DNA of 46,123 nt from Candidatus Schekmanbacteria bacterium (GCA_016188575.1 JACPHN010000123.1:1-46123), one strand, 5' to 3'; counted from the stretch's first letter, positions 1 to 46,123 are shown. Program-made: numbers and translations. The notes: generated from the letters alone by a model not told the origin.

Positions 1-1
1 C

Positions 2-523
2 CACGCCATCCTGGGCGCGGGACAGCCCAACGTCACGCTTCTCTCCAATCCTTGCAGCTATGATTGCCGCGCCATCTACGTCGCCAAGTACGATGCCGCC
101 GGGACCCTGCAGTGGGCGGAGGCGGGCACCGACGAAGGGGTCAACGCGCCGCTAGCCGCCGCGGTCGACCCGCGGGATGGGGCGCCGATCATCGCGGGCT
201 ACTTCGTCTACCCGATGACCTTTGACCTGGGCGAGCCCGGCGAAAGGACGCTCGTCCCTGTGGGCTTCTACGACATGTTTGTCGCGAAATTCTCGCCAAC
301 TGCGTTTACCAGCGTGCCAGTAGACCCCGCGGCGCTGTGGCTGCTGACCATCGCCGCCGGCGCCAGCCTCGGGATGTACGAACGCCGGCGCCGCCGCCGA
401 GCCGACGGACGGATTGGCGGGCTGAGGTTGTCGGGCTGCGGGCCAGCAGTGCAAAGCTCGGAGGTTGAGATTTCATCGGAGGAGTTGACAGTCGGTGGCC
501 GGTGGCCTAACCTCCATCGATGA
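2..523 (+). CDS. C-terminal part of a beta-propeller-like surface protein with a sorting-type tail (5' end outside window)
   Basis: The frame is open from the left edge, so only the last ~173 residues are seen. The text around AIYVAKYDAAGTLQWA and DMFVAKFS resembles the repeated strands of SBBP-type bacterial beta-propeller proteins, in which each blade contains a 'fvaKydasG.l.Wa' element. After the last blade comes a VPVDP motif, a hydrophobic stretch of about 17 residues (ALWLLTIAAGASLGMY) and an Arg cluster, which is the layout of C-terminal sorting signals such as PEP-CTERM or IPTL-CTERM. About 35 further residues follow the Arg cluster, which is unusual for such a signal and may mean a nearby frameshift or late stop. 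Probably exported and anchored; function unknown. Confidence 0.6.
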   Translation, partial: HAILGAGQPNVTLLSNPCSYDCRAIYVAKYDAAGTLQWAEAGTDEGVNAPLAAAVDPRDGAPIIAGYFVYPMTFDLGEPGERTLVPVGFYDMFVAKFSPTAFTSVPVDPAALWLLTIAAGASLGMYERRRRRRADGRIGGLRLSGCGPAVQSSEVEISSEELTVGGRWPNLHR

Positions 524-555
524 CTTGCGCGCATCGCGGAACGCTGGGCAAAACC

Positions 556-936
556 ATGCAAGATAGACTCGTCGCTGCTTATATCCTGTCGTCGTCGCTG
601 CTGATCTGTCACGAGGTCGATGCCGCCGTGTGGGCGGAATGGGAGATGTTTGCGCTGCCTGGCGGCGCGCCCACCTTCGTGGCGCTGCACTTGCCCATTG
701 CGGCGCTGGCGCTGTACGGACTCGTCCGGCTCGCCAGGCAGCACCCCAGCGCCCGCTGGTATGGCCGCGTCGTCGCCTCGGTCAATATCGGCGCAGCGGC
801 GCTGCACGCGGCGTTCCTGGTGGCCGGCGACAGCCGCTTCCGCCATCCTCTGTCCCTGACCTTGCTCGGCTTCATGATGGTCGTCGGAATCTGGCACCTG
901 CGCCTCGACTTGCGCTGCCACAGCGCCTCCGCCTGA
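556..936 (+). CDS. DUF6713-like small four-helix membrane protein
   Basis: About 126 residues if translation starts at the ATG at 556; an in-frame ATG at 520 would overlap the previous stop by 4 nt. Four hydrophobic segments are visible: around YILSSSLLICHE, TFVALHLPIAALALYGL, VVASVNIGAAALHAAFLVA and LTLLGFMMVVGIWHL. The HEVDA motif followed by WAEWEMFALPGG near the N terminus matches my memory of the DUF6713 family, whose function is unknown. The gene sits alone between the surface-protein fragment and the sdh operon promoter. Family assignment is from memory of the motif and is moderately secure. Confidence 0.55.
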   Translation: MQDRLVAAYILSSSLLICHEVDAAVWAEWEMFALPGGAPTFVALHLPIAALALYGLVRLARQHPSARWYGRVVASVNIGAAALHAAFLVAGDSRFRHPLSLTLLGFMMVVGIWHLRLDLRCHSASA

Positions 937-1069
937 ATCCAGCCATCTTCGACGTCGACTTGACAGCGCCCCCCTCCGTTCCTCCCCTCGCTGGTGGGGG
1001 GACTTCGTGATGCGCTTTGCGCACAGCCTACAGCCGCACAGGCGGTGGAATCAGGTCAGCGCTACTGGG

Positions 1070-1098
1070 TTAACGCTCCAGGCTCGCCGTGCTATAGT
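1070..1098 (+). promoter_or_regulatory. sigma70-type promoter of the sdhCAB operon
   Basis: TTAACG at 1070-1075 and TATAGT at 1093-1098 are separated by exactly 17 nt, close to the TTGACA-17-TATAAT consensus. Transcription would start near 1105, giving a leader of about 66 nt before the sdhC ATG at 1171, with GGAG at 1157-1160 as ribosome binding site. Confidence 0.5.
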
Positions 1099-1170
1099 GC
1101 GGCGCGTTGGGTATCCTTTGCTGCGCGAACTGTTCGAGTGGCGACACTGTCCTTCCGGAGCGATAGCGAG

Positions 1171-1836
1171 ATGTCCTTTCCAAAGAATCTGACGTCCGTC
1201 GGGAAGAAGATTCTCATGGGCCTCACAGGCCTGGCGCTGATCGGCTTTCTGTGTGCTCACCTCGCGGGAAATCTGCTGGTATTCATTGGACCTGGGACTT
1301 TCAACGAGTACAGCCACAAGCTCACCGCCAACCCGCTGATCTACGTCGCCGAGCTGGGTCTCCTGGCGATTTTCCTCGGCCACCTGGCGACCGGGATTGC
1401 TCTCACCCTCCGCAACCGCGCGGCCCGGCCCACGCCGTACCACGTCAAGCGGTCAGCGGGGCACACCACCCGCAAATCCCTCGCCTCGGCGACCATGATC
1501 GTATCAGGAGCGATCGTGCTGGTCTTTGTGCCCCTGCATCTGTGGACATTCAAGTTCGGCAAATCCTATGGGGCCGAGGGCGGGGTGCGCGATCTCTACA
1601 GGCTGGTCATGGAAGTTTTCAGCTCGCCCGGGTACGTGCTCTGGTACCTGGTCGCCATGGTCTTCGTGGGCTTCCACCTCTGGCATGGGTTTTCGTCCGC
1701 CTTTCAGTCGCTGGGGGCGGAGCATCCCCGCTGGGATCCGCTGTTGCGAAGCTTCGGCTGGTTTTTGTCCGTGCTGATCGCGGGCGGTTTCATCGCTGTG
1801 CCGGTCGTCATCTTCTTCGCGGGAGGCAAGTTGTGA
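1171..1836 (+). CDS. sdhC: succinate dehydrogenase cytochrome b558 subunit
   Basis: Membrane anchor of complex II or a fumarate reductase; it binds haem b and passes electrons between quinone and the iron-sulfur subunit. The 221-residue product has five hydrophobic segments and His residues placed as in the single-chain cytochrome b558 family ([29 protein letters not shown]). This is the Bacillus/Bacteroidetes/delta-type enzyme with one anchor polypeptide, which explains why no sdhD is present. The ATG at 1171 is preceded by GGAG; the longer frame opening upstream would run through the promoter. The stop overlaps the sdhA start (TGATG), so the genes are translationally coupled. Confidence 0.9.
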
Positions 1837-3655
1837 TGTTGGACGGAAAGGTACCCGGCGGTCCCTTGTCGGCAAAGTGGGAGCGCTACAAGTTTGAGAT
1901 GAAGCTGGTGTCGCCCGCGAACAAGCGGAAGTTCACCGTGATCGTGGTGGGAACCGGGCTCGCGGGCGCTTCGGCGGCGGCGACCCTCGGTGAGCTCGGC
2001 TACAACGTCCTCAGTTTTACCATCCTGGACAGCCCGCGGCGCTCGCACAGCATCGCTGCTCAGGGCGGAATCAACGCGGCCAAGAACTATCAGAACGACG
2101 GCGATTCGGTGTTCCGGCTGTTCTACGACACGATCAAGGGCGGCGACTTCCGCGCCCGCGAGGCCAACGTCCACCGCCTGGCGGAAGTGAGCGGCAACAT
2201 CATCGACCAGTGCGTGCAGCAAGGCGTCCCGTTCGCTCGCGACTACGGCGGCTTGCTCGATAATCGGTCGTTCGGTGGCGCGCAGGTGAGCCGCACCTTC
2301 TACGCGCGCGGACAGACCGGCCAGCAGTTGCTGATCGGCGCGTACCAGTCGCTGATGCGCCAGGTGCAGCTCGGCCAGGTCACACTCTTCCCGCGGCGCG
2401 AGATGCTCGACCTTGTGGTCGTCAACGGCAAGGCGCGCGGTATCGTGTGCCGCAACGTGATCAGCGGCGCTCTCGAGCGATACGCGGCCGATGCGGTTCT
2501 GCTCGCTACGGGCGGCTACGGAAACACGTACTATCTGTCAACCAACGCTCAAAACTCCAACGCCAGCGCCGTCTGGCGGTGCGCGCGGCGCGGTGCTCTG
2601 TTCGCCAATCCCTCCTTCGTGCAAATCCACCCCACGTGCATCCCGGTCACCGGGGACCATCAGTCCAAGCTGACCCTGATGAGCGAGTCGCTGCGGAACG
2701 ACGGCCGCGTCTGGGTGCCGAAGAAGGCGTGGGACACGCGCGCGCCCAACCAGATCCCCGAGGCCGAGCGGGAGGCCTGGGGATTCCGCCGACCGGGCTC
2801 GCCGTTTATCTGGACTTCGCCAACGCCATTCGCCGCCTCGGAGAGGACACGATTCGCGATCGCTACGGCAATCTCTTCCACATGTACGAGAAGATCACGG
2901 GCGAGAATCCGTACCAGGCTCCCATGCGCATCTACCCGGCCGTACACTACGTCATGGGGGGCCTGTGGGTCGACTACAATCTCATGTCGACCATTCCGGG
3001 CCTGCACGTCTTGGGCGAGGCGAACTTCTCGGACCACGGCGCCAACCGCCTCGGCGCGAGCGCGCTGATGCAAGGCCTCGGGGACGGTTACTTCGTGATT
3101 CCGTACACGCTCGGCCACTACCTCGCCGCCGACAAGCTGGAACCGGTAACGACCGATCACGAGGCCTTCGCCGAGGCCGAAGATGTGGCCGTCGGACGGC
3201 TTCGCAAGCTCCTGGCCGTCAAAGGTGAAAAGACGGTCATGCAACTTCACCAGGAGCTTGGGAAGGTCATGTGGGACAACGTCGGGATGGCGCGGGACGA
3301 GGCGTCGCTGACGGCCGCCCTGGAACGGATTCCCAAGATCCGGGACGAGTTCTGGCAGAATATCCGCGTTCCCGGGACCGCCGCGGGAGTGAACAAGTCG
3401 CTGGAAAGTGCCGGCCGGCTCGCCGACTACCTCGAGTTGGCGGAGCTGATCGCCCGCGATGCACTGCAGCGAGCGGAATCCTGCGGCTGCCATTTCCGGC
3501 TGGAGAGTCAGACGCCCGACGGCGAAGCGCTGCGCGACGACGAGAACTATTCGCACGTGGCGGCGTGGGAAGTAACGGCCGCCGGGACGTTCGAGTTGCA
3601 CAAGGAGCCGCTGGCCTTCGAAAACGTCAAGCTGGCACAACGAAGTTACAAGTAG
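1836..3655 (+). pseudogene. sdhA: succinate dehydrogenase flavoprotein subunit, frameshifted with an internal deletion
   Basis: The flavoprotein oxidises succinate at a covalent FAD. Residues ~1-315 are read from 1836 in one frame: the dinucleotide-binding [13 protein letters not shown], then [14 protein letters not shown] with the FAD-linking His region, then HPTCIPVTG. After [12 protein letters not shown] (about 2778) the homology jumps to another frame at [12 protein letters not shown] (about 2800) and continues to the stop at 3655 through [10 protein letters not shown] and [18 protein letters not shown]. Relatives have roughly 30 residues here, including the PRD..SR segment that carries the catalytic arginine. 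The missing DNA is therefore about 90-100 nt, not a multiple of three. As written, the first frame ends at 3068 and no active enzyme is possible. This is either real loss or an assembly collapse; the intact sdhC and sdhB favour an assembly error. Confidence 0.85.
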
Positions 3656-3668
3656 CGAGGGCGCGACG

Positions 3669-4424
3669 ATGGCTAAGATGACGTTGAACCTGGTGGTGTG
3701 GCGGCAAGCCGATGCAAATGCAGCGGGCCGGATGGTCGAGTACGTCGTGCGCGACGCCTCGCCGGACATGTCCTTTCTGGAAATGCTCGACGTGCTGAAC
3801 GAGGACCTCATCAAGCGCGGCGAGGAGCCGATCGCCTTCGATTCGGATTGCCGGGAGGGCATTTGCGGCTCGTGCGGTGTCGTCATTGACGGTGTTCCGC
3901 ATGGTCCCGAACCGGGCACGACCGTTTGCCAGCTCCACCTGCGGCATTTCCGTGATGGCGAAACGGTTGCGGTCGAGCCCTGGCGGGCAGCGAGCTTTCC
4001 CGTGCAGAAGGATCTGGTGGTGGACCGCAGCGCGCTGGATCGGATCATGGCCGCGGGGGGGTACGTATCCTTCAACGCCGGCGGCGCACCGGACGGCAAC
4101 GCGGTGCCGATTTCAAAGAGCAAGGCGGACGCCGCCTTCGATGTCGCTGCCTGCATTGGCTGCGGTGCCTGCGTGGCCGCCTGCAAGAACGCCTCGGCAG
4201 CACTCTTTACGGCCGCCAAGATTTCCCACCTTGCGCTGCTGCCGCAAGGCGCAGCCGAGCGGGAGCAACGGGTGCTGCGGATGGTCGCACAACACGACAA
4301 GGAAGGGTTTGGCGCCTGCTCCAACGAAGGAGAGTGCCAGGCGGTCTGCCCGAAGGAGATCTCGATCGCGGCCATCGCGCGCATGCACCGCGAGGTGATG
4401 CACGCCACGGTGTGCTCGCGCTGA
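3669..4424 (+). CDS. sdhB: succinate dehydrogenase iron-sulfur subunit
   Basis: Electron-transfer subunit of complex II, 251 residues. All three cluster motifs are present in order: the [2Fe-2S] set [10 protein letters not shown] with a later Cys near residue 86, the [4Fe-4S] set [11 protein letters not shown] with CP further on, and the [3Fe-4S]-type [15 protein letters not shown]. The length and the extended C-terminal domain match the partner of a b558-type SdhC. It starts 13 nt after the sdhA stop and closes the operon. A convergent terminator-like hairpin follows. Confidence 0.93.
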
Positions 4425-4448
4425 AAAAACCGGGCGTCGGCCGGCGCC

Positions 4449-4482
4449 AAAAAAGCGCACAAGCGGTGCGGGCCCGCACCGC
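4449..4482 (-). terminator. intrinsic terminator for the minus-strand stress operon
   Basis: A perfect inverted repeat GCGGTGCGGG/CCCGCACCGC occupies 4463-4482. On the minus strand it is followed 8 nt later by six T (A-run at 4449-4454). It lies in the 60-nt gap between convergent sdhB and the universal stress gene. Confidence 0.5.
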
Positions 4483-4484
4483 TC

Positions 4485-5321
4485 TCAGCGGGTCACGAGC
4501 AACGGCGTCGCGACCCGCTTCATGACGTCCTCCGTGACCGACCCGAGCAGCCACTTCACGAGCCGCCCGTGACCGTAGGCGCCCATCAGCATGAGATCGA
4601 TGAGCTTCTCTCGCTGGCAAAGCACGATCTCTTCCGCGGGATCGCCGAGGCGGATGAACGCTTCATAATCCGCGCGCGTGGAATCCATGTAATCGATGGC
4701 CTCGTGCAGCACTTCCTCACCGCTGCGCTCGTTATCGGCAACCGCCAAGATCCGGAGCGGCAACAGCAGCCGCTCGGCGATTTGCGCCCCCAGAGCCAGG
4801 GCTCGCGAGGACTTGTCGCTGCCGTCGTAGGCCACCAGCGGCCGCATGATCTGGCGGTAGTCGTCCGGGCACAGCAGCACCGGCCGGCTACTCCGCCGCA
4901 GCACAGCCTCGGCGGTTGTTCCGAACCCATCCGTGCGGTGCTGGGCGTGCTCGCCTCGTTGCCCCATGACGAGCAAGTCGACGCTCATCGCGCGCTTGAC
5001 GATCACCTCCTCGATGAGACCCGTCTGCTTCTCGAGCTGAATCTCCAGACCCTCCGCCACCACGATATCGCGTAACGCCGCCAGGTGCGTATCCGCCCGC
5101 GTCTCCATGAGCTCCTCGAGGCGCGGTTGATACTCCTGAAACGGCATGAGGCCCGTGCTCGCCACCAGGTCGCGAATAAGCGGGGTCTCGCGCATCCGGA
5201 CATCAACCACGTACAGCCCGCGCAACTTGCATTCGAAAGCCTTGGCGAAAAGCGCGGCGTATCGGGCGGCACTCAGGGACGTCGGCGATCCGTCAACGGC
5301 AACGAGAATGCTGTGGAGCAT
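4485..5321 (-). CDS. tandem-domain universal stress protein (UspA family)
   Basis: Two UspA domains in one 278-residue chain. The first begins SILVAVDGSPTSLSAARYA and ends with LLVMGQRGEH and SRPVLLCP. The second begins RPLVAYDGSDKSSRALALGA and ends with LMLMGAYGHGRLVKWLLGSVTEDV and ATPLLV. The G-2x-G-9x-G(S/T) ATP-binding signature is recognisable in the second domain. The ATG at 5321 puts the first beta-strand at the N terminus; an upstream ATG at 5351 is less likely. It is the last gene of a minus-strand run after the STAS protein, so it probably shares its control. Cytoplasmic stress-adaptation role by family. Confidence 0.88.
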   Translation of the reverse strand: MLHSILVAVDGSPTSLSAARYAALFAKAFECKLRGLYVVDVRMRETPLIRDLVASTGLMPFQEYQPRLEELMETRADTHLAALRDIVVAEGLEIQLEKQTGLIEEVIVKRAMSVDLLVMGQRGEHAQHRTDGFGTTAEAVLRRSSRPVLLCPDDYRQIMRPLVAYDGSDKSSRALALGAQIAERLLLPLRILAVADNERSGEEVLHEAIDYMDSTRADYEAFIRLGDPAEEIVLCQREKLIDLMLMGAYGHGRLVKWLLGSVTEDVMKRVATPLLVTR

Positions 5322-5447
5322 GGGTGACCTCAGGTGGGGTAGAAAAGGCACCGCCGCGCAGGCGCAGTGTGAACCTCGGCCCGCGCCAGCATCAGAGTCG
5401 AGGTGGCGCCGGGCCTGACCGGGTAATGGCCGCTCGGCACGTGGCGC

Positions 5448-5792
5448 TCAAGCAGTAAAGGATTGCACCGCCGTCTCTTCATCATCGAAGCACTGGAAGA
5501 TGGTGTGCAGCTTGGTAATGGTCAGGAGCTGGCGCGCCTTCTTCTGCAGGCCGACGAGCTTCAATGCTCCGACGCCTCTGCGACTGACGCTCGTGTAGGC
5601 GTGAATGAGCTCACCGAGGCCCGCCGAATCGATGTACTTCACGTCGGCCATGTTGACCAGGAGCTTGATCTTGCCTTCGGTCAACAGATCCTGGATCGCC
5701 TCGCGGAGCACGACGTCGCCTTCTCCGATCGTAATGTTTCCCTTGACATCCAGAATGGCGACATCTCCACGCTCTCGAATGGAAACCTTCAT
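5448..5792 (-). CDS. STAS-domain anti-sigma factor antagonist
   Basis: A 114-residue SpoIIAA/RsbV-like single STAS domain. The conserved phosphorylatable serine lies in YIDSAGLGEL (Ser56), followed by the typical GALKLVGLQKKARQLL helix. Such proteins bind anti-sigma kinases when unphosphorylated; no partner kinase or sigma factor is in the window. AGGAGGAG lies 7-8 nt before the ATG. The upstream exported-protein gene ends 33 nt away and the universal stress gene lies downstream. Confidence 0.9.
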   Translation of the reverse strand: MKVSIRERGDVAILDVKGNITIGEGDVVLREAIQDLLTEGKIKLLVNMADVKYIDSAGLGELIHAYTSVSRRGVGALKLVGLQKKARQLLTITKLHTIFQCFDDEETAVQSFTA

Positions 5793-5825
5793 AAAGCGAC
5801 TCCTCCTACAGTAGGTTCCGGATGA

Positions 5826-6248
5826 CTACAGCTCGTCTTCCAGCTCTTCCCAAAACTTGGCGACGGCGCCGCGGTTGCGATCCCAGCGCACCTCCATGCC
5901 CTCGGGGTCGGTGTCGAACCGAACTTCGGTGCGACCATCCTGTTCGTCGACGATAATCCACGCCCGGTTTCCCCAGGAGAACTCCTCAGGGCCGCCCTCC
6001 TTGACCTCGACCCGCAGCTTGCCGTCTTCCTTGCTCTCGTAGACGACCTTCCAGTCTGCGGCATCGACGGCCTTCAACACGGCGGTGAAGACCTCGGAAA
6101 AGCGCGCCTCGAAGCGGCGAGCATGTGCGTCCGCGTCCTCGCCAGCCGCGGCCCCGGTCGCGGCGGCGATCATCAGCAGCGCGGCGGCGACGACCGCCAG
6201 CGCTCCCCGCCGTCTTCGGCCCGTGGCATTCACCAACCGTATCGTCAT
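5826..6248 (-). CDS. exported protein of unknown function
   Basis: The chosen ATG at 6248 gives 140 residues that begin with basic residues, a hydrophobic core (ALAVVAAALLMIAAATGAAAG) and an Ala-rich cleavage region, so a Sec signal peptide is likely. The mature part is a small mixed alpha/beta domain with VFTAVLKAVDAADWKVVYESKEDGKLRVEVKEG and charged C-terminal WEELEDEL. The layout resembles small periplasmic DUF3568/DUF4810-like domains, but I do not recognise the family. It starts 13 nt after the carbamoyltransferase stop, so it belongs to the same transcript. Confidence 0.65.
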   Translation of the reverse strand: MTIRLVNATGRRRRGALAVVAAALLMIAAATGAAAGEDADAHARRFEARFSEVFTAVLKAVDAADWKVVYESKEDGKLRVEVKEGGPEEFSWGNRAWIIVDEQDGRTEVRFDTDPEGMEVRWDRNRGAVAKFWEELEDEL

Positions 6249-6261
6249 GGTTTTGCCTCTG

Positions 6262-8052
6262 TTAGCCCCCGTTGACCGCCGCCAGCGCCGACCGGCGTTC
6301 GCGGCCGGCCCGGTCCAGTGCCGCACGCGCTTCCGGGGCCTTTGGCTCCGGCGCCTGCGGGGTCTTGACGACGTGGTACGGCCCAATGATCAGGTCATCC
6401 ATTCCCGTGCGCAGAAAGCAGCGGACGGCATCCGCCGGAGTGCAGACGATCGGCTCCGAGCGCACGTTGAAGGACGTGTTGATCAGCACCGGCACCCCCG
6501 TACGCCGCCCGAACTCGGCGACGACATCGTAATAGAGCGGGTTTTGCTGGCGGCGAATCGACTGGATGCGCGCGCTGCCGTCGACGTGCGTGACCGCGGG
6601 AATCACCCGCTTGGCGGCGTGCACGTCCGCCACAAGCAGCATGTAGGGAGTCTCCCGGTCCAGGTCAAACCAGTCCGAAAGGTTCTCCTCCAGTACTACC
6701 GGCGCGAATGGGCGGAAGCTCTCGCGGAACTTGATCTTGAGATTGACGATGTCGCGGTTGGCGGGATCGCGAGGATCGGCGAGGATTGAACGGCTGCCGA
6801 GGGCCCGGGGTCCGAACTCCATCCGCCCTTGGAACCAGCCGACGACGCGGCCGGCTTCGATGGCGTCCACCGTCGCCGCGATGAGCGCTTCGCGCTCGAG
6901 GCGGGTCGCGCTCACGCACTCGCCGCCTTCCGCCTGCAGCGCCGCCGCGATTTCGTCGGCCGAGTACTGCGGCCCGAGGAAGACGTCCGCGAGCGGCCGC
7001 GGCCGACCTTGCTTCAACAGCGTGGCGTGGATGTACGCGGCGACTCCGACGGCACCGCCGCCATCTCCGGCCGCCGGTTGCACAAACAGGTCGTCGTACC
7101 CTGCCTCGCGCAGAATGCGTCCGTTCGCCACGCAGTTGAGGGCAACGCCGCCCGCCATGCACAGGTTCCTGGCGCCCGTGCGCTGGCGCAGGGCGATCGC
7201 GGACTTGAGCATGACTTCCTCGGTCACGACTTGCAGACTGCGCGCTATGTCCTTGTGAGCTTGCTCGAGCTTGGATTCCGGCTCACGCGGCAGCATGCCA
7301 AAGAGGCTGTGGAACCGCTCGTTGGTCATCCGCAGGCCGGCGATGTAACCAAAGTGATCGAGGTTGAGTCGAAACGAGCCGTCCGCGCGGATTTCGATGA
7401 GATTGTCGCGGATCAAGCCGACGTACTTGGGCTCACCGTAGGGCGCCAGACCCATTACCTTGTATTCGGCATCGTTGACGGTGAAGCCCAGGTAGTACGT
7501 GAAGGCCGTATAGAGCAGCCCCAGGCTATGTGGGAAGCGGATTTCGTCCGCAATCTCGATATTGCAGCCGTGGCCGACGCCGCGCGTGGCGGTGCTCCAC
7601 TCGCCGACGCCGTCGAAGGTGAGAATCGCGGACTCGGCAAAGGGCGAGAGCAAGAACGCGCTGGCGGCGTGTGCCAGGTGGTGCTCGACGAACAGCACCT
7701 TCTGCTCGGCTCCGAGCTCCCGGCGAATGATGCGCGGAATCCAGAGCTTTTCCTTGAGCCAAAGCGGAATGGCCTTGCTGAAGGAACGATAGGAGTACGG
7801 CCAGGTCGCGATGTAGGTCTTGAGGATGCGCTCGAACTTGACGAACGGCCGCTCGTAATAGCCGACGTAGTCGAGCTTTGCAGGGGCGATACCCGCCTCT
7901 TTCAGGCAGTATTCAACCGCTCGCGACGGGAAGTCGCTGTCGTGCTTCTTCCTCGTGAACCGCTCCTCGCTGGCGGCGGCTACGAGCTCGCCGTCTTGAA
8001 AGAGCGCGGCGGAGGAGTCGTGGTAGAAGCAAGATATTCCAAGGATATTCAC
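6262..8052 (-). CDS. carbamoyltransferase, NodU/CmcH family
   Basis: Transfers a carbamoyl group from carbamoyl phosphate, via carbamoyl-AMP, to a hydroxyl of an unknown small molecule or glycan. The 596-residue chain starts MNILGISCFYHDSSAALF as in the family. The N-terminal Kae1-like domain carries the metal/nucleotide motifs (VEHHLAHAASAF, LTFDGVGEWST, AGGVALNC), and the C-terminal YrdC-like/NodU domain shows WFQGRMEFGPRALGSRSIL and LINTSFN. All key motifs look intact. It follows two small membrane-protein genes with 9-11 nt gaps, a neighbourhood common for this subfamily. It is not HypF: no acylphosphatase or zinc-finger domain is present, although hyp genes lie next door. Confidence 0.92.
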   Translation of the reverse strand: MNILGISCFYHDSSAALFQDGELVAAASEERFTRKKHDSDFPSRAVEYCLKEAGIAPAKLDYVGYYERPFVKFERILKTYIATWPYSYRSFSKAIPLWLKEKLWIPRIIRRELGAEQKVLFVEHHLAHAASAFLLSPFAESAILTFDGVGEWSTATRGVGHGCNIEIADEIRFPHSLGLLYTAFTYYLGFTVNDAEYKVMGLAPYGEPKYVGLIRDNLIEIRADGSFRLNLDHFGYIAGLRMTNERFHSLFGMLPREPESKLEQAHKDIARSLQVVTEEVMLKSAIALRQRTGARNLCMAGGVALNCVANGRILREAGYDDLFVQPAAGDGGGAVGVAAYIHATLLKQGRPRPLADVFLGPQYSADEIAAALQAEGGECVSATRLEREALIAATVDAIEAGRVVGWFQGRMEFGPRALGSRSILADPRDPANRDIVNLKIKFRESFRPFAPVVLEENLSDWFDLDRETPYMLLVADVHAAKRVIPAVTHVDGSARIQSIRRQQNPLYYDVVAEFGRRTGVPVLINTSFNVRSEPIVCTPADAVRCFLRTGMDDLIIGPYHVVKTPQAPEPKAPEARAALDRAGRERRSALAAVNGG

Positions 8053-8063
8053 GGGTGGTTCTC

Positions 8064-8324
8064 TCAGAAGGGCTTTGCTGCGCGCTCGAGGTCGGGTGGC
8101 TGCTCGCCTCGCGGCAACCAGTAGGAATCCGAGCGAAATCGCCGTAGCAGTGGATCAGCACCCGCAGCCAGGGCGATTACCGCGGTCGGACCAACGATGG
8201 CGAAATAGACCACGCCGAGCAGCACCGCGGATTGCACCAGGCCCATTTTCTCAGCGATGCGCTTCCAGCCCGCGAGTAGCCGTCGATACCATGCCTGCTC
8301 TTCCTGACTCGTTACGTCGTTCAT
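8064..8324 (-). CDS. small membrane protein associated with the carbamoyltransferase
   Basis: An 86-residue protein with a cytoplasmic amphipathic N terminus (WYRRLLAGWKRIAEKMG), one membrane helix (SAVLLGVVYFAIVGPTAVIALAAG) and a C-terminal tail with SYWLPRGEQPPDLERAAKPF. Small proteins with this pattern (W..I..K.G..Q..VLL...YF..) recur beside NodU-type carbamoyltransferases with DUF5989. The spacing of 10 nt to DUF5989 and 11 nt to the carbamoyltransferase makes a tight operon. It may anchor or chaperone the enzyme at the membrane, which is inference only. Confidence 0.75.
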   Translation of the reverse strand: MNDVTSQEEQAWYRRLLAGWKRIAEKMGLVQSAVLLGVVYFAIVGPTAVIALAAGADPLLRRFRSDSYWLPRGEQPPDLERAAKPF

Positions 8325-8334
8325 GCGGGGCTCC

Positions 8335-8514
8335 TCAGAACAGCGTGTAGATCAGGGGAGCAACCGCGGAGCCTTCCGTCAAGACGATCAAAGCGGTCAG
8401 CAGCAGCAGAGTAACCACGATGGGCGCGAGCCACCACGCCTTGCGGTGTTTGATAAACTCAAAAAACTCTTTGAAGAAACGCATAAACTCGCGAGCGTCT
8501 TGACTGCGACTCAT
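8335..8514 (-). CDS. DUF5989 family membrane protein
   Basis: A 59-residue protein from the ATG at 8514. It has an N-terminal amphipathic helix (FMRFFKEFFEFIKHRKAWWLAP), a membrane helix (IVVTLLLLTALIVLT) and the family's characteristic C-terminal EGSAVAPLIYTLF. The longer frame that opens upstream at 8760 runs into divergent regulatory DNA and is not used here. It is the first gene of the minus-strand operon, so the operon promoter should lie in 8515-8746. Function unknown. Confidence 0.8.
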   Translation of the reverse strand: MSRSQDAREFMRFFKEFFEFIKHRKAWWLAPIVVTLLLLTALIVLTEGSAVAPLIYTLF

Positions 8515-8568
8515 TCTGAACCTCGTGGGAAACTGCGCCGGGTCGGGAGTCCAAGAACATGGGATGCC

Positions 8569-8601
8569 GGCAGGACAACCGAGTTTAGCTCGGACCCTGC
8601 C
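8569..8601. promoter_or_regulatory. nested inverted repeat in the divergent intergenic region
   Basis: GGCAGG (8569-8574) pairs with CCTGCC (8596-8601), and inside it CCGAG pairs with CTCGG around a TTTAG loop (8579-8593). It lies between the divergent DUF5989 and MOSC/hyp operons and could be an operator or a transcript hairpin. Confidence 0.35.
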
Positions 8602-8746
8602 CCAGGTCAACGGCAAATGGCGCTTTCGGGCTCCAGGCGCGGTGCGCCTGCCCGTCGCCGCGCGAACGGCAGGAAATGCCGGTGCATCGAGCTGCCCTTC
8701 GGTGATAATATCAAGATTTCTACGCCGCACAGGCAAGAGCGCAAAG

Positions 8747-9307
8747 ATGGTGCTGGACATGATTCATGCCGGGATCGACGAGCTCGAAGCGGAGCTCGAT
8801 TTCATTCGCCAGTCGCCTCCGGACGGAGGCGCCGTGGAGCTGATTGTGCGTCGCCCCGACCAGAACGAGCGAGAGGTGTTGGTGGCGGGCGAGCTCACGC
8901 GGGAGTCCGGGCTCGTGGGGGACAACTGGGGGACGCGCGGTGGTGCGGGAAGCACCGCCTCAGGCCCCCACCCCGATCGGCAAATTGCGATCATGAACGC
9001 GCGCGTGATCGCTGCCGTCGCGCGCTCCAGGGAGCGCTGGCAGCTTGCCGGCGATCAGCTTTACCTCGATCTCGACTTGCGCGAAACCAATGTCCCGCCG
9101 GGCACCCGCCTCGCGCTGGGGTCAGCCGTCCTCGAGGTTACCGCGGAGCCACACACGGGTTGTAAGAAGTTTGCGGCGCGGTTCGGGCAAGACGCGCTCC
9201 GCGTGTTGGCTTCCCCGGCGGGACAACAGTTGCGCCTGCGCGGCATCTACGCCAAAGTCATGGTGGACGGCACCGTGCGCGTCCGCGATCGGGTGCGAAA
9301 GCTGTAG
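8747..9307 (+). CDS. MOSC domain-containing protein
   Basis: The MOSC fold is the sulfur-carrying C-terminal domain of molybdenum-cofactor sulfurases and related proteins such as YiiM. The 186-residue protein shows the family pattern: LVGDNWG near residue 63, NARVIAAVA, LDLRETNVPPGTRLALGSAVLEV, then the Cys-containing PHTGCKKFAARFG and the Arg-rich LRLRGIYAKVMVDGTVRVRDRV. The Cys in GCKKF matches the conserved sulfur-carrier position. An ATG at 8747 is chosen because the domain begins soon after; 8759 is a possible alternative. It lies 75 nt before hypC in the same orientation, possibly on one transcript, but a direct role in hydrogenase assembly is not established. Confidence 0.85.
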   Translation: MVLDMIHAGIDELEAELDFIRQSPPDGGAVELIVRRPDQNEREVLVAGELTRESGLVGDNWGTRGGAGSTASGPHPDRQIAIMNARVIAAVARSRERWQLAGDQLYLDLDLRETNVPPGTRLALGSAVLEVTAEPHTGCKKFAARFGQDALRVLASPAGQQLRLRGIYAKVMVDGTVRVRDRVRKL

Positions 9308-9382
9308 CGGCGTTTCGCAGCGAGCGATTGCAGGGCGGAGGCGCTTGCCGCCGCCATGGCTGAACACTGGAGGAGAGCGCGG

Positions 9383-9661
9383 ATGTGCCTGGCGATACCC
9401 ATGCAAGTGGTGGCGATCGGTCCGGACGGAATGGGCACCGTGGAGCTGGGAGGAGTCCGCAAGGAGGTGTCGCTGATCCTGCTCGATGAGGTTTCCGTGG
9501 GAGATCACGTGATCGTTCACGTCGGGTTCGCCCTGTCCCGACTGGACCGCGACGAGGCCGAAGCCACGCTGCAGATGTTTGCGGAAATGGCGGCAGCCGA
9601 CTCCGCCGCGGGGCAGTCGATAGCCCCGCGAAACGACGCGCCGGGCACCTTGCCGTCATGA
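9383..9661 (+). CDS. hypC: [NiFe]-hydrogenase maturation chaperone HypC
   Basis: HypC carries the Fe(CN)2CO unit with HypD and delivers it to the hydrogenase large subunit. The true start is the ATG at 9383: it gives the invariant N-terminal MCLAIPM, in which Cys2 is the essential ligand after Met removal, and GGAGGAG lies 7 nt upstream. The body VELGGVRKEVSLILLDEVSVGDHVIVHVGFALSRLDRDEA is typical. The C terminus has about 20 extra residues (APRNDAPGTLPS end). The stop overlaps the hypD ATG by 4 nt. Confidence 0.95.
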   Translation: MCLAIPMQVVAIGPDGMGTVELGGVRKEVSLILLDEVSVGDHVIVHVGFALSRLDRDEAEATLQMFAEMAAADSAAGQSIAPRNDAPGTLPS

Positions 9662-10797
9662 GGTACCTGCAGGCCTTTCGCGACCGCGGGCTGGTGCGTG
9701 CCGTGGCGGCCGCCGTGCGCGCGGAGGTGCAGCCCGCGCGCCGGTATCACCTCATGGAGTTTTGCGGTGGCCACACCCACGCCATTGCCCGCTACGGTCT
9801 CGCCGCGCTGCTGCCGGAAAACGTGCGGCTGATCCACGGCCCCGGATGCCCGGTGTGCGTCCTGCCGATCGAGCGGATCGACGGCGCGATCGAGCTGGCG
9901 CGCACCCCTGGAGTCATCCTGTGCTCCTACGGTGACATGCTGCGCGTTCCCGGGTCGGGGCGGACGAGCCTCCTGAAAACCCGCGCCGCAGGGGGCGACG
10001 TGCGCATGGTCTACTCTGCTCTGGATGCGGTGGCCCTCGCGGCGGCCAACCCGGAGCGGCAGGTCGTGCTTTTCGCCATCGGTTTCGAGACCACCACGCC
10101 ACCTACGGCGGTTGCCGTACTGCAGGCGCGAGCAGCGGGGCTCCGGAACTTCTCGGTCTTCTGCAACCACGTTCTCACTCCTTCCGCCATCCAGAGCATC
10201 CTGGAGGCGCCCGCGGTTCGCGACCTGGGGACGGTGCCGGTCGACGGCTTCATCGGCCCCGCGCACGTCAGCGCGGTGATCGGCTGCCGCCCCTACGAGT
10301 ACTTCGCCGAGGAGCTCCAGCGTCCCGTGGTGATCGCCGGCTTCGAGCCGCTCGACGTGCTGCAGGCGATCCTCATGCTTGTGCGGCAGCTCAATGCCGG
10401 CCGGGCGGAGGTCGAGAACGAGTACTCGCGGGCGGTGACGCGCACCGGCAACCGCCGCGCTCAGATGCTGGTGGCCGGGGTCTTCGAGCTGCGCCGCGCC
10501 TTCACCTGGCGGGGACTGGGGCTCGTGCCCTACAGCGCTTTGCAGCTCAAGGAGAGCTTCGCGGACATGGATGCGGAACGTCGGTTCCCGCTCCCGTCCC
10601 GCCCTGTCCCGGACCACCCGGCGTGCGAGTGCGGGGCCATTCTTCGCGGCTTCAAGCAGCCCGCCGAGTGCCGGCTCTTCGCTACCGCCTGCACCCCAGA
10701 CACGCCCATCGGCTCCTGCATGGTGTCTCCCGAGGGCGCATGCGCCGCCCACTACGCGTACGGGCGCTTCCGCGCGCTGTCGGAAACCGCGCCATGA
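9658..10797 (+). CDS. hypD: [NiFe]-hydrogenase maturation protein HypD
   Basis: HypD is the [4Fe-4S] scaffold on which the Fe(CN)2CO centre is built with HypC. The 379-residue protein has the signature motifs EFCGGHTHAI (residues ~34-43) with the reactive Cys, GPGCPVCV (~61-68) with the thiol pair, and FAIGFETTTP. The C-terminal Cys cluster that binds the iron-sulfur centre is present (CECGAILRG, CRLFATACTPDTPIGSCMVSPEGAC). The length is normal. It overlaps hypC by 4 nt and hypE by 4 nt. Confidence 0.96.
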   Translation: MRYLQAFRDRGLVRAVAAAVRAEVQPARRYHLMEFCGGHTHAIARYGLAALLPENVRLIHGPGCPVCVLPIERIDGAIELARTPGVILCSYGDMLRVPGSGRTSLLKTRAAGGDVRMVYSALDAVALAAANPERQVVLFAIGFETTTPPTAVAVLQARAAGLRNFSVFCNHVLTPSAIQSILEAPAVRDLGTVPVDGFIGPAHVSAVIGCRPYEYFAEELQRPVVIAGFEPLDVLQAILMLVRQLNAGRAEVENEYSRAVTRTGNRRAQMLVAGVFELRRAFTWRGLGLVPYSALQLKESFADMDAERRFPLPSRPVPDHPACECGAILRGFKQPAECRLFATACTPDTPIGSCMVSPEGACAAHYAYGRFRALSETAP

Positions 10798-11843
10798 TGC
10801 TCCGACCGAGCACCTTTCGGCGGCTCGTCGATCTGCAGGACGGGCGCGTGGAAATGGCTCACGGTGGCGGCGGCCGAGCCATGGCGCAGCTCATCGAGGA
10901 GCTATTCGTGGCCAACTTCGACAACGACCTGTTGCGCCAGGGTAACGATCAGGCGTGCTTTCCCATCGCGTCCGGGCGGCTCGCCATGACCACCGATTCG
11001 TTCGTGATCTCGCCGCTCTTTTTCCCCGGGGGCGACATCGGTGCGCTCGCCGTCAACGGCACGGTCAACGACCTGGCGATGGCGGGAGCGGAGCCGCTGT
11101 ATCTCACGGCGGGGTTCATCCTCGAAGAGGGCTTCCCGCTGCGAGACCTCAAGCGCATCGTGCAGAGCATGGCGCGTGCGGCGAAGGCGGCGGGTACGGC
11201 GATCGTCACCGGGGACACGAAAGTGGTGGAGCGGGGGAAGGGCGACGGGGTTTTCATCAACACGGCGGGTCTCGGGCGGGTGCCGGCGGGCATCGACATC
11301 GCCGCCGACCGCGCCCGGCCCGGGGATGCCGTGCTGGTGAGCGGATCGATCGGCGACCACGGCATCGCCGTGCTCTCCCAGCGCGAGGGGCTGCGCTTCG
11401 AGTCCCCGGTGGAATCCGACAGCGCGCCGCTTTGCGGGCTGGTGGCGGACATGCTCGCGGTGGCGCCGGACGTGCGCGTGTTGCGCGATCCCACGCGCGG
11501 TGGCCTGGGGGCGACGCTCAACGAGATCGCCCTGCGCTCGGCGGTGGGCATCGAGCTGCGCGAGGAGGCCATTCCGGTCAGCCCCGGCGTGCGCGCCGCG
11601 TGCGACTTGCTCGGGCTCGACCCACTCTACATCGCCAACGAGGGCAAGCTCATCGCCATCTGCCCGCCGGAAACGGCGGCCGCGCTGCTCGCGGCCATGC
11701 GCGCGCACCCACTCGGCCGCGAAGCGGCGGTCATCGGTGCCGCCCGCGCCGATCCCCACCGCTTTGTCGAGATGGAGACGGCCTACGGCGGCAAGCGGCT
11801 CGTCGACTGGCTCGCCGGCGAGCAGTTGCCTCGCATCTGCTGA
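10794..11843 (+). CDS. hypE: [NiFe]-hydrogenase maturation protein HypE
   Basis: HypE dehydrates the thiocarboxamide made on its own C-terminal cysteine by HypF, giving the thiocyanate that supplies the CN ligands. The protein has the AIR-synthase/PurM fold motifs (AHGGGGRAMAQLIEELF, MTTDSFVISPLFFPGGDIG, VNGTVNDLAMAGA, DPTRGGLGATLNEIA, YIANEGKL) and ends exactly in PRIC, the required C-terminal Cys. Two ATGs overlap the hypD stop (10794 and 10797). No hypF, hypA or hypB lies in the window. Confidence 0.96.
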   Translation: MMLRPSTFRRLVDLQDGRVEMAHGGGGRAMAQLIEELFVANFDNDLLRQGNDQACFPIASGRLAMTTDSFVISPLFFPGGDIGALAVNGTVNDLAMAGAEPLYLTAGFILEEGFPLRDLKRIVQSMARAAKAAGTAIVTGDTKVVERGKGDGVFINTAGLGRVPAGIDIAADRARPGDAVLVSGSIGDHGIAVLSQREGLRFESPVESDSAPLCGLVADMLAVAPDVRVLRDPTRGGLGATLNEIALRSAVGIELREEAIPVSPGVRAACDLLGLDPLYIANEGKLIAICPPETAAALLAAMRAHPLGREAAVIGAARADPHRFVEMETAYGGKRLVDWLAGEQLPRIC

Positions 11844-11845
11844 AG

Positions 11846-13528
11846 ATGACCATGAGAATTCTCCTGCTCGCGCACGCCTTCAACAGCTTGACCCAACGCC
11901 TGTATGTGGAGCTTACGGAGCTCGGCCACGAGCTCTCCGTCGAGCTCGACGTCAACGACGAGGTGACGCGCGAGGCGGTGGAGCTGTTCCGCCCCGGGCT
12001 GATCGTCGCTCCGTACCTGCGCCGGGCCATTCCGGAGGCCGTGTGGCGCCGCCAAATATGCCTGGTCGTCCATCCCGGCCCGCGGGGAGATCGCGGCCCG
12101 TCGGCTCTGGATTGGGCGATCCTGGACGGCGCCGCCGAATGGGGAGTCACCGTGCTGCAAGCGGACGCCGCACTGGACGCGGGCGACGTGTGGGAATCGG
12201 TGGCCTTTCCGATGCGGCTCGCCACCAAGAGCAGCCTCTACCGGCACGAGGTGACCGAGGCGGCGGTGCAGGCCGTGCTCGGCGCGGTGGCGAAGGCCGA
12301 GGCCGGCGCGTTGGGCGAGCCGCTCGAGCCGTCGCGGAGCCGCTGGCGGCCGGCAGTACAGCAGGCGCAGCGGGCGATCGATTGGGCCCGCGACACGACC
12401 GCCGCGGTGTTGCGCAAGATCCGCAGCGCCGATGGCAGTCCGGGCGTTGCCGACGCGCTTTTCGAGGAGCCGTGCCACCTTCTCGACGCCCATCCGGAAG
12501 AGCGTCTGGTAGGCGCACCCGGCGAGCTCATAGCGCGTTGGGACGGCGCCCTATGCCGGGCAACCGTCGACGGAGCCGTCTGGATTGGCCACGTGCGGCG
12601 TAGGCTCGGGCCGCTGCCGTTTACTCTCCCTAGCGTCCACGCGTTCGCCGAGGCGGCGCAGCGCCTGCCCGAGAATCCGGGGTCGTATCGGGATCTGTGG
12701 TACGAGGAGCGCGACGGCGTGGGCTTCCTGCACTTTCCGTTTCGCAGCGGCGCCATGAGCACGAGCGGCTGCGAGCGGCTGCTCGCGGCCTTTCTGGACG
12801 CGCGGCGGCGACCGACGCGGGTCATCGCGCTCATGGGCGGGCCCGACTACTGGGCCAACGGCATCCACCTGTGCCTGATCGAGGCGGCAGCGCATCCGGC
12901 CGACGAATCCTGGCGCAACATCAACGCCATGAACGAGCTGTCGCGCGCGCTCATCGAGACGGACACGCAGCTCACGGTGGCGGCCCTGGAGGGAAACGCC
13001 GGAGCCGGCGGGGTGTTCCTCGCGCTGGCGGCGGATCGCGTGCTCGCGCGGTCCGCGGTGGTCCTCAACCCGCACTATAAGGCGATGGGCAATCTCCACG
13101 GGTCCGAGCACTGGACGTATCTGTTGCCACGGCGCTGCGGCGAGGCCCGGGGGCGCCAGGTCGCCGCGGCGCGGTTGCCCATGGGCACCGCGGAAGCCCT
13201 CCGCCTGGGCCTGATCGACGCGCGCTGCGCCGGCGACGGGCCGACGTTCCGGCGCTGGGTGGAGCAGGAGGCGGTGCGGTTGGCCGGCGATCCCGACCTC
13301 CCGCGCCTGCTCGCGGAGAAGCGCCGGCGGCGCGCCGCGGACGAGCAGCACAAGCCGCTGGAAAAATACCGCGAGGAAGAGCTCGAGCAGATGAAGCTCA
13401 ACTTCTACGGCTTCGATCCGAGCTTCCACGTGGCGCGCTACAATTTCGTGCACAAGGTCGCGAAGTCGCGCACGCCGCTGTACCTGGCCCGACATCGCCG
13501 CCGTGACTGGTGTCCGCCGGAGGGGTGA
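11846..13528 (+). CDS. hypX: hydrogenase maturation factor HypX/HoxX (formyl transferase-crotonase fusion)
   Basis: HypX makes the CO ligand of the [NiFe] centre from the formyl group of formyl-tetrahydrofolate via formyl-CoA, which matters under oxic conditions. The 560-residue protein starts MTMRILLLAHAFNSLTQRLYVEL. The N-terminal formyl-transferase-like half carries the hallmark HPGPRGDRGPSALDWAI near residues 74-90. The C-terminal enoyl-CoA hydratase/isomerase half shows ALEGNAGAGGVFLALAADRVLAR and later LNPHYKAMGNLHGSEHWTYLLPRR. The start at 11846 lies 2 nt after the hypE stop; ATG 11852 is also possible. This gene suggests the cognate hydrogenase, outside the window, works with oxygen present. 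Confidence 0.94.
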   Translation: MTMRILLLAHAFNSLTQRLYVELTELGHELSVELDVNDEVTREAVELFRPGLIVAPYLRRAIPEAVWRRQICLVVHPGPRGDRGPSALDWAILDGAAEWGVTVLQADAALDAGDVWESVAFPMRLATKSSLYRHEVTEAAVQAVLGAVAKAEAGALGEPLEPSRSRWRPAVQQAQRAIDWARDTTAAVLRKIRSADGSPGVADALFEEPCHLLDAHPEERLVGAPGELIARWDGALCRATVDGAVWIGHVRRRLGPLPFTLPSVHAFAEAAQRLPENPGSYRDLWYEERDGVGFLHFPFRSGAMSTSGCERLLAAFLDARRRPTRVIALMGGPDYWANGIHLCLIEAAAHPADESWRNINAMNELSRALIETDTQLTVAALEGNAGAGGVFLALAADRVLARSAVVLNPHYKAMGNLHGSEHWTYLLPRRCGEARGRQVAAARLPMGTAEALRLGLIDARCAGDGPTFRRWVEQEAVRLAGDPDLPRLLAEKRRRRAADEQHKPLEKYREEELEQMKLNFYGFDPSFHVARYNFVHKVAKSRTPLYLARHRRRDWCPPEG

Positions 13529-13625
13529 GGCCAAGATCCGTCACCTCGGCCCGCGACTTTCTCCGGGAGGAACCCAAGCGATCGAACCATGCGGCTCGCC
13601 AAGAGCACAGGAGCTGGCGGCGCTG

Positions 13626-14036
13626 CTACCCTCGGCCGTTGCCGTGGCCGAGTCGCTCGAGGAGCTGCATCAAGGCCACCGTATTGGCGTTCAGCGCGCG
13701 CGTGTGCTCCTGGCCCTGCTCGATCAGGCGCTTGCCTTGTTCGATGGATTCGCGGATCGCCCACATGGCCTGTTGGTGCAGGTCCCCCATGCGCTCGTCG
13801 AGAGCGCGCCGCTGGTCGTTGAGCTCCACGAGCAGCTCGGTGTGCCGGCGCTCCTCTTCGCGGCGCGCCTGCTCGTACCGCAGGTCGCGCTCCTGCCGCG
13901 CCTGCTCGTACCGCAGCTCGCGCTCCTGCCGCGCCTGCTCGTACCGCACCTCGCGCTCCTGGCGATCTCGCGCGAACTGCCGATCCTGCTCCGCCAGGCG
14001 CTCGAGGACGGACTTGATTCCTTCCTGCACATCCAT
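13626..14036 (-). CDS. charged coiled-coil protein with hendecad repeats (copy 1)
   Basis: A 136-residue, almost wholly helical, highly charged protein starting MDVQEGIKSVLERLAEQDRQ. Residues ~28-62 are three 11-residue repeats (LRYEQARQERE-type), the spacing of a right-handed or straight hendecad coiled coil. The rest (HTELLVELNDQRRALDERMGDLHQQAMWAIRESIEQGKRLIEQGQEHTRALN) is a continued amphipathic helix. There is no signal peptide or membrane segment. A paralogue at 16378-16722 is almost identical apart from repeat number. I do not recognise the family; similar short helical proteins occur as multicopy, poorly characterised genes. It lies tail-to-tail with hypX. Confidence 0.7.
   Translation of the reverse strand: MDVQEGIKSVLERLAEQDRQFARDRQEREVRYEQARQERELRYEQARQERDLRYEQARREEERRHTELLVELNDQRRALDERMGDLHQQAMWAIRESIEQGKRLIEQGQEHTRALNANTVALMQLLERLGHGNGRG
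13864..13962. repeat. three 33-bp tandem repeats inside the coiled-coil gene
   Basis: Units at 13864-13896, 13897-13929 and 13930-13962 share CGCGCCTGCTCGTACCGCA and TCGCGCTCCTG and differ at only a few bases. Each encodes one 11-residue coiled-coil repeat on the minus strand. The paralogous gene has a single unit. Confidence 0.9.
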
Positions 14037-14339
14037 GAGATGTCAATTAGCGCGATCGCCCGGCGCAGGGCAAGCGTCAGAGTTTGGCGGCGCCGCTGCA
14101 TCTAGCCGTGGCGATCATCACTGGCGGTCGATGGGTTGACTGGGACAGGCGCCAAGGATGCCGGCCCTCAGGGCGATGCGTCGGCAATATGCCGGAGGGC
14201 GCTCCTTTGCAGGCTGGGCGTTCGGAGCTACCTTTCCTGGGTGCGCAGACCTTGGGTCCGCATCGGCATCCGGCAAGTGTAAACCACATTCGGCCGATGT
14301 CAGAAGTCGCCCCCCTCTGTCCCCCCCGGCACGGTGCCG

Positions 14340-14445
14340 CACCGTGGTCGAGGCCCAAGGCGGCACGATTCTGTACCGGGGCGGCGACGCGGGGGGAGCG
14401 TTGATTGTGATCGAGCTGCCGGTGCACCGCCCGGCCGCCGGGTAA
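14340..14445 (+). pseudogene. 3' remnant of a sensor histidine kinase
   Basis: The frame reads TVVEAQGGTILYRGGDAGGA then LIVIELPVHRPAAG and stop. This matches the end of a HATPase_c domain, where IVEAHGG.I is followed by GGAtF.i.LP. No kinase sequence precedes it: the upstream bases belong to the end of the duplicated unit and unrelated DNA. Only about 35 codons remain. Confidence 0.5.
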
Positions 14446-14617
14446 GCGGGCTCGTGGCGGCGGTCCCATAGCTCCGAAATCCGCGTTCACGCTGCGCTGA
14501 ATTGGCGCGCCGTACCCACCGGAGACCTGGGAGGGTGTGCATCGCTCGTCCAGGAGGGAGGAGAGCAATTGCCGCGGATGCACACGGATTGAACACGGAT
14601 AGGAGAAAACGACCAAT

Positions 14618-14640
14618 AAGGATGCCGGCCTTCAGGCCGG
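14618..14640. repeat. short palindromic repeat (GATGCCGGCC family)
   Basis: AAGGATGCCGGCC is followed by TTCAGGCCGG, so GCCGGCC..GGCCGG can fold. The same head with CTCAGGG occurs at 14154-14174 and 16841-16860, at the ends of both copies of the duplicated unit. Confidence 0.55.
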
Positions 14641-14764
14641 GGTGCGGGAACCCTCCCACCGCCTGCGGCGGCGGGCGCCGCCCTGGACCTCGCTGCGCTC
14701 GGTTCCGCCGCGATTCCGCCCTGAAGGGCAGGGTTTCGGACCGGCTGACGAATGGATGACGCAG

Positions 14765-15420
14765 AGAGAGCTGCCCGTGGAAGGGATCCGGGGCGTGGTG
14801 CGCTCCGAGTCGCTCGCGCGCATGCGCAAGCAACCCCTTGGCGTCATTGCTGACGGCCTGCGCGATGCGAACATTGAGGTCGCAGGTAGCCGCGCTCGCA
14901 TCTTGTCGCCCCAGCTCACGGCGTTGCGCTTCTCCGAGTAGCGATCAAAAAGAAGGAAGTTCGAGACGGGCTCGATGCTGACCAGGCAAGGCTGAGGATA
15001 GAAGGTCTCATCCTGGGCCACCGTGATGAGCCGCTGGGGCATGGTCGCCCGCAGCCGTTTGCGTTCGGCATCGCCAAACTGGACGATGAGCTCCGCGATG
15101 GCGCGGCCACCGCATGCTGGGAGCCGGCAGTGGCGGGCACCACGCGGTCCAGTCGACTCAGGCGCAAGAAGAGGCTCACGAGCCGTACACCGCAGGCGCC
15201 GACCTGTTCGAAGGTGATGTGCGCCGCGGCCACGAGTCGGTGGACGAAGGCCAGTCCCTGCGGCGGCTGGAGGAATTCTTGTGCGCGCGGATCGGCATCG
15301 AAATTCCGCTTGCGGGCGAGTCCGTGTTGCAACGTCGAACGCGGCACCCCGCTGCGCCGCCCGAGCCGTCGCTGCGAGAGCTCGGGTCGAGCTCGTTCAA
15401 AAGCGACGAGATTCCGTACT
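14765..15420 (-). pseudogene. decayed transposase of the DUF6399-like family
   Basis: Reading the minus strand from about 15420 and switching frames gives, in order: a helix-turn-helix (LSQRRLGRRSGVPRSTLQHG), GLAFVHRLVAAAHITFEQVG and CGVRLVSLFLRLSRLDRVV, then after a frameshift near 15100 VAQDETFYPQPCLVSIEP and VSNFLLFDRYSEKRNAVSW, then after another near 14890 LNVRIAQAVSNDAKGLLAHA and RERLGAHHAPDPFHGQ, where homology stops. These pieces match, from memory, the DUF6399 transposase family (HTH, conserved 'DEtFhp..CLVaIEPVSNFil', 'GLLaH...LGAHHsPDlFHvQ'). At least two frameshifts and loss of the C-terminal half make it non-functional. Confidence 0.65.
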
Positions 15421-15702
15421 GTGGAAACTCGATCCCGCCCCCCGCTTGCGGGGGAGGCAGGGAGGGGGCGCCTGCGACAGATGCTCGGCCGACACCGTTT
15501 TGCCGATCCCTGTAGCACGATAGTCGGTCAGGCGCCGGCCCCACGACTCTCGATTGCCTGCGGCTCAACCCCGTGCCTCATTCTCACGCACAGCTTCAGC
15601 TTCGCGATATCTGGCCAAACCTGGCGCCCATGGGCGGCGGCCGGGGCCGGTGAGTGGGGGCCGAGCCTGGCGCGGACCGGCCGGACCGGCCATACTTGCC
15701 GC

Positions 15703-15850
15703 AGATAAAACATCTGAGGCGATTATGGCCGCCCTTTTCCCTCAATTCGCCCATTTTCCGGCCACTTTTCGCGCAGATGGCCGTATCTAATGCGTATCTG
15801 GCCGGTTTTCCAGGAATTCCCCGGCCGAATTCGCGTTAGATGTTTTATCT
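15703..15850. mobile_element. MITE-like element with 13-bp terminal inverted repeats
   Basis: AGATAAAACATCT at 15703-15715 is matched by its exact reverse complement AGATGTTTTATCT at 15838-15850. A second, inverted pair (CCGGCCACTTTT near 15756 and AAAGTGGCCGG near 15857) reinforces the symmetry. The inside has no coding capacity and is less GC-rich than its flanks. It could be a non-autonomous transposable element or the two ends of a collapsed insertion. Confidence 0.45.
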
Positions 15851-15918
15851 CAGCGGAAAGTGGCCGGCTCATCGTCTGACCCTCGCGCCCCTTGATGGGC
15901 AAGTATTTCGGTGGGGTT

Positions 15919-16030
15919 CTACACGGGCTCTCTTGGTCGCGAGGGGAAGCTCATCCATTCACCGAGCGGCCAGATGTGATCGGCAAGACCTGCAGCCAAC
16001 GCTGGAGCGCATGGCTCCGATTTCCGTACC
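15919..16030 (-). pseudogene. C-terminal remnant of an IS transposase
   Basis: The frame reads CAPALAAGLADHIWPLGEWM and SFPSRPREPV then stop. It resembles the 'TPAMAAGLTDHvWsl.Ell' ending of a common DDE transposase family found in environmental genomes. No upstream transposase domain is recognisable, so it is a fragment. Assignment rests on this one motif. Confidence 0.4.
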
Positions 16031-16140
16031 TCCCCGCGTCGGAACGTTCGGACGGGCAGCAGAAGTTGTAGCCATAGGCAACGAAGAACGTCATCGGGCG
16101 TCGGCGGAAGGTGGCTTACACCTGAGGCCGCGACGCAGGT

Positions 16141-16156
16141 GCGCGACTTATCGCGC
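16141..16156. repeat. REP-like palindrome, GCGCGA-N4-TCGCGC family
   Basis: GCGCGA, loop CTTA, TCGCGC: a 6-bp perfect stem of the family also seen at 16222, 17018 and 26945. Confidence 0.5.
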
Positions 16157-16221
16157 CCGGTCATCGCGGCCGGTTGTCGGGGTGGATCATTCTCGGCCCG
16201 ATGATCCCCGGACCGGCATTG

Positions 16222-16241
16222 GGGCGCGACGAATCGCGCCC
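16222..16241. repeat. REP-like palindrome, GCGCGA-N4-TCGCGC family
   Basis: GGGCGCGA, loop CGAA, TCGCGCCC: an 8-bp perfect stem. It lies 66 nt from the previous member in an intergenic stretch. Confidence 0.55.
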
Positions 16242-16305
16242 TTGCTCACCGAAGGTTGCGGCGGGAAGAAGGGCAAAGGCCGAAACCGAACATTCGGCCG
16301 ACGCC

Positions 16306-16860
16306 CGACTTTCGCCGGGAGGAACCCAAGCGATCGAACCAAGCCGCTCGCCAAGAGCAGCGGAGCTGGCGGCGCTGCTACCCTCGCCCATTGCCGTGGC
16401 CGAGTCGCTCGAGGAGCTGCATCAAGGCCACAGTATTGGCGTTCAGTGCGCGCGTGTGCTCCTGGCCCTGCTCGATCAGGCGCTTGCCTTGTTCGATGGA
16501 TTCGCGGATTGCCCACATGGCTTGCTGGTGCAGGTCCCCCATGCGCTCGTCGAGAGCGCGCCGCTGGTCGTTGAGCTCCACGAGCAGCTCGGTGTGGCGG
16601 CGTTCCTCGTCGCGGCGCGCCTGTTCGTACCTCAGCCCGCGCTCCTGGCGATCTCGCTCGAGCTGCCGATCCTGCTCCGCCAGGCGCTCGAGGACGGCCT
16701 TGATTCCTTCCTGCACATCCATCAGATGTCAATTAGCGCGATCGCCCGGCGCAGGGCAAGCGTCAGAGTTTGGCGACGCCACTGCATCTGGCCGTGGCGA
16801 TCATCACTTGGCGGTCGACGGGCTTGCTGGGACAGGCTCCAAGGATGCCGGCCCTCAGGG
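16306..16860. repeat. copy 2 of the duplicated coiled-coil unit
   Basis: Direct repeat of 13554-14174 with scattered substitutions and only one 33-bp unit instead of three. The ends coincide: CGACTTTC on the left and the AAGGATGCCGGCC palindrome on the right. About 2.1 kb of fragmented DNA separates the copies. Confidence 0.85.
16378..16722 (-). CDS. charged coiled-coil protein (copy 2, short form)
   Basis: A 114-residue paralogue of the protein encoded at 13626-14036. The start (MDVQEGIKAVLERLAEQDRQ) and the whole C-terminal helix through LMQLLERLGHGNGRG are nearly identical. The difference is in the middle: a single RGLRYEQARRDEERR unit replaces three hendecads, so the predicted rod is about 22 residues shorter. 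Preserved frame and mostly conservative changes between copies suggest both are, or recently were, under selection. It has no signal peptide; function unknown. Confidence 0.7.
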   Translation of the reverse strand: MDVQEGIKAVLERLAEQDRQLERDRQERGLRYEQARRDEERRHTELLVELNDQRRALDERMGDLHQQAMWAIRESIEQGKRLIEQGQEHTRALNANTVALMQLLERLGHGNGRG

Positions 16861-16973
16861 CGGCGACATGTTTGTGAGGGGTTTTTGGCTCCCGCCCAAA
16901 CCACCGCTGAAAACCCGGCCTTCAATGCGTGGTGCACATCGTTTGGGATCACCAAACCAGGCGTTCGTGGCGC

Positions 16974-17003
16974 CGTAGGCGCCCGATAAGTCGCGCGCCT
17001 ACG
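16974..17003. repeat. inverted repeat downstream of the subtilase gene
   Basis: CGTAGGCGC (16974-16982) pairs with GCGCCTACG (16995-17003). It lies 15 nt from the next palindrome and may be a variant of the same REP-like family. Confidence 0.5.
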
Positions 17004-20000
17004 CTCTTCGCGTAACCATAGCGGCGCGATTCATCGCGCCGCTATGCGCCCTGCAGCGATGTGATCCTGACGTGACCGGGTCAATCCGGGGCCACGCCGT
17101 GGCTCGCAGGGTGGGCAAGACTGGAGGTTGGCGCCGCGCGGACGACGATCCAGACAGTCGCGCCCAGTACGGCCAGGAGAAGCAGCACGCCCCACGGCCC
17201 GCCTGCCGGCACGTCGCCAGGGACGACGGTTGCCGTAACGGTCGCCGTGGTCGGCGCTGTCGCGCTTGGTGTCGGGCTCGCGTCCGAAGTCGCCGTGGGT
17301 GTGCTCGTGGGCGTGGCGGTGCTTGTGAGGGTCGGCGTGGGCGAGCTCGTGGGCGTGGCGGTGCTTCGGAGACGGGTCCCGCGCTTCCCGAATCCTCGCG
17401 CGTCTGTACCGCGAACGAATGGGACTGGTTTTCGGCGAGATTCTCCACCACCGCGCCCGTAGCCAGACCGGCGTCCTGGTAGTTGTTGAGCTGCCCAGGC
17501 GAGTCCCCCCACAGGACGGTGTATCCGCCCAGGTCGTCCTCGTCCACGGCCTGCCAACTCAACACGACGCTCCTGCCGGACGCCCGGACCTCGTTGGGGG
17601 CCGTGGCCGTCGCCGCGCCGGAGGCGACGAGGCCGACCGCCAGGCCGCGCGCTATACCCACAGGCGTGTCGACAACAAAAGTGATCGGCCGGTCTTCCGG
17701 CAAATCTCTCCCGGTGGCGTCTCGAGCATCGCGCACGACCAGCGTGTGCGTGCCATCTGCCGTGTCGGTCTGCACCGCGAATGACATCGTGAGGGTGTCT
17801 CCGGTGGCGGCCGTGCTGGACCAGGATGGCGCGCTCAGCTTGTACGCCGCGAACGGAGAGCTGAGACCGAATGTCACTTTTGGGGTCACCGCGGTGTCCA
17901 TTGCGCGGCTATAGCGCAAGGTAAACGTCACGGTTTCCGCTCCCACGGGGCTCGGTGGATGCAGCGTGACTTCCTGCAGATATCCTGGTGCGTTGGCCGG
18001 CGCCGCAGTTAACCAGTGGTCATAGGTTACGCGGCCAAGATCACTGAGGATTGCGTCGAACCAGTCCGCGATTCCGGCAACATTTGCGAATTCGTCGTTC
18101 TCCGCATTGTGATTGGCGTCTGCGGCATTCATCTGCGCGGTAACCGCGGGGCCCCAGAAGCTCCCGGAAAGCGCCGAGTCGCCCGCGCTGATCTGCTCCA
18201 CGGCGTGGCGCCCGGCACTGCCGTCGCCATTGTCAAAAATCGACCCGGACGCGCTGCCTGAGCCGGTGAGGACGAGCCCGGAGCCGGTGTTCCCGGCGAT
18301 GGTCGAATTGGTTATCGCGGGCGTGCCGGTAATACCGTCTCCCGCGTTATCGATGATCAGGGAATCGATAACCTCGCCCCAGACGCCGGTCACTCCCCCA
18401 TAGTTCCGCCCTATGGTGGAAGAAATCAGCGCTTTGGCGGTGGTCGTTCCGCTGTACGTGATCTCGGAGCGGATGATTGCCCCATCGGACGTGACATTTC
18501 CGCACTTCACAATGGTTGCGTTCGAGATGGTCGCCCACGCCTGGATGTCGCCGCAATCAGAAAAGGCGCCGCCTTCGATGCTGCCGATGGAAACCGCGCC
18601 GCTGGTGACGGACGCGTCCTTCAGGAGCGAATAGGGGCCACCGCTGGCGGCGGTTTCGGAAATCTGGGATACAGAAAGGCGCTCCAGGAGAGGGTTGGAG
18701 CCCTCGTCGCCGGCGAAGCCGTTCGTAGCCTGGCGGACTTCGACGTCCGCCACATAGGGACTCGCGCCAGTCGCTTTCAGACCGGCACCATACTGCACAG
18801 TGGCAAAGCGCAGGCTCGAGCCCTCGAGCTCCCGCCAGCCGAACACAGTGACGCCGCCCATGAACAGGTTGGGATCGGTAACGGCAATCGCGGCGCGGCC
18901 GTTTCCAAAGACATCGCCTACCGCAAGGGCCGGGAATCCTCCCCCCCATTCGTGAATTTCCCAGCAGCTCTCGGCTCCCTGCAGAAGAATGGACACCGCC
19001 GACCAATTGCCGCCCGCGACAATGTCCAGATCGCCATCGCCGTCGACGTCGCCAGCCGCGACCGAGGTGGGCGGCGAACCCACATCGAGGTCTTCCCGCG
19101 TCCAACCTTCCGCCCCCGACCGGTGTATGCTCACTCTGCTTGCACGGTAGTTCGCTGTGATGATGTCCTGTGCGCCGTCCCCGTCGATATCCACAATGGC
19201 GACGCCCGCCGCGGAGCCGGCGCCCATCGGCAGGTCCTCTCCCAGCCAGCCGGTGCCCGTCCACAGGAGCACGCTCAGCGCATCGCCATCGCCGTCCGCG
19301 GCGGCAATATCGACATCGCCATCGCCATCGAGGTCACCGACCGCCACGCCGGTGATGGCCACTCCCACGGGAAGAAGCTGCGCCGCCCAACCGTCGGTCC
19401 GCTGCAGCACGATCCCCACGCCTCCGGAACCCGTTGCCGCCACGATGTCCATATCCCCGTCATGGTCGACGTCGCCAATCGCGACGCCGTACGCCGCGCC
19501 GACAAGGTCCAGATTCATCCTTGCCCAACCTCCCGGGTCCTGCAGCATCACTACCACCCGGCCGGGGTTCCCTCCGACAATATCGGTGTCGCCGTCCGCA
19601 TCGATGTCTCCAAGCGCCAGTGCTTGCAAGTACAGGTCGGCAGGCACGTCATACCGCTGCCAGCCGCCTGCCTCCCGCATCATCAACCTGAGCGAATCGC
19701 CGTTTTCGGTGGAGACGGCGAGGTCAGAGTCACCGTCCCCATCGATATCCCCGACTGCCACGCCAAGTACCCTTTCGCCCAAGTCGTCGAGGTCTTGCCC
19801 GAACCAGTTGACCCCATCGACGCTCTTGTCGCGAAAGTGCAGAGCACCCCAATCCCCGGGCGCCGGCGTGGCCTCCGCCGACGTGAGCACGATCGGCTTT
19901 TGCGCGGTGCCGACCGCCCACAACCTGCCATCGACGGCGATCTCGATCGGTGGACTCCTCTTGACCACGGAGAGCACGGTTCCCGGTTCGATGGTGAGCG

Positions 20001-21795
20001 TGGCGCCCTCACATACCAGCACGTCGCTGCGCACCATGTAGATGTTCTCTGCAAGCGTTTCGTCGGTGCAGAAGAGGTTCCTCGGAAGCTCGACGCCGCC
20101 ATCGACCGTGAGCGCGAAAGCGAGCGTGGCCGCAAAGCCGCCGTCCCCGGAGAGCTGCACCGTGAAGGACAGGGTGTCGCCCGCTTGCGCCGGACTTGCC
20201 ACGGTGAGCACGAAGGGATCGCTGGCATTTGCCACGCTCACTCCCGAGCTCATGTCGCCCCAGGTTCCCGCGCTGTCGGAGAGGGACACTCCAGGGGCCG
20301 CGGTGCTCAGTGTCCCGCTCACATTCTGCAAGCTACCGTAATCGGCTCGCAGCGCGACCGTAATCTCGACGGTCTCGCCAAGATCGATTCGGCTGTCGGC
20401 ATCACCCGAGCTGTCGGAAACTGCGGTAGCAGCAATGCTGGCCTCCTGCACCACGGCGGTCACCAGGGCGGCGCCGGCGCTGGCCAGCCCCGCGCCGATG
20501 CTCGCCGCCGGGATCTCCTTGCTCGTGCGGGCTACGTGCTCTGTGAGGAGGTGCGCATTCCAGGTGGGATTGCTGGAGACGAGGAGCCCCAGAATGCCGC
20601 TGACCATTGGCGCCGCCATACTCGTGCCGCTCCACTGCGCGTAGGCATTCCCCGGAACGGTGCTCCAGATCTCCACGCCCGGCGCAGCCACGTCAATCCA
20701 GGTTCCGGAGGACGAGAAGCTCGCTCGGCTGCCCTCTCTGTCGACGGCGGCCACCGCCATGACGTTGTTGTTGGCGGCAGGATAAAATGGCGTGGTCGTG
20801 CCGGAATTGCCGGCTGCCGCAACAACTACTGCCCCCGCCGCCCAGGCTGCGTCAACGGCGTCCTGAATCGCCTGCGACGAGGTAGCCGCTCCCAGAGAGA
20901 GATTGATGATGTCTGCCCCGTTGGCTGTCGCCAGCGATATTCCGGCAGCGATATCCGAGAACGATCCGGTGCCGCCGGCATCCAGCACCTTGATCGGCAT
21001 GAGGCGGCAGCTCCAGCAGACTCCGGCCACACCAAGCGAGTTGTCCCCGGTCGCCGCGGCGATTCCGGCGACATGGGTGCCATGTCCCGCGTCGTCGGAG
21101 GGATCATCGTCGCCGTTGACGATATCGGCCCCGTTCACCAGCAGGAGGCGTCCCGCAAGGTCCTCGTGCGCCAGGTCCACGCCCGTGTCGAGGACCGCGA
21201 TCGCGACGGTGCCGCTGCCTGTCGTTATTGTCCACGCTTCGGGGGCATTGATGTCGACATCGGTAGTGCCGCCATTCTGGCCGACGTTGTTCAGGCCCCA
21301 CTGGTCGGGATCGAAGTAGGGATCGTCGGGGAACGCATCCACGGCACGCATCACTCCGTCGACCTCCGCCCAGGCGACATCGGGTCGCTTCCGGAGCTCA
21401 GCCACGAGCGAGGTCCGGGAGGCGCCATCGACGGCATCGTAGACGGCGGTCGGAGCCAGCCCGCCGAGTGGCCCCGACGCTACTCGACGCGACGCGTCCG
21501 CGGCGAGGTGCTCGTGAAGCCAGCGCCCGTGTACCGCGCCGGCAAGCGCGGGCGGCTGCGGCAACGCGCCAGCGGTCCAACTTTTCGCGGGACTGATGTC
21601 CTCGCGGAACTTGACGATGAACCGGCTCGTGCGGGCAGGGGATGTTCGGAGCGCGTTTTCATGCGCTTCCAATCCGCCTGGACCGACGACGGAGGTGGCG
21701 ACAAGCAGGGCACCGAGCGCACAGAACGCGCGCCATGGAAGCCACCGGTCGCATGAGGCAAGCACCGCGCCAGGTTGCGGCTGGTAGAGACTCAT
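16999..21795 (-). CDS. large secreted S8 subtilase with FG-GAP repeats, beta-helix and Fn3; C terminus frameshifted
   Basis: Secreted serine protease, 1,598 residues as translated. Order: signal peptide ~1-44; I9-like propeptide ~55-150; subtilase domain ~165-430 with Asp203 (AVLDTGVD), His238 (GHGTHVAG), Asn330 (AAAGNSG) and Ser392 (SGTSMAAPM); a beta-sandwich ~450-570; seven FG-GAP-like calcium repeats ~678-1000 (VGDIDGDGDSD type); a beta-helix-like region ~1030-1250; Ig-like and Fn3 domains to ~1470. The final ~125 residues of this frame are Arg/Pro-rich nonsense. A one-base shift near 17370 opens the minus frame ending at 17081, giving a Thr/Pro linker and VPAGGPWGVLLLLAVLGATV then IVVR, a sorting-type anchor. 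The original C terminus was therefore almost certainly that one. GGAGG precedes the ATG at 21795. Probably a surface-anchored protease. Confidence 0.88.
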   Translation of the reverse strand: MSLYQPQPGAVLASCDRWLPWRAFCALGALLVATSVVGPGGLEAHENALRTSPARTSRFIVKFREDISPAKSWTAGALPQPPALAGAVHGRWLHEHLAADASRRVASGPLGGLAPTAVYDAVDGASRTSLVAELRKRPDVAWAEVDGVMRAVDAFPDDPYFDPDQWGLNNVGQNGGTTDVDINAPEAWTITTGSGTVAIAVLDTGVDLAHEDLAGRLLLVNGADIVNGDDDPSDDAGHGTHVAGIAAATGDNSLGVAGVCWSCRLMPIKVLDAGGTGSFSDIAAGISLATANGADIINLSLGAATSSQAIQDAVDAAWAAGAVVVAAAGNSGTTTPFYPAANNNVMAVAAVDREGSRASFSSSGTWIDVAAPGVEIWSTVPGNAYAQWSGTSMAAPMVSGILGLLVSSNPTWNAHLLTEHVARTSKEIPAASIGAGLASAGAALVTAVVQEASIAATAVSDSSGDADSRIDLGETVEITVALRADYGSLQNVSGTLSTAAPGVSLSDSAGTWGDMSSGVSVANASDPFVLTVASPAQAGDTLSFTVQLSGDGGFAATLAFALTVDGGVELPRNLFCTDETLAENIYMVRSDVLVCEGATLTIEPGTVLSVVKRSPPIEIAVDGRLWAVGTAQKPIVLTSAEATPAPGDWGALHFRDKSVDGVNWFGQDLDDLGERVLGVAVGDIDGDGDSDLAVSTENGDSLRLMMREAGGWQRYDVPADLYLQALALGDIDADGDTDIVGGNPGRVVVMLQDPGGWARMNLDLVGAAYGVAIGDVDHDGDMDIVAATGSGGVGIVLQRTDGWAAQLLPVGVAITGVAVGDLDGDGDVDIAAADGDGDALSVLLWTGTGWLGEDLPMGAGSAAGVAIVDIDGDGAQDIITANYRASRVSIHRSGAEGWTREDLDVGSPPTSVAAGDVDGDGDLDIVAGGNWSAVSILLQGAESCWEIHEWGGGFPALAVGDVFGNGRAAIAVTDPNLFMGGVTVFGWRELEGSSLRFATVQYGAGLKATGASPYVADVEVRQATNGFAGDEGSNPLLERLSVSQISETAASGGPYSLLKDASVTSGAVSIGSIEGGAFSDCGDIQAWATISNATIVKCGNVTSDGAIIRSEITYSGTTTAKALISSTIGRNYGGVTGVWGEVIDSLIIDNAGDGITGTPAITNSTIAGNTGSGLVLTGSGSASGSIFDNGDGSAGRHAVEQISAGDSALSGSFWGPAVTAQMNAADANHNAENDEFANVAGIADWFDAILSDLGRVTYDHWLTAAPANAPGYLQEVTLHPPSPVGAETVTFTLRYSRAMDTAVTPKVTFGLSSPFAAYKLSAPSWSSTAATGDTLTMSFAVQTDTADGTHTLVVRDARDATGRDLPEDRPITFVVDTPVGIARGLAVGLVASGAATATAPNEVRASGRSVVLSWQAVDEDDLGGYTVLWGDSPGQLNNYQDAGLATGAVVENLAENQSHSFAVQTREDSGSAGPVSEAPPRPRARPRRPSQAPPRPRAHPRRLRTRARHQARQRRPRRPLRQPSSLATCRQAGRGACCFSWPYWARLSGSSSARRQPPVLPTLRATAWPRIDPVTSGSHRCRAHSGAMNRAAMVTRRA
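17018..17045. repeat. REP-like palindrome, best-formed member
   Basis: ATAGCGGCGCGA (17018-17029), loop TTCA, TCGCGCCGCTAT (17034-17045): a perfect 12-bp stem. It lies 36 nt downstream of the subtilase stop in the corrected frame (17081) but inside the coding region of the frameshifted version, which supports the corrected frame as the original. Confidence 0.65.
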
Positions 21796-22055
21796 GGTCC
21801 ACCCCTCCGTTGTCGCAGAGGTTGCGTGAACGCCCCGGGCGTGCGCCAGGCAAGTATCGGTGGCACTGTTCGCCTGCCGTACGATTATGCGCAGCCCGGA
21901 TCAGCGTGTCAACGTGCAAGCATTTCCTGTATCCACCGGGCCGCGGAAGATTACCGGTGTCGAGGTTTGGACCCTGTGCCTGCTCAGGAAAAACTGTCGC
22001 GACGCTGGCGAAACGGTCCAGTCTCGAGGTATTTGACGAGGTAGGAGCACAAGCG

Positions 22056-22490
22056 ATGAACCGAACCGACTTCGAAATCCTTCGAGATTTCGAAGGAAAA
22101 CGCATCTCGCAGGACATTCGCTTTGTCCGGTGTGCCGCGCTGTACCCGGTAGCGGAAGTCGGGAAGCTGCCAATCGGGAATCAGTCAGGCACAGACCTTC
22201 GGATGAACCTGCGCTTCAATCCGGAGACCGAGTCGAAGACCGTGAATGTATTTGTCCCCGGAACCGGGCCGACTTGCCGCCTCGACGTCGATGGGCCACG
22301 GCACGGCGCCGCAGGACGCAGCCACAAGCACGCGCTGCGGACGGAGCGGTGTCCCGACCGCAACCTGCCCGACGAGGTGGTGCCATGCCCGGACCTCTCT
22401 GGCCGGTCGATGCGAGAGGTGTTCGAACAGTTCTGTCACCTGGCACGGATTGAATTCCACGGCACGTTCTTTTCTCCGGAGGAGGCTTGA
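22056..22490 (+). CDS. DUF6978-like protein, first gene of a two-gene module
   Basis: 144 residues from the ATG at 22056, with AGGAG 8 nt upstream. The N terminus is helical (MNRTDFEILRDFEGKRIS); the middle shows INQ/K-type strands (LRMNLRFNPETESKTVNVFV), then TCRLDVDGPRHGAAGRSHKH and a later EVVPCPDLSG, ending in a helical LARIEF segment. The 'RLDvDGP.H....g..h...H' core with a 'cPhl'-like element resembles DUF6978 proteins that I remember sitting beside DUF1828 genes. It ends 3 nt before the DUF1828/1829 gene, so the pair is co-translated. Function unknown; a toxin-antitoxin or defence role is inference. Confidence 0.6.
   Translation: MNRTDFEILRDFEGKRISQDIRFVRCAALYPVAEVGKLPIGNQSGTDLRMNLRFNPETESKTVNVFVPGTGPTCRLDVDGPRHGAAGRSHKHALRTERCPDRNLPDEVVPCPDLSGRSMREVFEQFCHLARIEFHGTFFSPEEA
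22071..22094 (+). promoter_or_regulatory. nested palindrome at the start of the DUF6978-like gene
   Basis: TTCGAAATC (22071-22079) and GATTTCGAA (22086-22094) form a perfect 9-bp inverted repeat round CTTCGA, starting 15 nt into the coding sequence. The overlapping CCTTCGA/TCGAAGG pair adds a second symmetry. The position fits an autoregulatory operator or an mRNA hairpin that limits translation. Confidence 0.35.
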
Positions 22491-22493
22491 TCC

Positions 22494-23273
22494 ATGGTCG
22501 ATGTGCCCGAGATCCAGAGGCAAGTCGCCGGGCACCACCTCGTTCGGTCGGTGGACGAGCTCAGGACGGGTCACGTGCGCATCGAAACCGGGTTTCTCTA
22601 CCCTGAGGGCAGTGCTGTCGACCTCTTCATCGTGCATGACCGCACGTTGTTTCCCCGGCTCTGCCTGAGCGACCTCGGCCAGACGATAGCGTGGCTCGCC
22701 GATGTGCAGGTCCGTCCCTGGTTGTCCAAGAAGCGCCAGGCCTTTCTGAACGATGTGCTGCGGTTATACGGCGTTGCGCAGGCAGGGGGTGCTCTCGAGC
22801 TCACGATTCCCTCCTGGAATGAGCTTGTGCCCGGAATCATGCGGCTCGGCCAGGCGTGCGTTCGGGTGGCCGACCTGGTCTTCACTCGTCGCACCTCTCT
22901 TCAAGCCCCGGTCACGGAGGAAGTCGAGGAGGTCCTGGCCGAAGGGGCGCTGGACTACGAGACCAACCCAGAGCTCGAAGGTCGATTCGGAAACCGCGTG
23001 CGCGTGGACTTTCTCGTGCATGGCCGCCGGATGCCTCTGGCCGTCCTTACCTGGTCGAGCGCCAACAGGTCGCAAGCGCATGTGCAGGCCAACGAGATCT
23101 TCCGGCGCTGGTACGACCTCGATATCCCGGCACGCAGGGAGCAACGGGTGACAATTCTCGACGATCGCTTCGACGTGTATCGCGATGACGATATGAAACG
23201 GCTGCGGGAAAAGTCCGACATGCTTGGACTGTCCGACCGCGTGGGTATCCTCGACGTATTGTCGGCGGCATAG
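22494..23273 (+). CDS. DUF1828/DUF1829 domain protein, second gene of the module
   Basis: 259 residues. The N-terminal half fits DUF1828: GHVRIETGFLYPEGSAVDLF and ...LCLSDLGQTIAWLADVQVRP, then NDVLRLYGV and a helical VPGIMRLGQACVRVADLVF. The C-terminal half fits DUF1829: DYETNPELEGRFGNRVRVDF and LVHGRRMPLAVLTW followed by QAHVQANEIFRRWYDLDIP, a layout that looks nuclease-like or nuclease-derived (paired acidic residues on strands, DFLV). GGAGGAGG sits 13 nt before the ATG inside the previous gene. Such proteins occur sporadically on mobile and variable regions; the activity is not established. Confidence 0.65.
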   Translation: MVDVPEIQRQVAGHHLVRSVDELRTGHVRIETGFLYPEGSAVDLFIVHDRTLFPRLCLSDLGQTIAWLADVQVRPWLSKKRQAFLNDVLRLYGVAQAGGALELTIPSWNELVPGIMRLGQACVRVADLVFTRRTSLQAPVTEEVEEVLAEGALDYETNPELEGRFGNRVRVDFLVHGRRMPLAVLTWSSANRSQAHVQANEIFRRWYDLDIPARREQRVTILDDRFDVYRDDDMKRLREKSDMLGLSDRVGILDVLSAA

Positions 23274-23288
23274 CGAGCGCGAAGTGGC

Positions 23289-23323
23289 GGCGACCCCGTT
23301 GACCGGGGCACCGGGTGGTCGCC
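23289..23323 (+). terminator. nested hairpin after the DUF1828/1829 gene
   Basis: GGCGACC (23289-23295) pairs with GGTCGCC (23317-23323), enclosing CCCCG..CGGGG (23294-23308). It begins 15 nt after the stop. No T-run follows, so it may stabilise the 3' end rather than terminate on its own. Confidence 0.35.
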
Positions 23324-23455
23324 GGGGGCCTCGCTCAGTGCGTGTATGGGCCACCACCCGATCGCCAAGTGGGTCGGTCACGGCGCGAGTGGGGCACTTG
23401 GTGGCCGCCTTTCGGCCCGCTCCCGGCAGGAGCGCGGCACATCACCAGCGGCCGG

Positions 23456-24544
23456 TCAGAGCGAGCGAAAGCACCGCCTGGCTCGGTCGGCGGCCAGCCA
23501 GGACAGCAGCACCAAAGCGCGGTCGTAGCTGCGGGCGTCGAGCCGCGTCGGATCGGCAGGGTTTGGCGGCGCGGCGGAGAGCAGGTGTCGCGCGGTCGCC
23601 TCGTCCTCATCGTCCGATCGGCGCGCCCACGACGCAATCGGCTCGCCGCGCTCGAAGAGCCAACAATGGTCGCGCGGCGCCATTCCCCACACGAGCGTCC
23701 GGCCACCGCAAAACTGGGCGAGAAAACGGGCTCGCGCCAGATAGTGCTCGAAGAAGACCAACACGTCGCGAGTGCGCGCGGCCTGCTCGAAGGCGAGGGC
23801 ATCGCTTTGGCGCTGCATGCGCTCCCGCAGTCGCTCGAGGAGCTCGCCGGCGTCTCCCGAGAAGAGAGATGCGGCGACGGTCACGATTTTTCGGTATTCA
23901 GCCGGGGAGATCTCACCCTGGCAAGGAGCGGAGCAGGTGCCGAGAGCCACGCGGATGCAGGTGCGATCCGGCTCACTGCGGTGGCACGACCGCAGCCCGA
24001 GCTCCTCGTTGACCAGGTCGCGCAGGAGCTCGGCGCGCCGCGCGTCCGGGAATGGGCCAAAGGCGGCGCCGGACGGCGGCGCCGCGGGATCGCCCTGGCG
24101 AGGAATGCCGCACACGATCAGACGCGGAAACGGGTCGGCCGTGAAAGACAACTGGCAGTACCGGAGCAGGCGCTTCTGGCGGCGGTTATACGGCGGCCAC
24201 CAGGCCTTGATCAGCTCGTCTTCGAGGAGTAGGGCGTGCAGCTCGGTTGCCGTGACGAACCAGCGGACGTCGGCGAGCGCGCTCATCAGGAGGCGAACAT
24301 GGTGATCCGGCTGGGCGCTCGGCCCACGCGCATACTGAGCCAGTCGGCGGCGAAGGTTGCTGGCCTTGCCCACGTAGATGACCCCGCCCTCGGAATCGAG
24401 GAAAGCGTAGGCGCCGGGATTTGGCGGAGCTGCGCGAAGCCTTTCGCGGACCGAGAGCTCGAGGCTCCCAGAAATGGGAGGCGCCTCGGCGCGGGATCCT
24501 GGCCGCGGCGGCAGCCGGCGGCGATCGGTGTGGTGGGATGTCAT
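23456..24544 (-). CDS. GIY-YIG nuclease, UvrC N-terminal half / Cho-like
   Basis: 362 residues. The GIY-YIG domain covers ~33-115: PNPGAYAFLDSEGGVIYVGK with ASNLRRRLAQYARG, then TELHALLLEDELIKAWWPPYN, which are the UvrC family motifs (Tyr, Arg, Glu of the active site). A Cys segment (RTCIRVALGTCSAPCQGEIS) and a UVR-like helical pair (LFSGDAGELLERLRERMQRQSDALAFEQAARTRD) follow, as in UvrC. The C-terminal RNase H-like endonuclease and helix-hairpin-helix domains of UvrC are absent, so it resembles Cho, which makes only the 3' incision in nucleotide excision repair. Divergent from the arylsulfotransferase gene; no operon partner. Confidence 0.82.
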   Translation of the reverse strand: MTSHHTDRRRLPPRPGSRAEAPPISGSLELSVRERLRAAPPNPGAYAFLDSEGGVIYVGKASNLRRRLAQYARGPSAQPDHHVRLLMSALADVRWFVTATELHALLLEDELIKAWWPPYNRRQKRLLRYCQLSFTADPFPRLIVCGIPRQGDPAAPPSGAAFGPFPDARRAELLRDLVNEELGLRSCHRSEPDRTCIRVALGTCSAPCQGEISPAEYRKIVTVAASLFSGDAGELLERLRERMQRQSDALAFEQAARTRDVLVFFEHYLARARFLAQFCGGRTLVWGMAPRDHCWLFERGEPIASWARRSDDEDEATARHLLSAAPPNPADPTRLDARSYDRALVLLSWLAADRARRCFRSL

Positions 24545-25004
24545 GCGGCGGTACGGGATGATTCGCTACTCGAGGAGCTTAGTCAGCAACGCGGCGTCTT
24601 CGCAAGCGGGACTTCAAACCACGGGCCTGCTGTCGCCCGCGTGGCGGGGATTCGGGCCGGGCGCCGCGGGCGGTGGACGATTCGCGTAGTTTCCGCTACG
24701 ATGGCGAGAAGCGCAGGCGAAGGCACCAACCCGGGCCCAGCGGGCGCGGCCGGCGCCAGCCGAGCACTGCCTGTGCCGCGACGACGGCCTTGGCGATTCA
24801 CCAGCGGAGCTCATACATGGCCAAGCGACACACGAAACACCCGATGCGCAGCGCTACCCGCGTTCCCCGGCGGGGACTCGACGGGTTCTCGTCCCCTCCC
24901 GGCTGGATCGCGGTGCCAGGGACCCGTAACGAGATAACTGTTGCATTCGGCCGGCTGCGAAGGCCGCCGGCTTCGTCTCTCCTCCTCACGGCATCGCTCC
25001 GTTG
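24545..25004. other. intergenic region between divergent nuclease and sulfotransferase genes
   Basis: About 460 nt with no convincing gene. A 62-codon frame at 24817-25005 (MAKRHTKHPMRSATRVPRRG start) overlaps the next gene's start and lacks recognisable features. A GC-rich direct/inverted motif (CCGGCTGCGAAGGCCGCCGG) lies just before the sulfotransferase. Promoters for both flanking genes should be here, but I see no clear -35/-10 pair. Confidence 0.4.
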
Positions 25005-27005
25005 ATGCGCTTCGTCGTCGTTCCTCTCCAGCGGCAATCTCGCTCGGCATCGGTACTGGACACAGTTGTTTCGTTACGGCTCCTGATCGTCCTGCTGCCG
25101 ATGACCTTTCCCTCGATCGGCCTCGCTCAATCGCTGTCACTGGCGCCGAGCCTGCCTTCCGGTCAGCCGGTCGGAACGTCGATTTCGTGGGAAGCCGCGG
25201 TGGTTCCGGCAGGAGCGCCGCGAGAATACCGCTTCTCGATCGCCTATGAGGACAACGCCACGCGCGTCGTGAAGGACTATGAGGACACCAGCACGTGGGA
25301 CTGGCTCCCGCTCGAGGAAGGGACCTATCTGATCCGAGCCGACTCTCGCATGCAGGACACGCACGATCAGGTCGTTACCAATTCGGCGTCGTATGAGATC
25401 ACCAGTCGGCTGGGCGCCGCCGAAACCGCCGCCGTGCTCACCAGCCATCCCATGGTGGCGCTGCTGAGCACGCAAAGCTGTCCATTGGAGAGCAGCATGC
25501 TGGTTCAGTTCCGCACCGCGGGCAGCACTGAGGCGTGGCGGCGCACGTCCCCGAAGGACTGCCTGGCGAACCGCACCATGAACTTCTGGGTAGCCGGCAT
25601 GCGGGCGTCGACTGCATACGAGCTGCAGGCCGTGCTGATCGCCGCTGATGGCGCGGAGGAGGAACGCAGCGTCGTGAACATTCAGACAGGCGCGGCTACC
25701 TACACCCTGCCGGACGTCACTGTCGAGGACCCCGCCGATGGTGCCACGAGCACCGCCGACCAAGTGTTATTCGTATCGGCGTTCGGATCCGGCGTCAACC
25801 CACTCCCTCTGGCTCTCGATCTCCAGGGAGAGCTGATCTGGTACTTCCCCGGCTACAGCGAGCGGATCGCGGTATCTACCAATTTGAACGAGGGCGGGAC
25901 CGTGCTGTTGCTGGCGGGCGACGAAAGCGACGTGCAGGGTCAGCTTCTGCAGGAGGTCGATCTGGTGGGCACCGTGGTTCGCCAGACTACCGCCAGGCGC
26001 GTTAGCGAGCAGCTCCAGGCACTTGGCATGGACGAGATCGGCTCGTTCGACCACGAGGCTGTTCGCTTTCCCGATGGCACGACGCTCGTGCAGGGAGGCG
26101 TCGAGAGGCTGATGACGAATGTGCAGGGGTCGGTGGGGCAGGTCGACATCCTGGGTGGCATGATCATCGCTCTGGACGAGGACTGGCAAGTGAAGTGGGC
26201 ATGGAACACGTTTGACCATATCGATATCAATCGCCGCGCAACCCTCAATGAAAAATGTTACGACGGTCTGCCTGGATGTCCACCATTGTTTCTCGATGAT
26301 GTAGCTAATGATTGGATTCATGGAAACACGATCGTATATTCGCAGTCCGATGGAAACCTATTGTATTCAATGAGGAGCCAGGATTGGGTCATCAAGATTG
26401 ATTACAAAGATGGTGCCGGCTCCGGGGACATTGTATGGAGTCTTGGGCCGGATGGCACGATCCAACTATCATCTGGAACCGATGAGGACTGGTTTACCCA
26501 TCAGCACGGACCACGATACATAGATCCATCGAAAATCGCGATTTTCGACAATGGAAATGTTCGGTGCAGCGGCGATCTACAGTGTATGAGCCGCGGGCAA
26601 GTATGGAATATCGACGAGACTGACAGAGTTGCTTCAGTATCCCTCAATCACGAGATGGCCTACTCGCTAGCTCTCGGTATGGCACAGAAACTGACCAATG
26701 GGAACTTGCTTTTCACCTCGGGATGGCAGCGAGACAACACAGGAGAAAGCACAGAGCTTACCGCAGACAGCATCGCAACCTTCGCGATTCGAATCGATAC
26801 CAACCTTTATCGCACCTGGCGCGTGCCGAATCTGTATGCTCCGACGTTTCAGCTTTATGAGACCGCGGTCCCGGTCGGAGCGCCGAGCCGGTTCATCGTG
26901 TGCATGGGAGTAGCGATGATCCTCGCTGCGCCCGCGGTCTCTCGGCGCGATTCATCGCGCGCTCAAGCGATCTTGCTTGCGCCCGTCTACAGGTCGCGGT
27001 GCTGA
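25005..27005 (+). CDS. exported arylsulfotransferase-family protein (ASST-like beta-propeller)
   Basis: 666 residues; signal-like segment LRLLIVLLPMTFPSIGLAQ near residues 25-43. An N-terminal Fn-like part is followed by a six-bladed propeller of the bacterial arylsulfotransferase type: LALDLQGELIWYFPGY, FDHEAVRFPDGTTLVQGG, DWIHGNTIVYSQSDGNLLYS with MRSQDWVIKID, DWFTHQHGPRYID, and LNHEMAYSLALGMAQKLTNG. The His residues of HGN and HQHG sit where ASST has its sulfate-transfer histidines; the donor and acceptor here are unknown. The tail has VPVGAPSRFIVCMGVAMILA then SRR, like a sorting signal, and about 20 extra residues run through a REP-like palindrome. The part from ~26200 to ~26850 is clearly AT-richer than the rest. 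The 3' end overlaps the convergent methyltransferase by 19 nt. Confidence 0.78.
   Translation: MRFVVVPLQRQSRSASVLDTVVSLRLLIVLLPMTFPSIGLAQSLSLAPSLPSGQPVGTSISWEAAVVPAGAPREYRFSIAYEDNATRVVKDYEDTSTWDWLPLEEGTYLIRADSRMQDTHDQVVTNSASYEITSRLGAAETAAVLTSHPMVALLSTQSCPLESSMLVQFRTAGSTEAWRRTSPKDCLANRTMNFWVAGMRASTAYELQAVLIAADGAEEERSVVNIQTGAATYTLPDVTVEDPADGATSTADQVLFVSAFGSGVNPLPLALDLQGELIWYFPGYSERIAVSTNLNEGGTVLLLAGDESDVQGQLLQEVDLVGTVVRQTTARRVSEQLQALGMDEIGSFDHEAVRFPDGTTLVQGGVERLMTNVQGSVGQVDILGGMIIALDEDWQVKWAWNTFDHIDINRRATLNEKCYDGLPGCPPLFLDDVANDWIHGNTIVYSQSDGNLLYSMRSQDWVIKIDYKDGAGSGDIVWSLGPDGTIQLSSGTDEDWFTHQHGPRYIDPSKIAIFDNGNVRCSGDLQCMSRGQVWNIDETDRVASVSLNHEMAYSLALGMAQKLTNGNLLFTSGWQRDNTGESTELTADSIATFAIRIDTNLYRTWRVPNLYAPTFQLYETAVPVGAPSRFIVCMGVAMILAAPAVSRRDSSRAQAILLAPVYRSRC
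26945..26960. repeat. REP-like palindrome inside the sulfotransferase 3' end
   Basis: GCGCGA, loop TTCA, TCGCGC: same stem and loop as the core of 17018-17045. It lies between two convergent genes and supplies codons after the SRR that should end the sorting signal, so its insertion probably extended the reading frame. Confidence 0.55.
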
Positions 27006-27901
27006 GCGCCCCGCAGCGGCGCGCCGCGCGTCGCGAAGACGAAGAACATGAACGGCAGCGGTTGTCCGAGCCGCGTTTCTTTCGTGAAGTACCGCTCGGC
27101 CGCCGCCGTCGCCGGCGTGAGCTGCGCCAGTGCCCAACCCTGCTCCTGCAAGAAGGGCGCGGCCCGCTCTCTGTCCAGCCCCCACTGTATCGGTTCGCCG
27201 CGGCGCCGGCAGTAGTCGCGGTGCGCCCGGGCGGCGCGGTCGTTTCGCCGCCCGTCCACCACCGCGGCGTCAATCGTGTCGAACACGAGCTCACTACCCG
27301 GCGGCGCCCATGCTGCGAGATCCGCCAGTGTCTGGCGCACCGATGCTTCCGTCAGATACCAGGCGACGCCCTCCCAGATAATGAGCACGGGGTCGACGCC
27401 GGCCTGAATTTCGTCGAGCACGCGCCGCAAGGGGACCGCCTCCAAGTCGGCCGCGCGCAGCTCGATCCGCTCCCGAGGCGTGCCGAACCAGCCGTTTTTT
27501 TCCAGCACGGCGCGTTTCACCGCCTGCGTGTCCGGATGGTCGATCTCGACAAAGGTGGCGCCGTGCGAGCTGAACCGCAGGGCACGCGAGTCGAAACCGG
27601 CCCCCAGGAGAACTACCCTCCGCACGCCGGAGCCCAGAGACTTGCGCAGCGCGTCGTCGAAGGTGCGGTGGCGCAGGCCGATGTAGGAGATCGCCCCCGG
27701 ATTGAGCACCTCGATCCCCCAGCGCAGCAGGCAACGGGCAGGCGCAAACCGCGAAATCGCCGCCAGGAAGCGGTAGCGCCCGACGACGAAGCGCTCGGCG
27801 AAAGGATCTTCCACCAGGCGATCCGCCACGGGATAGCGGCACATGCCCGCGCGGATTGCGGCCATGGCCTCTGCCGTCTCGCTGTGTTGTCCTCGACGCA
27901 T
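26987..27901 (-). CDS. class I SAM-dependent methyltransferase, leucine carboxymethyltransferase-like (TIGR00027 type)
   Basis: 304 residues. The family motifs are clear: RYPVADRLVEDPFAERFV, the SAM-binding RRVVLLGAGFDSRALRF (GAGFDSR), FVEIDHPDTQAVKRAVLE with the acidic adenosine ligand, and LIIWEGVAWYLTEASVRQTL. Actinobacterial and delta relatives of this group are poorly characterised and often act on small molecules; the acceptor is unknown here. The ATG at 27901 gives a normal length. It is convergent with, and overlaps by 19 nt, the sulfotransferase. Confidence 0.88.
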   Translation of the reverse strand: MRRGQHSETAEAMAAIRAGMCRYPVADRLVEDPFAERFVVGRYRFLAAISRFAPARCLLRWGIEVLNPGAISYIGLRHRTFDDALRKSLGSGVRRVVLLGAGFDSRALRFSSHGATFVEIDHPDTQAVKRAVLEKNGWFGTPRERIELRAADLEAVPLRRVLDEIQAGVDPVLIIWEGVAWYLTEASVRQTLADLAAWAPPGSELVFDTIDAAVVDGRRNDRAARAHRDYCRRRGEPIQWGLDRERAAPFLQEQGWALAQLTPATAAAERYFTKETRLGQPLPFMFFVFATRGAPLRGAQHRDL

Positions 27902-27931
27902 TATGGGCGCCCTCGCCGGTGGTCTGCCACG

Positions 27932-29495
27932 TCAGATTGAATTGAAGAGCTGCGTCTCACCCGCCGCCTGGTTGGTGGCCACCGTGTGCTGGTGGTAGTG
28001 CATGGCGATGCGAATCAAATAGTTCAGCGTCAACGTCGGGCTGCGGCGCGCGCGAACAATGCCCCACAGCCGCGCCCGGTACTCCCTGCGCAGCGCACGA
28101 TCGGCGATTCCGCCCAGCAGTCGCCAGCAGACCACGAGTGAGATCAGCAGCGTGCGCATCTGCACCCACACCGCGGCCAGCGGGTGGCTTCGCCAGTACC
28201 GCGCCATGCCGGTCGCGATGGGCAGGCGGTGGTCGATGTACAATTCATCAAGGCGATCGAAATACGCGCGCGGCGACGTCACGTCGAGCAGCAACTGCAA
28301 GTAGCCGTCGCGAAGCTGCTCGCGCGTCATTTGCAGCGGCACGACATTCGTTCCGAGCGCGGGCCGGTCGTCCGGATCGAGCCTTCTTTCGCGCTCGAGC
28401 CGTGCGTGCAGCGGCATCTTCGGAATCGCCGTCAGCAAGCCGACCATCGCGCTCGGGATGCGGCTCTGCTCCACGAACCGCCGGTGCTCTTCGAAGACGT
28501 GCGCGTCATCGTTGTCGAACCCGACGATCATCCCGCACATCAGCTCGATTCCCGCCTGCTGAATCCGGTGCAGGCGCTCGAGGATCGTGCCGTCCGCGGG
28601 GCGCACGTTCTGAAATTTCTTGGTTTCCCGCAACGATCGCTCGTTGGGGCTCTCGATGCCAACGAACACGCTGTTGATGTTGGCTTCGACCATCAACCGC
28701 ATCAGCTCCGGATCTTCCGCAAGCTCCAGCAAGGCTTCGGTAAAGAAGGACATCGGATAACCGTGCCGCTGCTGGTAGGCGATCAGCGCGTGGAGCACCG
28801 GCCTGATCGCTTTCTTGTTGCCGATGAAGTTGTCATCGACGATGAACGACATCGGCATGCCGTGCGCGCGCAGTGCGTCGACCTCGGCGACGAGCTGGTC
28901 CGGTGTCTTCAGCCGCGGCCGCCTCCCAAAGGTGACGATGATGTCACAGAACTCGCATTGATGCGGGCAGCCGCGCGACACCTGGACGCTGCCGAATGCA
29001 TAGTGCTGCATCTTCAGCAGCTCGAAGCGAGGCGCCGGCACGGTCGTCATGTCGGTGGGGGCGCTCTGCTCGTAGCGGCGGCGGTGGCGGCGCTCCTGCC
29101 AGTCGAGCAGGAACTCGGGCCAGGTGCTCTCGGCCTCGCCAACGAATATGACGTCGGCCAGCTCGCCGAAATATTCTTCGCTGACGGTGACCCACGCGCC
29201 GCCGACGACGACAAACGCGCCGCGCCGCTTCAGCTCCACGAGGATTTCCCATGCGCGCGCGTTGTACGCTCATACCCGTCAGGCCGACGATGTCGGCGCG
29301 TGCGGCGCGCTCGAAATCGATCGGTTCGACGTTTTCGTCGATGATCGTGATGTTGTGCCGCCGCGGTGTGAGGGCCGCAAGCAGCGGCAGACAGGCGACG
29401 GGCACCGTGGCGCGCTTGCCGAAAAACGGCAGCGAGAGCTCGAGGCCCCAGTAGGAGACCTGGAACTTCGGATTGATGAGAGCGATTTCAGCCAT
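27932..29495 (-). pseudogene. B12-binding-type radical SAM protein (DUF4070), frameshifted
   Basis: The N-terminal ~82 codons (from the ATG at 29495) read MAEIALINPKFQVSYWGLEL and later IIDENVEPIDFERAARADIV and GLTGMSVQRARM, a cobalamin-binding-type Rossmann domain. At about 29250 the homology changes frame and continues ILVELKRRGAFVVVGGAWVT. The rest has the radical SAM motif SRGCPHQCEFCDI (CxxxCxxC) near residue 180, FIVDDNFIGNKKAI, VFVGIESPNE and a DUF4070-type C-terminal domain. Two bases appear to be missing: restoring them gives a 522-codon gene of normal length. Similar proteins modify lipids, hopanoids or natural products; the substrate is unknown. Indel error and real mutation both remain possible. 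Confidence 0.82.
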
Positions 29496-29691
29496 GTTGA
29501 CGACAACAGCCCGAGCCGGGCGGGATTGTTCCGAGGCGCGACCGACAACCTAAGGCCGAACGCGGCGACCCGTCAAGAACCGCTCCCCACGAGGGGCGGC
29601 AGACGCGGCAGGGCGCTGTCAGCGGCCAGGCTCGAGTGAGCCTACTTGAAAACGCGGCTCGCCACCCCCACAATAGCGCAAACCGCGCGCA

Positions 29692-31551
29692 ATGGCGCGA
29701 AGCATGGCGGAACCGGCAGTGGACGAATACCCCCAGCAATCAGCTCGGCTCGTATGCACCGGCATGCTGGTGCTGCTCGGAGCAGCTCAGGAAACAGCCT
29801 TCCCGATCGCGCTTGTCGAAGGGCAAGAGCTGTGGATCGGTAGCGGCCCCGATGCGCACATTCGCCTTCGCGACCCGCTCGTGTCCCGGCGGCACGCCGT
29901 CTTGCGCGGTGCGGGCGTCTCCCTGATCCTCCGTGACGCCGGCAGCACGAATGGCACGAAGGTCAATGGGGTCCCGATCGGCCAACACGAGCTGCGAGCG
30001 GGGGACGTCATTACAGTTGGCGGATCCGCGGCGCTGCGGTGGCTGCCGGCCGCTCGCGGGCAGCACGGGGATCAGGCCACCACGGTGCTGCGGGGACAGG
30101 AATGGTCAGAGCCATTGCCCCCGGCGTTGCCGCTCGCGGCCCCGAGCCGTGGCGGCCGCTCGCTGGTCCACCCCGCGCTGCCATTCGCCCTGGGTGCCCT
30201 GTCCGTGCTCGTCGCCGCGGGTTTGATCTGGGCCGGCGTGACCTACTTGCGAAATGGAGGGTCCCTTTCGCGCGAGGCGAAGGCGTTCGCGGGTGCGACA
30301 GGCCGGGCCGAGGCGGGCGCGGCTCCAGGGAGGTCTACGGCGCCGGCGCCGGCGATCGCGGCCAACGAACGGACGGCCACCGCCACGCTCGCCGCCATCG
30401 CCGCCGCGCAGCTCGACTATCTGACCGTAGGCCCGACCGGCTGCTTCGCGACGAGCTTTGCGGCGCTCGCCGAGATTCCCTCGGCCGCCCGCTACCTCAG
30501 TGCCGAGGTGATCCGCGGCGAGCGCGCCGGCTACACGTTTCAGCTTGCACCCGGCAGCGACGGCTGCACGGAGTACCTCGCGCTGGCCGCGCCCACGCGA
30601 CCCGGCGAAACGGGACGCACCCGCTATGCCGTCGATCAGCACGAAAAGGTGCGCCTTGCCCAGCCGTTCCCCGATCTCGAGATTTTCGCCGAGATCCCGC
30701 CCGAGAAGCGAGACGTGAACGCGTCACTGGCGCGCTGTCAGGCCGGCACGCCGGAGGCCTGCACGGACGCGGGCAATCTCTTTACCCGCGGCCTGGGCGT
30801 GGCCATCGACGACATGGCGGCTCTGGACCTCTACGAAAAGGCGTGCGCTGGCAAGCACGGCAAGGGGTGCGCGCATGCCGGTATCGCCTACCTGTATGGC
30901 CAGGGGGCGGAGAAAAACCCAGACGCAGCGCGACCCTTGCTGTCTTTGGCGTGCGAGCTCGGTGATCTCATGAGCTGCGTGCGCCACGCCGAGCTGGTCG
31001 AGGGTTACCAGACCCCAACGGGCGACGCGCCGTTGGCGGCGAGCTCCTATGAGAAGGCGTGCACCGTGCAATTCGCGGGCGGCTGCCTCGGTCTGGGGGA
31101 TCTGTACGCGTCTGGACGGGGCGGCGTGCCGGAGGACCCGGCGCGCGCGCTGCGGGCTTATGAGCTGGCGTGCCAGGGCGGGTTTTACCAGGGATGCGGG
31201 ATCGCGGCGCACTTGCTCGAGGAGGGCCGCGGCGCTGTCGCGGACGTCGCCGCCGCGCAGCGTCTGTACGGCCTCGCTTGTGACGGCGGCGATGCGCCGT
31301 CCTGTGACCGCCTTGGCGAGGCTCACCGCGACGGGCGCTTCGGTCTGGCGCCGGACGATCGCGCCGCGCTGACGTTCTTCTTGCGCTCGTGTGAGCTGAT
31401 CGGACCCGCCGGCTGCAAGGCGGCGGGGGACATGCTCGGGGCCGGTCGCGGCGCGGCTCGCGACCCGGGAAAAGCCGGAGAGCTCTACGGTCGTGCCTGT
31501 CACTGGGGTGACGAGGGCGGCTGCGAAGCGGCGGCCGGCGAACCGCGGTAA
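29692..31551 (+). CDS. FHA domain - transmembrane - pilin-like - Sel1 repeat protein
   Basis: 619 residues with an unusual order. FHA domain ~30-118: LWIGSGPDAHIRLRDPLVSR with RHAVL, then GSTNGTKVNGVPI, holding the phosphothreonine-binding Ser, Arg, Asn residues. A single membrane helix follows at ~162-187 (LPFALGALSVLVAAGLIWAGV). Residues ~223-330 resemble the globular part of type IV pilin/pseudopilin-like domains (LAAIAAAQLDYLTVGPTGCF ... YTFQLAPGSDGCTEYLALAA). From ~345 to the end are Cys-paired Sel1/TPR-like repeats (ACTDAGNLFTRGLGVAIDD type) as in Hcp-like proteins. The FHA part would be cytoplasmic and the repeats outside, linking a Ser/Thr-kinase signal to an envelope scaffold. Start 29692 or 29704; no strong ribosome binding site is seen. 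Confidence 0.82.
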   Translation: MARSMAEPAVDEYPQQSARLVCTGMLVLLGAAQETAFPIALVEGQELWIGSGPDAHIRLRDPLVSRRHAVLRGAGVSLILRDAGSTNGTKVNGVPIGQHELRAGDVITVGGSAALRWLPAARGQHGDQATTVLRGQEWSEPLPPALPLAAPSRGGRSLVHPALPFALGALSVLVAAGLIWAGVTYLRNGGSLSREAKAFAGATGRAEAGAAPGRSTAPAPAIAANERTATATLAAIAAAQLDYLTVGPTGCFATSFAALAEIPSAARYLSAEVIRGERAGYTFQLAPGSDGCTEYLALAAPTRPGETGRTRYAVDQHEKVRLAQPFPDLEIFAEIPPEKRDVNASLARCQAGTPEACTDAGNLFTRGLGVAIDDMAALDLYEKACAGKHGKGCAHAGIAYLYGQGAEKNPDAARPLLSLACELGDLMSCVRHAELVEGYQTPTGDAPLAASSYEKACTVQFAGGCLGLGDLYASGRGGVPEDPARALRAYELACQGGFYQGCGIAAHLLEEGRGAVADVAAAQRLYGLACDGGDAPSCDRLGEAHRDGRFGLAPDDRAALTFFLRSCELIGPAGCKAAGDMLGAGRGAARDPGKAGELYGRACHWGDEGGCEAAAGEPR

Positions 31552-31570
31552 GGGCCGGCGCGCTCCCTGT

Positions 31571-31658
31571 CTATTGCCTGCGGACGCGGAACCGGAAGAC
31601 TTTCTCGTCGTTCTTCGATTCTTGATCGGTGCTCGGTGAGACTTCATCGAGCTTGATG
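31571..31658 (-). pseudogene. 3' fragment of a gene cut by the IS605-type element
   Basis: Immediately beyond the element's right end, one frame reads NIKLDEVSPSTDQESKNDEK and VFRFRVRRQ, then stop. The even hydrophilic composition and codon use look coding, but no matching 5' part is evident on the far side of the element. It may be a chance frame. Confidence 0.3.
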
Positions 31659-31720
31659 TTGACATCCTCTCCGGCCTGAAGGTCGAGAGATTCCTGGGAG
31701 CTAAGCCGCAACCGGCTTGA
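31659..31720 (-). ncRNA. right end and omega-RNA scaffold of the TnpB element
   Basis: On the minus strand the TnpB stop is followed by a hairpin CTCTC..GAGAG (31667-31689) with a CCTTCAGG core, then GAGGATGTCAA ending at 31659. This is the standard right-end layout of IS200/IS605-type elements, where the RNA made from the 3' end of tnpB forms the scaffold. The guide would be the flanking bases from 31658 downward (CATCAAGCTCGATGAAGTC). Confidence 0.6.
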
Positions 31721-32876
31721 TAGCTCCACAGGCAGACAGGGCTTGCCCAGCCCCCAAGACATTTTTCGCGGCGTTGAGATCGGCGTTCTCGCTGTGCCCG
31801 CATTGGACGCAGCGGAACACGGCCTGGCAGGGCCGGTTTTCCGCCGCGGTGTGACCGCAGGCGCTGCAGCGGCGCGACGTATCCCGGGGCGGTACCAGGA
31901 ACAGGGTGCCACCGAGCCACCGCAGCTTGTAGGCGAGCTGGCGCCGAAACTCGTACCAGCCTCGATCCAGGATCGCCTTGTTGAGGCCGCTCTTGGCCTT
32001 GACGTTGCGGCCGGGGTCTTCGGTCGTTCCCTTGGCCGAGGCGCTCATGTTCGCGACCTTCAGATCTTCGAGGTAAACCGTTGCGTGGGTTTTGCCGGTC
32101 CTCGTTGAGACCTTATGCAGGAAATCGTTTCGGGCGTCGGCGATGCGGATGTGCAGGCGGCTGATCCTGGCCTTCTGCTCTTTCCAGTTGGCCGAGCCCT
32201 TTTGCTTGCGAGCAAGACGGCGTTGTTCGAGCGCGAGCTTGTCTTCGAGCTTGCGAAAACTGTCGAGCGGCTCGACGACTTCGCCGCTGGAAAACGTGAC
32301 GAACCGGGCAATGCCCAAATCGCCACCGACTTCGGTGGTCGAAGGATGAATGGGCTCGGCAATCTCGCGCTCGGTCTGGATCGAGACGTACCAGTGTTCG
32401 CCGCGGCGAGAAACGGTGACGACCGCGGGCGTGCCCACCACGGGCCGACTATCGCGGTAGCGGACCCAGCCGATCTTGGGAAGGAACACGCGACCGCTCT
32501 CAAGCTTGAGCTGCTTCGGATCGGGATAGCGAAACGAGTCGAGGTCGCGGCCTTTTTTCTTGAACCGAGGCATCCGTTTCGCGCTGGATTTGGAGAGACC
32601 GTCGCGCAAGGCCCGGCTGAGATCGCGCAGCGTTTGCTGCTGCGTGTGGACAGGGCACTCCGCGAGAAAGGCGGTCGCCGGGTCGTGGCGCCAGACCGTG
32701 AGCAGGGCGCACAATTCCGCGTACCCGAGCAGCTTTTCGCCGGTACCGAGACGCTCGAGCTCAATGGCCAGCGCCCGGTTCCAGACGAAGCGTGCACAAC
32801 CAGCAATGCGACCCAATTGTTGCTCGATCGCTTGGTTGGTCTTCAGTCTGTACTTGAACGCCTTGCGGATTACCAT
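31701..32876 (-). CDS. tnpB: RNA-guided endonuclease TnpB (IS605 OrfB family)
   Basis: 391 residues from the ATG at 32876 (MVIRKAFKYRLKTNQAIEQQ); ATGs further upstream add only leader sequence. The RuvC-like catalytic residues are all present: Asp in GGDLGIARFVTFS, Glu in VYLEDLKVANMS and Asp in ENADLNAAKN. The zinc ribbon has CSACG and CVQCG. The N-terminal HTH and wedge region (ARFVWNRALA, LRDLSRAL) are normal. It therefore looks active as a transposon-encoded nuclease that cuts the empty donor site with its omega-RNA. Related to Cas12. No TnpA is nearby. Confidence 0.93.
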   Translation of the reverse strand: MVIRKAFKYRLKTNQAIEQQLGRIAGCARFVWNRALAIELERLGTGEKLLGYAELCALLTVWRHDPATAFLAECPVHTQQQTLRDLSRALRDGLSKSSAKRMPRFKKKGRDLDSFRYPDPKQLKLESGRVFLPKIGWVRYRDSRPVVGTPAVVTVSRRGEHWYVSIQTEREIAEPIHPSTTEVGGDLGIARFVTFSSGEVVEPLDSFRKLEDKLALEQRRLARKQKGSANWKEQKARISRLHIRIADARNDFLHKVSTRTGKTHATVYLEDLKVANMSASAKGTTEDPGRNVKAKSGLNKAILDRGWYEFRRQLAYKLRWLGGTLFLVPPRDTSRRCSACGHTAAENRPCQAVFRCVQCGHSENADLNAAKNVLGAGQALSACGAIKPVAA

Positions 32877-33111
32877 GGAGAACATATAGTACCATTGCAC
32901 GAACATTGCAAGTATCGTAGCGAGGCGATACAAACTCGCACAGGCGAGCAAGCCAACTACGAAGAAAAGAGCAAGAGTGCCTCACTCCGGTCTGAAGGCC
33001 GAAGCTTGCGGCGCGAGACCGGGTCACCCCCGCTCGGATGCCAGTCAATAGCGCCGCAGCAGCGAGGCTACCCCGTTCTTCGCGAGCCGCCGAAGCCCAG
33101 AAGCTGCTGGC

Positions 33112-33675
33112 CTAGAACAGACCAGGCAACAAGCGCTTCGTGCGCGCGCGATACGCCGCATAGTCCGGGCCGAATGCCCGCGCGAGCGCCGCTTCCTCCA
33201 CGGCGATGCGGTTGGCCAACGCCAGGCCGATCGGAACCAGTAGCACGCCGAGGCTCAGCCAGTTCGCGAAGTACACCCCGAGCCCAAGAAAGGCCACCAG
33301 CAGACCGGTATAGGAAGGGTGGCGTACGTGGCGGTAGACGCCGGTCTCGACGAGAGCGTGATCGCGCTGCACCGCCACATCCACGGTGAACATGCGGCCG
33401 AGCGACAAGATCGCTACCCAGCGAATCGCCATACCACCTCCGATCAGCACTGCGACGAGTAAGTCATGAAGCCAAGGGGGCAGAAGCAGCTCGGTCACCG
33501 CCACTTGCCGCATGAAGATGGCCATCACGACACTCGCGGCAATGACCATCCACAGCACGCGCAGAGAATTTCGGTCCGCGACCGCCGCCGTGCTCGGCCG
33601 CGCGCGCCGAAAAAACGCGAGCGCAATCTCGGAGGCCGGAAAGATCACTATCGCGATCCAGGCAACGGTCCGCAT
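33112..33675 (-). CDS. isoprenylcysteine carboxyl methyltransferase (ICMT)-like membrane protein
   Basis: 187 residues from the ATG at 33675; an upstream ATG at 33762 adds an Arg-rich stretch unlikely to be real. Four to five membrane helices are visible. The C-terminal ICMT/PEMT signature is clear: LVETGVYRHVRHPSYTGLLV, then a helix and EEAALARAFGPDYAAYRART. In such enzymes this region binds SAM at the membrane. Bacterial members methylate unknown small or membrane substrates. It lies just left of the TnpB element's boundary, with its stop at 33112. Confidence 0.85.
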   Translation of the reverse strand: MRTVAWIAIVIFPASEIALAFFRRARPSTAAVADRNSLRVLWMVIAASVVMAIFMRQVAVTELLLPPWLHDLLVAVLIGGGMAIRWVAILSLGRMFTVDVAVQRDHALVETGVYRHVRHPSYTGLLVAFLGLGVYFANWLSLGVLLVPIGLALANRIAVEEAALARAFGPDYAAYRARTKRLLPGLF

Positions 33676-34066
33676 CCACGCCTTCTCCACTCCAGGGCCC
33701 GACACCGCCGCCGCCGGGCTGCGTGATCCCCGGCGAGCGCGGCGACATGGCTTCGCCAGCACCCCATCATAGGATCACACGATCATGCGCGCACCTATCT
33801 TGAGGCGTCAAGCGCTGTAGCCCTTCCTGAATCCACCGCCTGGTCGACTGCAAGCTGCGCGGAGTGCGCATCACGCGGAATGCGCATCACCGAAACCCCC
33901 CATCTCACCTCCCCCTGCACCAGGCGGGAGGGACGGAGGGGGCACCGTCGCGCCTACGGTGAATGGGCGCTGGATTCCGGCAATCGCGGCGGCTGGCAAG
34001 CAACGCGCGCTGTTGTTACCATACACGGCAAATCCCTTCCGCTCACCCTGTTCGGGAGAAACCGCC
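33676..34066. other. intergenic region upstream of the envelope operon
   Basis: About 390 nt without a convincing gene. It contains a short direct repeat, TGCGCATCAC, near 33868 and 33883, and a GC-rich palindrome-like stretch round 33907-33943 (CACCTCCCCCTGCACC / GGCGGGAGGGACGGAGGGG). The promoter of the operon starting with sppA must lie here; I see no clear consensus. Confidence 0.4.
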
Positions 34067-35830
34067 GTGTCCATGGGCCTGATCTTACTACTCGTCGTCG
34101 CTGCCGGCGCGGCCTGGTACGTGTTCCGGGTTCGCGGCGTTCCCTACGTCGCCCAGGGCAGCGTCCTGGTGATCACGCTGGACGGGAAGGTCGTCGACCA
34201 TTCCGAGCGCCCCGGCTGGGTGCGCCGCCTCGCGACTGGCGCCGCCGAGACCAGTCTGCTGGACCTGCACGCAATGCTCGAAAAGGCCGCGTTCGACGAC
34301 CGCATTCGCGGCCTGCTGTTGATTGTCGACAACCCCGGCCTCGGCTGGGGCAAGGCGCAGGAGCTCGTGGAGATGCTCGACCGCTTCAAGGCGCGCGGGA
34401 AGGAGGTCGTGGCCTATCTCGAGAGCGGCGAGCTGCTCGACTACGCCATCGCCGCCGGCGCCGCCAAGATCGTCGTGCCGCAGTGCGGCTGGTTGAGCTT
34501 TCTGGGCCTGCGCGCCGAGGTCACATTCCTGAAGGACACGCTCGCCAAGGCCGGCGTCGAGGGCGATTTCGTGCGCTTCAAGGACTACAAGACGGCCGCG
34601 GACGCGCTGATGCGCTCGGAGATGAGCGAGGCGCATCGCGAGATGCTCGATGCCATCCTCGATTCGCACTTCGCGTCGTTGCGCGGGCACGTGGCGGCAC
34701 GGCGGCAACTGCCTCTCGCCGCCGTCGACGAGCTCATCGCGCGCGGCAGTTTCCTGCCCGAGGAAGCTCGGCAGCTCGGGCTCGTCGATCGCATCGCGTA
34801 TCTGCACGAGCTGCTCGAGGACTGGAACGATCTGGCCGGAGCAGAGCGCGCCCTGGGCAAGGAAGCGCGCGCCGGCCGTCGCTCCGAAGTGAGGACGGTC
34901 GCGGCCGATCGGTACGAGCGCGTTTCCGCGCGCTTCGCGGGGGTTCCGAAAGGGCCGACGGTGGTGGTCGTCGCGGTGCATGGGCCGATCGCAAGCGGCG
35001 AGAGCGGGCGCCCAACGCTGCTTGGGCGAGCTGTCGGCGCGCGGACGGTGGTGCGGGCGCTGCGGCGCGCCCGTCAGGACAGGCGCGTGCGCGGCATTGT
35101 GCTACGGGTCGATTCGCCGGGCGGTTCCGGTGTGGCTTCTGATCTCATCTGGGCCGAAGTGCGCCGTTGTCTGGAGGACAAGCCGGTCGTCGCGAGCATG
35201 TCCGACGTCGCCGGCAGCGGTGGCTACTATATCGCCATGGCGGCGAAGCGGATCGTCGCTCACTCCATGACGATCACCGGATCCATCGGCGTGATCGGCG
35301 GAAAGTTCGCCATCCCGGGAATGCTCGACCGCCTCGCCGCCAACAAGGTCGTGATTTCGCGCGGCCGCTACTCGCAGATGTATTCGAGCAGCCGGCGCTT
35401 TAGCGATGACGAGCGCGAGCTGGTGACGAGGACGATCCGGAGTTTCTACGACAGCTTCGTGCAAAAGGTCGGAGAATGCCGCTCCATGTCGGCGGAGGAT
35501 GTGGATGCGGTGGCTGGCGGGCGGGTGTGGACCGGCGAGCAGGCGTGTGCGCGGGGGCTGGTCGATGAGCGCGGAGGGCTGTCCAAAGCCCTGGACGTGC
35601 TCCGCGAGGAAATGAGGCTGCCGAGCGAAATGCCGCTGCGACTTGCGCCTTTTCCACCCCAGATGTCGCCGCTGCGCCGGCTCATCGCCGGCCAGCTCGG
35701 TCATGACGGCCTGCTGGCCGCACTCGGCCAGGCCGCATCCGAGGCGCGCTCGGCGATGGCGGTCTTTCGCGACGGTGAGGCGCTGGCGATCGCAGAGGCG
35801 GTGCCGGTTATCCCGGGTCGAACGCCATGA
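34067..35830 (+). CDS. sppA: signal peptide peptidase SppA, 67K-type (S49)
   Basis: Membrane-anchored serine protease that degrades cleaved signal peptides. About 587 residues with an N-terminal membrane helix and two S49 domains, as in the E. coli-type long enzyme. The catalytic Lys lies in the first domain (FKDYKTAADA, Lys ~175) and the Ser in the second (SDVAGSGGYYIA, Ser ~384). GSIGVIGGKFAIPGMLDRLA and SRRFSDDERELV follow as usual. The GTG at 34067 is preferred because GGGAGA lies 8 nt upstream; ATG 34073 is two codons later. It overlaps the next gene by 4 nt and begins a seven-gene run. Confidence 0.92.
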   Translation: MSMGLILLLVVAAGAAWYVFRVRGVPYVAQGSVLVITLDGKVVDHSERPGWVRRLATGAAETSLLDLHAMLEKAAFDDRIRGLLLIVDNPGLGWGKAQELVEMLDRFKARGKEVVAYLESGELLDYAIAAGAAKIVVPQCGWLSFLGLRAEVTFLKDTLAKAGVEGDFVRFKDYKTAADALMRSEMSEAHREMLDAILDSHFASLRGHVAARRQLPLAAVDELIARGSFLPEEARQLGLVDRIAYLHELLEDWNDLAGAERALGKEARAGRRSEVRTVAADRYERVSARFAGVPKGPTVVVVAVHGPIASGESGRPTLLGRAVGARTVVRALRRARQDRRVRGIVLRVDSPGGSGVASDLIWAEVRRCLEDKPVVASMSDVAGSGGYYIAMAAKRIVAHSMTITGSIGVIGGKFAIPGMLDRLAANKVVISRGRYSQMYSSSRRFSDDERELVTRTIRSFYDSFVQKVGECRSMSAEDVDAVAGGRVWTGEQACARGLVDERGGLSKALDVLREEMRLPSEMPLRLAPFPPQMSPLRRLIAGQLGHDGLLAALGQAASEARSAMAVFRDGEALAIAEAVPVIPGRTP

Positions 35831-37677
35831 CGTGGCGCCCCCGACGCCTTGCTGTCCTGCTGGGGCTGATCCTGGGGATCGCGCTCCCCGTGGCGGCCGT
35901 CGCGGATACCTACACGTGGCGCGACAAGGATGGGCGGCTGCGGGTCACGACGACAAAGCCGCCGGCAGGGGCAGAAACCTTGCGCACGACAGGTGCACCG
36001 GCGCCGGCCGGTAGCGCCGCCGAGTCGGACACGGTGGCGGGCGCGCCCGCGACTCCAAGGAGGGGTGCCTCTGCCGAAGCCGCCGACGGCCTGCGCTCGG
36101 CGCTGCGTTGGGGGCATACGCCACTCGCGGTTCGCGACCTCGCGCATCAGATTCAAACCCTCGAGTCGGGCAGCATGCTCGGGAATCGCGGCAGCGGGAG
36201 GGCCGGTGCACCCGCCGCGGCACCCTCGGCCGGTGCCGCCGCTACCGTTGCCGGGGGCGGCGCTGGCAATGAGCTGCTGGCGCGCGCCGACGCCGCACTG
36301 GCCGAAGCGCGCTACGACGCTGCCGCGGAACTGTACCACAAGGTCCTGAGCGCGACGCCGCAAGACGCCCGCGCCCTCGCGGGGGTCGCCCGTGCCGCCT
36401 GGTATCGGGGTGATCAGCCGGCGGCGGCAGCCGAGCTCCTCGGCCGCGCCCTGCAGTCGCTCCCGGACGATCCTGAGCTGGCATCGGCGCTCGGAAAAGC
36501 GCTGTTTCGGCTGCAGCGCTGGGACGACGCCGCCACAAACCTGCGGGCTGCGATAACCAGGCGCCCCGACTTCTGGACGCACAAGTTTTTGGGGCTCATT
36601 TCGCTGTACGGCGGCGAGCTCGACAAGGCGGACGAAGCGTTTCGCCAGGCGCTGTTCTACTACGGCGACGACTATGAGACGGTGGCGGCCCGCGCGGTTG
36701 TCAAGCAGCAGCGCGGCGCTGCTCCCGAGGCGCTTGACCTCTGGAGGAAAGCGATGCGCGTCAGACCGCGGGACGCGACCGCCTTCGAGGCGATCACGGC
36801 CTCGTTGCTCGGCGGCCGCCTCGGTGCCACCCCCGAGGAGGCGCTCGACCATTGCCGCGAACGCCTGGAGCTGCTTGATTACTCGCCGTTACCCACCTCC
36901 AGCGAGCTCGCCCCCGGGAGTCCGCCGTTCGCCTGCCAGCTCGCCGCGGCGCTCGGCGACATCGTCCGCGAGGACAAGGTCCAGCGCAAGTTCGCGACGC
37001 TCGATCGCGGCTACTTCGAGATTTCCTTCGACGGCGACAGCTCCGATGCCGTGGCGGCGGCCGCGAGCCGGATCCTTGGCGAGGCGCGGCGCGACATCGG
37101 CCAGGGTCTGGGCGGTGTCTTCCCCGATCAGCCCGTTCCCGTGGTGCTCTATACTCGCAACCAGTTCGAATACGTCTCGGGAGCCACCGAATATGTCGGC
37201 GCGCTATGGGATGGTCGGGCCATCCGGATCCCCGCCGGTGGCCTGACGGGTGAGACTCCCGAGCTGCGGGCCACGCTGTATCATGAGTACACGCATGCGC
37301 TGATCCAGCACCTCGTCGGCAACACAGCGGTGCCGCGCTGGGTCAATGAGGGCCTGGCGCAGTGGTTCGAGGGCGAGCGCATCGCGGATGTGCCCGGCAG
37401 CAAGAGGGCACAGCTCTGGCGCTACGGGCTCGACGATCCGATTCTGGGTAACGGCCACCTGGCCTGGAATGACCCGATCGTGTTCGCATCGGTCTACTTT
37501 CAGGCGCTCGCCGCGGCCGAGTATCTGCACGATCGCTATCGACCCGCCGACATCCAGCAGTTGCTGCTGCTCATGAAGGAAGGCCGGTCCATCGACTACG
37601 CCTGCGAAAAGGCCTTTGCGAAGTCGCCGGAACGTCTGGGCGAAAGCGTCCGCGAGTGGTGTTGCAAGGAGCAATGA
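35827..37677 (+). CDS. exported TPR protein with DUF4124 and MA-clan (gluzincin-like) metallopeptidase domain
   Basis: 616 residues. A signal peptide (~1-26) is followed by a DUF4124 segment (ADTYTWRDKDGRLRVTTTKP, ~26-45), a low-complexity linker, TPR-like helices (~135-335) and a C-terminal peptidase_MA-like domain. That domain has HEYTHALIQHLVG (HExxH, about residue 482) and WVNEGLAQWFEG with the downstream Glu expected as third zinc ligand, so the active site looks complete. Probably periplasmic, acting on misfolded or cell-envelope substrates together with the proteins encoded beside it. It starts by overlap with sppA and ends 12 nt before the cyclophilin gene. Confidence 0.85.
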   Translation: MTWRPRRLAVLLGLILGIALPVAAVADTYTWRDKDGRLRVTTTKPPAGAETLRTTGAPAPAGSAAESDTVAGAPATPRRGASAEAADGLRSALRWGHTPLAVRDLAHQIQTLESGSMLGNRGSGRAGAPAAAPSAGAAATVAGGGAGNELLARADAALAEARYDAAAELYHKVLSATPQDARALAGVARAAWYRGDQPAAAAELLGRALQSLPDDPELASALGKALFRLQRWDDAATNLRAAITRRPDFWTHKFLGLISLYGGELDKADEAFRQALFYYGDDYETVAARAVVKQQRGAAPEALDLWRKAMRVRPRDATAFEAITASLLGGRLGATPEEALDHCRERLELLDYSPLPTSSELAPGSPPFACQLAAALGDIVREDKVQRKFATLDRGYFEISFDGDSSDAVAAAASRILGEARRDIGQGLGGVFPDQPVPVVLYTRNQFEYVSGATEYVGALWDGRAIRIPAGGLTGETPELRATLYHEYTHALIQHLVGNTAVPRWVNEGLAQWFEGERIADVPGSKRAQLWRYGLDDPILGNGHLAWNDPIVFASVYFQALAAAEYLHDRYRPADIQQLLLLMKEGRSIDYACEKAFAKSPERLGESVREWCCKEQ

Positions 37678-37689
37678 CGGAGGGAAACC

Positions 37690-38289
37690 ATGATGCGGCG
37701 TGGACGCGACATCGCACGTGCCGGAATCTTCGCGCTTTGCCTGGCGGCGGGCGCCGGCTCCGCGGCGGACCCGGAGGAAAAGACGAATCCGCTCGTCGTG
37801 ATCGAGACGACCCGAGGGCGCATCACTGTGGAGCTGCTCGCGGCGCAGGCGCCGCAAACTGTGGCGAGCTTTCTGCGCTACGTGGACGAGAAGTTCTACG
37901 ACGGCACGGTCTTTCACCGCGTGCTCCCCGGTTCGATCGTGCAGGCCGGAGGCTTTACCGCCAAGCTCGAAGAGAAGCCGACGCACGAGTCGATCCCGTG
38001 CGAGTCACGACCCGGCGTGGGCAACAACAAGGGCACGCTGGCGATGGCACGAGGGGCGGACCCGGACAGCGCGACGAGCCAGTTCTTCATTAACCTGCGC
38101 GCCAATGCGCATCTCAACTTCAAGAGACCGACCCGAGACGGCCGCGGCTACACGGTGTTTGGTCGCGTGCTGGAGGGAATGGACGTCGTCGCTGCGATCG
38201 GAAGCATGACCACGCGCACCGTAGGCGAGCTCCGCGACGTTCCCGAGGAGCTCGTGGAAATCCGGTCGATGCGCCGAGCGGCTCCCTGA
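37690..38289 (+). CDS. exported cyclophilin-type peptidyl-prolyl isomerase
   Basis: 199 residues with a signal peptide (RAGIFALCLAAGAGSA). The cyclophilin fold motifs are present: FYDGTVFHRVLPGSIVQAGG (catalytic Arg in FHRV), GTLAMARGADPDSATSQFFI (Gln/Phe of the active site) and GYTVFGRVLEGMDVV. Ending ELVEIRSMRRAAP. GGAGGG stands 6 nt before the ATG. A periplasmic folding enzyme fits the operon's proteostasis theme. The next gene starts 16 nt after its stop. Confidence 0.92.
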   Translation: MMRRGRDIARAGIFALCLAAGAGSAADPEEKTNPLVVIETTRGRITVELLAAQAPQTVASFLRYVDEKFYDGTVFHRVLPGSIVQAGGFTAKLEEKPTHESIPCESRPGVGNNKGTLAMARGADPDSATSQFFINLRANAHLNFKRPTRDGRGYTVFGRVLEGMDVVAAIGSMTTRTVGELRDVPEELVEIRSMRRAAP

Positions 38290-38305
38290 GCGCGGCAGCC
38301 GAGGC

Positions 38306-40102
38306 ATGCACGGGGCGTCCGACTCAGGCCAGAATACCGAACGTAAAGCGCAACGGGACGCTTATCGCGGCGTCGTGCTCGTCTTTTTGGTGGCGGCCCT
38401 GCTGGGGGCGGCGGGCGCGGCGGCCGCCGGGGCAGCGCTCGTCAACCCCGTGCTCCTCGATGCGGCGGTGACCTTGGGCCTGGCGAGCGTGACGCTGCTC
38501 GGCGTCATCGAGACGCAGGCGGCGCGCGCCCGGGCCCGGGTCCCCGCGCAACCCGCTGCCGTGGCGCCCGGCGCGGTCCCGGCAGCGACGCGCAGACGCG
38601 CACTGCTCGCCGTCGCGCGCGCGTGGGTCTGGCGGCTGGCGAAGCCGTGTTGGGCGCACTTCGGGAGGGTCTGCGCCGGTGCATCGCTGCTCGCGACGCT
38701 GCGCATCTTGCTGCTGAGCCCGGGGGCCGCGCCGCCTTCGCCACCGGCGTCCGGCATCGTGGCGCTGGCCGCGGGTCTAGCTCTCGCGGCCGCGGCGGTT
38801 GCCGGCACCGTGGCGCGATACCTGGCGGCAGTCGAGCCGGCTCGTTTCCCCGAGGCGCCCGGGCTATGCCGCAGCGCGCGCGTGACCGCGTGGGTGCTGG
38901 TCGGGTGCGCGCTGGCCGTGGCGAGCGCGTGGGCGAGCCTGCCTACCGCCGTTCTGGTCACCCATGCCGCCGCCGTGCTGCTCAATCTTGCCATAAGCTA
39001 CGGCATGCTCACCGCGCCGATGCCGGCCCCAGGCGGCGCCCGCGTCTATCCCACCGACCTCACTGTCTTCGCCATGTTCGGGAGCCGCGCCAACGCGCTC
39101 GGCAGCGCTCTGGATGCGGCACGCAGCCTGCTCGGCATCGATCTCCGATCGACCTGGGCGCTCGCGGTGGTGCGCACCGGCTTCGAGCCGCTCCTCGCGG
39201 CGCTGGGATTGATCGCGTGGCTGAGCACTGCCGTAACCATTGTGGGTGTCGGCGAGCAGGCGCTGATCGAGCGGCTTGGCATTCCCGCCGGCGGACCCGC
39301 GCTTGGGCCCGGCTTGCACACACACGCGCCCTGGCCGATCGATCGCGTCATCCGGGTCCCGGTTCGCCGCGTCCAGACGCTGGCAGTGGGGCACCCGGAG
39401 GCGGCGGCGGAATCAGGACCCGAGGACGTCTTGTGGGCCAAGGAGCATGCGGCCGATGAGTACACCTTGCTCCTCGGCGATGGCCGCGATCTGGTCACGA
39501 TCGACGCCACGGTCCAGTTTCGCATCGCGGATGCTGCGGCGTGGACGTACCGCTGCAGGAACCCCGTCGAGGCGCTGCGGGCCGTCGCCTATCGCGCCGT
39601 GATGAAGGTGACCGTGAGTCGCACGCTCACCGCGGTGCTGTCCGAGAACGTGGCGACCCTGACCGCGGCGATGCGGGCCTCCGTGCAGGCGGACGCCGAT
39701 GCGCTGGGCCTCGGGGTGGAGATCGTCGCGTTCACGGTTGGCGGCATGCACCCGCCGGTGATGGTGGCGGCCGACTACCAGGCCGTGGTGTCGGCGGAGC
39801 TGGGCAAGGCGACGGCGGCCATCAATGCCGAAGCCTATCGGAAGGAGACGGTGCCCGCAGCCGAGGCTGCCGCGACCGCGGTCGTGAATGCGGCGCGAGG
39901 TGAGGCGGCCGGCGCGAAAGCCCAGGCGGCGGGGCAAGCCTGGGCCTTCCGCACGCTGGAAGCGGAATACCGCGCGGCACCGGGGGAATACCTGTTTCGC
40001 CGGCGGCTGGAAGCACTCGAAAGCGTGCTTCCGGGTCGGCGCTTCACGCTGGTCGATGCCCGCATCGAGCGGGACGGGGGTGAGCTATGGCTGATGCCGT
40101 AA
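38306..40102 (+). CDS. polytopic SPFH/Band 7 protein (HflK-like, large form)
   Basis: 598 residues. The first ~235 residues form about six hydrophobic segments (21-46, 48-70, 121-138, 150-172, 191-235) that ordinary HflK lacks. A further helix at ~286-315 leads into an SPFH domain: VGVGEQALIERLGIPAGGPA then GPGLHTHAPWPIDRVIRVPV, to about residue 490. A coiled-coil Ala/Glu-rich region (~495-575) follows. The 'PGLh...PWPid.v..v.v' segment is diagnostic for HflK-type proteins. It would be a membrane scaffold component forming hetero-oligomeric cages with the next two proteins. It overlaps the HflC-like gene by 16 nt. The ATG at 38306 is the first in-frame; the exact start is unsure. Confidence 0.82.
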   Translation: MHGASDSGQNTERKAQRDAYRGVVLVFLVAALLGAAGAAAAGAALVNPVLLDAAVTLGLASVTLLGVIETQAARARARVPAQPAAVAPGAVPAATRRRALLAVARAWVWRLAKPCWAHFGRVCAGASLLATLRILLLSPGAAPPSPPASGIVALAAGLALAAAAVAGTVARYLAAVEPARFPEAPGLCRSARVTAWVLVGCALAVASAWASLPTAVLVTHAAAVLLNLAISYGMLTAPMPAPGGARVYPTDLTVFAMFGSRANALGSALDAARSLLGIDLRSTWALAVVRTGFEPLLAALGLIAWLSTAVTIVGVGEQALIERLGIPAGGPALGPGLHTHAPWPIDRVIRVPVRRVQTLAVGHPEAAAESGPEDVLWAKEHAADEYTLLLGDGRDLVTIDATVQFRIADAAAWTYRCRNPVEALRAVAYRAVMKVTVSRTLTAVLSENVATLTAAMRASVQADADALGLGVEIVAFTVGGMHPPVMVAADYQAVVSAELGKATAAINAEAYRKETVPAAEAAATAVVNAARGEAAGAKAQAAGQAWAFRTLEAEYRAAPGEYLFRRRLEALESVLPGRRFTLVDARIERDGGELWLMP

Positions 40103-41001
40103 GGACGCACCGGTGGCTCCGCGCCGTGGTCGGCTCCCTGGCGCTTCTGGCAATTGCGTTTCACGCCACGGCCGTGGTGGTGCGCGAAGGTGAAGCGGTG
40201 TTGGTAACGCGCCTTGGCCGGCCGGTGGGGACGGCGACGGCGCCGGGCCTGCACTGGAAACTGCCGTGGCCGCTCGACGAGGCCGTGATGCTCGACATGC
40301 GGCGCCGCGTCTATGAGACCGGACACACCGAGATGCTGACGCAAGACAAGAAGAACATCATCGTGCGCACCTTCGTCGTCTGGCGGATCGGCGATCCGCT
40401 GGCCTTTACGCAGGCCATCGGCGCCGAGAGCGGAGCGCCCGGCGGGGGCGCGGAAGCGAAGCTCGACGGCTTGCTCACCAATGCGGCCATCTCGACTCTC
40501 GGCGGCCACCAGCTCGCGGCGCTGGTGTCCACGAGTGCCGCGGACCTGCAAGTCGACAAGATCGAGTCCGAGCTGCTCGCGGCGACGGCGCCGGTAGCGC
40601 TCGCCAGCTACGGAGTGGCGATCGAGCAGATTCGGCTGGAGCGCATCGCGTTGCCCGACGAGAACATCCGGGCGGTGTTCGAGCAAATGCGCGCCGAGCG
40701 TCGCCAGTTCGCGGCGAGATATCGCGCCGAGGGCGAGAAGGAGGCGAGCCGCATTCGCTCCGAGGCCGAGCTCGAGGTGGCGAAAATCCGCGCCCAGGGC
40801 CTCGAAGAGGAGGCGCGCGTGCGCGGGGAGTCGGCGGCGGAAGTGGCGAGAATCTATGCGGAGGCTCATCGGTTGGACCCGGAGCTGTACCGCTTCACGC
40901 GCTCGCTGGAATCCCTGGACAAACTGGTTACTCGCAGCACCTCGCTGATCTTGCGCACGGATTCCGAGCCGTTCTCGCTGCTCGAAAGCAAGGCGCGCTG
41001 A
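40087..41001 (+). CDS. HflC-like SPFH protein
   Basis: 304 residues: one membrane helix (~11-30), an SPFH domain (VVREGEAVLVTRLGRPVGTA, PGLHWKLPWPLDEAVMLDMR) and a long coiled coil (AEGEKEASRIRSEAELEVAK). The C-terminal ARIYAEAHRLDPELYRFTRS with LESL is the hallmark of HflC rather than HflK. In E. coli HflK and HflC enclose the FtsH protease; no ftsH is in this operon. It is embedded between two HflK-like genes, overlapping the first by 16 nt and the second by 1 nt (TGATG). Confidence 0.87.
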   Translation: MADAVRTHRWLRAVVGSLALLAIAFHATAVVVREGEAVLVTRLGRPVGTATAPGLHWKLPWPLDEAVMLDMRRRVYETGHTEMLTQDKKNIIVRTFVVWRIGDPLAFTQAIGAESGAPGGGAEAKLDGLLTNAAISTLGGHQLAALVSTSAADLQVDKIESELLAATAPVALASYGVAIEQIRLERIALPDENIRAVFEQMRAERRQFAARYRAEGEKEASRIRSEAELEVAKIRAQGLEEEARVRGESAAEVARIYAEAHRLDPELYRFTRSLESLDKLVTRSTSLILRTDSEPFSLLESKAR

Positions 41002-42029
41002 TGAGGCGACGGCGCGGGAATCCGTCGGAGCTCGGCCGGCTGGCGGCACCGCTATTGCGCGGCGCCGACGCCGCCTGGCAACGGATGTCCTGGTGGATCG
41101 CCCTGCTGGCGGCGCTCTATGCGGTCTCGGGGGTCACCGTGGTGGCGCCAGACGAGGTTGCGGTCGTGCTTCGCTGGGGCCGACTGGTCGGCGCGTCGCG
41201 GGCCGCGCAGGAGCACGGCCCGGGCTTGCTGCTGGCGCTTCCGGCGCCCATCGATCAGGTCGTGCGCGTCAAGGTCAAGCGAATCCGGGAGCTGGCGATC
41301 ACCACCCTGGCGAGCGGCGGCGACCGCGGCGGCGGCGGCGGATACGCCTTGACTGGCGACTTCAATGTCGTTCACGTCACCATGGTGGCGCGCTACAAGG
41401 TGCGCGAAATCGGCGATTTCATTCGCTACGCAAAACGCGTCGAGGACGCGCTTCGCGTCGAGGTCACCGCGGCGATGGTGCGCTCGATCGGCGAGCTCGC
41501 GGTGGACCACGTGCTGTCGGATGGGCGCAAGGCGCTCATTCAGACGGCGACGCGGCGCGCCCAGGCCGGGCTCGACGCGGCCCGCGCCGGAATCGAGATC
41601 GTGGCGCTGGAGCTTACCGCGTTGGCGCCGCCAACGCCGCTGGCGCGGGACTTCGACGCGGTGCAGAGCGCCTATATCGGCGCGGAGACCAGGAAGAAGG
41701 AGGCGGAGGCGTTCGCCCAGGAGGCGTTGCCCAAGTCCAGAGCGGCGGCCAATGCCGCGTTACAGGCGGCGCGCGCCGATGCTCGCACGGCGCTGGCGCG
41801 CGCGCGAGGAGACGCGGCGGCCTTCCTCGCGCTCAGCCGCGAGTATCGTGCCAACCCGGCGGTGGTCGGCGAGCGGCTGTACCGCGACGCCGTCGAGCGG
41901 GCCATTGGCGGCGTGCAGAAGGTCCGCTGGGTGCCGCCGCCGGCCGGGGATCGATACCAGGGGTTGCGCATTTCAGTGGCGCCGCCGGATGCCGGGGCAC
42001 CTGTGTCGCCGGCTGGGGCCAATCCGTGA
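41001..42029 (+). CDS. second HflK-like SPFH protein
   Basis: 342 residues with a membrane helix at ~31-48 and an SPFH domain starting VAPDEVAVVLRWGRLVGASR. A Gly-rich loop (ASGGDRGGGGGYALTGDFNV) stands where HflK proteins carry the 'm.T.D.niv' segment: here LTGDFNVVHVTMVARYKV. The rest has VEDALRVEVTAAMVRSIGEL and a coiled coil (EAEAFAQEALPKSRAAANAA) like HflK C-terminal parts. So the operon has three SPFH proteins of three different types, not recent duplicates. It overlaps the ATPase gene by 4 nt (GTGA). Confidence 0.85.
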   Translation: MRRRRGNPSELGRLAAPLLRGADAAWQRMSWWIALLAALYAVSGVTVVAPDEVAVVLRWGRLVGASRAAQEHGPGLLLALPAPIDQVVRVKVKRIRELAITTLASGGDRGGGGGYALTGDFNVVHVTMVARYKVREIGDFIRYAKRVEDALRVEVTAAMVRSIGELAVDHVLSDGRKALIQTATRRAQAGLDAARAGIEIVALELTALAPPTPLARDFDAVQSAYIGAETRKKEAEAFAQEALPKSRAAANAALQAARADARTALARARGDAAAFLALSREYRANPAVVGERLYRDAVERAIGGVQKVRWVPPPAGDRYQGLRISVAPPDAGAPVSPAGANP

Positions 42030-43933
42030 CGGCGCGCGCGCCGGCGCCGGGAGCGCTCGCGCCCGAGGAACGCAGGCGGATCACCGTCCGCCTGGGTGCG
42101 GGCCTGGCAGGCGCCGGGATGCTCGGCCTGGGCGCTCTGCTGATCCGCTGGTCCCCCGATCAGTGGCAGGTTGGCGAGCTGTGCCGCGCGGTCGCGGCCG
42201 CGGTGGTGGCGGTTCCGACGCTCGTTTCGGGCGTGCGCGGCATGCTAACGGCCGATCCGCGGCGCGCCGCGGATCAGCTCGTGGCCATCGCTGTTTGCTC
42301 CGCCGCCGCCAGTGGTGACTTCGTCACCGCCACGCTGATCCCGCTTTTCCTGGAGCTGGGCCGGCTCTTCGAGGAGCGCAGCTCCCTGGGTGCGCGCGCC
42401 GCGATCGACGGCATCCGCGCCCTCGCCGCACGGCAGGCCGTGCGCTGGCGAGAGGGCCGCGAGGAACGCGTCGATCCCGCCACCTTGCACCCGGGAGAGG
42501 TCATTCTGGTGCGGCCGGGAGAACGAATCGCGGTCGACGGCACCGTCCTGGAAGGTCGCAGCGCCGTGGACCAGTCGGCGATCACGGGGGAATCCCGCCA
42601 CGACGATGTCGGGCCGGGAAGCCCGGTATACGCCGGCGCGGTGGCGCTCGACGGCCTGCTGCGCATCGAAGCACGAGGCGCGGGAGTGGACACGGTGCTC
42701 GGGCGGGTCGTCTCGCTGCTCGCCGAGGTCGAACGGACGACCGTCCCCGTCTTGCGACTGTTCGAGCGGCGGGCCGGGGCGTGGCTGCCGCTCGTGCTCA
42801 CGGTGGCGGCAACGACGCTGTTCTTTACGGAGAACCTGGCGCGGGCGGTCGCGGTGCTGGTCGTCGCGACCCCGACCGCGCTGGTCGTCGCCGGGCCGGC
42901 GGCGGTCGTGGCGGCCATGACGGTGGCGACGCGCCTGCGCATCCTGATCAAGAGCGCCGATTTTCTCGAGCGCGCGGCGGAGGTCGAGACGCTGATCCTC
43001 GACAAAACGGGGACGGTTACGGTCGGCGCGCCGGCGGTAGCGCTGCTCGAGCCCGGCGACGGAGTGACGGCCGATCGCTTGCTGGCCGTCGGCGCCACGC
43101 TCGGCTTCGGCTCGCTTCACCCGGTCAGCCGGGCGGTGGTGGCGGCAGCGCGGCAACGCGGCATCGCCGTCGTGCCGCCGGTAGACCTGGCCGAGCATCC
43201 GGGGCTTGGCCTCGTGGCGATGGTCGAGGGCGAGCGCGCGGCGCTGGGTCGCGCGCCCTTCCTTCGCGACCTCGGCGTGCCGATGCCCGCCAACGGTAGT
43301 GACGACGCCACCGGCGGCGAAGTCTGGGTGGCGCTCGGCGAGCGCTGCCTCGGGCGCATCGTCTGGCGCGACCAGCCGCGTCCTGAAGCGCGCGACGCGC
43401 TGCAGGAGATGCGCGCTCTTGGCATCGACCGGCTGGTACTGTTGACCGGTGACCGGGAAGGCGTCGCGCGCGCCATCGGGGAGGCGCTGGGGATGGACGC
43501 GATCGTCGCCGACGTCTTGCCGGCGCAGAAGCTCGAGCTCGTGCGCGCGGAGCAGGCCGCGGGACGACTGGTCATGATGGTGGGGGACGGTGTCAACGAC
43601 GCCCTTGCCCTCGGCGGCGCCGATGTCGGGGTAGCGATCGGCGCCGAGCTCAACGAAGTCGCGCTCGGAGGAGCGGACGTCGCGCTTCTCGGCGCTGACC
43701 TCGGGCGCCTGCCCCAGCTTATCGAGCTGGCGGAAACCACCCGTCGCGTCATCGGTCAAAACGTCTGGCTGGCTTTCTGCCTGTCGCTGGCGCTGATCGG
43801 TCTGGCGGCGGCGGGGGTGCTCGATCCGCTCACCGGAGCCCTGGCACAGAGCCTCGCCGTCGGCGCGGTCGTCGTCAACAGCGCTCGCGTGCTGCGCTAC
43901 GGTGCCGAGCGGGACGGACCCGGCCCGCGGTGA
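42026..43933 (+). CDS. P1B-like P-type ATPase without the cysteine metal motif
   Basis: 635 residues from GTG at 42026, which overlaps the previous stop. The catalytic core is complete: TGES at 187-190, phosphorylated Asp326 in DKTGTVTVG, HP at 365-366 (the P1B-type SLHP), TGDRE, and GDGVND at 520-525. No N-terminal HMA or His-rich metal domain exists. The membrane motif that is CPC, SPC or APC in heavy-metal pumps reads TPT at 282-284 (VVATPTALVVAG), and the last helices lack the usual metal ligand (QSLAVGAVVVNSARVLR). So the fold is of a metal pump, but both transport-site signatures are altered. Substrate unknown. Last gene of the envelope operon. Confidence 0.87.
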   Translation: MTARAPAPGALAPEERRRITVRLGAGLAGAGMLGLGALLIRWSPDQWQVGELCRAVAAAVVAVPTLVSGVRGMLTADPRRAADQLVAIAVCSAAASGDFVTATLIPLFLELGRLFEERSSLGARAAIDGIRALAARQAVRWREGREERVDPATLHPGEVILVRPGERIAVDGTVLEGRSAVDQSAITGESRHDDVGPGSPVYAGAVALDGLLRIEARGAGVDTVLGRVVSLLAEVERTTVPVLRLFERRAGAWLPLVLTVAATTLFFTENLARAVAVLVVATPTALVVAGPAAVVAAMTVATRLRILIKSADFLERAAEVETLILDKTGTVTVGAPAVALLEPGDGVTADRLLAVGATLGFGSLHPVSRAVVAAARQRGIAVVPPVDLAEHPGLGLVAMVEGERAALGRAPFLRDLGVPMPANGSDDATGGEVWVALGERCLGRIVWRDQPRPEARDALQEMRALGIDRLVLLTGDREGVARAIGEALGMDAIVADVLPAQKLELVRAEQAAGRLVMMVGDGVNDALALGGADVGVAIGAELNEVALGGADVALLGADLGRLPQLIELAETTRRVIGQNVWLAFCLSLALIGLAAAGVLDPLTGALAQSLAVGAVVVNSARVLRYGAERDGPGPR

Positions 43934-44201
43934 GACTTGACCGGAAGTCCGTCGGGAAAATCCGCGCGTGCATGGGCAAAAGCAGCATGGCGAGCGCAAC
44001 ATGGGCGACGCCGGAGAGGTTCGGCGCGAGGAGCGCAAATTCGCGCTGAGCGCTGGCTTGAGTCGTGCTGTGGCGCGATGCGGGTAGCGATGGCCAGGAA
44101 TGCCGGCCACCAAGTCCAAGCCAGGCTTTCCTGTGCTTGACACGCCCGCAACGGCAATGAATACTCAGGTTGTCTACCGGTGTAGCAGCGGAGGCGCGTA
44201 G
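43934..44201. other. intergenic region after the ATPase operon
   Basis: About 270 nt with no gene. A sequence resembling the GATGCCGGCC repeats (GGAATGCCGGCCACC, about 44098-44112) is present but poorly symmetric. GGAGG at 44190-44194 is the ribosome binding site of the next gene. Confidence 0.4.
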
Positions 44202-46123
44202 TTGAAGGGCGCGGCGATTTCGGTCACGACGGCGTTGGCCGCGGTTCTTGTCCTTGTGGGAGGCGCCGCTGCCGCCGACCATGAGCTTTGGGTTCGGTAT
44301 CTCTCCGACGCCGTCGACGTGATCCCCGGCGACGGCTATTGCATCGCCTCCGGCATCGGCTGCACCTTGCGCGCGGCGGTCCAGGAGGCGAACGCGCTGG
44401 GCGGAGACACCCTCATTCACCTGGACCCAGGGACCTATCGCCTGCAACTGCAGGGGTCGACGAGGCGGCGGCCACCGGCGACCTCGACATCCTCGGCAAC
44501 GTGGCCATCCGCTGCGAGGGGCCGGAAGCCTGCATCGTGGAGGCGGGGGCGAGCGCCTCGAGCGGCATCGACCGGGTCTTCGACGTGGGCGCCGGCGCGA
44601 GCTTCGGGTTGATCGTGCAGCTCGAAGGCCTGGTCATCCAACATGGGAGCGCGTTCCGCGGCGGGGGCATCCAGGCGAGCGGCGCGGAGCTGACGCTGCG
44701 CAATGTGCGGGTCGCCGACAACTGGGCGAAGGGCACGGGAGAAGCCCAGGGAGGCGGAATCGCCGTCCTGGGCGCGAGCGCGCACCTGACGATCATCGAC
44801 TCGGAGATCAGCGGCAACACGCTGGTCCTCGGCGATGGCGACAGCGGCTACGGAGCCGGCATCTGGTCTCGGAGCGCGAGCATCGACATCGAGAATACCG
44901 CGATCGGTGGCAACGCCGTCTCGGTCACCGGAAGCGTCCCGGCGGTCCGCGGAGGCGGAGTCTACGCGGAGGCGCTGAATGGCGGCAGCATCACCGGGTC
45001 GGTGATCGCCGGAAACTTCATCGACTGCCGGGCCTCGGGGAGCGGGGTGGCGTGCAATACCCAGGGCGCGGGGATCTGGGCGAGCGTCGACGTCAACGCG
45101 GGAAAAAAGCTCGTCATCCGCGGGAGCCGCATCGACGGCAACGTGGCGAGCTGCAAGTGGGCGCAGAGCGCGTCTTGCCAGGTCGCGGGTGGCGGGGCCT
45201 ATGTCGCGACCGGAGCGTTGGCGATCATCGACAGCGCGATGACCCGGAACCTGGCCGGTTCCAGCCTGTCGCTGGAGTCGCGCGGCGGGGGTTTGTACGT
45301 CGCCGGCGGCGCGGTCGACGTGGACGACACGACGATCAGCACCAACGTCGCCGAGGCCGCCGGCAACCGCGGCTACGGTGGGGCTGCCTACTTTGCCGAC
45401 GGGATGACCAATCTCGCATACGTGACCGTGGCCGACAACGCTGCCGACTACGGCGCGGCGTTCGCGAGGATCTTGGAGAATGCGTCTTTCACGATCCGCC
45501 GGTCGATCGTCGCCGCCCCGGCCGGCGCGACGGCCTGCTGGGGCGGCTTCGGCTCGATTGGGTACAACGTGGTGGCGGACCCGAGCTGCCCGGCGGCGGA
45601 GCCGGGCGATCAGGCCGGGGTCGACCCGCTGCTCGGCGCGCTCGCGGATAACGGCGGGGGCACCGAAACCCACCAGTTGTTGGCGGGCAGCCCCGCGATC
45701 GACGCGGCCGGTGAGCAGGCGTGCGACGGCGGGGCTGCCGGGCTGTTGCTCACCGACCAGCGCGGCGTTTCCCGGCCGCTGGACGGGGATGGGGACGGCG
45801 TGGCCTGGTGCGATGCCGGGGCCTACGAGGCCGACGCCGCCGCGGCGGCCACCGCGACCCCCACCCCGACGCCGTCGCCGACCGCCACCACGATTCCGAC
45901 CAAGACCCCGGCGCCGACACTGACCCCCACGGCCATGTCGCCGGTGACGCCCAGTGTCACCGGGACCGCCACGACCACCCCGACCAGCACGCGGTCCCCC
46001 TGGCCCACGGCGACCCCTACCGCCACCGTGACCCCGTATACCCCCGTCGTCACCTCGACCGTCACCCCTACGCGCCCCGCCGTGGCGTCCCCGACTCCTT
46101 CGCGTACGGCGCCGCCCGCCGTG
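44202..46123 (+). pseudogene. CSLREA/right-handed beta-helix surface protein, frameshifted and truncated by the window end
   Basis: Starts at TTG 44202 with GGAGG 7 nt upstream and a signal peptide (ISVTTALAAVLVLVGGAAAA). Then comes a CSLREA-like domain: [20 protein letters not shown] and [17 protein letters not shown]. At about 44453 the reading frame must change by one base: the frame then reads [20 protein letters not shown] and stays open to 46123. It encodes a beta-helix of GGGI..SGA.L.I..S.isGN turns, ending [20 protein letters not shown] and [15 protein letters not shown], which are standard family motifs. The last ~95 residues visible are a Pro/Thr linker ([15 protein letters not shown] type). 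A surface anchor like those of the other exported proteins is expected beyond the edge. Function unknown, probably adhesion-like. Confidence 0.8.

Follow-up and report, generated by a model that had tools for sequence, protein, structure and literature searches.

A divergent hmtA-type operon of three SPFH genes and a P1B-type ATPase in a Candidatus Schekmanbacteria genome

Results

Gene Content of the Operon

The window, by which we mean the whole 46,123-nucleotide stretch of Candidatus Schekmanbacteria DNA that was analyzed (GCA_016188575.1 JACPHN010000123.1:1-46123), contains a run of seven genes on the plus strand. A preliminary description had placed seven co-directional genes of these families at 34067-43933; the coordinates agree, as do the Pfam/NCBIfam searches by which the family calls of the seven products were made. 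The features are as follows.

34067..35830, + strand: SppA-type S49 signal peptide peptidase, 587 aa; accessory, lineage-specific neighbour
35827..37677, + strand: exported TPR protein with HEYTH metallopeptidase motif, 616 aa; accessory, lineage-specific neighbour
37690..38289, + strand: exported cyclophilin, 199 aa; accessory, lineage-specific neighbour
38306..40102, + strand: SPFH1, 598 aa; Band_7 protein, CDF relation by hhalign and model comparison
38330..39031, + strand: CDF/ZnT-like membrane domain of SPFH1 (residues 9-242, predicted); YiiP match, His/Asp metal ligands lost
39239..39835, + strand: SPFH (Band_7) domain of SPFH1; PF01145, E 3.3e-16
40087..41001, + strand: SPFH2, HflC-like, 304 aa; TIGR01932 152.5 bits, cut-off 134.4
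41001..42029, + strand: SPFH3, HflK-like, 342 aa; TIGR01933 140.7 bits, just below the cut-off of 159.4
42026..43933, + strand: P1B-type ATPase of the HmtA-type clade, 635 aa; TIGR01525 448.6 bits, cut-off 346, and tree
42869..42877, + strand: TPT replacing the CPC metal-binding motif of TM6; alignment of 117 ATPases
43001..43015, + strand: DKTGT phosphorylation motif of the ATPase, intact

SppA and the TPR peptidase overlap by 4 nt (35827-35830), and gaps of 12 nt and 16 nt separate the TPR peptidase from the cyclophilin and the cyclophilin from SPFH1. From there on the genes overlap: SPFH1 and SPFH2 by 16 nt, SPFH2 and SPFH3 by 1 nt, and SPFH3 and the ATPase by 4 nt, the ATPase starting with a GTG at 42026 that overlaps the SPFH3 stop. 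Upstream, the run is limited by a divergent ICMT-like gene (33112-33762). No forward promoter-like site was found in a scan upstream of SppA, and terminators were at chance level, such scans being uninformative in this GC-rich region.

SppA scores 243.9 bits against TIGR00706, above the cut-off. It matches 3bez, the structure of the E. coli enzyme, and keeps both the lysine region DYK(T/S)A and the serine region SGGYYI. It also has a weak NfeD1b_N match. Pfam finds TPR and DUF4124 in the TPR peptidase, and its HEYTH motif was read from the translation. The cyclophilin matches PF00160 at 142.6 bits and begins with a signal-peptide-like N-terminus in its translation. Among the Band_7 proteins, SPFH1 and SPFH3 are HflK-like and SPFH2 is HflC-like; the structure matches of SPFH3 are likewise HflK. 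SPFH1 appears to be built of a degenerate CDF-like six-helix domain, a seventh helix, an HflK-like SPFH domain and a coil.

Conservation of the Last Four Genes

We aligned the window SPFH1 with four relatives encoded on plasmids and searched 84,980 species genomes with this alignment; the search gave 189 relatives, and 80 loci were read. In 73 of these 80, SPFH1, SPFH2, SPFH3 and the ATPase are all found, ordered as in the window; the remaining seven run into contig ends. The preliminary description's view that the trio and the P-ATPase belong together is thus upheld. The junctions in the 73 complete loci are mostly 4-nt overlaps. The hosts include many Pseudomonas, Burkholderiaceae, Acetobacteraceae, Rhizobium, Enterobacterales and Planctomycetota, and four plasmids bear the same operon. 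Strong ATPase matches occur in 40 of 149 genomes in the phylum of a planctomycete locus, L117. From this and other searches, 40 further regions were read, and all four families are present in 27; some of the rest are cut or hold P1B ATPases not linked to a trio, and in several, complete and incomplete ones alike, the ATPase gene immediately precedes the trio. The four-gene association is far beyond chance.

Outside the window genome, none of the core loci examined, not even the closest relatives L209 and L221, has an adjoining gene for SppA, the TPR peptidase or the cyclophilin; the seven-gene extent was found in the window genome only. The conserved module is therefore the last four genes and not all seven, and the proposal of one seven-gene system is not borne out. 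The other three probably joined the operon in this lineage, as co-transcribed partners with a role in envelope quality control.

The ATPase

The ATPase is a P1B type by family score, with the TGES, DKTGT and HP motifs all intact; it lacks both an HMA domain and a His-rich N-terminus. It had been called TPT-type, which is confirmed by the codons ACC CCG ACC (42869-42877), several bases from TGC CCG TGC. When 117 ATPases were aligned, the TM6 triad was CPC in 98, CPS in 8, CPT in 4, CPG in 3, and VPC, TPC and CPL in one each. The window ATPase is the sole one of the 117 without a cysteine in this triad, all others keeping at least one, and its TM8 has AQS in place of LHN. A simple motif regex had reported TPT for L117, where the alignment shows CPS, and had reported the triads SPQ, DPQ, NPQ and EPT, all of them false.

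The variants CPS, CPT, CPG, VPC, TPC and CPL fall inside the SPFH-linked clade, so the triad does not define the operon type. Since both CPC cysteines are replaced, the ion of the window ATPase is uncertain, and we make no claim of a zinc/copper importer for this copy. With its catalytic motifs intact, a changed ion seems more likely than a dead enzyme. Some of the compared ATPases have His-rich N-termini and the L117 SPFH1 has a His-rich insert, both of which would fit a metal role.

In a 36-row ATPase tree, the window, on a long branch, lies inside the SPFH-linked set (support 100/99) as sister to the Pseudomonadota rows (98/93). Moving outward, L117 is outside the group of window and Pseudomonadota, followed by ZntA and then by CopA-like pumps. 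The SPFH2 tree puts the window with the ATPase-linked loci L209, L221, L222 and L210 (97/89), while the canonical HflC proteins of two-gene hflKC loci form a separate 100/100 branch that excludes it. By these two placements, the window operon is a member of the SPFH-ATPase group and not a canonical hflKC pair.

A Degenerate Zinc-Transporter Domain in SPFH1

In some genomes of the same phylum and in others, SPFH1 begins with a Pfam Cation_efflux domain. By Pfam alone, no such domain is seen in any of 17 ATPase-linked SPFH1s, the window protein among them; in these, the relation becomes detectable through profile-profile and structure comparison. With hhalign, the N-regions of the 17 ATPase-linked SPFH1s align over their full length to a CDF-type profile with a probability of 94% and E 1e-7, and a planctomycete-like subset does so with 97% and E 2.8e-10. 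The reversed and ATPase-membrane controls give E 0.4-0.6. An AlphaFold model of SPFH1 built from ATPase-linked SPFH1s only (mean pLDDT 75) has six long helices within residues 4-236. By VIA-align, its residues 9-242 match YiiP (8f6k) with Z 15.9 and rmsd 4.1 over 196 aligned residues; many ZnT proteins rank below YiiP, and the remainder of the model matches HflK. Foldseek alone gives ZnT matches to the model at E 0.3-0.6 only. A single-sequence AlphaFold model of the N-domain was poor (pLDDT 54) and was set aside.

The four ligand columns of CDF transporters (HxxxD in TM2 and TM5) read H, D, H, D in all six CDF-type SPFH1s. None of the 17 ATPase-linked SPFH1s has the full set, although several retain the first His; the window SPFH1 has L, S, S, T. 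Judged by profile and predicted structure, the membrane region at the N-terminus of SPFH1 is a degenerate form of the CDF/ZnT zinc-transporter domain: since the six-helix fold is present but the ligands are lost, it is a relative of CDF transporters and not a working one.

Interchangeable Transporters

Trios without the ATPase are present in relatives of the window within its phylum. In the preliminary description, such trios in most genomes would have argued against a single system. The answer is mixed: they do exist, yet their SPFH1 itself bears a transporter domain. A search with the CDF-type profile gave 9 further CDF-SPFH1 loci, usually with SPFH2 and SPFH3 next, and no ATPase match was found near the CDF-SPFH1 trios (15 loci, several cut on one side). 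In eight other long SPFH1s the CDF domain is absent, and all seven of those scanned bear an ArsP_1 permease domain. Finally, one locus, L307, encodes a 1040-aa fusion of a P1B ATPase to SPFH, followed by SPFH2 and SPFH3. Together with four further genomes (56-71% identity; one locus cut by a contig end), the P1B ATPase-SPFH1 fusion is known from five genomes in two families.

The SPFH trio thus occurs with one transporter, fused or adjacent. Given the P1B-SPFH, CDF-SPFH and ArsP-SPFH fusions, a physical link between SPFH proteins and transporter is likely, and the occurrence of one transporter per trio is the strongest evidence for it. What is conserved would be the coupling of an SPFH trio to a single metal(loid) transporter, itself interchangeable; this supports, without proving, the idea of a cage around the transporter.

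The hmtA Cluster of Pseudomonas

By gene order, annotation and the named Pseudomonas relatives, the four-gene core matches P. aeruginosa PA2439-PA2435. That cluster includes PA2439 (HflK), PA2438 (HflC), PA2437 (HflC family) and PA2435 (HmtA) (PMC4542158). PA2434-PA2439 are induced in a znuA mutant and have a weak predicted Zur site (PMC4542158), and Zur binds the PA2439 promoter (PMC8531726). The proteins of the cluster tend upward in zinc depletion, PA2438 significantly (PMC11761036); no zinc repression of hmtA mRNA was seen in one study (PMC8531726). HmtA is a reported importer of Zn and Cu (PMC8456098, PMC10393844), the import direction resting on one study for which a review asks confirmation (PMC10393844). 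In PA14 the trio is PaFlo5-6-7, and single and multiple mutants have slight phenotypes (PMC13086221), with biofilm about 20% lower in the trio mutant (PMC13086221). From our reading of two papers, PA14_33070/33080/33110 probably correspond to PA2439/2438/2437. Zur-box-like sites lie upstream of SPFH1 in many Pseudomonas loci. None was found upstream of the window genes with the Pseudomonas-type box, which may not be the box of this phylum.

Discussion

Proposed Mechanism and Alternatives

We consider it rather probable that the core is an HmtA-type module of SPFH proteins coupled to a transporter, in which the trio assembles, the CDF-derived domain serves as an anchor and the P1B pump is docked. 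SPFH1-3 probably form a hetero-oligomer resembling HflK/C at the periplasmic side of the inner membrane, and SPFH1 would anchor it through its CDF-derived membrane domain, without the CDF metal ligands. The six CDF helices would end in the cytoplasm, and by way of the seventh helix (residues 284-307) the SPFH domain would, as in HflK, reach the periplasm. The ATPase would be a working pump in or beside the SPFH assembly, docked or positioned most likely through the dead CDF domain. By analogy with HmtA, it may move a cation inwards from the SPFH-enclosed chamber. For the window organism, we infer the cage, the docking, the direction and the ion.

More tentatively, with the chances a little below even, this may be one case of a general bacterial module, an SPFH trio serving as the housing for a single metal(loid) transporter that can be exchanged: CDF, ArsP or P1B in fused form, or P1B adjoining an SPFH1 with a dead CDF domain. 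The window would then be a divergent form whose pump lacks the CPC cysteines and has probably changed its ion, and to which envelope proteases and a foldase have been recruited.

The trio and the ATPase might instead be co-regulated under metal starvation and act separately, the trio organizing or protecting the membrane while the ATPase imports metal alone. This is conceivable because the P. aeruginosa trio mutants are mild (PMC13086221), and HmtA overexpressed alone raises intracellular Zn and Cu, as relayed from Lewinson 2009 by PMC10393844. Against separate action, the near-invariant gene order across phyla and the three kinds of SPFH-transporter fusion point to physical coupling, and we regard this alternative as unlikely. 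More improbable still is that the trio replaces HflK/HflC as the FtsH regulator in this genome, with the ATPase merely co-transcribed. It comes into consideration because the SPFH1 search gave no other HflK-like protein in the window assembly and FtsH is encoded there on another contig, and SPFH2 does exceed the HflC cut-off. Canonical HflC, however, has its own fully supported branch without the window SPFH2, two genomes bear a canonical pair and a transporter-type trio side by side, and the fusions tie SPFH1 to transporters. The premise that HflK/HflC normally sit with FtsH also needs correction, since hflK/hflC have hfq/hflX as usual neighbours or are encoded alone, and are not beside ftsH (PMC13086221).

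In the least probable alternative, all seven genes serve a single system for envelope quality control, and the ATPase provides the peptidases with an ion. The tight spacing suggests it, as do the encoding of SPFH proteins elsewhere with ClpP-class NfeD proteases (PMC13086221) and the NfeD1b_N resemblance of SppA; the proximity is that of one genome, however, and the absence of the three genes from every other locus examined speaks against it.

The role of most bacterial SPFH proteins is an open question. A trio fused to, or encoded beside, varied metal(loid) transporters provides a concrete and testable client, namely the transporter. HmtA, an unusual reported importer, gains a structural context, and there is a hint as to why three HflK/C-like genes belong to the Zur regulon. 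What is suggested is a little-studied machine, a scaffold around a metal transporter. In the open-access literature searched, we found no earlier description of the transporter-swapping SPFH family and the CDF relic, nor of CDF-SPFH or SPFH/P-ATPase systems other than the hmtA cluster.

Comparison with Known Systems

Four known systems bear comparison. Like CDF/ZnT transporters such as YiiP, SPFH1 has a six-helix membrane fold in residues 9-242 of the predicted model; unlike them, the window SPFH1 lacks the metal ligands and the cytoplasmic C-terminal domain, and an SPFH domain then follows. The HflK-HflC complex is approached in sequence, SPFH2 being HflC-like and SPFH1 and SPFH3 HflK-like, and HflK/C are the best SPFH structure matches. 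The window differs in having three subunits, an extra CDF-like membrane domain and an ATPase partner, with no FtsH nearby and with canonical HflC branching apart. The NfeD-SPFH operons (such as QmcA-YbbJ and PH1510-PH1511) also pair an SPFH gene with a membrane or protease partner, but the window has no NfeD, its partners are a P1B ATPase and SppA, and its SPFH proteins are HflK/C-like.

The hmtA cluster, like the window, has three co-directional HflK/HflC-like genes with a P1B ATPase gene after them (PMC4542158, PMC13086221, and the Pseudomonas loci). The window belongs to another phylum and differs in having TPT and not CPC, no His-rich N-terminus, no PA2436, three extra upstream genes and no Zur-box-like site found. 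The operon had been put forward as a candidate for an undescribed system, which does not hold, since by gene order its core corresponds to the Zur-regulated hmtA cluster PA2434-PA2439 (PMC4542158, PMC8531726, PMC11761036). The operon type is already known as the hmtA cluster, and the window is a divergent variant of it, with an unusual ATPase and extra genes.

Genomic context of the operon

Genes encoded upstream of the operon in the window include these.

29692-31551, +: FHA and Sel1-repeat membrane protein, 619 aa
31701-32951, -: TnpB/OrfB_IS605-type protein with a Cas12f1-like TNB domain, a short distance upstream of the operon

There are 16 Band_7 places in genome G000. No canonical hflKC pair was seen among them; they include a stomatin-type pair on contig C206, with a putative NfeD gene upstream.

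Possible variant forms of the module

A P1B ATPase and an SPFH domain are joined in a single ORF of ~1040 aa in genome G425 (L307:6491-9613), followed by the SPFH2 and SPFH3 genes. The fusion ORF is also present in genomes G445, G446, G447 and G448.

Among other ATPase-type loci, L117:8398-10392 encodes a planctomycete SPFH1 whose SPFH region contains a long insert rich in histidine (HSHGHSHRHSHGHSHG...). This insert may be a loop that binds metal in the periplasm. At L212:6719-8266, a permease-like gene of 515 aa overlaps the SPFH1 start, and its product, judged by eye, resembles PF03773-like permeases.

The SPFH trios at L033-L039 and L298-L306 start with a fusion of SPFH to CDF, the zinc-transporter family, with the HxxxD ligands kept intact. 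No ATPase match was found near these trios, several of whose loci are cut on one side. In the trios at L308-L315, an ArsP_1 permease domain that includes the motif CSCG is part of the first protein, as in this example.

L308:5089-7242: ArsP_1-bearing first SPFH protein

The ArsP_1-type trios are possibly a metalloid or thiol-linked form of the module.
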